NCBI GenBank assembly: GCA_027858775.1
Contig: JAQICA010000303.1
Coordinates: 1-64,000 of the forward strand
Length of the DNA stretch: 64,000 nucleotides
Reading direction: 5' to 3'
From: Salinivirgaceae bacterium
Lineage (GTDB): Bacteria > Bacteroidota > Bacteroidia > Bacteroidales > Salinivirgaceae
This document shows positions 1-64,000 of this stretch, one piece after another. The translations under genes were made by a program, and so were the position numbers. Below the pieces are notes generated by a model, which had not been told where the DNA came from, did no database searches, and was given only the letters and a program-made list of their open reading frames with translations. Position 1 is the stretch's first letter, and the number at the start of each line of letters is the position of its first letter.

Positions 1-2090
1 TCTGTAGTGCCATGTTCTTCAACTTCCTGACCCCAAGTATCCCAATTGTCCGTGTACGATGTAAAATTGAGAATTTTGTTCTGACTAAACGTCATGTTTC
101 CCGTCCATTTAAGCCAATCGGCAGGCGCAATTCCCCACATAATTTCAATTCCTGCACGATAACTTTCATCTACGTTTTCCATAATGGCACTTCCCACATC
201 ATTAATGTTTCCGGTTAGCACCAATTGATCGTAATAGTACATTAAATAGGAGTTCGCTTTAACGCTCCATTTTTCATTCATTATGCTGCCTCCCAGTTCA
301 ATATTGTAAAGCTCTTCCGGTTTTGGCGTAGGTTTATTCAGGTCTGCATCTATAATCGTGGTTCGGTTCGGCTCTCTGTTGGCTTTTGCCAAATTCAGGT
401 AAGCCGATATATTATCAGAGGGCTGCAGAAATACACCAAATTTTGGATTCACAAAATCGTAATCGTGTTTTTGTGTTAAATCACGCATGTCGTCATCAAT
501 GCCATTAATTTTATAATCGATATGACGATATTGAAGATCGGCATACAGGTAGAGCGCTTTTGTAGCCATGTAGTTGACTCTTGCGTAGGCATTTGCATCA
601 TCTTTCACTCCTGTGTTTCTGTAGAACTCATGATTTGTAGAGAATGTTCCAATGCTGTTTTGTGCCCAGGTTATTTCGCCAAAGTGATCGCCATCGTACC
701 GATTCCACCCGCCACCAACGGTTGCCTTAATCTTTTCGTAATTAAATTTTACGGAACCTATTCCACCGTAGAAAATATTGTCTAGGTATTTACGAATTAC
801 CACATCGCTTCGCGTAATAGTGTCATCTGATACAATGATGTTGTCAGCCGCAAAATCTGCTATTTTCTTATCGTATTTGTACGATTCGTAATACCCAAAA
901 CCGTTAGTTTGGTGGTAAGCCGCGTTGGCAGTGATGTTTTCAGAAATGGTACGCGTGTAAAATACCTGGTAATGATCTTGTTGGTAATTATCCGTCTGGT
1001 TGTCGTACAAATATCGGTTAAATGTGCGGGCATCAGAATCGAATAAATTGTCGGTTTCTTCTTGCGAGTAGCCTGAATTTTGAGCAAATTCCCTCATAGC
1101 TGCAGTGTCGCCGTCGAGTTTGGCTTTAGGAATGCCTTCCCATGCCTGGTATGTGCGCTCTTTCCCTGAAAAGATATTGACACGAACAATGTTTTTGTCG
1201 CCACGGTAGGTGCCCGATGCAAAGAACGATTTTAAGTCAGACGAGGCGCGATCAATAAAACCATCACTTTTAATGCGCGATAACCGGGCATCGAAGCTGT
1301 AAATACCGTCAATAAGACCTGTTCCTGCTTTAAAGGTATTCTTTTGTGTGTTAAAAGAACCAAAAGCATTGTTTACTTCAGCGTAAGGCGATACCTCAAT
1401 GTCGTTGGTCTGAAAGTTAACCGAGGCTCCAAAAGCCGCCGCTCCATTGGTTGATGTGCCTACGCCGCGTTGTACCTGAATGGTGTTCGTGCTTTCTGCA
1501 AAGTCGGGCATGTTTACAAAAAATACGCCGTGCGACTCGGCATCATTCAAAGGAACATCGTTTACCGTTACGTTTATACGGTTAAGATCGGTTCCCCGAA
1601 TGCGAAAGCTGGTGTAACCAATACCTGCGCCGGCATCAGAAGTTGTTACCACCGAAGGCGTCAGTTGTAATAAGTACGGGATGTCTTGTGCCGAACGGTT
1701 CGAACTAATCTCTTCTCTGCCAATGTTCGTGTGGCTTGTTGGCGTTTTGTCTGTAGCACGTGTCGAAGAAATAGTTACTTCTTTTGTTTGAAAAACCTGT
1801 TTTTCGAGTACTACATTCACTGTTTTGTTGCCCTCCAAAACAATGGGCTTTTCCTGAAATTTGTACCCAATGTAGCTGACTTTTAATAAATAAGCTCCAT
1901 TTTTAAGGTTGCGGAAAACAAATTGTCCATCTTCGTTTGAAATGGTTTCATAGTTTCCCGGCTGAAGGTAAATGGTTGCACCACTTAGTGGTTCTTTTTG
2001 TTTGTTGGTCACAACCCCATTGATGAGATTTTGCGCATTGGTACTAGCAAACGTTAGTACTAATGCAATGCTTAAAATTGCACTTTTCAT
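1..2090 (-). CDS. TonB-dependent outer-membrane receptor, 3' end beyond the window; probable thiamin-related uptake receptor
   Basis: Manual translation of the minus strand from ATG at 2088-2090 gives MKSAILSIALVLTFASTNAQNLINGVVTNKQKEPLSGATIYLQPGNYETISNEDGQFVFRNLKNGAYLLKVSYIGYKF..., i.e. signal peptide and carboxypeptidase-like domain, then a plug domain (DIPYLLQLTPSVVTTSDAGAGIGYTSFRIRGTD). Frame stays open to position 1. Absent from the ORF track because no stop lies in the window. Preceded by a TPP riboswitch. Confidence 0.9.
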   Translation of the reverse strand, partial: MKSAILSIALVLTFASTNAQNLINGVVTNKQKEPLSGATIYLQPGNYETISNEDGQFVFRNLKNGAYLLKVSYIGYKFQEKPIVLEGNKTVNVVLEKQVFQTKEVTISSTRATDKTPTSHTNIGREEISSNRSAQDIPYLLQLTPSVVTTSDAGAGIGYTSFRIRGTDLNRINVTVNDVPLNDAESHGVFFVNMPDFAESTNTIQVQRGVGTSTNGAAAFGASVNFQTNDIEVSPYAEVNNAFGSFNTQKNTFKAGTGLIDGIYSFDARLSRIKSDGFIDRASSDLKSFFASGTYRGDKNIVRVNIFSGKERTYQAWEGIPKAKLDGDTAAMREFAQNSGYSQEETDNLFDSDARTFNRYLYDNQTDNYQQDHYQVFYTRTISENITANAAYHQTNGFGYYESYKYDKKIADFAADNIIVSDDTITRSDVVIRKYLDNIFYGGIGSVKFNYEKIKATVGGGWNRYDGDHFGEITWAQNSIGTFSTNHEFYRNTGVKDDANAYARVNYMATKALYLYADLQYRHIDYKINGIDDDMRDLTQKHDYDFVNPKFGVFLQPSDNISAYLNLAKANREPNRTTIIDADLNKPTPKPEELYNIELGGSIMNEKWSVKANSYLMYYYDQLVLTGNINDVGSAIMENVDESYRAGIEIMWGIAPADWLKWTGNMTFSQNKILNFTSYTDNWDTWGQEVEEHGTT

Positions 2091-2142
2091 AGTTCAAATT
2101 TTATTATTAAATAATATGCAATGGGGGGAACGGATACTATAA

Positions 2143-2222
2143 CTCTTCCCTTCGCCGGCATTACCCGGATCAGGTTCAAAGGGTGTGATCTCAGCCCGAA
2201 AATTTTGGGCACCCCCGATTGC
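2143..2222 (-). promoter_or_regulatory. TPP (thi-box) riboswitch
   Basis: Minus strand reads GGGGGTGCCCAAAATTTTCGGGCTGAGATCACACCCTTTGAACCTGATCCGGGTAATGCCGGCGAAGGGAA, which matches the conserved thi-box core (CTGAGA...ACCCTTTGAACCTGATCnGGnTAATnCCnGCGnAGGGA). Confidence 0.96.
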
Positions 2223-2495
2223 GACCTTTTTATACGTCGTTTCGGTATGCAATTACTGTTCCTAATGGTGGGGTTTTGTGCAAAAAAAATGCTTTTTTTT
2301 CCGATAGCTATCAGATTGTAATGAAATATGCAGACAGTTTTAACGAAGTTCTTTTGCTCTTTAGAAACTTGAAAACACTATGAGTAACGGGACATTTAAT
2401 GTGTTTTTAAGGAGGTTGAAGGCCAAAAGAACCAGTTTTAAACGTTGGTCATATGTAATAAAAAAGCTATTTTTGTGTCCAAAATATATTTAATT

Positions 2496-3341
2496 ATGAG
2501 TAAAATAAACGAATTGCAAAATACTGCCACGCAGGTTAGACGCGATATTGTTCGCATGGTACACGGTGTAGCTTCAGGGCATCCGGGAGGATCGTTAGGG
2601 TGCGCTGACTTTTTAACAGCGCTGTACTTCGAAATTATGAACCACAATCCAAAAAAGTTTGATATGGATGGGGAAGGAGAGGATTTGTTCTTTTTGTCGA
2701 ACGGACATATTTCTCCTGTTTGGTACAGTGTTTTGGCGCGTTCAGGATACTTCGATGTTAAAGAATTAGCTACATTTCGCAAAATTAACAGCCGTTTACA
2801 GGGACACCCAACCCCCGAAGAAGAATTACCCGGCATCCGTATAGCATCAGGATCTTTAGGTCAGGGACTTTCGGTTGCTTGCGGAGCTGCACTAACTAAA
2901 AAATTACGCAACGATAAATCAATTGTCTATACATTACACGGCGATGGTGAGCTGCAGGAAGGCCAGATTTGGGAAGCTGCAATGTTTGCCGCTGCACGTA
3001 AAATTGATAACCTTATTTCTACAGTTGATTATAACGGACAACAAATTGATGGCCCCGTAGATGAGGTGCTTAGTCTCGGCGATTTGAAAGCAAAGTGGGA
3101 GGCCTTTGGTTGGCATGTTTTTGAGATGAACGGCAATGATATGGAATCGATTGTAAGCGTTATGGCCGAAGCCAAAGCAGCTACTGGAAAAGGTCGCCCC
3201 GTGATGGTTCTTATGAAAACGGAAATGGGCTTTGGAGTCGACTTTATGGTTGGTACGCACGAGTGGCACGGAAAAGCACCGAGCGACGAGCAAAAAGATT
3301 CTGCTCTTAGCCAGTTGCAAGAAACGTTGGGCGATTACTAA
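2496..3341 (+). CDS. transketolase N-terminal (TPP-binding) subunit
   Basis: MSKINELQNTATQVRRDIVRMVHGVASGHPGGSLGCADFLTALYF... with GHPGGSLG, GSLGQGLSVACG and GDGELQEGQIWEA motifs; ends at ~281 aa, so only the N-terminal half of a full transketolase. Confidence 0.92.
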   Translation: MSKINELQNTATQVRRDIVRMVHGVASGHPGGSLGCADFLTALYFEIMNHNPKKFDMDGEGEDLFFLSNGHISPVWYSVLARSGYFDVKELATFRKINSRLQGHPTPEEELPGIRIASGSLGQGLSVACGAALTKKLRNDKSIVYTLHGDGELQEGQIWEAAMFAAARKIDNLISTVDYNGQQIDGPVDEVLSLGDLKAKWEAFGWHVFEMNGNDMESIVSVMAEAKAATGKGRPVMVLMKTEMGFGVDFMVGTHEWHGKAPSDEQKDSALSQLQETLGDY

Positions 3342-3412
3342 AAATGAGAAGCTTGAAAATTGGTTCGTAAGAATGAGATGTCGAAACCAGTTCTATTAAA
3401 TAATTAGGAATG

Positions 3413-3441
3413 AAAAGGTGCGATTAACTACGCACCTTTTT
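3413..3441. terminator. bidirectional hairpin terminator between convergent transketolase half and lnt
   Basis: AAAAGGTGCG-ATTAACTA-CGCACCTTTT inverted repeat with A/T tracts on both sides. Confidence 0.75.
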
Positions 3442-5031
3442 TCGTATTAGTAAGGTTACCAGAACATAAAGCATAATCAGCACTGTCGAGAATACAGCCA
3501 CTCGCCCAATGAAACTTCCATTTCTGGAAAAGTATGTGGCTTTATTGTTGGCCTTTATTGTTGCTTTTATGGTCGTTGCTTCCCACCAGCCGGTTTGCTT
3601 TATTACATCGCCCCGTTGATCGATAAAGGCAGAAATGCCTGTGTTGGCCGATCGTGCAATTGCCCGACGGTTTTCAATTGCCCGGAGTTTTGCATACCTG
3701 AAATGCTGCTTGTAACCCGGCGTATTTCCCCACCAACCATCGTTCGTAATTATGAAAAGCAATGATGCTCCTTTTCGAACGTACTCAGACACATATTCAG
3801 GGTAAACCGATTCATAGCAAATTATAGGGGCAATTGTCGAATTTTTGAATGTGAAAACACTCGACTCTTTCTGAAAACCTAAACTTCCTGTTGTACCACC
3901 CAGGTCGGCTGCTAAGTAATCCAAAAATTTAAAGTATTTGTAGTAGGGCATTTTTTCGACACCTAAAACAAGTTTCGACTTGTGGTAAATGTCGATGTCG
4001 AAAGGCGTAATTTGTAATGCAGCGTTATATCGATCGTACCAAATGTTGCTGCCCTTGAATTTTCGAGCTGTTGCAGGAATTATACTTGTGCCAGAATACT
4101 CGCGTTTTGTATTGGCTCCAATTACAAAAGCCAAATCCTCATTTTCTTTTAAAAACTCGCGAATCATTTGTATAGACGCGTAATTGTTGGTGTGCCGCTC
4201 CCAAATTGTTTCTACAATGGCTGTTTCTGGAGCTACAACATATTGTGTTTTTTCTGTGATGTTATTATCAGTGAGGTTTATTAACCTTGTTATTTGTTCC
4301 AACTTGCCCATCGATCCGAATTTTTCGTGATACGGATCAATGTTGGGTTGTAAAATGAGCACTTCTGTGTCGGTGCCTGTTTCTTTGTAATTACTATAAA
4401 TGGAATAGGAAACAATAATGGGCGAGACGATAATAATTAGTAGTAAAATGCTATTGGTAATCAGACGGTTCTTTGCTGTTGCACGATTCATCGCTAGTTC
4501 GCCAATGGCTGACATGATTAAAGTATTACTAAGCAAAACCCAAAGTGAACCGCCTAGTACCCCGGTATATTCGTACCATTGCACCAAATGTGTATTTGCC
4601 GAAAAGGCATTGCCTAGCGTTAGCCATGGCCATGATATTTCGGTATGAAAAAACATATGCTCAAATGCAAGCCACCAAATAATAAAAGCATAGCGGCCAA
4701 TCTTGTTTTTTGTTGCTTTTCGTGATAAATGATACGCCCAGAAAATAAGCGCCATTAAAGCGCTGTTCGCCAGTACTGCCAGAATGGCTCCAACGGGTGT
4801 GGCTTTATATATCCAATAAGTTGTGAGTATATTCCATATGAAAAATGCAATGTAGCTATAGTTAAAAACTTCGAAGTGGTTTTTATGGGGCGAGTTTGTC
4901 TGGGATTCCTCAATGAGGAGTAGAGGAACAAATGCAATAAATAGGAAAATGAGCCCCCATGAGCTATACCATGCTGTTGTAAGTAATAGGCCTGACGATA
5001 CAGCCAACGCAATTTTGTGAAATAATTTCAT
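3424..5031 (-). CDS. lnt: apolipoprotein N-acyltransferase
   Basis: Multiple N-terminal TM segments, then a nitrilase-like domain (VVAPETAI, PIICYESVYPEY, ITNDGWWGNTPG). Start chosen at internal Met (MKLFHKIALAV). Confidence 0.92.
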   Translation of the reverse strand: MKLFHKIALAVSSGLLLTTAWYSSWGLIFLFIAFVPLLLIEESQTNSPHKNHFEVFNYSYIAFFIWNILTTYWIYKATPVGAILAVLANSALMALIFWAYHLSRKATKNKIGRYAFIIWWLAFEHMFFHTEISWPWLTLGNAFSANTHLVQWYEYTGVLGGSLWVLLSNTLIMSAIGELAMNRATAKNRLITNSILLLIIIVSPIIVSYSIYSNYKETGTDTEVLILQPNIDPYHEKFGSMGKLEQITRLINLTDNNITEKTQYVVAPETAIVETIWERHTNNYASIQMIREFLKENEDLAFVIGANTKREYSGTSIIPATARKFKGSNIWYDRYNAALQITPFDIDIYHKSKLVLGVEKMPYYKYFKFLDYLAADLGGTTGSLGFQKESSVFTFKNSTIAPIICYESVYPEYVSEYVRKGASLLFIITNDGWWGNTPGYKQHFRYAKLRAIENRRAIARSANTGISAFIDQRGDVIKQTGWWEATTIKATIKANNKATYFSRNGSFIGRVAVFSTVLIMLYVLVTLLIRKKVRS

Positions 5032-5102
5032 GAAAAAACAGGTTATTGTTGCCGGACAAAAATACACATCGTCGGGCATAAATCAATTCATAAACCTGAA
5101 TT

Positions 5103-5477
5103 TTATGTCATTTTAGCTTTAAGTACCTTATCTACAGTTTTTCCAATTTTGTCTAGTAGGTAAGGTTTTGTAATAAGGTCGTCGAACCCCCCCTGTTCAA
5201 AGGTTTCGAAAAAATCTTCAGGGTTATGCGCTGTCAAAGCAATAATGGGTAAGTTCGATTTTAAATTTTCTCGAATGTGTTGCGTAGTCTCAATTCCATT
5301 CATTACAGGCATTTCAATGTCCATCAGTACCAAATCTATTTTGTCTGATTCAATGCAATTTAAAGCTTCTCTTCCATTGGAGGCCTGTGCATAATTGTAG
5401 CCAAGTTTTTTGATCAATTCAACCAGAAGAATGCGGTTAATTACAATGTCGTCAACAATCAAGATTTTATGTGGCAT
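5103..5477 (-). CDS. single-domain response regulator receiver
   Basis: ILIVDDIVINR...DLVLMDIEMPVMNGIE...IIALTAH...LITKPY; divergent from the che cluster. Confidence 0.88.
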   Translation of the reverse strand: MPHKILIVDDIVINRILLVELIKKLGYNYAQASNGREALNCIESDKIDLVLMDIEMPVMNGIETTQHIRENLKSNLPIIALTAHNPEDFFETFEQGGFDDLITKPYLLDKIGKTVDKVLKAKMT

Positions 5478-5593
5478 AACAAATTATATTAGTTTTTTTA
5501 ACTTCATAAAAGTAACAATAATATTCAATTTAAAATAAGGTAATTTAACGCATATTATTTCCTTAAAAATGTGCTAATATCGTAAAATGAAAA

Positions 5594-7375
5594 ATGCAAT
5601 TGAATACACCAATTGCAGCCTTAACTCCCTTGTACATGACAGATATAAGTTCGAAAGAAATACAAAGTATTATTAGTGATATCGTTCATGGATTCTCTTC
5701 TATCGACACGAAGGTTATGGAACTTAATGTAGTGAGTAATCAGGATTTTACTGCGCTCAATAAAATATTTAAAAACCACCATGAAACCACCAAGGGTATT
5801 TCTCAAAGCACATCGGCCATTATTGATCAGGTTCAGGCGCTGGAAAGGAATGCGGTATTCGGAAAACTCAAAGAAGTAGAGGGTAAATATCGGTTAATGC
5901 TAGATGAAACAAATGTGCAAGTGAGCGATTTCAATGTTGAAACGGGAACCCTAAAGACCGATTTTAAACACATATTTATTCCTATTCTTAATTTTAAGCA
6001 GAATATTTCCACACTACGATTTTTATTAGCAAATTTGAAACTTAACCAAGGATTGGTAGATAAGGAAGTGGATTGCGATGCAACAAAGTTGATTGATGAC
6101 CTGAACGAGAAAATTACCGGTATTCAGTCAGAAATACCTACCATTGCATCTGATATTGAGGAACTCAAAGAACAATATGCAACAGCTCAGGATTTGGGTT
6201 CGCATATTTTGCAGAATATCCTGCCTGATTTTGATATTCATACGGCTGGTTTGCATCAGCATCTGCAAACAATTACGGCCAGTATAGAAAAAACCATGAT
6301 CATAAACCATTCTGTGGACGAGCTTACCCAGCAGGGCTTTCAAAACCTAAACGAAGTTATTACTAACCTTCAGTACCACGATATTATCCGACAAAAAATT
6401 GAACATATTCAGCAAACACATCAAAGCATAATTGCCGAACTGAATAATCTCGACAAAGCTGAAAATGTAATCAAAAAAGGACTCGATTATGTGAAGCAAA
6501 TCCCTGAAATTACAGAAATTCAGGCCGGTCAACTTCTTTTGACTAATAAGGAATATCAAACAGCCATTGAAAATACTTCGCTTAAGCTTATTGAAACAAC
6601 AAAAACCCTCGAGGAAGTTAATGCACACACAAAAAATATTTTTGGAGATGTTGATGCAGAGAAAGTTGCTGAAATAGTACAAACGCACTTGGGGAATGTT
6701 AAAGCCTATAAACTTCAATTGTTTGAAAGTGTCGAAAAGCTTATCGCCGTAAACGAAACGCTACAAACGCATATAGGCAGGCAGAGCCAGCACTATCAAA
6801 AATTAGCGCAATTAGAGAATAAAATATCCTCGGTGGTAAAGGATTTGAACAAAATTATCACCAATAAAGACGAAGTAAAAGCTTTGGTAAGCAAGTTAGT
6901 TGCATTAATTAATGATATCAACGAATCACGAGCCAATATTGGTAAAATTATTCACGTGCATCAGAATAATCAGTTGGGCGCAATTGTTAATGAAATGCAA
7001 GCCCGAAAAGCCACATTCACTATAGATGATATTAGCGAGGACGAAATGAATGGGTTTTCAGGTGAACTGAAACAGATTAATAGCCAAATTGTGAATAATT
7101 GTACCTTATATACTAAGCTAGACATTGATTTGAAGACAACCTTGGAAAACATTAAGTATTACGATTTTTACGATGTGGAGGTTGAGGCAATCATTAGTCA
7201 GCTTAACCTTATTTATCAAAAAATTCTTCAGGTATCGGGTAATGGCGACGGCTCAACCGATTTACTCACAATCATGAAAAAGGCTTATACAATGAAATCG
7301 CAGCGCGATATACACGAAAAAGCATCTGACAATGAGCCGGAAGAAGAAGATGAAGATAATCTGGAGTTGTTCTGA
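5594..7375 (+). CDS. soluble coiled-coil protein of a chemosensory cluster, possible CheZ-like / atypical signalling protein
   Basis: 593 aa, no TM segment, heptad-rich; NLQYHDIIRQKIEHI (DxxxQ) motif; acidic tail EPEEEDEDNLELF; first gene of the che cluster. Confidence 0.6.
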   Translation: MQLNTPIAALTPLYMTDISSKEIQSIISDIVHGFSSIDTKVMELNVVSNQDFTALNKIFKNHHETTKGISQSTSAIIDQVQALERNAVFGKLKEVEGKYRLMLDETNVQVSDFNVETGTLKTDFKHIFIPILNFKQNISTLRFLLANLKLNQGLVDKEVDCDATKLIDDLNEKITGIQSEIPTIASDIEELKEQYATAQDLGSHILQNILPDFDIHTAGLHQHLQTITASIEKTMIINHSVDELTQQGFQNLNEVITNLQYHDIIRQKIEHIQQTHQSIIAELNNLDKAENVIKKGLDYVKQIPEITEIQAGQLLLTNKEYQTAIENTSLKLIETTKTLEEVNAHTKNIFGDVDAEKVAEIVQTHLGNVKAYKLQLFESVEKLIAVNETLQTHIGRQSQHYQKLAQLENKISSVVKDLNKIITNKDEVKALVSKLVALINDINESRANIGKIIHVHQNNQLGAIVNEMQARKATFTIDDISEDEMNGFSGELKQINSQIVNNCTLYTKLDIDLKTTLENIKYYDFYDVEVEAIISQLNLIYQKILQVSGNGDGSTDLLTIMKKAYTMKSQRDIHEKASDNEPEEEDEDNLELF

Positions 7376-7415
7376 TACAAGACAAAAATATAGAATCAAT
7401 GACAAAATATAGAAT

Positions 7416-7715
7416 ATGGCGCTAAAGGTAGAACGAAAAGGCGATGTGCTAAAATTACAATTCGATTCATCATTAAATGTACAAAACATTAGTGCAGTTT
7501 ATGATGAGTTGGCAGATGTGAATTTTGACAAGGCTAACCTGGAAATTTATTTTTCAGAAGAGAATATACCAGACTTGTCATTTCTGCAACTGATTGTATC
7601 CTTGCAAAAGGAGATATTATCGAGTGAGCAGAAAATCAAGTTGTTTGGCCCCTTGGATGATATGCATAAAACCATTATTTTGGGGTTGTTAAAAAATATT
7701 GAATTCGGAAAATAA
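7416..7715 (+). CDS. STAS-domain-like protein
   Basis: 99 aa MALKVERKGDVLKLQFDSSLNVQNISAVYDEL...IPDLSFLQLIVSLQKEI...LFGPLDDMHKTIILGL; STAS size and pattern, located between the coiled-coil protein and cheY. Confidence 0.6.
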   Translation: MALKVERKGDVLKLQFDSSLNVQNISAVYDELADVNFDKANLEIYFSEENIPDLSFLQLIVSLQKEILSSEQKIKLFGPLDDMHKTIILGLLKNIEFGK

Positions 7716-7727
7716 AAAAATACCACA

Positions 7728-8093
7728 ATGGGAAAAAAAATACTCATAGTCGACGATTCTGAGAGTATCAGGGAAGTAGTAAGCTTTACGCTCGAAAATG
7801 CCGGGCACGAAGTGCAAAAAGCTATAGATGGAGACGATGCCCTAAAATATTTAGATGGTGCAGCTTATGACTTAATTATTACCGATTTGCACATGCCAAA
7901 CAAAAATGGCATTGAGCTTATTCGGGAAGTTCGCAAATTAGACACTTATAAATTTATCCCAATCCTGTTTTTGACAACAGAATCCCAAACTACCAAGAAA
8001 AAGGAGGCTAAAGAGGCAGGCGCAACCGGATGGATTGTGAAACCATTTGTTCCGGAAAAATTATTAGCAGCAATCAATAAAGTTGTAAGGTAA
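7728..8093 (+). CDS. cheY: chemotaxis response regulator CheY
   Basis: KKILIVDDSESIREVVSFTLENAGHEV...DLIITDLHMPNKNGIELI...PILFLTTES...GWIVKPF; stop overlaps the cheA start (TAATG). Confidence 0.92.
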   Translation: MGKKILIVDDSESIREVVSFTLENAGHEVQKAIDGDDALKYLDGAAYDLIITDLHMPNKNGIELIREVRKLDTYKFIPILFLTTESQTTKKKEAKEAGATGWIVKPFVPEKLLAAINKVVR

Positions 8094-10129
8094 TGGAAGT
8101 ATTTAAGCAGAAGTTTATTGAAGAGGCAACAGAACAGATTAACGATCTGGAACAGGCATTGCTTCAGCTCGATCAGAATAAAGAGGATCTCGAAACCATC
8201 GAATCGATATTTCGAGTTATGCACTCCCTGAAAGGAGGTAGTGCGATGTTTGGCTTCGAAAAAATTGATCGGTTTACCCACATTCTCGAGAATATTTATG
8301 AAAGTATTCGCTCCGGAGAGGCTAAGGTTACTTCTGATATACTCGATCTTACTTTTCAGGCCGTAGATCACCTCCGGAAATTATTGGATGAGACACCTGA
8401 AAGTGAAAAGTTGCTCGAAAAGGAAAATAACAAATTTATTGAGCGAATACAAAAGGCTCTGGACGATAAAGCAGTTCCTGAGCACACCTCTTTGCAGGAT
8501 GAAAAAACGGAAGGGAAAGTGAAAACCTACTTTGTGCGATTTGTTCCCGATGAAGATATTATGCACAACGGTACCAATCCGCTTTACTTACTAGAAGATC
8601 TGGCCAATCTTGGAAATATCCTCATTGTACCAAATGTCGACAATATTCCCTCGTTTGAAAAGATCAATCCCGAAAAAACATATACTTCCTGGAATATTTT
8701 CCTAAGCACAAACGCCGGAATTAACGCCATAGTCGATGTCTTTATTTTTGTTGACGATGAGGCGAGAATTGAAACACATAAAATCTCTGATTACAACCTG
8801 CTTGAACTCGAAGCAGTAAGAAACATTTTAAAAGAAACACTTCACAAAAAACCAGAAATCAAACCAGCCGATATTCAGGAACTGATTATTGACCTTGAAA
8901 GCGTGTATCACGATAAGGAAGTTGAAGATATACAGCCCGATACGCGCAAAAAAGTTGAACATAGTATTTCCAGTATTCGTGTGGGAGCAGACAAACTTGA
9001 TAATTTAATTAATTGGGTTAGCGAACTTGTAACTATCCAAGCGCAACTGTCGCTCTATTCGCGTGAAAATAATAATCCCGGATTGGCGCCCATTGTAGAA
9101 GAAATTGAAAAAATTTCTCGCCGCCTCCGCGATGACGTTTTTAGTATCCGATTGATTCCAATTGCCAATATGGTAACCCGTTTCCAACGTTTAGTGCGGG
9201 AACTATCGAATGAACTCGGGAAAGAAGTTCTTTTCGAAACAAAAGGAACCGAAACCGAACTCGATAAGAACATGATTGAGATGTTAATAGATCCAATTAT
9301 GCACATTATCAGAAATAGCCTCGACCATGGAATAGAAATAAATGCAGCTGGACGAACTGCTGCCGGCAAAAAACCAAAGGGCACCATTACCCTTAATTCA
9401 TATTATTCGGGAACAAACGTTTATATTCAGATTATTGATGATGGACGGGGGCTTGACCCGCAAGCAATAAAGCAAAAAGCGGTAGAGAAAGGACTCATTG
9501 AAGAAGATGCCGAACTAACTGAAAAAGAAGCATACGATTTAATATTTTCATCTGGTTTTAGCACCGCAAAAGAAGTGACAAACGTTTCAGGGCGTGGCGT
9601 TGGTATGGATGTAGTTAAACGAAAAATTGCCGAACTACGTGGAGAAGTAGAAATGACCAGTGAAAAAGGAAAGGGAACAACTGTAACCATAAAACTTCCA
9701 CTTACACTTTCAATTATAGACGGATTGCTCGTGCGAATTGAAAAAACCAAATTTGTAATTCCACTTTCCGCAGTCCATAAAATCTATGAGTTTACTCATA
9801 CCGAAATCGAAGAGGCCATAAACAACCTTTTCCTTGCCGATGAAAAACGCGTACCTTTTATCTATTTACGTAAAGTGTTTAACATCGAAGGAGCACCACC
9901 CGAAATTGAACGAATCGTAAATGTTGAGTATCAAGATACTTTCATGGGTCTCACGGTCGACGAAATTATTGGGGAATATCAAGCTGTACTAAAGCCTTTG
10001 GGGCAAATGTACAAAGGAATCGATATAATTTCCGGAGCCACCATCCTCGGCGATGGTACCGTTGCACTTGTACTAGACCCCAATCGGGTGATTTTTGAAT
10101 TTGCCAATAACGAAAACCTTAAAGTTTAA
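8093..10129 (+). CDS. cheA: chemotaxis histidine kinase CheA
   Basis: Hpt HSLKGGSAMFGF, dimerisation, HATPase (DPIMHIIRNSLDHGIE, DDGRGLD, GRGVGMDVV) and a C-terminal CheW-like domain. Confidence 0.97.
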   Translation: MEVFKQKFIEEATEQINDLEQALLQLDQNKEDLETIESIFRVMHSLKGGSAMFGFEKIDRFTHILENIYESIRSGEAKVTSDILDLTFQAVDHLRKLLDETPESEKLLEKENNKFIERIQKALDDKAVPEHTSLQDEKTEGKVKTYFVRFVPDEDIMHNGTNPLYLLEDLANLGNILIVPNVDNIPSFEKINPEKTYTSWNIFLSTNAGINAIVDVFIFVDDEARIETHKISDYNLLELEAVRNILKETLHKKPEIKPADIQELIIDLESVYHDKEVEDIQPDTRKKVEHSISSIRVGADKLDNLINWVSELVTIQAQLSLYSRENNNPGLAPIVEEIEKISRRLRDDVFSIRLIPIANMVTRFQRLVRELSNELGKEVLFETKGTETELDKNMIEMLIDPIMHIIRNSLDHGIEINAAGRTAAGKKPKGTITLNSYYSGTNVYIQIIDDGRGLDPQAIKQKAVEKGLIEEDAELTEKEAYDLIFSSGFSTAKEVTNVSGRGVGMDVVKRKIAELRGEVEMTSEKGKGTTVTIKLPLTLSIIDGLLVRIEKTKFVIPLSAVHKIYEFTHTEIEEAINNLFLADEKRVPFIYLRKVFNIEGAPPEIERIVNVEYQDTFMGLTVDEIIGEYQAVLKPLGQMYKGIDIISGATILGDGTVALVLDPNRVIFEFANNENLKV

Positions 10130-10133
10130 TATT

Positions 10134-10682
10134 ATGACTACAAAACATCAAAAATTAGAAAATATCTCAAACACAATGGAAACGTACCTGTCGTTCAGAC
10201 TTGGACGAGAGGTCTTTGCTGCATCTGTTCACCACGTGGTGAATATTCTAGAGCTAAAACCCATAACTAAAGTGCCTCACGCACCCGAATACATGAGTGG
10301 TGTCATTAATTTGCGAGGTCAGGTATTGCCAGTAATCGATATGCGTGTGAAGTTTGGAATGACGCCAACGGAACCCACAGTTGATACATGCATCATTGTT
10401 CTGAACCTCGAAATTGAGGAAGAGGAAGTTATTTTGGGAATTCTTGTAGATGCAGTTAGTGAAGTACTGGAGCTTGAAGGAGAACAAATTGAACCATCGC
10501 CAAGTATCGGTACAAAATACAAAGCAGAGTTTATTAAAGGAATGTGGAAAAAAGATGAAACATTCATCATGCTGCTGAATATTAACCTCGTTTTTACGCG
10601 CAATGAACTTGTTGTAGTTGAGGAGAAATCATCTCAGGCTGAAGTCGATGAGGTGAAAGAAAATGAAAAAACTGATGAGTAA
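10134..10682 (+). CDS. cheW: chemotaxis adaptor CheW
   Basis: METYLSFRLGREVFAASVHHVVNILELKPITKVPHAPEYMSGVINLRGQVLPVIDMRVKFG. Confidence 0.95.
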   Translation: MTTKHQKLENISNTMETYLSFRLGREVFAASVHHVVNILELKPITKVPHAPEYMSGVINLRGQVLPVIDMRVKFGMTPTEPTVDTCIIVLNLEIEEEEVILGILVDAVSEVLELEGEQIEPSPSIGTKYKAEFIKGMWKKDETFIMLLNINLVFTRNELVVVEEKSSQAEVDEVKENEKTDE

Positions 10683-10834
10683 AGATATACAAGTGATTTG
10701 AGTTATTAACACGCGGAAACCCTCAGAAATGCTCAGGTATACAGTTAAACGTGTGTTGCAATTCTGTTGGTCTGTAATAATATTAATGTTAGATTTAGCC
10801 TTGCTTAATTTAAAGTGAGGCTAAATTTAATATA

Positions 10835-12103
10835 TTGAATATGAGGAGATTATTTTTTATTGGTTGGGTAACGGTGTTGCTCATTTCGGGTTTTTCAGGG
10901 TGGTCGCAAAATACAAGTGAGTGGAAAAGTAAATTATACGGATTTGTAAGAGCCGATGCGTTTTACGATTCACGCAAATCAGCAGAGGCTGTAGATGGAA
11001 TGTTATTGCTCTATCCACTCAACACATTGTATGATTCGGTAGGTAATGATATCAACAATATTGATCAGGTTACAATGACAAGTATTTCGAGTAGAATTGG
11101 CCTGAAAACAGGAGGCGGAAAAATATTTAATTCTTCGGCCATTGTTCAGGCAAGACTCGAAGCTGATTTTACTGCTCGATCGAATAGTAATTCATTGCGG
11201 ATGCGACATGCTTACGTGCAATTAAAATGGGAAAACCATAAACTACTGATGGGGCGTACATGGCACCCAATGTTCACTCCCGACGTATTTCCTTATACCC
11301 TCAGTATCAATGTGGGAGCCCCTTTTAATCCGTTTAATCGTAGCCCGCAACTTCGTTATACGGCCACTATTAAGCGGTTTTCTCTGTTGGCGGCACTGCT
11401 TTATCAAAACGATGCACTCAACTTAGGCCCCGATAGTAATAATGAGATTGTAAAACGACTCGATTTAATGCGAAATAGCATGATTCCAAATATACATTTG
11501 CAGGTCAAATATTCAACAGAACTTACGGCTATAGGTCTGTTTGCCGATTTTAAATCGTTGCGTCCACGCAATTTTACAACCGGAATAGTAGGGTTATTTA
11601 AAACAAATAATACCATCGAAAGCCTGAGTACTGGCATTTATGGCAAAGTAACCACAGGAAAATTTTGCCTTAAAGCAAAAACCATGCTTGGTCAAAATTT
11701 AACAGACCACTTAATGCTGGGCGGATACGCAGTTCATAAACTCGATGCCGCTACAGGAGAAGAAATTTATACAGCTTCGAACCACTCTTTTTCGTGGCTA
11801 AACTTTGAATATGGCAAAACATTTACCGGAGGACTGCTAATAGGATATAGTCATAATTTGGGCTTTTCAAACAATATTGTTCCAATCACGAATATTTATG
11901 CACGTGGGAGCGATATAGAATACCTATATCGCGTAAGCCCATATGTAAAGTGGCAATCAGAGCGCGTTGAATTGTGGGCAGAAACCGAAATAACCACCGC
12001 TGCATATGGCGATATCGATTATAACCATCGTGGTAGAGTGCAAAATAGTTCGGAAGTCACCAATGTTCGGGTTCAATTTTCATGTGTTTATCTTATAATG
12101 TAA
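10835..12103 (+). CDS. outer-membrane beta-barrel porin-like protein embedded in the che cluster
   Basis: Signal peptide (MNMRRLFFIGWVTVLLISGFSGWSQ), repeated amphipathic strands, YGFVRADAFYDSR start and RMRHAYVQLKWENHKLLMGRTWHPMF typical of DcaP/porin-like barrels, aromatic barrel-like end. Confidence 0.65.
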   Translation: MNMRRLFFIGWVTVLLISGFSGWSQNTSEWKSKLYGFVRADAFYDSRKSAEAVDGMLLLYPLNTLYDSVGNDINNIDQVTMTSISSRIGLKTGGGKIFNSSAIVQARLEADFTARSNSNSLRMRHAYVQLKWENHKLLMGRTWHPMFTPDVFPYTLSINVGAPFNPFNRSPQLRYTATIKRFSLLAALLYQNDALNLGPDSNNEIVKRLDLMRNSMIPNIHLQVKYSTELTAIGLFADFKSLRPRNFTTGIVGLFKTNNTIESLSTGIYGKVTTGKFCLKAKTMLGQNLTDHLMLGGYAVHKLDAATGEEIYTASNHSFSWLNFEYGKTFTGGLLIGYSHNLGFSNNIVPITNIYARGSDIEYLYRVSPYVKWQSERVELWAETEITTAAYGDIDYNHRGRVQNSSEVTNVRVQFSCVYLIM

Positions 12104-12107
12104 GAGT

Positions 12108-12953
12108 ATGAACGACCATGCAGGAAATTTTAATAATATACAATTAAACTCTAAAGAGTTTGAAAAATTAAGTACGTATATTTTTGGGAATTATGGAATA
12201 AAAATGCCGTTGGCAAAGAAAATAATGCTGCAAAGTAGGTTGCAGAAACGTCTAAGGCATTTGAATATTACCACATTTGAAAAATATATTCAATTTGTTT
12301 TTAGCGATAAAGGCAAAGAAGAAATAATTCACATGATGGATGTGGTATCGACCAATAAAACCGATTTTTTTCGTGAACCCACCCATTTTGAGTTCATGAG
12401 CGAAGAAATTTTGTCTGAAATCTATAACCGGAAACAAAATAATGTGAAAATATGGAGTGCGGGAAGCTCCAGTGGGGAAGAGGCATACACCATTACCATG
12501 GTAATGGAAGAGTTTATTGAAAAACATGGACACCTCAAATATGAAATTATCGGAGCCGATATTTCTACCGATATGCTTAAAAAGGCCATTAATGGCGTCT
12601 ATAAACTCGAGAAAGTATTTAATATTCCGGAGAGCTATAAGAGAAAATACCTGCTTAAAAGTAAAGATCCATTGAAGAAATTGGTTCGGATAAAATCACA
12701 TTTGCGAACAAAAGTAAAATTCTTTCGTTTGAACCTAATGGACACAGTGTACAATTTCCCAAAAGATTTTGATATGATTTTCTGTCGCAATACCTTAATT
12801 TATTTTGAGCGCGACACGCAGGAAAAGGTTATCAATAAATTGTGCGACCACTTGAAACCCGGTGGGTATTTTATTTTAGGCCATTCAGAGTCTATTACAA
12901 ATATGGATGTGCCTTTACAAAATATTAAGCCAACTATATTCAGAAAAAAATAG
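12108..12953 (+). CDS. cheR: chemotaxis methyltransferase CheR
   Basis: TNKTDFFREPTHFEFM, VKIWSAGSSSGEEAYTITMV, FDMIFCRNTLIYFERDTQEKVI, GGYFILGHSESI. Confidence 0.95.
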   Translation: MNDHAGNFNNIQLNSKEFEKLSTYIFGNYGIKMPLAKKIMLQSRLQKRLRHLNITTFEKYIQFVFSDKGKEEIIHMMDVVSTNKTDFFREPTHFEFMSEEILSEIYNRKQNNVKIWSAGSSSGEEAYTITMVMEEFIEKHGHLKYEIIGADISTDMLKKAINGVYKLEKVFNIPESYKRKYLLKSKDPLKKLVRIKSHLRTKVKFFRLNLMDTVYNFPKDFDMIFCRNTLIYFERDTQEKVINKLCDHLKPGGYFILGHSESITNMDVPLQNIKPTIFRKK

Positions 12954-12957
12954 CCCT

Positions 12958-13344
12958 ATGATGCTGAACCTTTTAATTATTGATGACGATATCTTTTTCA
13001 GAGAGTTGATAAAAGATATTTTACAAGACTATCCGGTAACAGTACACGAAGCTGCTAATGGAGAAGAAGGATTGGTGGTTATGCGACAAGAAACAATTAA
13101 AGTTGTAGTTACAGATATTATTATGCCCGAAAAAGAAGGACTCGAGAGCATTATGGAAATTTTGCAGAAGTATCCGGGCACAAAAATAGTAGCCGTTTCG
13201 GGAGGAGGGGCAGGTAGAGGTAGCGACTATTTAGAAATGGCAACCTCATTGGGTGCACACGCAACGCTGGCTAAACCCTTCGAAAAGGAAGAGTTAATCG
13301 AAGCGTTGAATCAGTTGACAGATAATAAGTTAGTTGTGGGTTGA
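12958..13344 (+). CDS. response regulator receiver
   Basis: MMLNLLIIDDDIFFRELIKDIL...VVVTDIIMPEKEGLE...IVAVSGG...ATLAKPF. Confidence 0.88.
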   Translation: MMLNLLIIDDDIFFRELIKDILQDYPVTVHEAANGEEGLVVMRQETIKVVVTDIIMPEKEGLESIMEILQKYPGTKIVAVSGGGAGRGSDYLEMATSLGAHATLAKPFEKEELIEALNQLTDNKLVVG

Positions 13345-13397
13345 TTTTCCGGTAGCTCCTGTTAAACAGTAAATAATTGATGTTAAAGCGGCATATT

Positions 13398-14309
13398 ATG
13401 GAAAAGAAAATTACAGATGAAGAATTGTTACGTGAATTAAGTATTCGTTTCGAACAAAACAAAACCGCACTTGAAGAACTGCGACATAAGTCTGAACAGC
13501 TGAAAAAGGTAAACGAAAAACTTAAAGAGTCAGAGTCGCTCAAAAGTCACTTCTTGTCAAATGTTACTAACGAAATTGTAAATCCGTTTGCATCCATACT
13601 TGGCTTGAGCCAAAATATTATGTCGCTGAGAGTCGACAATTACGAAAAAATTAAACCGCTTGCACAGCTAATTCATTCAGAAGCATTTAATCTTGATTTT
13701 CAACTGAAAAATATTTTTGCTGCGGCAAAAATTGAAGCCGGACTGGCTCAACCTGAATTATCAGCTGTGAATATCAGTTCGCTCATCGAAAGTGTAATCG
13801 AAAGTTATCGCTATAAAGCACGTCAAAAAGAGCTGAAAATTAAATTTCATTATCAGTCAAACACTCAAAATGGAACAATAACAGGCTTTCCTACGGATTC
13901 TGAAAAAGTGAAACTTATTATTTCCAACTTATTGAATAATAGTATCAAGTACAGCAATGCTGCGGAAAAAATCGATGTTTCAAGCTTTATCGATGATAAA
14001 GGAGCGCTTTCAATTGTGGTAAAAGATTATGGAAAAGGAATCAGCTCCGACGATAAAGAAAAGCTTTTCGACCGATTCGAAAAAGGAGTAGAGTCAATTC
14101 ATTCACTCAATGAAGGGTACGGTTTAGGCTTGTCGGTAACGAAAGCTTACGTTGAATTGCTGGAAGGGGAAGTGAACGTGAAAAGCGAACCCGGAAAAGG
14201 AGCCGAATTTGCCATTGTGTTGCCCCGCCCCGACGAAACTAATTTCCTGGAAGGTTTCTCAGACGATGGAAACCAAATATTTTTCGATGACTCTGATGAA
14301 GAATTTTAA
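13398..14309 (+). CDS. sensor histidine kinase-like protein with degenerate H-box
   Basis: Coiled coil, then FLSNVTNEIVNPFASILGLSQ (His of SHE replaced by Asn), then an intact HATPase (NLLNNSIKYS, DYGKGIS, GYGLGLSVTK). Confidence 0.85.
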   Translation: MEKKITDEELLRELSIRFEQNKTALEELRHKSEQLKKVNEKLKESESLKSHFLSNVTNEIVNPFASILGLSQNIMSLRVDNYEKIKPLAQLIHSEAFNLDFQLKNIFAAAKIEAGLAQPELSAVNISSLIESVIESYRYKARQKELKIKFHYQSNTQNGTITGFPTDSEKVKLIISNLLNNSIKYSNAAEKIDVSSFIDDKGALSIVVKDYGKGISSDDKEKLFDRFEKGVESIHSLNEGYGLGLSVTKAYVELLEGEVNVKSEPGKGAEFAIVLPRPDETNFLEGFSDDGNQIFFDDSDEEF

Positions 14310-14312
14310 TAT

Positions 14313-14795
14313 GTGTTTATGGACAATTTGCCTGCATACTATTTATATCCTGCGAACTTATTTGTGTCTCCCGAAAAATATCTCATCAATACGTTGCTTG
14401 GGTCTTGTGTAGCTATTTGTTTGTTTGATCCCATTTCAAAAATTGGAGGGATGAACCATTACATGTTGCCACTTTGGAATGGAGAGGGGCTGGCATCTCC
14501 AAAATATGGAAATATTGCCATCGAAAAACTCCTTGAGAGCATGCTAAAGCATGGAGCCCGTAAACATAATATTATTGCTAAAATATTTGGTGGAGGAGAA
14601 GTTATTGAAACACACCATCATTATTTTAATATTGGTAAACGAAATATAGACCTGGCACATAGCTTTTTATCCGAATTGAAAATTCCTATAAAAGCAGAAA
14701 GCACTGGAGGGAAACTCGGCCGGAAAATTCAATTTCATACAGAGACAGGAAGCGTTAAAATGAAATACATAAATCGTCAGATTATAGAAGATTAG
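14313..14795 (+). CDS. cheD: chemoreceptor glutamine deamidase CheD
   Basis: LLGSCVAICLFDPISKIGGMNHYMLP...KIFGGGEVI...DLAHSFLSELKIPIKAESTGGKLGRKIQFHTETG. Confidence 0.93.
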   Translation: MFMDNLPAYYLYPANLFVSPEKYLINTLLGSCVAICLFDPISKIGGMNHYMLPLWNGEGLASPKYGNIAIEKLLESMLKHGARKHNIIAKIFGGGEVIETHHHYFNIGKRNIDLAHSFLSELKIPIKAESTGGKLGRKIQFHTETGSVKMKYINRQIIED

Positions 14796-14858
14796 ACATA
14801 GTTTTTTGTATTTTTAGAAACAAGTAATAATCTATATCCCGTAACAAAAGAACAGAAC

Positions 14859-15947
14859 ATGAGTAAAATCAGAGTATTGGTTGTCGACGATTCAGCTATT
14901 GTAAGGCAAACGCTTACTGAAATTCTTAATGCAGACAACGATATAGAAGTTATTGCAGTAGCTTCGGATCCATATTATGCCGCTAAAAAAATACAAAAAG
15001 AAGTTCCCGATGTAATTACACTCGATGTGGAGATGCCACGTATGGATGGCTTAACGTTTCTAAGAAAAATAATGACACAACACCCTTTACCTGTTATTAT
15101 TATTTCATCGCTTACTGCAAAAGGAACAGAAACGGCCATTAAAGCATTGGAATATGGTGCAGTCGATATTATTACCAAACCCAACATGAGCACAAAAGAC
15201 TTCTTTAAAGAGTCGAGTATGAAAATATGCGATGCTGTGAAGGGAGCTGCCCGGGCAAAAGTCAACCGAAAAAGCATTAAAACAATAAAAGAAATACATA
15301 GACCCATACAGGGTGTAACACCAAAACTCTCTGCCGATGCCGTGCTGCAACACAGGTCGGGTCGCAGTATGCTGGAAACTACCGATATTGTAATTGCCGT
15401 AGGAGCCTCAACCGGCGGAACAGAAGCATTGCGCGAGTTTCTGATGGGACTCCCCCCTGACAGCCCCGGAGTTGTTATTGTGCAACATATGCCGGAGCAC
15501 TTTACCCGCTCATTTGCCGAAAGGCTCAATGAATTGTGTCAAATTTCTGTTAAAGAAGCAGCTGAAAATGACACTGTAATTCGCGGTCGGGCTCTGATAG
15601 CTCCCGGAAACCATCACTTGCTGGTAAAACGATCTGGAGCGCGTTATTATGTTGCAATAAACAATGGGCCATTAGTCAATCGTCACCGCCCATCAGTAGA
15701 TGTTTTGTTTCGTTCCACTTCGCAGTATGTCGGTAAAAATGCAATTGGAATATTAATGACAGGAATGGGTGATGATGGTGCGCAGGGATTACTTGAAATG
15801 CGCGAAGCAGGAGCTATAACTGTTGCTCAGGACGAAAAATCATGCGTAGTATTTGGAATGCCTAAGGAAGCCATAGCCCGCGGAGCAGCTCAACATATTC
15901 TGCCACTCAACCAAATGGCAGGGTTTGTGGCCAAACACAGACGCTAA
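14859..15947 (+). CDS. cheB: chemotaxis methylesterase/response regulator CheB
   Basis: Receiver ([28 protein letters not shown]) plus CheB catalytic domain ([51 protein letters not shown]). Confidence 0.97.
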
Positions 15948-16039
15948 TTGTGCTTAAGAAAACCCCAATAACTCTATTGTAAGTGTCACGAAAACTATCT
16001 GCTTTTCTGAGTGCTTGATTCCAAAAGTTCAAGGCTTGG

Positions 16040-16092
16040 CCTTTCTGAAAATCAAGGCGTCCCGATTCTCGGGATAACTGTTTTCAGAAAGG
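16040..16092. repeat. nested inverted repeat in the intergenic region downstream of cheB
   Basis: CCTTTCTGAAAA (16040-16051) and TTTTCAGAAAGG (16081-16092) are a perfect 12-bp inverted pair enclosing TCCCGA-TTC-TCGGGA (16060-16074). Confidence 0.7.
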
Positions 16093-16469
16093 GCGTAACG
16101 CAGAACCTTTAGCTCACGAACACAATTGAAAAATTATTTTAATTGTGAGTAAATTGGGCTTTTCGGGCAAGCACTAATTAAAGATTTAAAACGATTTTAA
16201 ATAATTTCAATTTCATAAAATTGTTGGTTTGTCACTTTTGTTCGGCATCATTATAAAAGTATGATTTTTAAGCAATAAACATGCTGGTTTTTAATAATGA
16301 TGATTGCTTTCCCGAAATCGAGTTCGTCGAATGCAACAATATGTATTTTCACAGAAAGAGGCTGTCGGTGAAAGTTTACAAAATCTTTTTGCCGTAATGC
16401 ACGCTTAGTAATTTAAAAAATAATATATTTGATATTTGATAAACACCATGTTTATGAAAAAAATGTCTC

Positions 16470-18743
16470 ATGGGGAAAAATAGAAATTTAACCAGAATCT
16501 TTCTTATAGGAAGTATCTTATTCAGCTTCTTGCTGTATTTTTTTATCATTAAAGGCCTGTTGGGAGCTCAAAATCTTAGTTTCACGCCAAGTAACCTTGC
16601 TACACTTCACCAAAATCCTATCTATTTTTTAATAGATAGTTTGGTGATTATTCTGCCGCTTTTTGCATGGCTTGTAGGTTCTTTTTTCGAAGAATTAGTT
16701 AATTCCTTACGAAAAAAAATAAAGCAAGAAGAAGGGAAACAGGAAAAACTAAGTAGAATTACGGCATACCTTAACCAAGGAGATGTTGATTTTGAAGAAG
16801 AAGTTGGAAGTAACAATGGCGTTGTGCAGCAACTATTGAGTTTGCGCGATAATCTGAAGCAACAAAAGAAAGATGAAGAGATCCGCAAGCAAGAAGATAA
16901 TCAGCGCCACTGGGTTGCCGAAGGGCTTGCGAAATTTGGTGATATACTGAGGCAAAATAACGACAATATTGAAAAGTTATCCTTCGAAATTATCAGTAAA
17001 CTATCTAATTATATTGATGCCGTACAGGGTGGCTTTTACCTTTTCGAAGACGAAGATCAAAATGATTTACATTATCGTTTAACCGCTCATTTTGCCTACA
17101 ATAGACAAAAATATAATGAAAAACGAATCGAATGGGGCGAAGGGCTTATAGGAAGAGCAGCCTTCGAAAAAAAGACGCTCCTTATCGATGAGGTTCCAGG
17201 TAATTATGTTGAAGTAACTTCCGGGTTGGGCGAAACAAATCCCGACGTACTTCTTATTGTACCGTTAATCTACAATGGTGAAGTGCACGGGGTTATTGAG
17301 CTGGCCGGGTTCAATAGTTTCGAAAAATATAAAGTTGACTTTGTTGAGAAAATTGCGGAGAACATTGGCTCAACCATTAGCAATGTTCGAATTAATGTGC
17401 GTACAGCAAAGTTGCTGAAAGATAGCCAGGAACAAGCCGAGCGATTATCCCAACAAGAAGAAGAAATGCGGCAAAATATGGAGGAGCTGCAGGCTACACA
17501 AGAAGAGGCTGCGAAGCAATCCAAAGAGTTTATCAGTTTTACCAATTCAGTAAATCATACACTTATTCGCGCAGAGTACGATGTAAATGGAATATTGATT
17601 TATGCCAATACCAAATTCTTACGCATGCTAGAGTACGATAAAGGCTCTGAGGTTGAGGGGCACCATATTTCCATGTTTATCAATGAAAAAGATAAAGTTT
17701 GGTTCAACGATATTTGGAATGAGCTGTCGCGAGGTGGCCAGCACTTTGAAGGCTACATGAAGCATGTGACCAAAAAAGGAAAAGACTTGTGGACTATGGC
17801 AACTTATACTTGCGTGAGAAATGAGGAGGGTGGCGTTGAAAAAGTATTGTTCCTTGCAATCGATACAACTGAGCACAAAAAGCAATCGCTCGACTACGAA
17901 GGGCAAGTGTCTGCGCTTAACTTGGCCAACATAAAGGCCGAATATGCACCATCGGGTAAGTTTATTGCTTGTAATGAGAAATTTCTGGAAGCGGTAGATT
18001 ACTCAATGGACGAGGTGAAAGAAACAAGTATTTTCGACTTCTTTACCGATGAAAACCAGGCCAGTTTTGAGGAGCTTTGGAACGATGTAGTAAATGGAAA
18101 GCCATACCAGGGACAGTTAAATGTAACGGTCAAGGACAAGAAAGTTAAGTGGTTCCAGATGACATTTATGTCTGTGAACGATATGTACGGTGAAGTAGAT
18201 AAGATTCTGGTATTAGCCATCGATATTACCGACCAAAAAGAGCTCGAAATTCGCATTAGCGAGCAAAATCGTACGTTAAAAGTGCAGGAAGAACGCCTGA
18301 AAAATGCCGAAGTTGAGTTGCAGAAACGGCTAGATACAGCTAAACGGGAACTGCGCCAGCACTTCAAAGAGGTTGAACGTAGTAAAGTTCGGCATGAAAA
18401 AACGTTGCAGGGAATGCTCGATGGGATTGTTACTATAAATCAGAATGGAATAATCGAATTCTTTAATAAGGCGGCCGAAAATCTTTGGGGGTACGATAGC
18501 AAAGAAGTACTTGGCCAAAATGTGAAGGTGCTTTTTAGTAAAGAAATGATTGAAAATAATGACTTTGTAAATTCTTTCGTCTCAACTACAAAAGATAAGT
18601 TTATTGGCGAGCGCAAGGAAGTAAGCATCATGCCGAAAAATGGCGAGCCAGCACAAATATTGATTTTATTGTCCGATGCAACAGTTGATAAAGAGCACAC
18701 TTACACAGCATTTATACAACAAATTGAAGTTGAGTTGTTTTAA
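16470..18743 (+). CDS. membrane GAF/PAS-domain protein without kinase or MCP output domain
   Basis: Two N-terminal TM helices with a short loop, GAF (GFYLFEDEDQNDLHY...GEGLIGRAAFEKKTLLIDEVPGNY...LLIVPLIYNGEVHGVIELAG), linker EEEMRQNMEELQATQEEAAKQ, two similar PAS blocks, then a third PAS. Confidence 0.8.
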   Translation: MGKNRNLTRIFLIGSILFSFLLYFFIIKGLLGAQNLSFTPSNLATLHQNPIYFLIDSLVIILPLFAWLVGSFFEELVNSLRKKIKQEEGKQEKLSRITAYLNQGDVDFEEEVGSNNGVVQQLLSLRDNLKQQKKDEEIRKQEDNQRHWVAEGLAKFGDILRQNNDNIEKLSFEIISKLSNYIDAVQGGFYLFEDEDQNDLHYRLTAHFAYNRQKYNEKRIEWGEGLIGRAAFEKKTLLIDEVPGNYVEVTSGLGETNPDVLLIVPLIYNGEVHGVIELAGFNSFEKYKVDFVEKIAENIGSTISNVRINVRTAKLLKDSQEQAERLSQQEEEMRQNMEELQATQEEAAKQSKEFISFTNSVNHTLIRAEYDVNGILIYANTKFLRMLEYDKGSEVEGHHISMFINEKDKVWFNDIWNELSRGGQHFEGYMKHVTKKGKDLWTMATYTCVRNEEGGVEKVLFLAIDTTEHKKQSLDYEGQVSALNLANIKAEYAPSGKFIACNEKFLEAVDYSMDEVKETSIFDFFTDENQASFEELWNDVVNGKPYQGQLNVTVKDKKVKWFQMTFMSVNDMYGEVDKILVLAIDITDQKELEIRISEQNRTLKVQEERLKNAEVELQKRLDTAKRELRQHFKEVERSKVRHEKTLQGMLDGIVTINQNGIIEFFNKAAENLWGYDSKEVLGQNVKVLFSKEMIENNDFVNSFVSTTKDKFIGERKEVSIMPKNGEPAQILILLSDATVDKEHTYTAFIQQIEVELF

Positions 18744-18781
18744 TATAAATTTAAGTGGGTGGAGAAATGCCGCCATCGAAA

Positions 18782-18823
18782 AAAACAAAATAAATCGGTC
18801 ATGCGGCCGGTTTATTTTGTTTT
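18782..18823. terminator. hairpin terminator
   Basis: AAAACAAAATAAATCGG...CCGGTTTATTTTGTTTT: 17-bp stem with one wobble, T-tract. Confidence 0.8.
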
Positions 18824-18935
18824 AGCCATTTTCTTGCAAATCTTTAAGGTTTTGTAATAACTAACCAAAAATTCCGTTGGTAACTGATGAGAATACCCAC
18901 TATTTTAGCACTTTAAAATTTTAACGATCACACGA

Positions 18936-20399
18936 ATGAAGGCATATATGCAACGATACCATCTTGCTGTAGTTTCAGCGTTTTTACTATTGCTTATTCT
19001 GGCAAAAGGGTGCGAAAAAGATGAGCTTTTGACCAACTCCACGGCCAAACTTTCATTTTCGCAAGATACCGTTATGTTCGACACCGTTTTTACCGGAATT
19101 GGATCGGCCACCAAACGCTTTAAAGTTTACAATAACCACGATGCTGCACTGAAAATATCGTCAATTCGTATGGCCAAAGGGAGCAGTTCTAACTTTCATA
19201 TGAATGTAGACGGCGTAGCTGCCAACTCCATTCGCAATTACGAAATTAAAGCAAAAGACAGCATATTTGTTTTTGTAGAGGTTTTTGTCGATCCTTCAAA
19301 TGACGATTTAATTGAAAAAGATTCAATAATCTTTAGTCTGAACGGTGGCGAGCAAGATGTGAAAATGAGGGCTTTCGGACAAAATGTACACCTTTTAAGA
19401 AACGCTTTGTTGCCAACCCAGACTTGGACCAATGATAAGCCATACTTAATTTATACATCTTCGATGGTCGATACATTGGAAACGTTAACCGTAGAAGCCG
19501 GCACAAAAATTTACTTTCATCAAGGAGCCAGCTTGTTTGTGAAAGGATCGCTCAAGGTAAATGGAAGCCCCGCCAATCCTATTGTTTTTTCCGGTGATAG
19601 GCTCGAGAATTTTTATAGCGATAAACCTGGACAATGGGGAGCCTACACAATTTTATCCAATGGTGCAACTTATGTTTTTGGTGGGTTGCATTTTATGCCG
19701 GGGAGCTTCGAAAATGTGATTAACTATGCCGAAATAAAGAATGCAAATAAAGGAATACAACTCGATTCAGCTATCGGTAATCAACCTGCTTTACGTATTT
19801 CGAACACAAAAATTTCGAATATGAATACTGCTGGCATTTATGCACAAACTAGTACCATTAACGGTAATAATTTAGTTATCAATAATTGTGGTTCGCATGC
19901 TATTGCCTTAACATTAGGAGGAAGCTATCGGTTTAACCATGTTACAATTGCAAATTATACTCCGTACAATTCTCGCAATAGCGCATCAGTTGCCATTAAT
20001 AATTACTATTTGAGTGGGGGGGGGGCATATGTTTACGAATTGGAAGAAGCTACCTTTACAAACTCAATTATCTATGGTGATGGAGGCGATCAAGGGAATG
20101 AAATTGTTATTGATGATGCCGGAGATGGCGGGTTTAATTACTTGTTCGATCATTGTCTCATACGAGTTAACGAAGATTTTGAACCCGACCAGGAGCGGTT
20201 TAAGAACATTATTTGGTCGCCACAGCAGGGGCCACGCTTTATGTCGCGCACCAATTATGATTTCAGGCTCGATACGTTGTCGCCGGCCATTAATGCAGGA
20301 AGTAGGGAGTATGGAAACCTGAATCCGACCGATTTTGATGGAGAGAGCAGGATGAACGATGAGGCGCCCGATCTTGGTGCTTTTGAACGAGTACCGTAG
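18936..20399 (+). CDS. secreted lipoprotein with parallel beta-helix-like repeats
   Basis: LLLLILAKGCEKDE lipobox; later segments such as GIQLDSAIGNQPALRISNTKISNMNTAGIYAQTSTINGNNLVINNCGSHAI suggest a right-handed beta-helix. Confidence 0.6.
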   Translation: MKAYMQRYHLAVVSAFLLLLILAKGCEKDELLTNSTAKLSFSQDTVMFDTVFTGIGSATKRFKVYNNHDAALKISSIRMAKGSSSNFHMNVDGVAANSIRNYEIKAKDSIFVFVEVFVDPSNDDLIEKDSIIFSLNGGEQDVKMRAFGQNVHLLRNALLPTQTWTNDKPYLIYTSSMVDTLETLTVEAGTKIYFHQGASLFVKGSLKVNGSPANPIVFSGDRLENFYSDKPGQWGAYTILSNGATYVFGGLHFMPGSFENVINYAEIKNANKGIQLDSAIGNQPALRISNTKISNMNTAGIYAQTSTINGNNLVINNCGSHAIALTLGGSYRFNHVTIANYTPYNSRNSASVAINNYYLSGGGAYVYELEEATFTNSIIYGDGGDQGNEIVIDDAGDGGFNYLFDHCLIRVNEDFEPDQERFKNIIWSPQQGPRFMSRTNYDFRLDTLSPAINAGSREYGNLNPTDFDGESRMNDEAPDLGAFERVP

Positions 20400-20493
20400 T
20401 GAAGGGAAATTAAAAAATATTTTTCGTTTTGTCGGTAACTCATTAATGTATCTGAATATAAGGTTAGAAAAATAGCAACTAAATAGTACTACT

Positions 20494-21525
20494 TTGAAAA
20501 CGATTAAACTTATTACTACGGCTTTTCTCTCGTTTATAATACTCTCAGGCTTGTTTGCGCAGGATGCTGAGTCGTTTCGTATTGTCTTTTATAATGTGGA
20601 AAATTATTTCGATGCGGTCGACGATTCACTAACACGTGATGAGGAGTTTACTCCGGAAGGTACGCGCTATTGGTCGTGGTACAAGTACAATGAAAAGGCT
20701 GCAAAAATTTACAAAGCAATTGCCGCATTTAGCCAATGGAAAAAACCCGATATTATAGGGTTGTGTGAATTAGAAAATCGCAATACATTAGAAAATTTGC
20801 TGAAACGAACACCTTTTGGCGACAGCGACTACCGAATTGTGCATCAGGAGAGTGAGGATTTTCGGGGTATTGATGTGGGATTATTATATAATCCCGAGAG
20901 TGTATGGCCAATTTCTGAGAATTATATAAAAGTGCGGTTCGAAGGAAGTCCCAATAAGCGTACACGCGATATTCTTCACCTTAAAGCACTATTGAAAAAT
21001 AAGGATACGCTGCATGTATTTGTCAATCACTGGCCGTCGAAGTATGGTGGAGCCGTCGCCACTATTCCTTTGCGCGCAACAGCTGCCCGGGCACTTCGTC
21101 ATGTTACCGATAGTATTTTGAGGGTAAATGCAAACGCAAACATCGTAATTACCGGCGATTTTAACGATACTCCCGAAGATGTTTCCCTACGGGAACACCT
21201 TATGGCACTGCCGCTAAGTGAAGCAGATGAGGGCCAATTAATCAATTTGACAGGAAGTGTTAGTGATACAGACTATTCAGGAACACATAAGTACCAAGGG
21301 CAATGGTCGTTTATCGATCAGTTTATTGTATCGCCGGCTATGCTCCGCCCAGATAATCCGGTATACACCAATGTAGAGAAGCTTGATATTGGCAATATTG
21401 ATATGCTAATGGAACCCGATGAGAAATATACCGGGCAGCGACCATACCGTACATTTATTGGCTTCAAGTACCACGGAGGATTTAGCGATCATCTTCCGGT
21501 TTTACTTGACTTAGAGCTTCGATAA
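20494..21525 (+). CDS. endonuclease/exonuclease/phosphatase family protein (TTG start)
   Basis: FRIVFYNVENYFDAVDD, PDIIGLCELENR, VNHWPSKYGG, NIVITGDFNDTPED, SDHLPVLLDL motifs. Confidence 0.85.
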   Translation: MKTIKLITTAFLSFIILSGLFAQDAESFRIVFYNVENYFDAVDDSLTRDEEFTPEGTRYWSWYKYNEKAAKIYKAIAAFSQWKKPDIIGLCELENRNTLENLLKRTPFGDSDYRIVHQESEDFRGIDVGLLYNPESVWPISENYIKVRFEGSPNKRTRDILHLKALLKNKDTLHVFVNHWPSKYGGAVATIPLRATAARALRHVTDSILRVNANANIVITGDFNDTPEDVSLREHLMALPLSEADEGQLINLTGSVSDTDYSGTHKYQGQWSFIDQFIVSPAMLRPDNPVYTNVEKLDIGNIDMLMEPDEKYTGQRPYRTFIGFKYHGGFSDHLPVLLDLELR

Positions 21526-22951
21526 CTTCCTTCTTGGTCTTTTTTAATTTGAGCCCCTGATTTTGAGCAAACTCCAGCATGAAGTCCCATGCTTCGTCAA
21601 AATCATTGGACATTTCGCCATCGAGAATCGCATTTTTGATGGCTTTTTTAATGTCGCCAATTACTTTTGAAGGTGACAGCTCATAGGCCATAATGATCAT
21701 TTCTCCTGTAATTGGCGGTTGGAAATTTCGAATGCGATCTTTTTCCTCTACGGTTTTGAGCTTTTGCCTGACTATTTTATAGTTGTTCAGGTATTTTTGA
21801 ACTTTTTCATGATTTTTCGAAGTAATATCGGCTTCGCATAATGTCATTAGATCTTCCACTTCGTCGCCAGCATCAAACAAGAAGCGTCTTACAGCAGTGT
21901 CGGTTACCACATCTTCAACCAAAATGATCGGACGCATATGCAAACCAACCAGTTTTTGCACATATTTCATTTTTTGGTTTAGCGGCAACTTAAGGCGTTT
22001 GAAAATGCCCGGAACCATTCTTGCTCCCACAAACTCGTGACCATGGAACGTCCATCCGTGCCCATCGAGAAAACGTTTTGTGCGTGCTTTTCCTACGTCG
22101 TGCAATAGTGCAGACCAGCGTAGCCACAAATCATCCGACATCTCGGCAAGGTTATCCAAAACTCTGAGCGAATGAAAAAAATTATCTTTATGAGCCATTT
22201 CGTTTTTTATTTCTACACCCTGCAAATCTGACAGTTCCGGAAAAATATATGCCAAAATGCCTGTGTCGTACAATATTTTAAACCCAATAGATGGTTTTGG
22301 AGCCAATAATATTTTGTTGAGCTCCACATTAATCCGCTCTTGTGTAATGATTTTTAATCGCTCCACATTTTTTGAAATTGCGGCGTAGGCATCATCATCA
22401 ATGCGGAAGTTTAATTGTGTGGCAAAGCGTATGGCTCTTAGCATACGTAATGGATCGTCGGAGAATGTAACCTGAGGATCTTGTGGCGTTCTGATTAGGC
22501 CTTTTTCTATATCCAAGAAGCCGTCAAACGGATCTGTTATTTCTCCAAATGCGTCTTTGTTGAGGTTAATGGCCAGTGCATTAATGGTGAAATCGCGTCG
22601 CAGCTGATCGTCTTGTATTGTACCACTTTCCACTATCGGGTTACGGGAGTCTCTGTTGTACGATTCTTTTCGTGCCCCCACAAACTCGTATTCTATGTTT
22701 TTGTATTTGAACATAGCCGTTCCGTAACTCTTAAAGTACGATACTTTTATGTTGGGGTTCAGGCTCTTGGCTACTTGGTCGGCTAGTTTAATTCCACTGC
22801 CTTCGACCACTATATCCACATCTTTCGATGGTCTGCCAAGAACTAAATCGCGCACAAAGCCACCAATAATATAGGCCTTTTGTTGGTTTGTAGTTGTAAT
22901 TTCAGAAATGGTTCGAAATACCTTCTTGTCTATATCGTGAGCGAAATTCAT
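21482..22951 (-). CDS. CCA tRNA nucleotidyltransferase / poly(A) polymerase family with HD domain
   Basis: AYIIGGFVRDLVLGRPSKDVDIVVEG, RRDFTINALAINL, DDPLRMLRAIRFATQLNF, RWSALLHDVGKARTKR. Confidence 0.93.
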   Translation of the reverse strand: MNFAHDIDKKVFRTISEITTTNQQKAYIIGGFVRDLVLGRPSKDVDIVVEGSGIKLADQVAKSLNPNIKVSYFKSYGTAMFKYKNIEYEFVGARKESYNRDSRNPIVESGTIQDDQLRRDFTINALAINLNKDAFGEITDPFDGFLDIEKGLIRTPQDPQVTFSDDPLRMLRAIRFATQLNFRIDDDAYAAISKNVERLKIITQERINVELNKILLAPKPSIGFKILYDTGILAYIFPELSDLQGVEIKNEMAHKDNFFHSLRVLDNLAEMSDDLWLRWSALLHDVGKARTKRFLDGHGWTFHGHEFVGARMVPGIFKRLKLPLNQKMKYVQKLVGLHMRPIILVEDVVTDTAVRRFLFDAGDEVEDLMTLCEADITSKNHEKVQKYLNNYKIVRQKLKTVEEKDRIRNFQPPITGEMIIMAYELSPSKVIGDIKKAIKNAILDGEMSNDFDEAWDFMLEFAQNQGLKLKKTKKEVIEALSQVKPEDDR

Positions 22952-23186
22952 TTATTTTATTCTTTCAAAGTTGGCTGCAAAATTACTATTTTATAGCAAT
23001 TGGTGTAGAAATATTACGGTTTAAAAAATATTCAACAATAAAGAAGTATGCTTGTTTAACAGATAGAGAAAATGTCAGCGACTTGTTTTATGTCGCTATC
23101 AAAGCTTCAAGAGTAAGTCAGGATATTGGCATACGATTTGTAAACATATCTACAAATATATATTTATTCATAAAAAGACAGAAAAC

Positions 23187-23552
23187 ATGCCTGAATTTTT
23201 AACGAAAGAAACATTTAGAGAGAAAATTTTCAACTTTGAAGACAATAAAGAATGGAAATTCGAAGGCGATAAGCCTGCAGTAATCGATTTTTACGCAGAT
23301 TGGTGTCAGCCTTGTAAAATGGTTGCTCCAATTTTAGAAGAGTTAGCCGAAGAGTATAAAGGTAAAATTGATATTTACAAAGTAGATACCGAAGACCAAA
23401 AAGAGTTAGCTGCTATGTTTGGAATTCAAAGCATTCCTTCCTTGCTTTTCATCCCAATGGGTGATCAGCCACAAATGGCAGCCGGTGCTCTACCAAAAGA
23501 AACATTCAAAAAAGCTTTTGCCGATGTTCTTAAAGTAGAAGAGCCTGCATAA
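23187..23552 (+). CDS. trxA: thioredoxin (WCQPC active site)
   Basis: AVIDFYADWCQPCKMVAPILEELAEEYKGKIDIYKVD...FGIQSIPSLLFI. Confidence 0.93.
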   Translation: MPEFLTKETFREKIFNFEDNKEWKFEGDKPAVIDFYADWCQPCKMVAPILEELAEEYKGKIDIYKVDTEDQKELAAMFGIQSIPSLLFIPMGDQPQMAAGALPKETFKKAFADVLKVEEPA

Positions 23553-23582
23553 TTGGTATCGCACACGCAAAATTTAGAACTC

Positions 23583-23612
23583 AAAAAAGGTGACCAAACG
23601 GTTGCCTTTTTT
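23583..23612 (+). terminator. rho-independent terminator after thioredoxin
   Basis: AAAAAAGGTGACC-AAAC-GGTTGCCTTTTTT stem (with wobbles) and T-run. Confidence 0.8.
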
Positions 23613-23615
23613 GCT

Positions 23616-24692
23616 TTACGGATGTTTGAAAAAATCATCGCCAAGTGGAATTTCGCGTTTTAGCGCGAACCGGTATCCCAATACAAAAAGCACGTTTCCG
23701 TGCTGAAGGTTAATCGTGTTTTTATTTTCGTTTATTATACTGGTAGAACTATTTACTCCTGTGATTGCAGTGTAGAAGCGCCTTTTGCTATAACCAACAG
23801 AGTACCGTGCAGTAGAGGTTAGTCCAATGCCATTATTCTCAATTAAGCTCGTCCCTTGTTCTTTCGATGCATTTATAGTTTGTATACCAATGCCCGGCGA
23901 TATTTCAAGGGTAATAAAAAAATCATCTTTTATTACAAATGTGTAAATGTAGCCAATGCTTATGCCCAGGTTAAATGATGATATTCTGGTAAAAAGTGAT
24001 TCTTCACCAAATTCGCCTCTGGCAAAGTGGGGTACTAATGTGGAGTCGGTTTGTATGGAACTTATCGATGAGTACCCTCCAATCAATAATGACCCTGCTC
24101 TTTTGAGCTGTTTTTCGTTAAAGTCGAAAGCGGCTTTGTATGAAAACTTATCGTAATTCCACGCATACCGCGAAGAAATGCCGATGTTTAGAAAACGAAT
24201 ATCGGGGCGTTGATAATGTACCATGTCGAATTCGTTATACAAAGAATTAAAATCGGCCATATTATTTAAATACATTCCGTTGTATAGTTGCAAGTATATA
24301 TCGGTTACATACTTGCGAAAGTGCGTATTGATTTGCAGATCGAGTCGTTCCGTTTTGCCATATTTAATAATTGTGGCATCACTTTGCCCTAAACCCACTC
24401 CAAGATTAAAACCTAACCACTTGTAAGTAAGTTTCAAACCAATTGATGTTGTAGTATTTGGTGTGTATTCCAGAAAGCTCTCTTTCTCTACATCGGCAAT
24501 CGAAATTGAAGCTTGTTTTTGGCCAATGAGCAGGCCAATATTCAAATCTTTGTAAAACGATAAGATATGGGTGCTATCTACGTTTTCCCTTTTGTACGAA
24601 TTGAGCTCAAAAAACGATTGGCCAATGAGCGTTTTGGGTTGTATCAATGCCAACAGTAGCATAAGTGATGCACAAAAGATTATGTTTTTCAT
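23616..24692 (-). CDS. DUF4421-like outer-membrane/periplasmic protein
   Basis: Signal peptide; YKRENVDSTHILSFYKDLNIGLLIGQKQASISI...YTPNTTTSIGLKLTYKWLGFNLGVGLG pattern recalled for DUF4421. Confidence 0.6.
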   Translation of the reverse strand: MKNIIFCASLMLLLALIQPKTLIGQSFFELNSYKRENVDSTHILSFYKDLNIGLLIGQKQASISIADVEKESFLEYTPNTTTSIGLKLTYKWLGFNLGVGLGQSDATIIKYGKTERLDLQINTHFRKYVTDIYLQLYNGMYLNNMADFNSLYNEFDMVHYQRPDIRFLNIGISSRYAWNYDKFSYKAAFDFNEKQLKRAGSLLIGGYSSISSIQTDSTLVPHFARGEFGEESLFTRISSFNLGISIGYIYTFVIKDDFFITLEISPGIGIQTINASKEQGTSLIENNGIGLTSTARYSVGYSKRRFYTAITGVNSSTSIINENKNTINLQHGNVLFVLGYRFALKREIPLGDDFFKHP

Positions 24693-24721
24693 GGTATTAT
24701 TCGGGCTCGTGGGCTTTTCGT

Positions 24722-25561
24722 TTATTCGTTTTCGTTATTCAGAAAAATGGGTTGTTTGGGCTGGGTGCTTTGCTTTTTAATAGCTTCGTTAATAATAAAT
24801 TCCATGGCTTGTTGCCCTTCGTCCATGCAATGAATGCTAAAGTTGTTCACGTACATATCGATGTGTTTTCGAATTACTTCATCATGCAAATCTCGTGCAT
24901 GTTTTTTTACAAAGTCGTAAGATGCCTTTGGGTTCTGAAAGGCAAATTTTATGCTGTCGCCGATTAGTTGTTCTACGGTTTGTTTTACGTCATCAGGCAA
25001 CGACCGACGAATAGCTATGCCACCTAAAGGTAATGGAAGGTTCATCTTTTGTTCCCAAAGTTGGCCTAAATCAGCTACTTTTTTTAAACCTTTTTTGTGA
25101 TAACTAAACCGCGTTTCGTGAATGATTAAGCCTGCATCTGCTTCGCCCGAAAGTACTGCTTCTTCGATGTCGGAAAACAGATAACTTTTTTTCTTGATGC
25201 TTTCGGGAAATAGAACATTGAGCAATAGATTTGCTGTTGTGTTCTCTCCCGGTATAGCTATACGGGCTTCATGCAGTTCGTTCGGGTAAATTTTATGTTT
25301 GCTAATAATTAGTGGTCCATTTCCGAAGCCAATGGCAGCGCCTGAGCGCAGCATTTGGTAGTGCGCTGTTAATTTTGAAAACGCAAAAAAACTAATTTTT
25401 GTAATGTCGTTCACCTGATCTGCCGCCATGACGTTCAGTTCTTCAATATCGGCCATTTGCAGGTCGAACGACAGGCCTCTCGTGTCGATGCGCTTGTGGA
25501 TAAGTGCATCGAACATAAATGTATCGTTGGGGCACGTCGAAATTGCAAGTGATAGCTTCAT
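24722..25561 (-). CDS. mqnD: 1,4-dihydroxy-6-naphthoate synthase (futalosine pathway)
   Basis: MKLSLAISTCPNDTFMFDALIHKRIDTRGLSFDLQMADIEELN; adjacent to mqnB. Confidence 0.92.
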   Translation of the reverse strand: MKLSLAISTCPNDTFMFDALIHKRIDTRGLSFDLQMADIEELNVMAADQVNDITKISFFAFSKLTAHYQMLRSGAAIGFGNGPLIISKHKIYPNELHEARIAIPGENTTANLLLNVLFPESIKKKSYLFSDIEEAVLSGEADAGLIIHETRFSYHKKGLKKVADLGQLWEQKMNLPLPLGGIAIRRSLPDDVKQTVEQLIGDSIKFAFQNPKASYDFVKKHARDLHDEVIRKHIDMYVNNFSIHCMDEGQQAMEFIINEAIKKQSTQPKQPIFLNNENE

Positions 25562-26220
25562 TTATTTATAATTTTCTCTGTTACAAATTTAGCTAAAACC
25601 TCAATGGCCTCATCTAATTTCCAGTTATTTTTGTCGTTTTCTCCTACCATATTCGAAATAGTTCGAATTTGTAATGCAGGCAAATCCATTTTTTCGGCAA
25701 TGTAGAAAACGGCAGCGCCTTCCATGCTTTCTGTATCGGCATTAAAATGGTTGCGAAGTTTCTGAATTTTTAGCTGGTCATCGGTAATGGTGTCTGACGT
25801 AATTCCTATGACTTCTGCAAGGTTTAGTCCCATGCTCCATGCCGGAGCCTGCGGAGTGAAAGTGTTATTCTCTGCCTCCGGAATGCCTGCTTCTTGCCAT
25901 GTGAGAATTTTATTGTTGCGTTCAACTATCTGATTTGCACTCGTATCGGTAATTACTTTGCAAATGCTTCCCAATTTGTGAATTGGGTTAAATGATCCGG
26001 CAACTCCTATGTTTATCAAATCTAACGGCTTGCCGTAAGTGTGGATGTAGTGTAAAAGATTTTTTATAGTGTTAAACTGCCCTACACCCGTAAACAATAG
26101 TGTAAAATCGGGTGTTACGTTATATAGAGATTGAACCAATTTGCTTTTATATTCGCCTGATTCGAAAGGAAATGCAAACTCTTTTTTTGTTGCGGCCACT
26201 AAAAGATGCTGGTTATTCAT
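25558..26220 (-). CDS. mqnB: futalosine hydrolase
   Basis: LLFTGVGQFNTIKNLLHYI, INIGVAGSF, ADTESMEGAAVFYIAEKMDLPALQIRTISNMVG (nucleosidase-type); ATGA overlap with mqnD. Confidence 0.9.
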   Translation of the reverse strand: MNNQHLLVAATKKEFAFPFESGEYKSKLVQSLYNVTPDFTLLFTGVGQFNTIKNLLHYIHTYGKPLDLINIGVAGSFNPIHKLGSICKVITDTSANQIVERNNKILTWQEAGIPEAENNTFTPQAPAWSMGLNLAEVIGITSDTITDDQLKIQKLRNHFNADTESMEGAAVFYIAEKMDLPALQIRTISNMVGENDKNNWKLDEAIEVLAKFVTEKIINK

Positions 26221-26306
26221 AGTTTATGCATTAATCATTACCATAAACATAAGATTTGTTTTACAGTTTGGTTCGCGCTTTGGGAGTTTTTTTAATAATT
26301 AAAATA

Positions 26307-26333
26307 TTGTTTCAATTCAAAATAGTACTTTTG
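26307..26333 (+). promoter_or_regulatory. Bacteroidota-type promoter (TTG / TAnnTTTG) for the queD-like gene
   Basis: TTG at 26307-26309 and TACTTTTG at 26326-26333, 14 nt before ATG at 26347. Confidence 0.5.
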
Positions 26334-26346
26334 AAGCCCGAAAATT

Positions 26347-26763
26347 ATGGTACACATAACACGAAGAGAACGTTTTAATGCAGCCCATCGGTTGTTTCGC
26401 CCCGAATTGAACGATAGTGAAAATTACGAAGTGTTTGGTAAATGTTCAAATCCCAATTGGCACGGACACAATTACGAGTTGTTTGTTACTGCTAAGGGGA
26501 AGGTAAGCGATGAAACTGGTTTTGTACTCAATTTAAAATCGTTGAGTCACTTGGTACGAGAGGAAATTGTCGATAAGGTCGATCATAAAAACTTGAATAC
26601 GGAGGTCGATTTTTTGCAGGGCAAGCTTATCTCAACAGAAAATTTAGCCAAGGCATTCTGGAATCAGCTTGAAGCTGGAGTGAAGCTTTTGGGAGCTCAG
26701 TTATATTGCATAAAAATTACCGAAACTGAGAATAACTTTGTTGAGTATTACGGTGAGGAATAA
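26347..26763 (+). CDS. queD: 6-pyruvoyl-tetrahydropterin synthase / 6-carboxytetrahydropterin synthase family
   Basis: RERFNAAHRLFRPE, GKCSNPNWHGHNYELFV, DKVDHKNLN, TENLAKAFW motifs. Confidence 0.85.
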   Translation: MVHITRRERFNAAHRLFRPELNDSENYEVFGKCSNPNWHGHNYELFVTAKGKVSDETGFVLNLKSLSHLVREEIVDKVDHKNLNTEVDFLQGKLISTENLAKAFWNQLEAGVKLLGAQLYCIKITETENNFVEYYGEE

Positions 26764-26905
26764 TCTGCGAAGAGGAAACAAATGCGGATGTTACATAAAA
26801 CAGTGTGAAACAAATGATAAATTAATCTTAGATACTAAATATTACTGGTCAAGGCTCATCATTAAAGAGTTATATCTGTTGGTCGTGTAAAAATGGCAGG
26901 CGGGT

Positions 26906-27565
26906 TTGGCCACTGACAATAAATTTAAAGCAATGAAGATAAAAGTAAACGGAACGCAGGTTGATGATGGTTATGCCCGCATTGATCAATTTAATGATGA
27001 AGCCACAAATGCATTGGCAAAAAACTATAAAGAAATCCTTGGGGCAATTGGAGAAGATCCCGAAAGAGAAGGATTGCAAGATACTCCGGTCAGAGTGGCA
27101 AAAGCCATGCAGTTCCTGACGCAAGGTTATCATCAGTCGGCTGATGAGATCTTAAGCTCGGCAAAGTTTAAAGAAGATTATCGGCACATGGTTATTGTGA
27201 AAGATATTGAACTGTATTCAATGTGCGAACATCACATGATCCCATTTTTTGGGAAAGCCCACGTGGCATATATCCCGAATGGATATATTACCGGGTTAAG
27301 TAAAATTGCACGAGTAGTGGATGTATTTGCGCGCCGCCTGCAAGTGCAGGAACGGCTCACAAACCAAATTCGCGACTCTATTCAGAATTCACTGGATCCA
27401 TTAGGTGTCGCTGTAGTGGTGGAGGCCAGACACATGTGTATGCAAATGCGAGGAATACAGAAACAAAATTCGGTAACAACTACTTCGGCTTTTACAGGAG
27501 CATTTCTTGAAAAAGAAGCAACCCGCGAGGAGTTTATACATTTGATTGGTTCAAAACTATCGTAA
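26906..27565 (+). CDS. folE: GTP cyclohydrolase I
   Basis: [76 protein letters not shown]. Confidence 0.96.
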
Positions 27566-27634
27566 ACCCGAATTGGGAGTATTAATGTAGTTTTTTTTGG
27601 TTTACACACGTTTGTTCATTTAATAAAAACTGTT

Positions 27635-28546
27635 ATGAATATTGTTGTTTTTGGAGGTACAGGTCTTATTGGTCGCGCCTTTTGCCGATATGCATTAATG
27701 AATAATCATGTTCCTATTATTGTGTCGCGCAACCCCGACCGATTTGATATACCGTATAAAAAGATAAGCTACACCGATGCCGGCAAGCCAGTTCTTCAGC
27801 GCATGTTGTCTGATGAATATGCAGTGGTAAATCTTACAGGTGCCGGTATAGCCAATAAACGATGGAGTAAGCAGCGTAAAAAAGTGCTTGAGCGCAGTCG
27901 TATTGAAATGCTCGAACGTATTGAGGTGTTTTTGCAACAAGCCCCGCAGGAACCCGAAGTGTTCGTTCAAGCATCGGCAATTGGGTTTTATGGCGATAAA
28001 GGTGACGTTAACGTGGATGAAGATAGTACGCAGGGTAACAATTATTTATCGTGGTTAACCGAAGAATGGGAGAGTGCCTTTAAGGAGATGTCGCTGGAAG
28101 ATACCAGGAAAGTTATCATTCGTACCGGAATAGTACTCACTAAAGACGGGGGAGTGTTGCCAAAAATGCTTACTGCTTATAATGCTTTTGTTGGCGGACC
28201 TTTGGGTGTAGGAAATCAATTTCTATCGTGGATCCATATCGAGGATGAGGTTAGGGCAATTATGCATTTAATTGAAGATTCCTATGCTCGTGGCGCTTTT
28301 AACCTTACGGCGCCAGTGCCAGTTACAATGAAGCATTTTGCTCAGACGTTGGGTGCCATACTCGATAAATCTTCTTTTTTTCGTGTTCCTGCCTTTTTAT
28401 TGAAATTACTTTTTGGCCAAATGGCTCAAGAAACCATGCTGACAGGCGCAAAGGTTCTTCCTAAAAGACTTATGGAGCACGAATTTGAATTTATTTTTAC
28501 CGATGTCGATCTGGCACTCAGGAATCTTTTACTCAAAAAGCAGTAA
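27635..28546 (+). CDS. TIGR01777-type NAD-dependent epimerase
   Basis: VVFGGTGLIGRAFC, VVNLTGAGIANKRWSKQRKKVLERSRIEML, QASAIGFYGDKGD, LSWIHIEDEVRAI. Confidence 0.9.
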   Translation: MNIVVFGGTGLIGRAFCRYALMNNHVPIIVSRNPDRFDIPYKKISYTDAGKPVLQRMLSDEYAVVNLTGAGIANKRWSKQRKKVLERSRIEMLERIEVFLQQAPQEPEVFVQASAIGFYGDKGDVNVDEDSTQGNNYLSWLTEEWESAFKEMSLEDTRKVIIRTGIVLTKDGGVLPKMLTAYNAFVGGPLGVGNQFLSWIHIEDEVRAIMHLIEDSYARGAFNLTAPVPVTMKHFAQTLGAILDKSSFFRVPAFLLKLLFGQMAQETMLTGAKVLPKRLMEHEFEFIFTDVDLALRNLLLKKQ

Positions 28547-28808
28547 TTGGTTTTTATTCTATTATTTGGGCTTTGCTCACTTGATGGAGCAACCGGGATG
28601 GTTTTATGCAACCTGAAGTTTTCCGGTATGATCCAAAATAGTAGATCGGATATACCCTTATCTCACCCGCTTTAAGTAATGATTTTTTTTTGTAGCTGTT
28701 TTTATTTTCACTTAAATATTTGCATGCGTTTAAACAAAAAATCACGCGACTTGTTTATTGTTGAGGTGGGAATGATGAACAAATTTATTTAACTAATTTT
28801 AAGATAGC

Positions 28809-31199
28809 ATGCGTTTTTGTATAACACTTTTACTCAGTGTGTTTGCTGCCGGAGTATTTGCTCAAAGCGGACAACTTCAAGGTAGAGTTTTCGATCCGGT
28901 GAATAACGAACCTATTCCTTTTGCTAATATTATTGTTTCGGGAACAACTGTTGGTGCTATTTCCGATATCGATGGAACTTTTCGCTTTACGGGGCTTGAG
29001 CCCGGGTACATACGTTTGGAAGTTTCGTCTGTTGGATATGCCAAAACAGTTACAAAGCAAGTTTTGGTGACAAACGCACGTGAAGCCTACATTGAAATTG
29101 CGCTGGAGCCTGTTTCCGAGCAGTTGGAAACGGTTAATGTGGTTGCCGATCGGTTTCGGAGAAATGTAGAAAGTCCGCTCTCCATGCGTTCAATTGGAGT
29201 GGCCGAAATTGAGAAAAATCCAGGTGGTAATCGCGATATATCGAAGGTAATACAATCTTTCCCGGGCGTGGCCTCAACTCCGGCATTTCGTAACGATGTT
29301 ATTGTGCGCGGAGGAGGCGCAAATGAAAATACCTTTTATTTAGATGGTGTTGAAATTCCCAATCTTAACCACTTTGCTACGCAAGGTGCGTCGGGTGGGC
29401 CGGTCGGAATTATAAATGTCGATTTTGTGCGCGAAGTAGATTTTTACTCCGGAGCTTTCCCTGCCAACCGTGGCAATGCGTTAAGTTCGGTGCTAGACTT
29501 TCGTCAAGTGGATGGGAATAAAGAAAAAATGAAATTTCGTGCTACCGTTGGGGCTTCCGATTTGGCGCTTACTGCCGATGGCCCCATTGGCGATAAGGCC
29601 AGTGTTATATTCTCCGTTCGCCGGTCGTATCTCGAATTTTTATTTACCGTAATCGGTCTCCCATTTTTGCCCGCCTACAACGATGCGCAATTTAAAAGTC
29701 GCATAAAACTCGACGATAAAAATGAACTTACCTTTATTGGAATTGGCGCCATCGATCAGTTTGAATTAAATCTTGACGCAAATGAAACCGAAGATCAACG
29801 GTATATTTTGAATTACCTACCCGTAAATGAACAGTGGACATACACTGTTGGCGCTGTGTATAAACACTTTCGCGATAACGCCTATAGTACCTTTGTTGTG
29901 TCGCGAAACCATTTGAAGAATGTGGCCTATAAATATCAGAATAATGTGGAAGCGCCAGAAAATTTACTATTCGACCTGGAAAGTGATGAGATAGAAACCA
30001 AATTTCGCTACGAAGACAACATCCGAATGGATAACTATAAACTAAATTATGGCGTGGGAAGCGAGTATGCAGAATATAATAATAGAACGTATAGTCAGAT
30101 ATTTATAAATGGGCAACCCGTTGATTTGAATTATAATTCAAAACTCGATTTTTTTAACTATAATGCATTTGGACAGTTGAGCCGGAGTTTTTTGGGCAAG
30201 CGTCTTGATCTATCATTGGGACTACGGTTCGACGGTAGTTCTTACAGTAAAGATATGGCCAATCCGTTTGAGCAATTTTCACCACGCTTTTCTGCGAGTT
30301 ACGGACTTACCGAAAAATGGTTTGCAAATTTTAGTACCGGTCGTTATTATCAACGCCCTCCATATACAACTATGGGCTATCGCAATAATGCCAATGTACT
30401 GGTCAATAAAGAAAATGGGCTAAGCTTTATTGCTGCCAACCATATCGTAGCCGGGTTGGAATACCGCCCTACCGAAGAGAGCCGTGTTACATTAGAAGGA
30501 TTTTATAAACAATATGAAAATTATCCGTTTTCAGTTGCCGACTCGGTTGCCATATCAGGTAAAAGCGCCGATTTTGGTGTTTTTGGTGATGAGGAAGTAA
30601 CCAGTGATGCACGAGGTCGTGCCTATGGGTTAGAATTGCTGGTGCGCCATAATAATTTGTGGGGTATGAATTTAATCAGCTCATTGACGTTGGTACGAAG
30701 CGAATTTGAAGAAGCCGACGGTAGTTTTGTTCCTTCGGCCTGGGATAATAAATTTTTGTATAACCTTACGGCGACCCGAAAAATTGGTAAAAACTGGGAC
30801 GTGGGTTTTAAATGGCGATTTGTTGGCGGCGCACCTACCACTCCATACGATTTAGAAACATCGGCATTAGTATCCGCCTGGGATCGGCGCAATCAGCCGT
30901 ATCTCGATTATAATCGTTTCAATGCTGAAAGATTAGGGTCTTTTCACCAGTTAGATGTACGTGTCGATCGGCAATTTTATTTCGATAAATGGTCGTTGAT
31001 GTTGTATTTCGATGTGCAAAACCTATATAACTATAAAGCCGATGTGGCTGATAAATACGTGAATACCGATGAAAATGGTAATGTTCAGATCGAAAACCCA
31101 GAAGCTCCAGCCGATCAGCAGCGTTATGTGCTTCGTCGAATACCCAGCGATGGACAAGGAACCGTTTTGCCCACATTGGGTGTTATGATCGAATTTTAA
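28809..31199 (+). CDS. TonB-dependent receptor with carboxypeptidase-like N-domain
   Basis: Signal peptide; GRVFDPVNNEPIPFANIIVSGTTVGAISDIDGTFRFTGLEPGYIRLEVSSVGY; plug VIVRGGGANENTFYLDGVEI; barrel C-terminus GTVLPTLGVMIEF. Confidence 0.93.
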   Translation: MRFCITLLLSVFAAGVFAQSGQLQGRVFDPVNNEPIPFANIIVSGTTVGAISDIDGTFRFTGLEPGYIRLEVSSVGYAKTVTKQVLVTNAREAYIEIALEPVSEQLETVNVVADRFRRNVESPLSMRSIGVAEIEKNPGGNRDISKVIQSFPGVASTPAFRNDVIVRGGGANENTFYLDGVEIPNLNHFATQGASGGPVGIINVDFVREVDFYSGAFPANRGNALSSVLDFRQVDGNKEKMKFRATVGASDLALTADGPIGDKASVIFSVRRSYLEFLFTVIGLPFLPAYNDAQFKSRIKLDDKNELTFIGIGAIDQFELNLDANETEDQRYILNYLPVNEQWTYTVGAVYKHFRDNAYSTFVVSRNHLKNVAYKYQNNVEAPENLLFDLESDEIETKFRYEDNIRMDNYKLNYGVGSEYAEYNNRTYSQIFINGQPVDLNYNSKLDFFNYNAFGQLSRSFLGKRLDLSLGLRFDGSSYSKDMANPFEQFSPRFSASYGLTEKWFANFSTGRYYQRPPYTTMGYRNNANVLVNKENGLSFIAANHIVAGLEYRPTEESRVTLEGFYKQYENYPFSVADSVAISGKSADFGVFGDEEVTSDARGRAYGLELLVRHNNLWGMNLISSLTLVRSEFEEADGSFVPSAWDNKFLYNLTATRKIGKNWDVGFKWRFVGGAPTTPYDLETSALVSAWDRRNQPYLDYNRFNAERLGSFHQLDVRVDRQFYFDKWSLMLYFDVQNLYNYKADVADKYVNTDENGNVQIENPEAPADQQRYVLRRIPSDGQGTVLPTLGVMIEF

Positions 31200-31240
31200 G
31201 ATGAGGGCTTGTTAATGTAATAACTGTAAACCGCATACTT

Positions 31241-31960
31241 ATGAAAACAATAATTGCTCCTATATTATTAATTTTTGTCGCTACCTCACTTTTGGCTCAG
31301 TCAGAGCGAATTCAGCTGAATCTTAATGGAGAGGGCACATCGCTCCACATGATTTTCAACATTGGCGATGCGCATAATTATCCCAGCTTTGCGGTGTGGG
31401 CAGAAGAGGTTGATGGTACGTTTATTCAAACGCTTTTTGCCACGGAATCTGTGGCCACAGGTGTTTATCCGTTTAAGCCAGCAGGTAATTTAAGGTGGGT
31501 TAAAGGTCCGGGCGAAGCTGCCAGACCAGCAGCACTCCCATATTGGTTTCACAAGCGCGATGGTGCAAAAACTGCCGGAGCCGAGTTGCCGTCGCCCGGA
31601 AATAGTGTCCCCGATGCCTATACTGGTGCTACACCAAAGGCAAATGCGCATTTACAGCTTAGAGCTGACGAAAAATTGCCCGAGAAAGTACGCATTCTGG
31701 TAGAGGTGAATCAACCGTGGGATGTAAATAAATTCTGGACAAATGCCAAATATGATAATGATATCTATCTCACATCGTGCCAACCTGCATTGGTTTATGC
31801 TGTTACCGTAGATTTTAGTCAGCCAATGCATACGTATTACCTGAACCCAATTGGCCACAGCCACCCTTACGGCGCTGATGGATTATTGTACACCAACTTG
31901 AAAACGTTTACCACTGCTTTGGATATTTTTAGCGAAATTCGCCTGATATTGCCTGAATAG
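31241..31960 (+). CDS. secreted protein of unknown function (possibly DUF2271-like), downstream of the TonB receptor
   Basis: Signal peptide; YPSFAVWAEEVDGTFIQTLFATESVATGVYPF; short gap to the receptor. Confidence 0.5.
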   Translation: MKTIIAPILLIFVATSLLAQSERIQLNLNGEGTSLHMIFNIGDAHNYPSFAVWAEEVDGTFIQTLFATESVATGVYPFKPAGNLRWVKGPGEAARPAALPYWFHKRDGAKTAGAELPSPGNSVPDAYTGATPKANAHLQLRADEKLPEKVRILVEVNQPWDVNKFWTNAKYDNDIYLTSCQPALVYAVTVDFSQPMHTYYLNPIGHSHPYGADGLLYTNLKTFTTALDIFSEIRLILPE

Positions 31961-32001
31961 TGCATCTAAGTAAAGCCTTGGAATTCCGGTGTCCAGCAAT
32001 A

Positions 32002-32052
32002 AAACTTCAAAAGTAAGCTATCTTCGTATAGCTTTCGCTTCCGTTGAAGTTT
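32002..32052. repeat. nested hairpin in intergenic DNA
   Basis: AAACTTCAA (32002-32010) / TTGAAGTTT (32044-32052) enclosing AGCTAT-CTTCGT-ATAGCT. Confidence 0.55.
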
Positions 32053-32174
32053 CAGCGAACGCGGACTGTGGAGTGGGACTAATGCACTTTGAAAATCTAA
32101 GCATGCCGAGAATCTGGATTGCTGTTTTCGAAGTGGTAATAATGCAGATGTTAGCGTTTTCTTAGGCGTACTGC

Positions 32175-34814
32175 TTATTGGACAATTAGTTTTCTAATCA
32201 CGCTGTTTTCTTTAGTGATAATCTCAATTATATAAATTCCGCTGCCGTGTGTGGATATTGTTGCGTTGCTGGTTTTGGGTGCAAATTTCTCCAGTAAATT
32301 TCCCGATAAATCATAAACGTTAATCGTCTGAATCATTTCTGCACTGGAAATTGTAGTTGCTGATTTTGTCGGATTTGGAAAAACAGATACGGCCGCTTGC
32401 TGTGGTTTGCTAATGTGTGTAAGTTCGCTCACCATGCGTTCTGCACTTTCTATACTGTTAATTACATCAGCTTGATGATAGCCCACTGAGAAAATAACTT
32501 GCAGCAAAAGGGTGTCGCTGGCGTTAAGCGTATTTTCGTTTGTAGAAACCATATGTGCCACGTCATTGCCATTTTCGCCGCCGGCCAATGGGCGCTCGTT
32601 TGTGAGTGCAAACCAGCGTTCTTCATTGGTAAAACCATCTGTTATGTTAATTCCTTCGGTCTCTTCGTTCAGCTCAAAGGCGTAATGGTGAAATGGTCTG
32701 TTTATTATTTTAACACCTACGTACAGGCTGCTTCCGTCCAAGCTGTTGCAAAATGCAATGTTGTTTTCTGTGTCGAAAAAAGCCTCGTTGCTGGCTGCAT
32801 TGCCCAAATCCCAATCGAAAAAAAGTCCGGCGTGAAAGTTTTCGTAATTAGTGTTTGATTGATTAATGTAACTGTAGTTGAGTATGAATGTCCGATCGAG
32901 TTCAGGCGCCTGACTGGCCAGTATTTGCTGCTCAATGTTGATATTCATACTGTTCGTTTTATTAGTGTCGGTCATAACGGCTTCTGAAGCAAAATCCCAT
33001 AATGTATTCTCAAGCAGGGTTTGTCCGTTTGTTATGTGAAATGGTGTAGCATTCAAAAAGGTGCTTGTCACCAGATCAATTCCATTTCCGTGAATAATGC
33101 CCGCTTCCCACACAATATTTCTCATGTTGTCTATCCAAATTCCACTTCCCTGAAGTGGGCTTAGGCTGTTAAATCCGAGCCTTCCATTTGCAGGTGCAGT
33201 CATGTTAAGGTTGTTGTCGGTAATGGTTATCCACGATTGGTTTGCCGTAAATGAGAAGAAGCGCTTTCGGATTTTTTTACCGTCGTTCAATGCAAACTGA
33301 ATTGTAACTTCATGATCGTGTGGAATTGTTTCATCTATTTTTATGGCGAGGTCGCTATCATTAATCTGCGCAAAGCTGTTGATCCCAATAATCCCAAAGT
33401 TTATTTGCGGGTCTAATACGGTTGCATACTCCGAGAGCGATGTAATGCTGGCCGAAACCGTAGCGGGGTAAAGGTAATTTATTATTTTACCTGTTAAATG
33501 CACTGTGTCGGCTGGCATTGGCGCACTGCTTAACTCCATTTCCAATAGCTCTAACCCACTAATCAGCGTGTCAGTCAGTGCCTGGTAGCCGTCTACGCGT
33601 CCGCTCCCTAACTTTCCTGCATGTAGTACATTTTGTGGAATTGTATCGAGCAAGTACGTGGTATTAATAATTTGCTGCCTTATTTGCAAAGCGCTAAGGT
33701 GCGGACGTTGATGTTTGATGAGCGCCGCTACTCCGGCTACTGCCGGTGCTGCGAATGAGGTTCCCCATCCGTTTCCGTAACTATTGCCCAATGTTGTAGC
33801 GTAAATTGCCGCTCCGGGTGCCGATACATCAACGGTGTGCCCGTAAGTTGAGCCATTCCATCGTTGGTCGTTCTGGTTCGTGGCTGCTACAGACAGAACA
33901 TTTGGTAATGATGCCGGATAGTAAATGTCTTCGTTATTGCTGTTTCCGGCTGCCGCTACCACAAGCGCATTGCAATCGTATGTGGCATAATCGATTACAT
34001 CTTGTCCAAAGTTGGTAGGAACCACACCACCCCACGAACAAACAATAATTTGGGCTCCATGGTCAGTAGCATACACAATGCCTTCCCATGCTGTGTTGAG
34101 CTGTCCTTCGCTGTTCATGGTTTTTACCGGTAAAAATGTTGTGTTGTACCCAACGCCCGAAATACCGATCTCGTTATTGGTGGCTGCAGCTGCAATGCCT
34201 GCAACTCTCACCCCATGTCCGTTTGCATCTGCCTGTGGGTAATTATTGTTTTCGCTCAGATCCCAGCCAAAGAAATTGTCCACAAAACCATCCATATCGT
34301 CGTCTATTCCGTTTACCGGGTCGGCATAGTTGTATGCAATTTTTCCGTCCAGATCTTCGTGAGTCAAGTCAGTTCCCGTATCCACAATACCAATCACTAC
34401 AGTAGAATCGCCTTGCGTAACACCCCATGCCCGGTACATGTCCATTTGGCCGAGGTAGTATTGCGACGTGTGATTGGGATCGTTCGCCGTATCGAAAAGC
34501 CGCGGAATGGGTTTGGGCTCTGCATATATTATTGAAGCTTCGTTTTTTATTCGTTTTAGTGCCGATGTGCGCGTAACTTCTGAGGTTGTTTCTACGAAAT
34601 AAATATCCGACAGCCGGGTTGCTTGTCCTTTTTTGTCATTTGCATGATGTTTTGGAAATGCCGGAATCGCTTTTAATTGCAGTTGTTCTAATAGGTTTTG
34701 TAGTTCCGTATCCTTGTTTTGTGTTGTTTTTACAACTATTTGGAACGACTGAGCCATTAATAACTCTGTATAAACTACGATGATTAGCAGAAGAATGTAT
34801 TTTAATGATTTCAT
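32175..34814 (-). CDS. subtilisin-family serine protease with T9SS-type C-terminal sorting domain
   Basis: Catalytic blocks GIVDTGTDLTHEDL (Asp), DANGHGVRVAGIAAA (His), GTSFAAPAVAGVAAL (Ser); tail VSVFPNPTKSATTI...NVYDLSGNLLEK...GIYIIEIITKENSVIRKLIVQ. Confidence 0.93.
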   Translation of the reverse strand: MKSLKYILLLIIVVYTELLMAQSFQIVVKTTQNKDTELQNLLEQLQLKAIPAFPKHHANDKKGQATRLSDIYFVETTSEVTRTSALKRIKNEASIIYAEPKPIPRLFDTANDPNHTSQYYLGQMDMYRAWGVTQGDSTVVIGIVDTGTDLTHEDLDGKIAYNYADPVNGIDDDMDGFVDNFFGWDLSENNNYPQADANGHGVRVAGIAAAATNNEIGISGVGYNTTFLPVKTMNSEGQLNTAWEGIVYATDHGAQIIVCSWGGVVPTNFGQDVIDYATYDCNALVVAAAGNSNNEDIYYPASLPNVLSVAATNQNDQRWNGSTYGHTVDVSAPGAAIYATTLGNSYGNGWGTSFAAPAVAGVAALIKHQRPHLSALQIRQQIINTTYLLDTIPQNVLHAGKLGSGRVDGYQALTDTLISGLELLEMELSSAPMPADTVHLTGKIINYLYPATVSASITSLSEYATVLDPQINFGIIGINSFAQINDSDLAIKIDETIPHDHEVTIQFALNDGKKIRKRFFSFTANQSWITITDNNLNMTAPANGRLGFNSLSPLQGSGIWIDNMRNIVWEAGIIHGNGIDLVTSTFLNATPFHITNGQTLLENTLWDFASEAVMTDTNKTNSMNINIEQQILASQAPELDRTFILNYSYINQSNTNYENFHAGLFFDWDLGNAASNEAFFDTENNIAFCNSLDGSSLYVGVKIINRPFHHYAFELNEETEGINITDGFTNEERWFALTNERPLAGGENGNDVAHMVSTNENTLNASDTLLLQVIFSVGYHQADVINSIESAERMVSELTHISKPQQAAVSVFPNPTKSATTISSAEMIQTINVYDLSGNLLEKFAPKTSNATISTHGSGIYIIEIITKENSVIRKLIVQ

Positions 34815-35006
34815 TTTAAATAACTTAGTGGGTTTGAATGTACTATCTTCAATTGTAAAAAAACAAACATAAAGTTAAAAATAGCTAAATAATTGATTAT
34901 ATTTGAGGATTAAAAGGTTAATAATTGCTAAAATATTGTAAAACAGCGTTGGGAAGTGATAAGTGATTTCTCAGGTCATGAAAGTTCCCTCGAAAACACA
35001 AAGATC

Positions 35007-35720
35007 ATGAATTGTATTGTTATAGACGATGACTTGCTTTCTCGAAAAATTATTGAAGAGTTTGTGAAAAAATCAGATTCACTTTCGTTAATTGATAGCT
35101 ACGATAATGCTGTAGATGCCATTCAGGCCTTTAACGGTATAGAAGTAATCGATCTGATTTTTCTTGATATAGAAATGCCCGAAATGTCCGGATTAGATTT
35201 TCTGAATACACTTGAAAATCCGCCCCAAATTATTATCGTTTCTGGAAAAGAAAAGTACGCCATTGAAGCTTTTGAGTACGATGTAACCGATTATCTGCTT
35301 AAGCCGGTTAGTTTGCCAAGGTTTATTAAATCCATTAATAAAGCACTGAAGCGGTTCAATGATGCTGCTCAAGTTTCGGGCGAAACCAACGACGAAATTT
35401 TTATTAAAAAGAAGAACTCGACATTGGTAAGACTAAATTATAGCGACATAATTTATGTTGAGGCACTCGAAAATTACGTTATTGTGGCTACTCATGACGA
35501 GCGATACACCATTCACTTTACCATGAAGGCTATTGCTAATAAGCTGCCCGAGAGTAAATTTAAGCGTGTGCATCGATCATACATTATCAATACCAGCCGC
35601 ATTGATATGATAGAAGATAATACGGTGGTTATTCAGGAAAAGAATGGGACAAAGGTAATTCCCATTGGGAAATCCTATCGCGATAGTTTAATGGATGACT
35701 TAAATTTAATTTCCAGGTAG
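35007..35720 (+). CDS. LytTR-family response regulator
   Basis: MNCIVIDDDLLSRKII...IDLIFLDIEMPEMSGLDFL...VTDYLLKPVSLPRF... plus LytTR IIYVEALENYVIVATHDERYTIHFTMKAIANKLP...FKRVHRSYIIN. Confidence 0.93.
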   Translation: MNCIVIDDDLLSRKIIEEFVKKSDSLSLIDSYDNAVDAIQAFNGIEVIDLIFLDIEMPEMSGLDFLNTLENPPQIIIVSGKEKYAIEAFEYDVTDYLLKPVSLPRFIKSINKALKRFNDAAQVSGETNDEIFIKKKNSTLVRLNYSDIIYVEALENYVIVATHDERYTIHFTMKAIANKLPESKFKRVHRSYIINTSRIDMIEDNTVVIQEKNGTKVIPIGKSYRDSLMDDLNLISR

Positions 35721-35857
35721 CCGACACTAATCTGTAGGATCATTTTGTTATAAATATGGACTTGCAGAGCTTATAGAATTTTATTTAGAGCCGAACAATA
35801 CTTTTTTTGAGAAAGGGTGTTGACGGCTCATTTTTATATTAATAAAACCAGAACATT

Positions 35858-37057
35858 TTGCAAAAAAGCAACCGACAACTTTTCTTTGAGCATGTGGCTC
35901 AAACAACTACCGAGCCGCTTTCTATCGAAATTGAGCGGGCGGAAGGTATTTATATGTACGGACCCGAAGGCCAAAAGTATATTGATTTGGTTTCCGGAGT
36001 TTCTGTAAGTAATGTGGGGCATTGTCATCCGCAAGTAGTTCAAGCAGTGCAACAACAAGCCGCAAAATACATGCATCTGATGGTATATGGAGAAATGATT
36101 CAGGCTCCTCAGGTACAGTATGCAGGGTTGCTGGCCGAGCAATTAGATCCTTCATTAAATTCGGTTTATTTTGTCAATTCGGGTAGCGAAGCAGTTGAGG
36201 GAGCACTAAAATTAGCTAAGCGAGCTACGGGGCGTTCAACTATTGTTGCATTTCAAAATGCGTACCATGGTGGAACACATGGAGCATTGAGCATTTTAGG
36301 TAATGAATCACTGAAAAATGCTTTTCGGCCATTATTGCCGGGCATTACTCATTTGCCGTTTAACGACTTTCATTCGTTAAAGCAAATTGACAGCACTACC
36401 GCTTGTGTGATTGTGGAGCCTATTCAGGCCGAGGCAGGTATAATTTTACCCGAAGATGGCTTTTTGTCGGCACTGCGCAAACGGTGCGATGAGGTAGGGG
36501 CACTGCTTATTTTTGATGAAATTCAAACTGGGTTTGGACGAATAGGCGAACTGTTTGCTCATCAGAAATATAATGTTGTCCCCGATATTATGACCATTGC
36601 CAAAGGGATGGGCGGCGGAATGCCGCTTGGAGCATTTGTGGCTCAAAACCAATTAATGAGCCTGTTGACGCATAATCCTGCACTTGGGCATATAACCACA
36701 TTTGGAGGACATCCGGTTTCTTGTGCCGCTGCTAAAGCAGCGTTGGAAGTAACGTTGTTCGAAAAATTGGTGGACAATGCCAGGCATCGTGGAATGCAAT
36801 TTGCTCACCTATTGGAGCATCATCGCATACGGTCTGTTCGTGGCTCAGGATTATTTTTAGCTGTAGAATTAGATAATATCAATATCCCCGAATTTATGGG
36901 TTTTGCTGCTCGCAATGGAGTTGTTTTCGATCCGTTTTTATTTAATAGCACTGCATTTCGCATTGCACCTCCCTTAGTTATTACTGAACAAGAGGTTAAT
37001 CTTGTGGCTGCGAAAATTCTTGATTTGTTAGACGGTTTTGTGGCTGAAAATGGGTGA
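35858..37057 (+). CDS. class III (ornithine/acetylornithine-type) aminotransferase (TTG start)
   Basis: YIDLVSGVSVSNVGHCHPQV, FVNSGSEAVEGALKLAKRATGR, LIFDEIQTGFGRIGELFAHQ, PDIMTIAKGMGGGMPLGAF. Confidence 0.92.
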   Translation: MQKSNRQLFFEHVAQTTTEPLSIEIERAEGIYMYGPEGQKYIDLVSGVSVSNVGHCHPQVVQAVQQQAAKYMHLMVYGEMIQAPQVQYAGLLAEQLDPSLNSVYFVNSGSEAVEGALKLAKRATGRSTIVAFQNAYHGGTHGALSILGNESLKNAFRPLLPGITHLPFNDFHSLKQIDSTTACVIVEPIQAEAGIILPEDGFLSALRKRCDEVGALLIFDEIQTGFGRIGELFAHQKYNVVPDIMTIAKGMGGGMPLGAFVAQNQLMSLLTHNPALGHITTFGGHPVSCAAAKAALEVTLFEKLVDNARHRGMQFAHLLEHHRIRSVRGSGLFLAVELDNINIPEFMGFAARNGVVFDPFLFNSTAFRIAPPLVITEQEVNLVAAKILDLLDGFVAENG

Positions 37058-37381
37058 GTTGGATTGCGCAATGTACGCCTTAATCGTTATAAGCTGCTGA
37101 ATTCGTATGGCATTGATAAATGCGTTTTTTTGTTGTCTTTAAATAGGTGTGTAAGTGTTGATGGAAAATCGGCATAGGTTTGTTCTTTTTACAAGTACAT
37201 GCCTGAGGCAATAAAGCCCGGTTTTTGTTCGTATTGATTTATGATCATTGGCTCTCTATCCGCTTATAGTAAGATTGGCCTTTGCGTTGGTACTGCCAAA
37301 AAAGAGTTTTACATTTGTGCGGGTTAAATACCTAAGAGGAAGTTTTAGTTACCATATATTTTATAGTTAAGCGATTTTAAT

Positions 37382-38254
37382 ATGAAGGGCAATTGGTTTT
37401 TTATTGGGTTCGTAATTGTTATTTTAAACGTTGGAGGTATTAATGCACAGGTTAGTAGCGCGTCTGAAGACTCGCTTGTTGCGGGCTTTCAGCGTTTGAG
37501 GGCAGCACAGTCGCTGACAAAAAAAATAGAAATCAACGATTCGTTACGCAGTGTTTTTCGTCGAGTTTTACAGCAACCAGAAAGTTTTCTGTACTCGTTT
37601 GATACGCTGAAAACCGTAGGGAAAATCATGTCTCCCGATAATGTTTTTCGTATCATTAATTGGAACATCACTCATCCAGACGGAGCAAGTAGTTATTATG
37701 CTTTTTTGCAGTTTTATATTGAGGATAAAAACAAAATTGTGCTAACCGAATTAACCGACATGTCGGAGCGTATGGAGGATGCGGAACAGCAGATTGTAGG
37801 ACCGGAACAGTGGTATGGTGCGCTCTATTATCAGATTGTTCCGTCGAGCGATCGTAAGCGCAATCATTATTTACTTTTAGGATGGGATGGTGGCGATTTG
37901 CTTGTTAACCGGAAAGTGATTGATGTGCTTAGTTTAACATCCAGGGGCAAACCAAAATTTGGGAAGAGTGTTTTCCAATTTGGTAAAGAGCGAAAAAAAA
38001 GAGTTGTGTTTGAGTTCTCGTATATGGCGACTATGCGTCTGTTTTACGACCCCGATATCGATATGGTAGTTTTTGAACACATGGTTCCTATTCATAGTGA
38101 GAAAAAAGATATTCCAGCCTCTTTTGGTTCCGACCTCACTTTCGATGGACTTGAGTATGAAGATGGAAAATGGATTCTGCGGGAGAATCTCGACGTGAAA
38201 AACAAAAAGAAAATATTGAATAAACGAAAAAAAGATATATCTTATACTTTTTAA
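37382..38254 (+). CDS. secreted/periplasmic protein of unknown function
   Basis: Signal peptide MKGNWFFIGFVIVILNVGGINAQ; 290 aa; basic C-terminus; 6 nt before the next ORF. Confidence 0.6.
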   Translation: MKGNWFFIGFVIVILNVGGINAQVSSASEDSLVAGFQRLRAAQSLTKKIEINDSLRSVFRRVLQQPESFLYSFDTLKTVGKIMSPDNVFRIINWNITHPDGASSYYAFLQFYIEDKNKIVLTELTDMSERMEDAEQQIVGPEQWYGALYYQIVPSSDRKRNHYLLLGWDGGDLLVNRKVIDVLSLTSRGKPKFGKSVFQFGKERKKRVVFEFSYMATMRLFYDPDIDMVVFEHMVPIHSEKKDIPASFGSDLTFDGLEYEDGKWILRENLDVKNKKKILNKRKKDISYTF

Positions 38255-38260
38255 AAAGAT

Positions 38261-38773
38261 ATGGCTTCATTACGAAAAATATTCAAAACGTCCATTTTTA
38301 TTGCAGAGGACGATCCTGATTTTCTGCGAATGCTCAAGCAACTATTTGCTCGGGGTATAGAAAACTATAAACTATCTACATTTACTTCCGTCGACGATAT
38401 GTACAAATATGTATTGCGTCGTAGTAGCGGAATGGGACGCACAGTGCTTATATTGCCTATTAGTGCCCATCTTGTTGAAACAAACAATGTGTTTGATACG
38501 ATTGAGGCTTTCCGCAAAGAGTTGAGGAATGTCCATGTGGTTTTGCTGAACAACCCGGGAGAGTTTGAACAAAAAGAACTGGAACGCTACCACGTAGAGT
38601 ATTTGGTCGATGATATTATCACCAAAAATAATTTTGCCCGATTACGTATTCAGAATGCAATACGCCGCATTGTAAGTCGCGACGATTTTGTTATTCGGCG
38701 CAAATTATTGTACGCATCCGGCGCCACAGCCACATTCTTTTTTCTTATAACCCTGCTGTTGCTTTTTGTGTAA
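38261..38773 (+). CDS. degenerate receiver-like domain with C-terminal TM helix
   Basis: SIFIAEDDPDFLRMLKQLF (receiver acidic pair) but TVLILPISAHLVETN where the phospho-Asp loop should be; tail YASGATATFFFLITLLLLFV. Confidence 0.6.
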   Translation: MASLRKIFKTSIFIAEDDPDFLRMLKQLFARGIENYKLSTFTSVDDMYKYVLRRSSGMGRTVLILPISAHLVETNNVFDTIEAFRKELRNVHVVLLNNPGEFEQKELERYHVEYLVDDIITKNNFARLRIQNAIRRIVSRDDFVIRRKLLYASGATATFFFLITLLLLFV

Positions 38774-38809
38774 TTCCCTTGTAATGTAGCTTGAAGGTTT
38801 GCTTTATGC

Positions 38810-39490
38810 TCATTTACCCTCTTTGGAAATTTGTTCTTCAATTTTTTCTATAATCGCATCAGATTTTTTGATGCTTTTTTTCATCCACTCAAGTAATAAA
38901 GCATCTTTTTCCGAATCGGAAATATGCCAATCTATGTCCGACGCCTCAAGTTTCATGCGCAAGTGATGAAGTATAATGGCTACTGAAACAGAAATGTTAA
39001 AGCTCTCTGTGAAACCATACATTGGAATTTTCAGGTGTTCGTCGGCCATGTCAATGGCTTTTTGTGTTAGTCCGCGCATTTCTGTTCCAAATAGAAGTGC
39101 AACCGGGCCTTTTTCCAGATCAAATGCTTCCAGTTCCGTGTCGTTTGTGTGTGGTGTTGTGGCTACAATGCGGTAGTTTTCTTTTTTTAGTTTGTTAATG
39201 GCTGTTTCCAGTGCATTTTCTTGTGCGTGCTGGTTTATCGATAACCATTTTGATGCTCCCATGGCCACTTCAGGGTTGGGCTTAAATTTGTTTTCGGCTT
39301 CGATCACATGTACCGACTGTATGCCAAAACAGTCGCACGACCGTAATACCGCACTAGCATTGTGCGATTGGTAAATTTCCTCAATGCCTACGGTTATGTA
39401 ATTTGTACGTTTGTCGAGAATATTGTTGAATAGTTTAAACCGATCTTCGGTCATAAACGATTTGAGGCGTTGAATGATGTCCTTGCTCAT
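38810..39490 (-). CDS. TrmH/SpoU family RNA 2'-O-methyltransferase
   Basis: VGIEEIYQSHNASAVLRSCDCFGIQSVHVIE, PVALLFGTEMRGLTQKAIDMAD, IPMYGFTESFNISVSVAIILHHL. Confidence 0.92.
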   Translation of the reverse strand: MSKDIIQRLKSFMTEDRFKLFNNILDKRTNYITVGIEEIYQSHNASAVLRSCDCFGIQSVHVIEAENKFKPNPEVAMGASKWLSINQHAQENALETAINKLKKENYRIVATTPHTNDTELEAFDLEKGPVALLFGTEMRGLTQKAIDMADEHLKIPMYGFTESFNISVSVAIILHHLRMKLEASDIDWHISDSEKDALLLEWMKKSIKKSDAIIEKIEEQISKEGK

Positions 39491-39623
39491 GTGTTAAGTG
39501 ATTGGTTGAAGTTGGCGACGATTTTTTTTGACATGTGCGGGTGCACATATTTTTTTCGGCCGTATGGTGGCGAAGTTCTAATTTACTGTTTAGTTGTGGA
39601 AACATTGGGGTGTGTATCAAAAA

Positions 39624-39649
39624 AAAAGAGCCCACATCAGGACCCTTTT
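39624..39649 (-). terminator. rho-independent terminator downstream of the HU gene
   Basis: Minus-strand AAAAGGGTCC-TGATGT-GGGCTCTTTTTTTTT, 10-bp stem with wobbles and T-run. Confidence 0.7.
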
Positions 39650-39673
39650 AATCTTTCAATTCAGAAACATATA

Positions 39674-39946
39674 TTAGCTTACATCTTCTGAAAGATCATT
39701 ACCAGCTTTAAATTTCACAACTTTTTTTGCTGGAATGCTGATTTCTTGTCCAGTTCTTGGATTACGACCAGTGCGAGCACTGCGTTCGGCTACTGAAAAA
39801 GATCCGAAACCTACTAGCTGGATACGATCACCAGATTTAAGTGCGTCAGTTACTGAGCCTACAAAAGCTTCTAAAGCTTTTTTGCTGTCGTTTTTTGAAA
39901 GACCTGATTTAGATGCCATAGCATCTATTAATTGTGCTTTGTTCAT
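39674..39946 (-). CDS. HU/IHF-family DNA-binding protein
   Basis: MNKAQLIDAMASKSGLSKNDSKKALEAFVGSVTDALKSGDRIQLVGFGSFSVAERSARTGRNPRTGQEISIPAKKVVKFKAG. Confidence 0.97.
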   Translation of the reverse strand: MNKAQLIDAMASKSGLSKNDSKKALEAFVGSVTDALKSGDRIQLVGFGSFSVAERSARTGRNPRTGQEISIPAKKVVKFKAGNDLSEDVS

Positions 39947-39993
39947 AAAAATAAAATTTTACGTTTAACCAAATTTTTTGTACCAGTTCATTG

Positions 39994-40024
39994 CAAATAT
40001 AGGCCATTTCTAGTCTTTTGCAAA
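39994..40024 (-). promoter_or_regulatory. Bacteroidota consensus promoter of the HU gene
   Basis: Minus strand TTTG-N19-TATATTTG (40024 to 39994), exact match to TTTG / TAnnTTTG with 19-nt spacing. Confidence 0.75.
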
Positions 40025-40149
40025 TTATAACTATATTTTTTTAACTATTTAACAAAAAACTATTTTATCATACTTGCTTAATAATCAAAATAATAATGAA
40101 TTATGGCGTATAAGTGGTTGAATTATAGTGATTAATGATTTTTTCTCTG

Positions 40150-41457
40150 TTATTTCTTTATTCCCGCAATTTTTTCTAACATGTCTGTAGTAAGGGATTT
40201 GGGGCGTTCCAGTGGATATCCGAGTGCTCTGTCCCAAATAAGATTTGCAGAAATACCTATGGCGCGACCAATTCCAAATAGTACTGTGTAAAAGTCATAT
40301 TCGGTAATTCCGTAGTGCCATTGAATAATTCCACTCTGTGCATCAACGTTTGGCCAGGGGTTTTTGGCTTTGCCCTGTTCTTTAAGTATTGGCGGAACTA
40401 CCTTGTAAAGCATATCTACATATTTAAACAGCAGGTCGTCTTGCAGGTGCTTTAAACTAAATTCCCGCTGTAATTCGTAACGCGGGTCGGTTTTGCGCAG
40501 TACCGCGTGGCCGTAACCCGGAATTACCTGGCCTGAGTTTAACGTGTCCCATACAAATTGTTTCATTTCTTCTTCGGTGGGTACTTCGCCGCCCATTCGC
40601 TCACTAAGCTGCTGCAACCAGCGGAGTACTTCCTGATTGGCTAAGCCATGTAACGGTCCTGCCAGTCCGTTTACCATCGACGATATGGAAAGATAAATAT
40701 CGCTGAGCGTACTGCCTACCAAGTGGCCTGTGTGAGCGCTAACGTTACCACTTTCGTGGTCACTGTGTATAATAAAGTGCATTCGAGCAACGTCGTCGTA
40801 AGGTGGCTTTATACCCATCATGTGGGCAAAATTAGCGCCGAAGTCTTTATGCGGATCGCTCTGAATTCGTTTGTCGTCTCGGTATAGCTTTGTGTATATG
40901 TAGGCTCCGATTTCTGGTAGTTTAGCCAGTAGGTTAAGTGCATCTTCAAATGTGGACTCCCAATAGTCTTTTTTGGCAACTCCTGCATGATACTTTTTGG
41001 CGAAAAACGATTCGCGCCCCATCGTAAGTATGGCAGTAGAGAATATTGTCATTGGATGACTACAGCATGGGAAAGAGTCGATTACTTCGTAAACGTATCT
41101 TGGTAAAATTCGTCTTTTTGAGAATTCGTCAAGAACTTGTTCCAGCTCTTTTTCATTGGGAATTTCTCCGGTAACCAATAAATAGAATAGTCCTTCTACA
41201 TAGGGCATGTCTGCGCCTTTAGGCTTTGGGAGCTTCTCGAATACTTCCTTCAATTTGTATCCGCGGTACCTGATCCCTTCTTTTGGATCGAGGTACGAGA
41301 TGTCGGTTACTAAACATTTGAGACCCCGCATTCCTCCAAGTATTTTTCCAATGGTAACTTTGTCGACCTCTACATCGGCGTAATCTCTCATAAGGCGCTC
41401 TGTGCGTGGTCTGAAGTCTTCGATTTTTTGAGCTAGTTTTTCTTTAAATGTTATCAT
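40150..41457 (-). CDS. gltA: citrate synthase, mitochondrial-like type
   Basis: SDHESGNVSAHTGHLVGSTLSDIYLSISSMVNGLAGPLHGLANQEVLRWL, PGYGHAVLRKTDPRY, EQGKAKNPWPNVDAQSG, LERPKS. Confidence 0.96.
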   Translation of the reverse strand: MITFKEKLAQKIEDFRPRTERLMRDYADVEVDKVTIGKILGGMRGLKCLVTDISYLDPKEGIRYRGYKLKEVFEKLPKPKGADMPYVEGLFYLLVTGEIPNEKELEQVLDEFSKRRILPRYVYEVIDSFPCCSHPMTIFSTAILTMGRESFFAKKYHAGVAKKDYWESTFEDALNLLAKLPEIGAYIYTKLYRDDKRIQSDPHKDFGANFAHMMGIKPPYDDVARMHFIIHSDHESGNVSAHTGHLVGSTLSDIYLSISSMVNGLAGPLHGLANQEVLRWLQQLSERMGGEVPTEEEMKQFVWDTLNSGQVIPGYGHAVLRKTDPRYELQREFSLKHLQDDLLFKYVDMLYKVVPPILKEQGKAKNPWPNVDAQSGIIQWHYGITEYDFYTVLFGIGRAIGISANLIWDRALGYPLERPKSLTTDMLEKIAGIKK

Positions 41458-41569
41458 TGTGTTTAGTTTTAGTTTTTAATAATTGGTCAGACGCTGCCAC
41501 TTTTGTGGAACCCCGGTTCGTAGCTATGTGCCACCAACGGGGAGTTGTGTAAGTGTGTTGCTGGACGTT

Positions 41570-43831
41570 CTACACTTCTTTTTGTTTAATGAGGTTCAGT
41601 GCCGATCCGGCATGAAACCACATTATTTGTACAGGACTATAAGAGTGTTGGGCTTCAATCGTTTCCAATGTTCCATCAGTGTGGTTTAATTGCAGGCGAA
41701 CTGTTTTTCCGGGTGCCAGTTTGTCTATTTCAAACACATCTATTGTATCGTCTTCTTGTATTTTATCATAATCTTCGGGACGATTAAATGTCAGTGCCAG
41801 TACTCCCTGCTTTTTGAGGTTTGTTTCATGAATTCGGGCAAACGATTTGACAATAACCACTCTAACGCCTACGTGGCGGGGTTCCATTGCAGCATGCTCA
41901 CGCGATGACCCTTCTCCATAATTTTCGTCGCCAATTACTATCGATTGTACCCTGTTGTTTTTATAATCTCGGGCTACAGCTGGTGTTTTGTCGTATCCGC
42001 CAGTTATTTGGTTTTTTGTGTTAGACTTATCTGTAAAATAATTGACCGCACCCAAAAGCAGGTTATCCGAAATATTATCTAAATGACCTCTGAACCGTAA
42101 CCATGGCCCTGCCATTGAAATATGGTCAGTTGTGCATTTTCCCTTTGCTTTAATTAATATTTTAAGTCCTGTAATATTTTCTTCATTGTTTGGCGCAAAA
42201 GGTGTTAATAGTTGTAACCGATTCGACCCTTTTTGTACAACTATTTTTATATCGCTACTGTCTTTTGCAGGTTCGATGTATCCCATTTCTTTAATATCAA
42301 ACCCATTTTTCGGAAACTCTTCGCCCGACGGTGGATCGAGATAAACCTTTTCTCCATCTTCGTTTATGAGTGCATCTTTAAGTGGATTGAATGTAAGCGA
42401 ACCGCCTATGGTGAGCGCGGTAACCAGTTCAGGTGAAGCTACAAAACCGTGCGTGTTGGGGTTTCCATCGTTTCGTTTCGCAAAGTTGCGGTTAAATGAA
42501 GTGAGGATGGTGTTTTTCCGCTCGGGATCGTCGGTGTGGCGTTTCCATTGCCCAATGCAAGGGCCACAGGCGTTAGCCAGAACTACGCCGCCAATGTCTT
42601 CAAAGTATTGAAGTATGCCGTCGCGCTCGGTAGTGAAGCGAATCATTTCTGAACCCGGCGTAACCATAAACTCTGTTTTTACTTTCAGCTTTTTTTCTTT
42701 GGCTTGTTTGGCTATGGAGGCCGCACGGGTCAGGTCTTCGTACGATGAGTTGGTGCATGAACCAATAAGCCCAACCTCAATGTCTAACGGGTAGTTGTTG
42801 GTTTTTGCATCTACTCCCAACTTGCTGATTGGGTGCGCTAAGTCTGGCGTAAACGGTCCGTTTACCAGAGGTTCTATTTCTGAAAGGTTTATTTCTATTA
42901 CTTTATCGAAATAATCGTATGGATTGTCGTACACTTCGCTGTCGCCTGTGAGGTGTTGTGGTAGTGTGTTGGCCTGATTGGCCACATCTTCACGACCAGT
43001 GATGTGAAGATAGTCGCTCATGCGGCTATCGTAGCCAAATAGCGATGTGGTGGCGCCAATTTCGGCTCCCATATTGCAAATGGTACCTTTCCCTGTACAG
43101 CTAATCGACTGGGCGCCTTCGCCAAAATATTCGAGGATATAGCCCGTGCCGCCTTTGGCGGTTAAAATTTCAGCTACTTTAAGAATAACATCTTTTGACG
43201 ATGCCCAGCCATTGAGTTTCCCGGTTAGCTTAACGCCAATAAGCTTTGGCATTTTTAGTTCCCATGGCATGTCGGCCATTACATCTACAGCATCGGCTCC
43301 GCCAACGCCAATCGCAACCATTCCCAGTCCACCTGCATTTACCGTGTGCGAGTCGGTTCCAATCATCATTCCACCGGGAAACGCATAGTTTTCCAGTACT
43401 ACCTGGTGAATAATTCCGGCACCGGGAGACCAGAATCCCAGACCATATTTTTTCGATACAGATTTTAAAAATTCAAACACTTCGTTGTTTTGGTTCCAGG
43501 CTGTCGTGAGATCCTTTTCGGCGCCAACCTGTGCTTGTATGAGGTGGTCGCAGTGCACGGTAGAAGGTACAGCTACTTGCGAACGGCCTGCATTCATAAA
43601 TTGCAATAGTGCCATTTGCGCCGTAGCGTCTTGCATGGCAACTCTGTCTGGCGCAAAATTTACATAGTCTTCACCGCGCTTAAATTCCCTTAGTTTTTCA
43701 CTTTTGTGAAGATGAGTGTATAGAACCTTTTCGGCCAACGGCATTGGCCGATTGAGCACTTTACGGACTTTTTCAAGTTTTGATTCATAGGAATCGTAAA
43801 CTTTTTTAATGAGGTCTAAATCAAACAGCAT
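41570..43831 (-). CDS. acn: aconitate hydratase, mitochondrial-like type
   Basis: [93 protein letters not shown]. Confidence 0.97.
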
Positions 43832-44185
43832 AGTGTGAGTCTTTTAATTTTGTAGTTGTTTAACAAGAAATCGGTTTCTTTTGTTTTGTATTTACATAAT
43901 TAGGCAAATTTCAACGTAAATACTAATTTATTTTTCTGCTATTGTATGGCCATCGTTGTTTCTATTTTGTTTAACAAATAGCGCAATACGTATTTTATTT
44001 TCATAAACATATAAATATGTTAATATATGTAATTTGTTTTATTTGACCAAATTGTTTTCAGGTTTTCTGTTTTATCTTCGTGTAATGCCGCTAATGGGGG
44101 CTTACACAAAGCGTAATTGAAATTTAAGGGCAGTGTTGAGTTGTGTCATCGTTTTTTTGTAATTTGTAAAGTAAAATTATCTTGT

Positions 44186-45811
44186 ATGGCTAGGTTGTTG
44201 ATTATTACGGTTTTGTCTTTGGCTTTTTTTTCTATGTGCAGAGAGCCCTCCAGTAGCTTTGTTCCCAATGCCCGGCAGAAGGAGTGGTTGGCAAGTAATG
44301 AAGTTGCTATTGGAATATATCCATTTTATCCTCCCTATGCTTATTTGGAGGAACGAAACCATATTGTGGGGTTGTTTCCCGATTTGCAGAAAATTGTTTC
44401 TGAAACCACGGGTTTGCAGTTCAGGCAAGTTTTTTATCCTTCGTGGCATCATTATTTGGCTGCAGCCAAAAGAGGCGAGATTGATATAATTAATCCAATT
44501 ATTCCAACGCCTGACAGACGTAACCATTTATTATTTACCAAAACTATTGTCATGGATCCTCATGTGATTGTGGGGCCGGAGATAGGTGATGTGCCCGGGA
44601 GTGTGGAAGCGCTTGCTCAACGCGAAGATATTGTTATTGCAACTGTTGAGGCCTATTTTATTGCCGGATTTATTCGTGAGAATTTTCCAAATCACCGTAT
44701 TCAATATTATGCTGATGATAGCGAATGCATGCGGGCAGTGCATAACGGTGATGCTGATGTGTTTATGACGCAGAAGTATACTGGTAATTTCTTTTTAAAG
44801 CAATATCCCGACCTGAAAATTTTATCTGATATTCCTTCCAATACCATGCTTTCGATTGGAGTGCACGAAAGTCAACCTCAGTTGTTTGAAATTATTTCGG
44901 GTGCAATAGATGGTATTTCAGAAGACGATATGGCGCAGTTGATTAATAAATGGTCGTATCAATATTATTTGCCCGTTTATCGAAAGGCCAGCTTCTGGGT
45001 GGTCATAGGTGTGGGAGCATTGGTCGTTGTATTGTTGTTGCTTGTTTGGAATAAGGTTCTTACTATAAAGGTACGACAGCGTACCGCCGAATTACTCAGC
45101 GCAAAAGAAAAAGCAGAAGAGAGCGATCGGCTGAAAACGGCTTTTGTTTCTAATATTTCCCACGAAATTCGCACGCCCCTTAATGCCATTAATGGGTACG
45201 CCGAATTGTTGGCTTTACAATATCCCGACTCGAGTATAAATCGTTTTTCGTCAGAAATCATTGCCAGTAGTCATCGGTTAACCACTATTATTGAAGGTAT
45301 TGTGCTTTTTGCGCGATTAGAGCAAAGCCGGATTTTACTGCATGAGCAGGAGCGGATTCTGGCAGATTTGATTTCTGCAGTTGTGGCAAAAGTTGCTGAA
45401 ATGTATCCTGCAAAGAAAAGTAAGGTAACCATTAAAACAGAGTTTGAAAATGATAAACAAATCATTTCTGTTGATCCTTATTATTTTCAGAAAATGTTGT
45501 TTTTCGTTATCGATAATGCGCTGAAATTTACAGTCAAAGGAACAGTTACCATTGGTTGGGTTTATAAAAATGCGAAGATTGTTATTTTTGTTGAGGATAC
45601 CGGAGCCGGTATTTCTGCAGAGCTGTTGCCCGGTATTTTCGATAAGTTTTATAAATTCTCGGCCTCTAAAGATCGGTTTTTCCCGGGAACAGGAATTGGG
45701 CTCACCATATCGAAAAAATTGGCCGATATGCTAGGGTTCGATTTAGATGGGCACTCTGAAATGGGCAAGGGGTCGACATTTTATTTTGTTCAGCGGCACG
45801 CTAAAGCATAG
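44186..45811 (+). CDS. sensor histidine kinase with periplasmic SBP_bac_3-like domain
   Basis: Lipobox-like FFSMC, VAIGIYPFYPPYAYLEERNHIVGLFPDLQKIVSETTGLQF, GEIDIINPI, TM helix, FVSNISHEIRTPLNAINGYAE, DNALKF, GTGIGLTIS. Confidence 0.9.
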   Translation: MARLLIITVLSLAFFSMCREPSSSFVPNARQKEWLASNEVAIGIYPFYPPYAYLEERNHIVGLFPDLQKIVSETTGLQFRQVFYPSWHHYLAAAKRGEIDIINPIIPTPDRRNHLLFTKTIVMDPHVIVGPEIGDVPGSVEALAQREDIVIATVEAYFIAGFIRENFPNHRIQYYADDSECMRAVHNGDADVFMTQKYTGNFFLKQYPDLKILSDIPSNTMLSIGVHESQPQLFEIISGAIDGISEDDMAQLINKWSYQYYLPVYRKASFWVVIGVGALVVVLLLLVWNKVLTIKVRQRTAELLSAKEKAEESDRLKTAFVSNISHEIRTPLNAINGYAELLALQYPDSSINRFSSEIIASSHRLTTIIEGIVLFARLEQSRILLHEQERILADLISAVVAKVAEMYPAKKSKVTIKTEFENDKQIISVDPYYFQKMLFFVIDNALKFTVKGTVTIGWVYKNAKIVIFVEDTGAGISAELLPGIFDKFYKFSASKDRFFPGTGIGLTISKKLADMLGFDLDGHSEMGKGSTFYFVQRHAKA

Positions 45812-45862
45812 TGATGGGTGATTTTGGTCGTGTTTTTTTTCTCAAATTATTGCATTAAAAAA

Positions 45863-45884
45863 CGGGCGATATAATTATCGCCCG
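45863..45884. terminator. hairpin terminator between convergent genes
   Basis: CGGGCGATA-TAAT-TATCGCCCG perfect 9-bp stem; TTTTTT follows on the minus strand. Confidence 0.85.
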
Positions 45885-45907
45885 AATTTCTTTAAGGGTT
45901 TGTAATT

Positions 45908-47686
45908 CTAATTTTGTGTTTTAATCCAGTTTACAAGACCTTTATTCTTTATTATTTCCATCAACTTTTCCGGAAGCGGTGGAATGTCGAATTCTTTATT
46001 GCCCACTACAACTTTCCCCTTTTCTAAGTTGGTATCAATTTTATCGCCGGGTTGGTAAGCGTCCACAATATTTTTATTGACAATTAGCAGCAGTCCCTGA
46101 TTGATACAAGAGCGGTAAAAAATACGGTTGACCGATTTTACAATAACGGCTTTTACGCCTGCATGTGCCAGCCCCACAGCCGGATGTTCGCGTGAGCTTC
46201 CGCAACCGAAATTCTCTCCGGCCACAATAATATCGTTTTGGGCTACATTTTTGGCAAAGTTCTCGTCGAACCCGGTAAACAAATGCTCCATTATGGCCTC
46301 CGGGTCGGAGCTCATGATGTTGTATGTCAGGTTTCCGGCAAACATTTGGTCTGTGTTTAGGTTGTCGGCATCGGCGTAATTCCAAACTTCATTGGTTTTC
46401 CGATTGTCGTTTGGCTCAATTTCAATGGTATTGCCTTCTTCTTTTACGTAACCAAATGACTCGTCGCCCGGAGTAACCCTCGGGTCGGTAATTTTTCCTG
46501 AAAGTGCGCTAAATGCAACTGTCGCTGGCGATGCAAGGAAAATTTCGGCTTCTTTGTTACCCATGCGGCCTTTAAAGTTTCTATTGGCTGTAGAAATTAC
46601 CCTGTAACCATCGGCCGGTATGCCCTGGCCGGTGCCCAAACACGGCCCGCAGCTGGCACCCAGAATGTTGGCGCCCGATTCTATAAGATCCGTAATTACG
46701 CCTTCTTTTATGGCTTGTAAATATATTTTCTTCGAAGCCGGAGCCACAAGTAATTGAACGTCTTTGTGTACTTTTTTCCCTTTCAGAACTTTTGCTGCAA
46801 TGCGTAAGTCTTCAATTCTTCCGTTAGTACACGTGCCAATTAGCGCTTGCTGTATGGGTTTGCCGGCAACTTTCGCTACTGCTTTTACATTGTCTACATT
46901 GTGCGGCGCTGCAGTTAAAGGGAAAAGTTCGCTCAGGTTAATGGTCATTTCCTGCGCGTATGATGCGTTTTCGTCTGACCATACACTATTTTTCAAATCT
47001 CCGATGTACTCTTTTAATGTTTCATCGGGTGGGAAAACGGCGTTTTTCGCTCCCATTTCTGATGCTAAGTTTGCAATAGTCATCCGATCAGAAATGGATA
47101 GTGTTTTTACACCATCGCCATGGTACTCAATACTCATGTAATTTGCTCCAGCTGAGCCAATAACTCCAATGATGTGTAACGATAAATCTTTGGCATACAC
47201 GCCTTCTGGCATTTCCCCGGTAAGGGTGATTTTTATGGTGTCGGGAACACGAAACCATGTTTCACCTCGCCGCCATATGCCGGCAGCTTCGGTACGGTCT
47301 ATTCCTGCTGCAAGTGTATTGAATGCTCCTGCAGTGCACGTGTGACTGTCGCTACCAACAATAATCATCCCCGGCTTGGCGTGGTCGGCCATTATCTGAT
47401 GGCAAATTCCGTCCCCTACATCGTGAAATTTCGAAACGCTCTGATCTTTTGCGAATTCGCGTATGGTTTGATATTGTGTAGCTAATTTTGCACTTGTTGG
47501 TGGGGCATTATGATCCAAAACCATTAAGAGTTGATCGGGGTTATGGACTTTTTTGCCATCCATTTTATTGAATGTGCCTTTAATGCTGGCGCTGTTGTCG
47601 TGTGTCAATACAAGATCGGGCTTTTTAAAAACGATACTGCCCGCTTGTGCGCCCAGAATTTTTTCGACAAATGTTTGTGATTGCAT
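45908..47686 (-). CDS. aconitase-superfamily hydratase with fused swivel domain (LeuC-LeuD / homoaconitase-like)
   Basis: VGSDSHTCTAGAFNTLAAGIDRTEAAGIWRRGETWFRVP, IGTCTNGRIEDLRIAAKVLKGK, GASCGPCLGTGQGIPADG, GENFGCGSSREHPAVGLAHAGVKAVIVKSVNRIFYRSCINQGL. Confidence 0.9.
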   Translation of the reverse strand: MQSQTFVEKILGAQAGSIVFKKPDLVLTHDNSASIKGTFNKMDGKKVHNPDQLLMVLDHNAPPTSAKLATQYQTIREFAKDQSVSKFHDVGDGICHQIMADHAKPGMIIVGSDSHTCTAGAFNTLAAGIDRTEAAGIWRRGETWFRVPDTIKITLTGEMPEGVYAKDLSLHIIGVIGSAGANYMSIEYHGDGVKTLSISDRMTIANLASEMGAKNAVFPPDETLKEYIGDLKNSVWSDENASYAQEMTINLSELFPLTAAPHNVDNVKAVAKVAGKPIQQALIGTCTNGRIEDLRIAAKVLKGKKVHKDVQLLVAPASKKIYLQAIKEGVITDLIESGANILGASCGPCLGTGQGIPADGYRVISTANRNFKGRMGNKEAEIFLASPATVAFSALSGKITDPRVTPGDESFGYVKEEGNTIEIEPNDNRKTNEVWNYADADNLNTDQMFAGNLTYNIMSSDPEAIMEHLFTGFDENFAKNVAQNDIIVAGENFGCGSSREHPAVGLAHAGVKAVIVKSVNRIFYRSCINQGLLLIVNKNIVDAYQPGDKIDTNLEKGKVVVGNKEFDIPPLPEKLMEIIKNKGLVNWIKTQN

Positions 47687-47698
47687 AGTAGTTATTAT

Positions 47699-49507
47699 TT
47701 AAAAGAGTCCGCCTCGTTGGTAAATTTCCATTTGCACATCGCTGAAAGGTGTAATTTGTCCCTTAGTGCCTTTCGATTTGTTTTCTATTTCTCCGCTTTC
47801 AAAACTCACCTTAATGGTGTCGCCAGTTTCAATTTTCAGCTTTTTTATATCGTCGTAAGTGAGTATTGGCATGGCTGCGTTGATGGCATTGCGTTCGTAA
47901 ATGGCTCCAAACGATTCTGCAATAATAGCCTGTACATCCAGTGCTTTGAAACAGTCAACGGCTTGTTGGCGTGAGCTTCCGCTTCCAAAGTTTTTTCCCG
48001 TAATTACAATGTCGCCGGGTTTCGATTGCGATGCAAATTTTTCGTATCCTTCAAGGTTGTCGAAGGTGTAGGGACCCATTTCGTTCATGTCGGTGATCGA
48101 CAGGTATCGATTATGAAAAATCATGTCTGTATCGATATTGTCTTTTTCGATAAACCATATGCGACCTTCAATTTCTGTTTTGCTGCTTTGCGCATTTTGT
48201 TCTTTTTTTGCAGTGGCGTGGTTTGCAGGGCCGCTACCGCTTTCGAACAAGAGTGGTTCTTCCGGAATGTTTTCGGGAGTAGTGATGTAACCTGCTACGG
48301 CCGATGCGGCTACTACTGCCGGCGAGGCGAGGTATACTTCTCCTTTGCCTTGCTTGCCGGGAAAGTTTCGGTTTCCGGTACTAATGGTAATTTCGCCCGG
48401 GCCGTTCTGGCCTACTTGTCCGGCGGCACAGCCTGCACAACCTGCGTTTGAAAGGAGTGCTCCGGCATTTTTAAAAATTCGTACCAGCCCCTCTTCTAAA
48501 GCTTGTTCCCATACTTCGTTTGTAGCAGGCACAATTTTCAATACTACACCCGGAGCTACTTGCCGGCCATTGAGAATGGCTGCGGTGGTGCGTAAATCTT
48601 CAATGCGTCCGTTTGTGCAGCTTCCAACAAATGCAGAGTCTATTTTTACTCTTTTTAGTCCGTTTATATTTGTGGTGTCGTGTGGCGCTCCCGGGAGCGA
48701 TACCTTGGGTTCGAATTTAGTAATGTCGATGCTGATTTCCTGATCGTACTGTGCATCGGTATCAGCGAGAACGGCTTCAATTTTCTTTCCGGAGCGTTGT
48801 TCGCTGTAGTTTATAATAGCTTCTGAAGGTGGAAACAGAAGAATAATCGCACCCATTTCTGTTCCCATGGATGCTATTGTAATGCGTTCGTCGAGTGTGA
48901 GTTCATCGATAGCTTTGCCGTAAAATTCGATCGAATAGCCTAAAAGCTGGTTTGCACCAAAGCGGTCGAGAAGGTTGAGAATAATATCTTTTGCTGATAT
49001 CTTTTCGGGGCGGGCTCCTTCAAAATTTAATTTGATTGAGTGCGGTGTTTTAAACCAAATAGAACCGTTAGCCCATGCTGCGGCTATATCTTTATCGCCC
49101 ATGCCTTGTCCAAAAGCACCTACAGCACCAAGAATGTTGGCATGTGAATCGGTTGTAATGGCTGTGGTTCCCGAATAGGCCAGTCCTTCATGTATCATGG
49201 TGTGCGTGCCAATACCATTATCGATATCGTACACTTTAATGCCGTATTCGCGGGCAAATTGACGGCAAATATGCTGATTGATAGCGTATTTTTGATCTGA
49301 CCCGGTTGGATTGGTGTCAAAGGTGAAAAATGTTTTTGTTGGGTCGTCGATACTTAATTGGTTGTCTCTGATGTTTTTTACCACATTCGGACCCCCGAAG
49401 TCGCGTGCTGCGCGCACGTCTATTTCAATGTCTACAATGTCTTCGGGTTTTACCACGTCGCGGCTGGAGTGGTTGGCCAGTATTTTTTCAATAATTGTCA
49501 TGCCCAT
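47699..49507 (-). CDS. second aconitase-superfamily hydratase with fused swivel domain (LeuC-LeuD / homoaconitase-like)
   Basis: TTDSHANILGAVGAFGQGMGDKDIAAAWANGSIWFKTP, VGSCTNGRIEDLRTTAAILNGR, NAGCAGCAAGQVGQNGPGE, GKNFGSGSSRQQAVDCFKALDVQAIIAESFGAIYERNAINAAMP. Confidence 0.88.
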   Translation of the reverse strand: MGMTIIEKILANHSSRDVVKPEDIVDIEIDVRAARDFGGPNVVKNIRDNQLSIDDPTKTFFTFDTNPTGSDQKYAINQHICRQFAREYGIKVYDIDNGIGTHTMIHEGLAYSGTTAITTDSHANILGAVGAFGQGMGDKDIAAAWANGSIWFKTPHSIKLNFEGARPEKISAKDIILNLLDRFGANQLLGYSIEFYGKAIDELTLDERITIASMGTEMGAIILLFPPSEAIINYSEQRSGKKIEAVLADTDAQYDQEISIDITKFEPKVSLPGAPHDTTNINGLKRVKIDSAFVGSCTNGRIEDLRTTAAILNGRQVAPGVVLKIVPATNEVWEQALEEGLVRIFKNAGALLSNAGCAGCAAGQVGQNGPGEITISTGNRNFPGKQGKGEVYLASPAVVAASAVAGYITTPENIPEEPLLFESGSGPANHATAKKEQNAQSSKTEIEGRIWFIEKDNIDTDMIFHNRYLSITDMNEMGPYTFDNLEGYEKFASQSKPGDIVITGKNFGSGSSRQQAVDCFKALDVQAIIAESFGAIYERNAINAAMPILTYDDIKKLKIETGDTIKVSFESGEIENKSKGTKGQITPFSDVQMEIYQRGGLF

Positions 49508-49718
49508 AGTTTCGTAATTTTTTTTTGTTTTGCTTCCGAGCAAATATAATCAAATCCTTAGTTTGAGCTTATTTATTTTCGCTATTTCGGGATGGAATAT
49601 TTGTGCTATAGCACTTTTCTAAATTTGAAGCCGATTGACTGTATTTTCCGGCCTTTGCAGAAGTCTTTCGGATGAAAAAGAATGAGTTTGTTTTTTTTCT
49701 GTGGTTGAAATAGGTTTG

Positions 49719-52223
49719 TTACCAACGGAAACCGACAATTAGAATGTCGTCGATTTGGTTAATAGGGTTCTGCATCCACTTTTCAATTTCTTGTTTTAGA
49801 ATTTGATCTTGCTGATCTATAGGGAGCTGGTGGATTTCTTTCAGGAGTTTTTTGAATTTAGGCGATCCATATTTTTTTTCTTTTTGGCCGCCAAATTGGT
49901 CTCGGTAGCCATCGGTAAACAAGTATATGGCATCGCCCTTTTCGAGTTTGAAGTATTTATTTACAAATGGTTTTTCTCTGTAATGGATGGCAATGGGTTG
50001 TCTGTCGGGTTTGAATTCAATTATTTCGTCGTTTCTATAAATGAGCATGGGGTTATTGGCTCCTGAGTAGGTTAGCGTGTTATTCGATGTGTCGATATCG
50101 ACAAATGCAATGTCCATTCCATCGCGGGCTTCGCGTACATCGCCTGTTTGGTGAAGCGATTTTTTTACGCGTCTGCGGAGTTTTTCTAATACCTGACTCG
50201 GTTCGGTTACTTCTGGTTGTCGGGCAATATCGTTTAAAAACGAAATCCCCAGCATGCTCATAAGCGCTCCCGGTACTCCGTGTCCGGTACAATCGGCAAC
50301 AGCTATTAAAATGTGGTTATGGATTTTTTCTATCCAGTAAAAGTCGCCGCTCACTATTTCCAAAGGTTTGTAAAAAATAAGGTGTTCGGGAAGTGTAAGT
50401 TTAAGGTCTTCTTTTAGAGGGAATAGCGCTGTTTGTATGCGCTGTGCGTACCTGATACTGTCGGTTATTTTTGTATGACTGGCTTCTATTTGGTCTTTTT
50501 GCCACGATACTTCACTCATTAATTGAGTAAGTTCCTCGTTTTTTTCTTCAATTTCTACTTTTTGCTCGGACAGTAGTTGGCTTGCTCGTTGTTTTTGTCT
50601 GTTGCTTCTAATCATTTGTATAATGAAGAGCGACAGCAGAATAAATGCACCAATAAACATGTTTCGAATGGCTTTTTGGCGAGCCAGTTCTTTTTCTTGT
50701 TTCAATTCTTTAATGAGTTCCTGAGCTTCGCGCACCTGCATTTCCTTTTCGTGCTTGTATTGCATCTCAATACGTATTATTTCTTTGGTATTGTCGGCAT
50801 TGAGCAGGCTGTCGTTCATTTTGTTGAAAAGTTTCAAATAATTATATGCCGATTTGTGTTTTACGAGTTGTGCATTGGTCTGATGAAGAATTTCTGCTGC
50901 ATCGCGAATAATTTCCACTTTGCCCAGATTTTTGGCTATGTCGAATGCATTTTGTGCGAATCCCGATGCTTGTTCGATTTCACCCTTTTTTTGATAGTGT
51001 GATGCCATGCCAATGTATGCTTTAGCTAACTCTTGTCGGGCTCCTAATTCCTTTGCTGTTTTTAATGCTAATTTGTGATAATGAAAAGCACTGTCGGGTT
51101 GATGCATTTTGTCAAAAACCATTGCTTTACCATGGTAATTTTGCGTTAGAAGCTGGCGATCTTTAATTTGCCTGATGTATACTGCTGCATTAGTATAAAA
51201 ATGAAGTGCTGATGCTGTGCTGTCTTGTTTTAGGTACAGTTCGGCAATATTGTTCATTGTATTGGCAATGTTTTGTTTGTCGTCATTTTTTTTGCTTATT
51301 TCTATGCTTTTCAACAAATAGCTGATGGTTTCGTTGTAGTCGTTAAGCGTATAGTAAACCACCGCTATGTTGTTGTAAGTTACTGCAATAGCTTTTTCGT
51401 GCTTTAGTTCTTCGGCGGTTTTCAGCGTAAGCAAATAGTTGTCTAGCGCTTTAATATAGTTGCCGCGGTCGCCATGTATGTTTGCTTTGTTGTTGTACGC
51501 CGATAGAATGCTGAACGTGTCGCGGGTGGCTTGTGCTATTTCTAACCCTTTGTCGAAATAGTAGAGTGCCGAATCGAATTCCCCGCGCCGCTTGAGGGTG
51601 GCAGCTAGTATATTTAAGAGCGTTTTTTCTATTTCTAAATTATGAATTTGTTTGTTTAAATTAAGCCCCTCTTTTGCATTGCTTTCTGCTTGCTCCAAAT
51701 TGCTCAAGAGATAATAGGCATTTGCTTTTTGGGTAATTGCGCTGAGTAATTTTTGATTATTGTCGTTTTTATGCAGTTCGTATCGTTTTTGGCTAATGAT
51801 TAATCCGCTGTCGTGCATATTGTTGTTGTGGTAGGCGCTTGATAGTCTCGTGTAAGCCCTCTCCAGCTGCCGTTTGTGGTTGGCTTTTGGCAGTATGTTC
51901 ACTGCTTTGCGCAGATGCGGAATAGCCGAATCAAGACTATTATTATCGGAAAAATAGACGCTAATAATGATGTGCCCTTCCGAAATTCCTTTGGGAAAGT
52001 TTGCTTCTTCGGAAGATTTAATTGTTTCCCTGGCAATTTTTAAAGATTTCTCGGGCTGTGTACTGTAGTACAAAATGGCCATTTCCTGTTTCATAGAAAT
52101 GGTGGTAGTGTCGCTTTCTGTCCCTTGGTTTATAAGCACTTGAAGACTGTCAATGGCTTTCTGTTGGGCAAAGCCACCCAGTGTGAGTGTGATCGTAATA
52201 ATTAATATGTAAATGCGCTGCAT
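49719..52223 (-). CDS. TPR-repeat membrane protein with C-terminal SpoIIE/PP2C phosphatase
   Basis: Signal peptide, several TPR-like repeats, TM helix (IRNMFIGAFILLSLFIIQMI), SIRYAQRIQTALFP...IVSGDFYWIEKIHNHILIAVADCTGHGVPGALMSMLG. Confidence 0.92.
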   Translation of the reverse strand: MQRIYILIITITLTLGGFAQQKAIDSLQVLINQGTESDTTTISMKQEMAILYYSTQPEKSLKIARETIKSSEEANFPKGISEGHIIISVYFSDNNSLDSAIPHLRKAVNILPKANHKRQLERAYTRLSSAYHNNNMHDSGLIISQKRYELHKNDNNQKLLSAITQKANAYYLLSNLEQAESNAKEGLNLNKQIHNLEIEKTLLNILAATLKRRGEFDSALYYFDKGLEIAQATRDTFSILSAYNNKANIHGDRGNYIKALDNYLLTLKTAEELKHEKAIAVTYNNIAVVYYTLNDYNETISYLLKSIEISKKNDDKQNIANTMNNIAELYLKQDSTASALHFYTNAAVYIRQIKDRQLLTQNYHGKAMVFDKMHQPDSAFHYHKLALKTAKELGARQELAKAYIGMASHYQKKGEIEQASGFAQNAFDIAKNLGKVEIIRDAAEILHQTNAQLVKHKSAYNYLKLFNKMNDSLLNADNTKEIIRIEMQYKHEKEMQVREAQELIKELKQEKELARQKAIRNMFIGAFILLSLFIIQMIRSNRQKQRASQLLSEQKVEIEEKNEELTQLMSEVSWQKDQIEASHTKITDSIRYAQRIQTALFPLKEDLKLTLPEHLIFYKPLEIVSGDFYWIEKIHNHILIAVADCTGHGVPGALMSMLGISFLNDIARQPEVTEPSQVLEKLRRRVKKSLHQTGDVREARDGMDIAFVDIDTSNNTLTYSGANNPMLIYRNDEIIEFKPDRQPIAIHYREKPFVNKYFKLEKGDAIYLFTDGYRDQFGGQKEKKYGSPKFKKLLKEIHQLPIDQQDQILKQEIEKWMQNPINQIDDILIVGFRW

Positions 52224-52237
52224 TGTTTAGTTGTTGG

Positions 52238-53092
52238 TTAGAGGTTTGTCTGGTGCTTTTTCTTCGATATTGAGCATAAAATACTTATGTAGTTTACAAC
52301 TTCATCGGAAGGGATTATTTCTCCCGAATGACCTCTTCGTAATACGCTAAAGAGGGCTTCCGGTGATTTTAAATTGGCAAAAGCAATAAGCGCAGCAATG
52401 GAACCGTATCCGCATACGCTGATGTTGTGTTTTTTTACGGTGTTGATTACAGCGGAATGGTTTTTCTTTTTGATAGCGTCAATTACTAAGTCGTCTTTTG
52501 CTCGTGCGTTGGTTAAACTCTCGAAATGTGTAAAGTCCGACGATGCAATGACAAGAATTTTTTTTCCGCTGTTTTTTTCGAATTGCACTAGTTTTTGTGC
52601 TACTTCTTGCGTGTTTAGTGCTGTAGGACGGCCAATGGTGATAACTGAAATATTCTTGATTTCGGGTCGGTAGTAGCAAAGGTATGGAAGCATTACTTCG
52701 GCGGCATGTTCTTGTTTTTGCACTGCCATGTCGTGCTGAAAAAGTTGGCTGTTCAGTAAATCGCGGTCGGTTTGGTAGGTAATACCCGGAATTTCCCATT
52801 TTAAATGACTGTCGATACACACATCGGGGCTATTGGCGGTGTGGCTTGGGCTAATAATTACTACGGTGTCGAAATGTTGTTTTTGAATATGGTGAAAGAA
52901 ATGTACGGCCTGATATCCGCAATAAACCAAGCCTGCATGAGGAACTACGCCGCCAAGCACTGTTAGCTCAGCATCTGCAATGTGGGAGAGATTGTTGATC
53001 TCTCGTTTTTCGATGTATTCAATGAGCTTTTGCGTTTCTTTTGCTTCTGAAGGGTAGAATTTTCCTGCAAATTGTGCTTTTCGGGTCGACAT
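52238..53092 (-). CDS. amrB: AmmeMemoRadiSam system protein B (MEMO1 family)
   Basis: RKAQFAGKFYPS, GGVVPHAGLVYCGYQAVHFF, VVIISPSHT, EHAAEVMLPYLCYYRP, VIASSDFTHFE, HSGEI. Confidence 0.93.
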   Translation of the reverse strand: MSTRKAQFAGKFYPSEAKETQKLIEYIEKREINNLSHIADAELTVLGGVVPHAGLVYCGYQAVHFFHHIQKQHFDTVVIISPSHTANSPDVCIDSHLKWEIPGITYQTDRDLLNSQLFQHDMAVQKQEHAAEVMLPYLCYYRPEIKNISVITIGRPTALNTQEVAQKLVQFEKNSGKKILVIASSDFTHFESLTNARAKDDLVIDAIKKKNHSAVINTVKKHNISVCGYGSIAALIAFANLKSPEALFSVLRRGHSGEIIPSDEVVNYISILCSISKKKHQTNL

Positions 53093-53094
53093 AT

Positions 53095-54093
53095 CTATAA
53101 AATTAATGGGATTTCAGTATTGCAATTTAAACATTTCTTGCCATTTAGACCAAGGGTTTTTACGCTATAACCGTTTCTTTCGATAATTATTTTATCACAA
53201 TTCGGGCAAACCGTGTTGGCTTCTTCGCCGGTATTACCTGCATAGACGTAATTTAATGTTTCGTTGGCTTTTGCTACAAAATTGTGAATTTTTGTGATGT
53301 TTGTAGCGTCATGCGCGTATTTGTATCGTGGAAAATAACGACTTACATGTAAAGGTGTGTTTTTTCCTGCGTGTAGTGCAATCCATTTGCACATGGCCTC
53401 AAAATCGGCAATGGAATCGTTCGTATCGGTAATTAACAGGTGTGTAATTTCTAAGTGCGAATTTGAATCCGAAATTTGTTGTATTGCATTCAATACGGGT
53501 GCTAATGAACCTCCCGTATATTTTTGATAAAAATGGTTTGTAAATGCCTTCAGGTCAATATTAAATGCATCGGTATGTTCAATGAGTTCTGCCAAAGGTC
53601 TGGGATTAATGTACCCGTTCGATACCACCGAAGTGGGAAGATTATGATATTTAGCTAGTTTGAGCGTTTCGATCATAAACTCAATATTAATGATTGGCTC
53701 ATTGTATGTAAATGCTATTCCACCCTTGAGTTGTTGATTCAGGGCTTCTTCTACCAACTGTTTTGGTTGCACCGTGTGACTTTTTGCTGTTTGCTCCACA
53801 AAAGCTTGGGAAATGGAGTGGTTCTGGCAAAAGTTGCATCGAAAATTGCAGCCGTAGCCACCAATTGAGAGTACCTCTGTGCCCGGATGGAAATGATAAA
53901 GAGGCTTTTTTTCAATTGGATCGGAAGCTGCCGCACTGAACTGCCCGTAGCCTAAGTTTATTAGTTTTCCGTCGATGTTTTTCCGGGCTTTGCACACACC
54001 GGTTTCTCCCGGTTTTAGCTCGCATGTGTGCGGACACAACATGCATTGTACATGTGTTGAGGATATTTTATTGTAGAATTGGGCTTCGTGCAT
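53095..54093 (-). CDS. amrS: AmmeMemoRadiSam system radical SAM enzyme
   Basis: CMLCPHTCELKPGETGVCKARKN, GYGCNFRCNFCQNHSISQ (CxxxCxxC), AFTYNEPIINIEFMIETLKLA, DAFNIDLKAFTNHFYQKYTGG, C-terminal CPNC...CLNC. Confidence 0.95.
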   Translation of the reverse strand: MHEAQFYNKISSTHVQCMLCPHTCELKPGETGVCKARKNIDGKLINLGYGQFSAAASDPIEKKPLYHFHPGTEVLSIGGYGCNFRCNFCQNHSISQAFVEQTAKSHTVQPKQLVEEALNQQLKGGIAFTYNEPIINIEFMIETLKLAKYHNLPTSVVSNGYINPRPLAELIEHTDAFNIDLKAFTNHFYQKYTGGSLAPVLNAIQQISDSNSHLEITHLLITDTNDSIADFEAMCKWIALHAGKNTPLHVSRYFPRYKYAHDATNITKIHNFVAKANETLNYVYAGNTGEEANTVCPNCDKIIIERNGYSVKTLGLNGKKCLNCNTEIPLIL

Positions 54094-54221
54094 TTGTTTT
54101 TTCTGTTTTGGTGGAATTCGAATACGTTTTTTCGCGATAATAGTGGCTATGCGAGCTGATAGGCAACCGTTTTATGGGAGCTATAGTTCAGCGGATCGCC
54201 GTTTCTGCACGCGGATAAACC

Positions 54222-54743
54222 TTACGCGTACCGTGTGCTGGTAAACCTTAGGAATGTGAGCTCATCATTAGTTTGCATGGCTATTCCGGCTTTGCGTTTT
54301 ACAATGTCTATTTGTTGTTGTGCAGTATCAACTCCTTCGAGGTTTGGGAGTAGTACTCCTTTGTAGTAGCCGTCGGTAATAATTAGTCCGAAGCGTTTGG
54401 GGTCGAGGTCGTTTGGTGTAGTTATTTCGGGTTCGCTAAGCACATCTACTGTAAAGTAAATTGAATCGAGTTCTTTTACTTTCACAGGATTAAAGCGCGG
54501 GTCGCGTGTGGCAGCAGAAATGGCATTTTGCACAATTTCGTTGAATAAATTGTCGAATTGTGGTTCAATGGTTCCGATACAGCCTCGCAGGTTGCCGTTT
54601 TTTGTGTGAATCGATGTAAAGCAACTGTGTTTTAGTGAAAATTCCGGCTCGCTATTGTCCGGTTTTTTCAGCCGTTTGCCTTCTGTAAGAAATGCCGTCA
54701 CGGCTTTTCGGGCAGTTTTTGCATAAATATGTTCTTCTTGCAT
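54222..54743 (-). CDS. amrA: AmmeMemoRadiSam system protein A (AMMECR1 family)
   Basis: SCFTSIHTKNGNLRGCIGTIEPQ, NAISAATRDPRFNPVKVKELDSIYFTVDVLSEPE, GLIITDGYYKGVLLPNLEGVDTAQQQIDIVKRKAGI. Confidence 0.95.
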   Translation of the reverse strand: MQEEHIYAKTARKAVTAFLTEGKRLKKPDNSEPEFSLKHSCFTSIHTKNGNLRGCIGTIEPQFDNLFNEIVQNAISAATRDPRFNPVKVKELDSIYFTVDVLSEPEITTPNDLDPKRFGLIITDGYYKGVLLPNLEGVDTAQQQIDIVKRKAGIAMQTNDELTFLRFTSTRYA

Positions 54744-54852
54744 AAGTTGTCGAATATTTTTGAATAATAATTATTCCAGGCTGTGCTTAGCGCCAATAAT
54801 TAATTCGTTAGTGACAAAATAGTCGATACGAATGCAGAAAAGATACGAAAAA

Positions 54853-55161
54853 TCAATACTTTTTCAAAAAATCGACCAGTAAAACGACCATGTACACTGC
54901 AAATCCATCGATTACCAAATAGGCTATTAGCTGCTGCCAGCCTACTTTGTGGTGAAATACGCCGATGCCTAAAACCAAAGAAACGGTGACGATGAGCATG
55001 ATGATAATGAGGAGTGCAAAGCTTGCAAATAACTTGGTTATGCCTTTGCGCCGGGCTTTTTTCTGCCGTACCGGGCGTTTCTTTTTGAGTAAATCGCGAA
55101 TGCTGCGACCAATAATGAATGCCACGGCTGTAATGCCTATAATGAAAACGGTTTGTAACAT
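54853..55161 (-). CDS. small membrane protein
   Basis: 102 aa with three hydrophobic segments; 5 nt after murF-alr in the same direction. Confidence 0.55.
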   Translation of the reverse strand: MLQTVFIIGITAVAFIIGRSIRDLLKKKRPVRQKKARRKGITKLFASFALLIIIMLIVTVSLVLGIGVFHHKVGWQQLIAYLVIDGFAVYMVVLLVDFLKKY

Positions 55162-55165
55162 GGTT

Positions 55166-57601
55166 TTATTCTTTTGTGTAAATGCGTTTTACGCGTGCCG
55201 AAACGCTTGTTAATACTTCGTAAGGTATGGTGTTGAGCCATTCAGCTACTTGTGTAATGGGTAGTTCGGGGCCGAAAATAATTACATCGTCGTTTACTTT
55301 TGCGTGTGTGTTGGTAATGTCTATCATCGACATATCCATGCAAATGTTTCCCACAACCGGACACAGTTTTCCGTTTATCCAAACTTTGCCGGTACCGTTG
55401 CCTAAAGCCCGGCGGAAACCATCGGCGTAACCAATGGGAATGGTGGCAATTCGGGTTGGTTTAGTTACTGTACCTTTGCGTCCGTAACCAACGGTTTCGT
55501 TTTCTTTGACTTCCCTAATTTGTGCTATTCGGGTTTTTAACCGGCTTACTTGTTTTATATCTTCGTTGAGTTGGCTCACACCATACAGCCCAATTCCCAG
55601 TCGCACGTAGTCGAACTGGTATTCGGGAAACCGTTCGATGCCTGCGCTGTTAAGAATGTGTCGTTTTATGCTGTAGCCCAACTGTAATTCTATGGTATTG
55701 GCCATTTGAAGAAAGCTTCTCGCTTGTTGATGCGTAAATGCATCGTGTTTGCTTTCGTCGCTCGCTGCTAAGTGCGAAAAGGCCGATTTTACTTTTATGG
55801 CAGGATGCCGGTTAAGATCTTTGCAAACACTTGCCAGCTGTGATGAGTTGAACCCCGAACGGTTCATTCCCGTGTTGAGCTTAATGTGCACGGGGAAGTT
55901 TCGCTGCCCCCTGTTATCAGCGTATTTGCTAAACTTATTTAAAATATGGTGCTCGAATATTACCGGTTCTAGTTTGTGATCCATTATATTTTCAAAATCC
56001 GATACATCGGGATTCATTACCATAATTGGTGTTTCGATGCCTTTGCCACGGAGTTCGGAACCTTCATCGGCGAAAGCTACAGCGAGGTATGCCACGTGGT
56101 TAAATTGGAGAATATTGGCTATTTCGTGTGAACCACTTCCGTACGAAAAAGCCTTCACCATTACAATAATTCCGGTTTCGTCGTTCAGCAGCGATTTGAA
56201 ATAGTTGAGATTAGCGGCCAAACTATTGAGGTTCACCTCCAAAATCGTTCGGTGCGATTTTAATTCCAGCAGGCGGTCGATTTTTTCGAAGTGGTACTGC
56301 CGGCTGCCTTTTAGCAATATGGTTGTGTCGGATACAGGTGTTTGCTCCAAAAAATCGATGGCTTCTCCGGTGGTGCCGAAAAATTGTTTTTCGATGGAAA
56401 AAAGGCTTTCGAATTGTTTTATATCTGTGCCAATGCCCAGGAATAAGTCGGGTTGGTGATTGTTGATTAGCATTGCAACCTCGCGGTAAAGGTTTGCTTT
56501 CGAAAACCCACTTTGCAGAATATCCGAAAGTACAACTACTTTTTGTGCATGTTGGTTTTGCTGCGATAAGAAATCCAGCCCATTGGCCAGGGAGCCTAAA
56601 TCTGAGTTGTAACTATCGTTGATAATGGTGGTTTGGTTCTTGCCCGCTTTCTGCTCCAGCCGCATGGGTACCGCACGCAGTAGTTTTAAGGCTTTTTTAA
56701 TGTAATGAGTTGTGTAACCAAGGTAGAAAAGCGTAGTGATGGTGTGCATGAGGTTTTCTACCGAGGCTTTATCTGTAAACGGTAATTTGAAATTCAGTTC
56801 GTTTCCTTTGTGGGTAACCTCCAAATGATTATTGGAACACAAACAAGCTTCAACCTGAGCGTTTTTCGAAAACGACCAACTAAAAAGTCGGTGCTCAGGA
56901 AAAGTTTGTTCTATAATTTCGTCTGTCCAGTTGTTCCGTTTTCGGTAAATAATGGTTTCTGCCGTGTTGAATAATTTAAGCTTTTCGATTAGTTTGCTTT
57001 TCAGGTTGGGAAAGTGTTCCTGGTGAGCATCGCCAATGTTGGTAAATATACCGATGGTGGGTTGCATTATTTGTTGCAGAATTTGCATTTCGCCGGGTTG
57101 CGATATCCCGGCTTCAAATATTCCCAGTTCGGCATCGGAGTTTAGCATCCAAAGCGATAATGGCACTCCAATTTGGGAATTGTAACTACCCGGATTTCGC
57201 GTAAGCCGCTTAGTGTCTTCTATACATTGTGCAATCCATTCTTTTACAATGGTTTTTCCGTTGCTGCCCGTAATACCGATTATTGGTATGTTGAATTGGC
57301 GGCGCCACCATCCGGCAAGTTTTTGCAATGCTTCAATTACGTCGGTTACCAAAAGGAACGAGGCTTTTGTTGTCCATTCTGCGGCCGGGGTTTCCGATAC
57401 TACAAATCCATTGATGCCCTGCTCTAAAAGCGTGGGAATAAATTCGTGACCATTGTGAAATTGCCCGTCGATGGCGAAAAATAGCACATCCTCTGTGGTT
57501 GTGAGGTTGCGGCTATCGGTAAGCAAATATTTTATTCTCCCGTTTTGCCTGCCAACGATAGTTCCATCAATAATTGTTGCTACTTCCTTAATTGATAACA
57601 T
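55166..57601 (-). CDS. bifunctional MurF / alanine racemase fusion
   Basis: N-half: Mur ligase (IIGITGSNGKTIVKEWIAQC, INDSYNSDLGSL); C-half: alanine racemase (VMVKAFSYGSGSHEIA, HIKLNTGMNRSGF, RLGIGLYGVS, VGYGRKGTVTKPTRIATIPIGYADG). Confidence 0.95.
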   Translation of the reverse strand: MLSIKEVATIIDGTIVGRQNGRIKYLLTDSRNLTTTEDVLFFAIDGQFHNGHEFIPTLLEQGINGFVVSETPAAEWTTKASFLLVTDVIEALQKLAGWWRRQFNIPIIGITGSNGKTIVKEWIAQCIEDTKRLTRNPGSYNSQIGVPLSLWMLNSDAELGIFEAGISQPGEMQILQQIMQPTIGIFTNIGDAHQEHFPNLKSKLIEKLKLFNTAETIIYRKRNNWTDEIIEQTFPEHRLFSWSFSKNAQVEACLCSNNHLEVTHKGNELNFKLPFTDKASVENLMHTITTLFYLGYTTHYIKKALKLLRAVPMRLEQKAGKNQTTIINDSYNSDLGSLANGLDFLSQQNQHAQKVVVLSDILQSGFSKANLYREVAMLINNHQPDLFLGIGTDIKQFESLFSIEKQFFGTTGEAIDFLEQTPVSDTTILLKGSRQYHFEKIDRLLELKSHRTILEVNLNSLAANLNYFKSLLNDETGIIVMVKAFSYGSGSHEIANILQFNHVAYLAVAFADEGSELRGKGIETPIMVMNPDVSDFENIMDHKLEPVIFEHHILNKFSKYADNRGQRNFPVHIKLNTGMNRSGFNSSQLASVCKDLNRHPAIKVKSAFSHLAASDESKHDAFTHQQARSFLQMANTIELQLGYSIKRHILNSAGIERFPEYQFDYVRLGIGLYGVSQLNEDIKQVSRLKTRIAQIREVKENETVGYGRKGTVTKPTRIATIPIGYADGFRRALGNGTGKVWINGKLCPVVGNICMDMSMIDITNTHAKVNDDVIIFGPELPITQVAEWLNTIPYEVLTSVSARVKRIYTKE

Positions 57602-57608
57602 TTACGGT

Positions 57609-58211
57609 TTATTGCTTTAAGTGTTTGGCCGGACTTTCGGTTGTTGCCTTTCTGTAGCAAACCCGGCATAGCGGTTCGTACTCGTCTTTTTCGCCCAGTA
57701 GCACTTGTTCTTGGTTAGGCACTATACGATGAGAGAATTGTGCCAATCCGCCACAGCGTAAACAAATGGCGTGAACTTTCGAAACGTACTCGGCAGTAGC
57801 CAGTAGTTGCGGTATGGGTCCAAAAGGGTTGCCTTGAAAATCCATGTCAAGGCCGGCAATAATTACCCGTATACCCTGATCGGCCAATTGATTACAAACC
57901 CGCACCAAATTATTGTCGAAAAATTGAGCTTCGTCAATTCCAATTACATTGTTGCCCGAAGCCAGCATCAGTAAGTTTTCTGATCCATCGATGGGGGTAG
58001 ACCGAATTGCGTTTGAGTCGTGCGAAACTACATCGGCTTCGGAATAGCGTACATCTTTTTTGGGTTTGAATATTTCGACCTTTAACCGGGCGATTTGGGC
58101 GCGCTTGAGGCGTCTGATTAGTTCTTCCGTTTTGCCGCTAAACATGGAGCCTACAATTACTTCGATCCAGCCCGAACGGTGTGTTTCTATTATTTCAGAG
58201 TGTCGTAGCAT
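57609..58211 (-). CDS. tdk: thymidine kinase
   Basis: [83 protein letters not shown]. Confidence 0.97.
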
Positions 58212-58719
58212 TTCTTTTTTATGATGTTGCGATTTACTAGGTCGCTTGTTTTGCGAGGATTTTAGATATTTTTCCGTGTTGTCGTATGCAAAATTATCAT
58301 TTATTTGGCATAATTAACGTCGATCGGTATTCATTTTAAGAATTTAGAAATAATACAGTTTATGCTTTAGTGGGAATGCAATTTTTTTCTTCTGAATGAG
58401 TTTATCCTATTTGTGGATTAGGTGAAATCTGGCACCAGTGTGCGTAAGAAAATGTATTTTTTTTATGCGCACTGCATAAGGGAGAAAAACTAGAATTGTG
58501 CCGATGGTTATTACCCAAATTTTCACGCAAAATATATTATTAGTGTGTTTATTTGCGTTTTCAGTATCGTGGTATTTAGTATTGGCGATGTCGTGCCTGT
58601 ATTGTGTCGTATTTGGCCAAAAAAGTTTTAGCTTTGCAGAGTACTAAAAGTGATACCGAGCTACAAGATAATTGTTTATGTAATTGAGCTGAATTATGCC
58701 AAAACTTTAATGTAGAAGA

Positions 58720-59592
58720 ATGATGAACGAGAGTCAGTTAATAAAATATTTAAAAAACGATTTAGAAGAGTTGACCGATATTTTGGGAAGTATTGATCCC
58801 GGGCAAACGCTTTCTGCAATGGAAGTGCGACTCATGCAATCGCGTGTGCGATCGCTTTACGAAGAGTTTGAAATGTTGCAAGATACGCTTGGGCAAAAAA
58901 CGACAGATAGTATCCCGAAAACTGAAGAGAAAAGGCGAAAAAAAACGGTGGTAGATTCTTCTGCTAAGCAAAATGCGAATAAAACTCATGAGGTCGTTGC
59001 TGATTCTGAGGATATTACTGAAAATGAAGTTGAACAGCCAAAAGAAGAATCACGGCAAGTGAAGGAGGAGCAACCTGATCTGAAAAATGAGGAAAATGCA
59101 GCGCATGCAGACGAGCAAGTTGTAGAGAAACCGTTGGCTGAGCCTGAAGAGCAGGAGGCTTTTGATACATCAATAGCTGAACAGCAAGCTGCCGATGCTG
59201 CACCTGTAGATGACCAATGGCAGCCGGAAAATGAACCTGAGGAAGCGATTTTAGACACTAACGGTCGCATAATAGCGGATAAGTTTGATGCGTCGAGTTC
59301 GTTGAACGATCGCATGGCAGCTCATTTTGCCCAAAAAGATCTTGCATCCAAATTGCAGCAACACCCAATTGCTGATTTAACAAAATCGATTAAATTAAAC
59401 GATAAAGTTTGGTTCATTAAAGAACTCTTTGGCGGAAATGCCGACGATTATAAAGAGGCCGTGAATGTCGTAAACAATATGCAAGATATGGATGAGGCGC
59501 TCAATTTTCTGGAGCAACATTATGTGTTCGATCAGGAAAAAGAGAGTTTTAAGAATTTTATGGAACTTATTTATCGACGATTTTTAAAATAA
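58720..59592 (+). CDS. conserved-looking protein with acidic Glu/Gln-rich linker
   Basis: N-terminal helical segment, E/Q/A-rich middle, C-terminal DLTKSIKLNDKVWFIKELFGGNADDYKEAVNVVNNM; 4 nt before rsmI. Confidence 0.65.
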   Translation: MMNESQLIKYLKNDLEELTDILGSIDPGQTLSAMEVRLMQSRVRSLYEEFEMLQDTLGQKTTDSIPKTEEKRRKKTVVDSSAKQNANKTHEVVADSEDITENEVEQPKEESRQVKEEQPDLKNEENAAHADEQVVEKPLAEPEEQEAFDTSIAEQQAADAAPVDDQWQPENEPEEAILDTNGRIIADKFDASSSLNDRMAAHFAQKDLASKLQQHPIADLTKSIKLNDKVWFIKELFGGNADDYKEAVNVVNNMQDMDEALNFLEQHYVFDQEKESFKNFMELIYRRFLK

Positions 59593-59596
59593 AGAT

Positions 59597-60265
59597 ATGC
59601 TGTATATTGTACCCACACCCATAGGGAACCTGAATGATATGACCTTTCGTGCTATTGAAGTACTGAAAGAAGCCGATGTAATATTGGCAGAAGATACGCG
59701 TAAAAGCCGCAATTTATTGTCGCATTTCGACATCAGATTCGATACATTGCAAGCATATCACAAATTTAACGAGCACAATCAGTTACAGCGCTTTGTAGAA
59801 ATGGCTCAAGCGCAAACCGTAGCATTAGTTACCGATGCGGGTACTCCCGGAATTAGCGATCCTGGTTTTTTATTGGTGCGGGCTTGCGTAAAAGCCGATG
59901 TTGAAGTTAATACCTTGCCGGGTGCTACAGCATTTGTTCCCGCCCTGGTCAATTCTGGTTTACCCTGCGATCGGTTTTATTTTGAGGGGTTTCTGCCACA
60001 CAAAAAAGGTCGGCAAAAAAGATTACAGTTTTTGGCAAACGTAGATCAAACCATTGTGTTTTACGAGTCGCCTTACCGAATAGTGAAAACACTCACCCAA
60101 ATGGGCGAATTTTTTGGCGAAGAACGGCAGGCCTCCGTAAGTAGGGAAATATCGAAAATATACGAGGAAACCTTGCGGGGAACATTAGCTGAACTTGCCG
60201 AACATTTTACGAAAAAACAACCTAAAGGTGAGTTCGTAATTATTGTGGATGGCCATAAAGCTTAA
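59597..60265 (+). CDS. rsmI: 16S rRNA (cytidine-2'-O)-methyltransferase
   Basis: LYIVPTPIGNLNDMTFRAIEVLKEADVILAEDTRKSRNLLSHF, LVTDAGTPGISDPGFLLVRAC, LPGATAFVPALVNSGLPCDRFYFEGFLPHKKGR. Confidence 0.96.
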   Translation: MLYIVPTPIGNLNDMTFRAIEVLKEADVILAEDTRKSRNLLSHFDIRFDTLQAYHKFNEHNQLQRFVEMAQAQTVALVTDAGTPGISDPGFLLVRACVKADVEVNTLPGATAFVPALVNSGLPCDRFYFEGFLPHKKGRQKRLQFLANVDQTIVFYESPYRIVKTLTQMGEFFGEERQASVSREISKIYEETLRGTLAELAEHFTKKQPKGEFVIIVDGHKA

Positions 60266-63062
60266 CATATTATTTTTCGCGCTTTTTATTCAATTTGCTT
60301 CAGTTCTGGTAGCGCAAGAACCCGACATTGTTTCGTTCGAAGGACGAGCCGGTTTTCCGGTTTCGCAAATCAATCATATAAAACAAGATCGGTTTGGTTA
60401 CATTTGGATTGCATCGGCTCAGGGACTCTATAGATTCGATGGCACTCGCTTTGTGCGGGTTGCTCCCGATGCCGGTTTGGTAAAGAAAAATATAGTGGCG
60501 CTATACGCAGATGCAGACTCAAGCATTTGGGCTAGCGCTATTGATGGCGAAACATGGAATATAAGAAGAAATAGCGTTCTGGGGCACTATAAAGTAGGAG
60601 AACCTTTTAATAGACGCGCTCCCATCAACGCAACCTATCGGAAGGTGAATGATACATTGATTTTCCAAACTTATGGACAATATACATTAAAACTCACTAC
60701 TGATAGCGTAACGCAAGTTTCTTCACGTAAAACCAGCGATCTGGTAATTGGATTAATAAACCGGCTTGATGAACGCTGGCATCTGCAATTTACTTTTTAT
60801 TTACAACTCAACTTTGATACCTTGATAGCCAATCGGCGCTTCAAATCAGGGAGTGTTACTGTGGTAAATGGAGAAAATAATGCCAGTATTTATTATGGAA
60901 ATTTATTGATCAGTGCTACTTCCGATTCAATTGGTGCTCGTTTTACAACTGATTACTTGCTCGATCAAAAACAAGCGAACGGTGCAACCTTTAAAAGTCT
61001 GTATGGAAAAGGTTTGGTTGTGTGTTATGAAAAAACAGGTGCAACAGACACGCTAATGAAGCACTTTAATGTAACGAGCATTTTTGTTGATGATAATAAT
61101 GGCGTATGGATTGGAACACTATCCCGCGGACTGTTCTATATTCGCAATTTCTTAGTGCGTAATTACCCCTCAAGGCATTTACAGGCAACTATTAAATATA
61201 ACGATATTGCCGCTTTTGGAGATACCTTATTAATGCTGGCAAATCACAAATTGATGATGCTCGATATTAATGCAATTCGAAGTGAACAGTTATTGACTTT
61301 GCCATTTGTTGCACGACAAATATTTGTGTTGCCCGACCAACGGCTTGTTCTTATGGGAATGCGCAAAATTGCCATAATTCATAAGCCGAATGCACAATGG
61401 GTTATTCAAGCTACTTTGACTAATGTTGAAGATGTAAATTATGGTGGAGCATTTTATCGGGAACATTTTTATACTATTGGTTTGAAAGGCATATACAGGC
61501 ACAATCTTAATTTATGGGAAAGTGCGGCATTTGCCCTGGGTACGAAACGTATTCGTTTTTTAGCCGTTTGCAATGATCAGTTATATGCCGCAGACCATGA
61601 TTCATTATGGGTTTTTTCTAATGATGAGCTAACTAAGCAGGTTCCTTTTTTTGAAAATAGCTATTTTGGCAGCGATGGCACCAAAATATTTGTAGCTCGC
61701 AAAGATGGGGAAATCAGTGTGTTAAAGGGAATGGCCGATACGCTTGCGCAGATCACTAATAAAGAAAACGTTAGACATGCCTTTGCTTTCAATAACAAGC
61801 TCTTTGTAAGTTCGTTTAATGGAGTAGTTGTTCACAGAATGGATACGTTGAATCATTCACAAACCCAATTTTTCGATATTTCAAGCGGTTTGCGTAATTC
61901 CAATGTTAGAAAGACTCTTCGTATGAGCAATAAGCTTGTATTTTTGCATGATGCCGGTATTGCTATTTCGCCTGACTCTGCGTTTAGCACTTCGGCTGAG
62001 TTTATGCTCGATGCCAACGCGTCAGGGGAAATTAAGAAAGACGGACAAAGAATACGTGTCGATATTGGCCGAAATACCCAGCACTTGCAGATAAAATTTT
62101 CGACATTTCACTTTGATAGATTATTTCGGAATGGACTTTTGTATAGGGTAGAGGACGATTCTATTTGGCGCCCGATGATGAATAATGAAATGAGTTTGGT
62201 GAATTTGAAAAGTGGCGAAACCAATATTACTGTTGCCATTCCCAAATCGTTGAACGAGGCCTCGGAACACTACCATGTGGTTATCCATAAAGAGTTGCGT
62301 TGGGCCGAAAAAGTGTGGGTGCAAATTTTGTTATTTATTATTATTGTATCGCTAATTAGCTTTATAATGCTTTCTCGTGTAAGGCACATTCAGCAGAAAA
62401 GCGAACTCAATGCCAGTCAGATTTCTCAATTGCAGACTGTGCTGCGTCAGCAAATGAATCCACACTTTATTTTTAACTCATTAACGTCGATTAATCACTA
62501 TATCCTCCAGAACAAACGCATAGAAGCTAGTCGGTTTCTCACAAAATTTTCGACACTCATTCGGAATATACTCGATTATTCGGGCGGAAATAATATAACG
62601 TTGTCCGAAGAAATTGATGTAATTGACGGTTACTTATCGTTGGAGGCCTTGCGATTTAAAGGCCGTTTCAGTTATAGTATTCATGTTGATCCTTCGATAG
62701 ATAAAAACAAAATACTTATCCCACCGTTTATTATTTATCCGTTTGTAGAACGTGCTTTGCGCGAAGGTTTAATTCATAAGGATAGTAAAGGTAATATTGT
62801 TGTAAGGTTTCGATCGATAGGTAGTTACATGCAATGTGCTGTGATGGATGATGGAGTAGGGCTCGGTTATTTTCATAAAAATGTTAATAAATCGAAGAAT
62901 TCTATTGACAAAAATGGAACACAAATTGCAAAACAACGTATTGAACTGTATAATACCTTATACAAGGAAAAAATTTTGCTGCATGCGGAAGATGTAAAAA
63001 ATGCTGCAGATGAAATTGTTGGGACAAATGTTCTAATACGTTTTCCTTTAATAAAAGCTTAG
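60249..63062 (+). CDS. beta-propeller LytS-type histidine kinase
   Basis: INHIKQDRFGYIWIASAQGLYRFDGTRFVRV propeller blade, TM helix, LRQQMNPHFIFNSLTSINHYIL H-box; overlaps the rsmI end (ATG at 60249, or TTG at 60243). Confidence 0.9.
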   Translation: MAIKLNILFFALFIQFASVLVAQEPDIVSFEGRAGFPVSQINHIKQDRFGYIWIASAQGLYRFDGTRFVRVAPDAGLVKKNIVALYADADSSIWASAIDGETWNIRRNSVLGHYKVGEPFNRRAPINATYRKVNDTLIFQTYGQYTLKLTTDSVTQVSSRKTSDLVIGLINRLDERWHLQFTFYLQLNFDTLIANRRFKSGSVTVVNGENNASIYYGNLLISATSDSIGARFTTDYLLDQKQANGATFKSLYGKGLVVCYEKTGATDTLMKHFNVTSIFVDDNNGVWIGTLSRGLFYIRNFLVRNYPSRHLQATIKYNDIAAFGDTLLMLANHKLMMLDINAIRSEQLLTLPFVARQIFVLPDQRLVLMGMRKIAIIHKPNAQWVIQATLTNVEDVNYGGAFYREHFYTIGLKGIYRHNLNLWESAAFALGTKRIRFLAVCNDQLYAADHDSLWVFSNDELTKQVPFFENSYFGSDGTKIFVARKDGEISVLKGMADTLAQITNKENVRHAFAFNNKLFVSSFNGVVVHRMDTLNHSQTQFFDISSGLRNSNVRKTLRMSNKLVFLHDAGIAISPDSAFSTSAEFMLDANASGEIKKDGQRIRVDIGRNTQHLQIKFSTFHFDRLFRNGLLYRVEDDSIWRPMMNNEMSLVNLKSGETNITVAIPKSLNEASEHYHVVIHKELRWAEKVWVQILLFIIIVSLISFIMLSRVRHIQQKSELNASQISQLQTVLRQQMNPHFIFNSLTSINHYILQNKRIEASRFLTKFSTLIRNILDYSGGNNITLSEEIDVIDGYLSLEALRFKGRFSYSIHVDPSIDKNKILIPPFIIYPFVERALREGLIHKDSKGNIVVRFRSIGSYMQCAVMDDGVGLGYFHKNVNKSKNSIDKNGTQIAKQRIELYNTLYKEKILLHAEDVKNAADEIVGTNVLIRFPLIKA

Positions 63063-63066
63063 ACTT

Positions 63067-63816
63067 ATGTTAAAAGCCGTTATTGTTGATGATGAAATTG
63101 CTTCCATTGATTCGCTCGAAATATTATTGTCTGCAAGCGACGTTGAAATAGAGGTGGTTGGGCGAGCTTCAAATATTCAGGAAGCACGAAAATCTATCGA
63201 AAAAAGTAATCCTCATCTTGTGTTTCTCGATATTGAAATGCCTAATGGCAGCGGTTTCGATCTGCTTGATACATTTACCGATGTTAATTTTAAAGTAATC
63301 TTTATTACTGCATATAATCAGTATGCCATTAAAGCTTTTAAGTATGCTGCGGTCGATTATATTTTAAAACCAATTGATATAAATACTTTACAAGGTGCCC
63401 TCCGGCGCGTAAATCGTTCGTTAGATGGTCATTCCTCAGCGCAATTGGATGTACTTAGTGAGGCCATCAGGAATTCTTCTTCTCGACGTATTGCCTTGTC
63501 TACATCGGAAGCTATTGAGGTTGTTGATACCAATTCGATTATTCAATTTGTTGCCGAAGGTAATTATACCGTTGTTCATATTGAAGACCAAAAACCAGTA
63601 ATTGTCTCTAAATCTATAAAAGAGTTTGATGAAATTATGACATCGACATTCTTTTTTCGCTGCCATAAATCCCATTTGATTAACTTTCAGCAAATACAGC
63701 GGGTTGTGCGTAATCAAAATCAAATAATAATGCGCGATGATTCTGTTGCCTATATCAGTCGCCGAAAACGATCTGAGTTTTTTGAGGCCATTGATGTTTT
63801 TCTAAACATGTTTTAA
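63067..63816 (+). CDS. LytTR-family response regulator paired with the propeller kinase
   Basis: KAVIVDDEIASIDSLEILL...LVFLDIEMPNGSGFDLL...AVDYILKPID... plus LytTR domain IIQFVAEGNYTVVHIEDQKPVIVSKSIKEFDEIM...FFRCHKSHLINF. Confidence 0.94.
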   Translation: MLKAVIVDDEIASIDSLEILLSASDVEIEVVGRASNIQEARKSIEKSNPHLVFLDIEMPNGSGFDLLDTFTDVNFKVIFITAYNQYAIKAFKYAAVDYILKPIDINTLQGALRRVNRSLDGHSSAQLDVLSEAIRNSSSRRIALSTSEAIEVVDTNSIIQFVAEGNYTVVHIEDQKPVIVSKSIKEFDEIMTSTFFFRCHKSHLINFQQIQRVVRNQNQIIMRDDSVAYISRRKRSEFFEAIDVFLNMF

Positions 63817-63916
63817 AAGGCCTAGTGGAAACGTTGTTAATGTTATTTTTTTGAAGAAACAAAAAAAAAATTACCGATAATACACTTAACACAACCGTTA
63901 GTACATTTCCTGTTTT

Positions 63917-63942
63917 TTGATAAAGGTTTTTATCTATCTTTG
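63917..63942 (+). promoter_or_regulatory. Bacteroidota-type promoter (TTG / TATCTTTG) near the right edge
   Basis: TTTTTTG ending at 63919, TATCTTTG at 63935-63942. Confidence 0.45.
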
Positions 63943-63960
63943 ATGTAGATCATTGAAAAT

Positions 63961-64000
63961 ATGGAGCCTCTCACTCAGAAAGCTTCCATAAATAATCTGG
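63961..64000 (+). CDS. possible start of a CDS running off the right edge
   Basis: ATG at 63961, open to the edge (MEPLTQKASINNL), just after a promoter-like motif; too short to identify. Confidence 0.3.
   Translation, partial: MEPLTQKASINNL

Follow-up and report, generated by a model that had tools for sequence, protein, structure and literature searches.

The DNA analyzed was a stretch of 64,000 nucleotides (the window) from an uncultured Bacteroidales bacterium, in which an intact open reading frame for a protein of 593 aa lay beside chemotaxis genes. The ORF list and the translation placed this open reading frame, and the two short segments of it quoted in a preliminary description, at the positions which that description had given. 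The full gene order was 593-aa protein-(STAS)-CheY-CheA-CheW-CheR-(RR)-HK-CheD-CheB. The genes were identified as follows, with the evidence for each in brackets.

5594-7375, forward strand: intact open reading frame of the 593-aa soluble coiled-coil protein, a proposed CheY-P phosphatase (ORF list)
7416-7715, forward strand: probable STAS protein, between the 593-aa protein and cheY (weak Pfam STAS match, below the cut-off)
7728-8093, forward strand: CheY, the predicted substrate (PF00072, 99.5 bits; adjoins the gene of the 593-aa protein in most loci)
8093-10129, forward strand: CheA (Hpt, H-kinase_dim, HATPase_c and CheW domains)
10173-10682, forward strand: CheW, single domain (PF01584, 126 bits)
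12108-12953, forward strand: CheR (PF01739, 197 bits)
14313-14795, forward strand: CheD (PF03975, 102 bits)
14859-15947, forward strand: CheB (open reading frame; matches the CheB of other loci)
16470-18743, forward strand: PAS protein of 757 aa with terminal EVELF, downstream of cheB (PAS S-box domains)

No membrane segment was found in the 593-aa protein, and its maximum 19-residue hydropathy was 1.03. Pfam and NCBIfam scans of the protein and its family returned coiled-coil noise alone (SMC, Mce4, COG4). A PDB search with the single 593-aa sequence found nothing, and a PDB search with the family profile gave coiled-coil noise. The protein did not match PF04509 or PF13690, the families of CheC and CheX, which carry an ExxN motif. 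The following features were assigned within the gene by prediction and alignment.

5651-6454, forward strand: hairpin 1, the putative live half, helices 20-154 and 157-287 (AlphaFold2)
5702-5773, forward strand: conserved segment of helix 1, residues 37-60 (D51 F52), 107 residues from the turn (conservation profile)
5990-6052, forward strand: remnant of a chemoreceptor hairpin tip, residues 133-153, NFKQNISTLRFLLANLKLNQG (aligns with LRMLGIAAKIESARL of relatives L119-L123)
6365-6409, forward strand: DxxxQ motif NLQYHDIIRQKIEHI, residues 258-272 (30- and 73-sequence alignments)
6380-6394, forward strand: D263 to Q267, predicted catalytic pair, cf. D143/Q147 of CheZ (conservation)
6500-7228, forward strand: hairpin 2, the degenerate half, helices 303-421 and 426-545 (AlphaFold2; half-versus-half profile match)
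6500-6577, forward strand: conserved segment of helix 3, residues 303-328 (Q310, L314, N318, A324, I328), 107 residues from the turn (conservation profile)
7148-7192, forward strand: degenerate second copy NIKYYDFYDVEVEAI, residues 519-533, conserved as KYYDFF, 101 residues from the turn (alignment; conservation profile)
7286-7315, forward strand: YTMKSQRDIH element (Y565, T566 and H574 at least 90% conserved in the 73-sequence alignment)
7331-7372, forward strand: acidic linker and C-terminal tail EEEDEDNLELF (alignment)

The preliminary description had seen in NLQYHDIIRQKIEHI the Asp-x3-Gln spacing of CheZ, and the spacing is indeed that of E. coli CheZ, in which DLTGQ begins at residue 143. 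The mere presence of such a motif was at chance level (three D...Q strings in the 593-aa protein, 2.8 expected from shuffles), and it is therefore the conservation that lifts the observation above chance. Homologues were retrieved by searching 198 whole genomes of the order without use of the motif. The 30 sequences aligned had an overall identity of 20-30% to the 593-aa protein. Alignment of homologues had been proposed as a check on the two residues; it was carried out, and both were invariant, D263 in 30/30 and Q267 in 30/30. For the remaining two D...Q pairs, D was kept in 1/30 and 3/30, and Q in 3/30 and 12/30. Six positions in all (Q260, D263, I264, I265, Q267 and H271) were invariant in 30/30 and in 73/73 sequences, and the DxxxQ site was the highest conservation peak of the whole family. 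Because the rows of the 73-sequence alignment that came from the contig scan were picked by a pattern including the DxxxQ motif, the conservation claims rest on the 30-sequence alignment, on the relatives L119-L126 and on divergent members. The most divergent members retained both D and Q, in QIHDRVRQ (G195) and QFHDIIRQ (G065).

The AlphaFold2 model computed from the 73-sequence alignment consisted of two long hairpins (pLDDT 85, pTM 0.69), with helix breaks at residues 259-261 and 518-522, immediately ahead of both motif copies. The second copy, NIKYYDFYDVEVEAI, began 261 residues after NLQYHDIIRQKIEHI. It had been described as a segment that aligns with the first and lacks the Gln; this likeness is real, and the segment is in addition conserved in its own right, as KYYDFF. 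The D of this copy was kept in 47/73 sequences, while the position four residues on was occupied by K, N, E, Q or V, with Gln in just 5/73. Each helix had one main conservation peak, whose centre lay 107, 110, 107 and 101 residues from the turn in helices 1 to 4, respectively, and D51 and F52 in helix 1 were invariant in the 73-sequence alignment. Conservation at the same height on all four helices fits, as far as the predicted model goes, a duplicated hairpin arranged as a four-helix bundle that has a functional site at that height. The side-by-side packing of the hairpins and the exposure of D263 and Q267 are inferred; the model coordinates were not inspected for them.

Comparison of the profile of half 1 with that of half 2 gave a probability of 91% and an E value of 1e-6, and reversed controls gave 46% and 2e-4. 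Coiled-coil composition inflates both the match and the reversed control, so the half-versus-half score is by itself moderate evidence. The same comparison in relatives L119-L123 gave 90% and an E value of 1.4e-6 against 0.02 for the control, and their halves aligned QFHDITRQQMEHV onto DVHNEFKFSIERI and also one receptor tip onto the other. The half-versus-half profiles, the symmetric helix breaks and the matching conservation belt together supported the earlier proposal that the protein is internally duplicated, one half being live and the other dead. The structural comparison proposed at the same time did not refute the idea. The predicted model has two long hairpins, as do CheZ and MCP bundles, but a Foldseek search of the AlphaFold model against the PDB gave no specific match, only generic long coiled coils, with no CheZ among the 50 matches listed.

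Relatives of the 593-aa protein were then sought outside the order. Most weak phylum-wide matches were rejected as coiled-coil noise since they covered residues 315-525 only; full-length matches (L119-L123) and two further proteins (L124 and L126) were kept. The full-length relatives had recognisable but degenerate MCP tips in both halves, and one of these double-hairpin proteins, L120, matched PF00015 (MCPsignal) above the cut-off in two stretches (42.7 bits). Single-hairpin relatives were L124 and L126 within the phylum and, among the Proteobacteria, proteins of Sphaerotilus (L138), Methylobacterium (L139) and Methylosinus (L140). In these a good MCP tip was followed in order by QFQDxxRQ, Y[TV]xxx[EQ]Rxx[HD] and terminal IELF. 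MCPsignal was matched above the cut-off by the single-hairpin proteins L124, L138-L140 and L148; the 593-aa protein had no PF00015 match. L124 also gave a weak match to the CheZ family PF04344 (18.3 bits, E 0.0023). The plasmid MCPs matched by the Sphaerotilus protein (L142-L147) were set aside as ordinary receptors, the motif being absent from the MCP concerned.

Counted from the Glu of the tip, the Asp of the motif lay 111 residues further on in 5/5 double-hairpin relatives and in a Vibrio protein; the figure was 112 for both L124 and L126, and 114-117 for the three plasmid proteins from Proteobacteria. In the 593-aa protein itself the distance from N151 at the tip to D263 was about 112 residues by our own tip alignment. 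The Vibrio protein is McpA-like, with LQFTDIIVQQ and terminal EVELF, and is encoded on the chromid, where the genes follow one another as CheB - McpA-like - STAS - phosphatase, the arrangement published for F7. McpA-like receptors (F7: PA0180/CttP and VCA1088; F9: VC1394, which has been grouped with McpA (PMC7534058)) resemble the 593-aa protein, to judge from the Vibrio and plasmid relatives, in three respects: QF[QT]D...Q lies 111-117 residues past the tip, the conserved tail ends in ELF (EVELF in Vibrio, KIELF in Sphaerotilus), and the position in che clusters is the same. They differ in having a membrane segment at the N-terminus and one hairpin whose MCP tip can be recognised, whereas the Bacteroidales protein is soluble and doubled, with degenerate tips. 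The 593-aa protein apparently arose by tandem duplication of an MCP cytoplasmic hairpin and has lost most of the tip consensus as well as the membrane anchor. From these sequence comparisons we conclude that it belongs, as a soluble and doubled form with degenerate tips, to a family derived from receptors, of which the McpA-like receptors are also part.

Two conserved elements near the C-terminus, the ELF tail and the YTMxSERxIH element, had been missed in the preliminary description. The pattern Y[TV]xxx[EQ]RxxH was present in the proteobacterial relatives too. The tail had the form [ILV]-E-[LF]-F, with F593 in 73/73 sequences, E591 in 72/73 and I, L or V at position 590, and the Vibrio, Sphaerotilus, Methylobacterium and Methylosinus relatives ended in the same way. 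Among 2,189 other ORFs longer than 80 aa in 80 loci, 11 ended in [ILV][ED][LF]F, and all 11 were orthologues of the PAS protein, whose full-length orthologues ended in V[ED]LF in 11/11 cases. The 593-aa and PAS proteins are unrelated and belong to the same cluster, and their common tail may be a docking peptide to one partner. An array component is one candidate for this partner and, from the parallel with CheZ, CheY is another; there are no binding data. A CheR-tether pentapeptide was rejected as the main reading of the tail because it has no aromatic residue at the F-x-x-F position and because the Val tail of McpA is reported not to bind CheR; the McpA C-terminus is described as highly conserved, with a failure to bind CheR that is due to Val at position 2, and with an unclear role (PMC7184735). 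Three MCPs of the source genome (L031, L033 and L034) ended in EFHNF, DFESF and EFENF, which have the F-x-x-F form of a CheR-tether-like pentapeptide.

The genomic distribution of the family was examined in the same 198 genomes, of which 34 were matched. Thirty-three of the matches were real by profile, each in single copy; the 34th (G111) was an 18-bit coiled-coil match and not a family member. All 33 positive genomes were among the 60 that carried CheA (hypergeometric p about 2e-21, relatedness not corrected for). No member was detected in the other 27/60 CheA-bearing genomes, so other Che classes manage without the family. In 59/80 loci, cheY and/or cheA lay no more than 2.5 kb downstream of the gene, and the position of the STAS gene was conserved in many loci. 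The gene and the cluster are both present in the cultured relative Perlabentimonas gracilis (L108). The absence of CheZ, CheC and CheX, noted earlier for the cluster, extended to the whole source genome assembly (93% complete), in which none of the three was detectable. Across the order, CheZ was found above the cut-off in 0/198 genomes and CheX in 3/198, CheC having been searched for in the source genome alone. The source genome had at least five MCPs, and a second CheY-CheA-CheW-MCP cluster in it (G000:C287, L187) had no copy of the 593-aa protein. In rumen and gut Bacteroidales loci (including L042, L049, L060, L061, L088 and L109), the gene, with motif and tail, lay away from che genes; in the loci read it stood beside a glycosyltransferase-like gene, and a sampled rumen genome (G055) had its CheA genes on other contigs.

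The protein had been called CheZ-like. As regards the D/Q pair, which is invariant, this stands; by sequence, however, it is not a recognisable CheZ, and the ancestry that can be traced is that of a chemoreceptor hairpin. It had no match to PF04344 at E values up to 1, nor was that family one of the 25 listed for the 73 members. An hhalign comparison with a six-sequence CheZ profile gave an E value of 0.45, the same as the reversed control. Locally, FQDLTGQVI of CheZ can be set against [YF][QH]DII[RK]QK[IM] of the family. CheZ (E. coli, PDB 1KMI) has several features in common with the protein: a long hairpin helix (predicted in the 593-aa protein) bears the DxxxQ between similar flanks (FQD..GQ), the gene adjoins cheY, and a flexible linker leads to a C-terminal peptide with a final Phe, although the peptides differ in sequence (VDDLLDSLGF in CheZ, NLELF in the 593-aa protein). 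It differs in length (about 214 aa against 593) and in being a homodimer rather than a single chain of two hairpins, and there is no detectable sequence homology. DxxxQ is an established motif of response-regulator phosphatases, found in CheZ and in NarX-type kinases (PMC3510030). CheT of Sinorhizobium and Agrobacterium is likewise a DxxxQ CheY-P phosphatase, unrelated in sequence to CheZ and without homology to known chemotaxis proteins (PMC12654446), but no duplication has been reported for it. As an account of how the protein works, the idea in the preliminary description stands up well, but the name CheZ does not suit the protein, which is rather a variant of the DxxxQ class, new and descended from a receptor.

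Given the precedents of CheZ, NarX and CheT and the genomic evidence, dephosphorylation of CheY-P by D263 and Q267 is the most likely role of the protein. We consider it probable that the 593-aa protein is a dedicated CheY-P phosphatase, evolved from a chemoreceptor rod and CheZ-like in mechanism, although its activity is inferred and there is no biochemical evidence for it. Counted against this reading were the non-significant CheZ profile, the generic Foldseek matches, the reversed controls that stood above background, the separation of the gene from the che cluster in rumen Bacteroidales and the 27/60 CheA genomes without a member. The two hairpins would lie side by side as an inferred single-chain four-helix bundle, and its membrane-distal turns would correspond to the former tips of the receptor. 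Some 100-110 residues from these, towards the opposite end, the conserved belt from four helices would present D263 and Q267. In the CheZ-CheY structure the Asp of CheZ contacts a Lys of CheY, and D263 may contact the active-site Lys of CheY-P in the same manner. The part of Q267 would be to position the water molecule for hydrolysis of the aspartyl phosphate; the Asp and Gln of CheZ coordinate the attacking water (PMC3510030). Since the copy in the second hairpin is degenerate and Gln-less (KYYDFF), one live site per chain is predicted. With its disordered acidic linker and terminal [ILV]-E-[LF]-F, the protein may tether a partner, most simply CheY (cf. the CheZ C-terminus) or else the signalling array.

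Other roles for the protein were weighed against the same data. DosM, the double-signalling-domain receptor of F9 arrays (PMC7534058), offers a precedent for a receptor-like scaffold, structural or kinase-controlling, with tips that bind CheA/CheW and a DxxxQ that serves as a packing element. Both proteins have two MCP-derived hairpins in tandem, and the AlphaFold double hairpin agrees with such an architecture. However, DosM, which spans two baseplates, has retained signalling tips that function, whereas in the 593-aa protein the tips are degenerate and it is the DxxxQ belt that is conserved (3-4 bits, against a background level of 0.6-0.8 bits at tip 2). The tip consensus for kinase control is lost, PF00015 being matched by 1/73 family members, and weakly, and the CheW of the cluster is single-domain, not the triple CheW of F9. 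A scaffold would also leave unexplained why D and Q are conserved at exactly i and i+4, and we regard it as unlikely.

A CheZ-like phosphatase might instead act on a receiver other than the adjacent CheY, namely the solo response regulator at 5103-5477, the receiver at 12907-13344 or CheB. Several receiver proteins are indeed encoded in and beside the cluster, and an opposite-strand regulator often adjoins the gene, but the cheY-cheA pair is its most constant neighbour, with or without other regulators, so that a different substrate seems quite unlikely. That DxxxQ is not catalytic, and is a docking or sequestering site for CheY-P or an element of a phosphate sink, could be argued from the retention of both residues in one of the two copies only, and from the equal invariance of Q260, I264, I265 and H271, which goes beyond the need of a two-residue catalytic motif. 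From QIHDRVRQ to LQFTDIIVQ, however, the single pair kept is D and Q at i and i+4, and such a role appears very improbable.

If the 593-aa protein is a CheY-P phosphatase, evolution has made phosphatases out of chemoreceptor rods, and duplication has produced a single-chain pseudo-dimer with one dead half. It would be a candidate for the missing signal termination in a group of chemosensory systems of Bacteroidota in which no CheY-P phosphatase has been recognised. This candidate is tied to McpA-like receptors, whose published role is unclear, by the common DxxxQ at a fixed distance from the tip, which suggests a job for this unexplained class. Whether the chemoreceptor-like class as a whole, from the proteobacterial McpA-like receptors to the soluble doubled Bacteroidales form, consists of CheY-P phosphatases on a receptor rod that end F7-like, F9-like and Bacteroidota signals in the absence of CheZ, CheC and CheX is in our judgement evenly balanced. 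If this were true for the whole McpA-like class, the receptors and the proteins that end the signal would belong to a single lineage.

Three further genes were observed within the cluster. A porin-like outer-membrane protein was encoded at 10835-12103, between cheW and cheR, and was also found in three other loci (L038, L084 and L114). Between cheR and cheD, a receiver protein was encoded at 12907-13344 and a soluble histidine kinase without a sensor domain at 13377-14309, the latter present there in most loci. A histidine kinase and a receiver in this position are an unusual insertion for a chemosensory operon.
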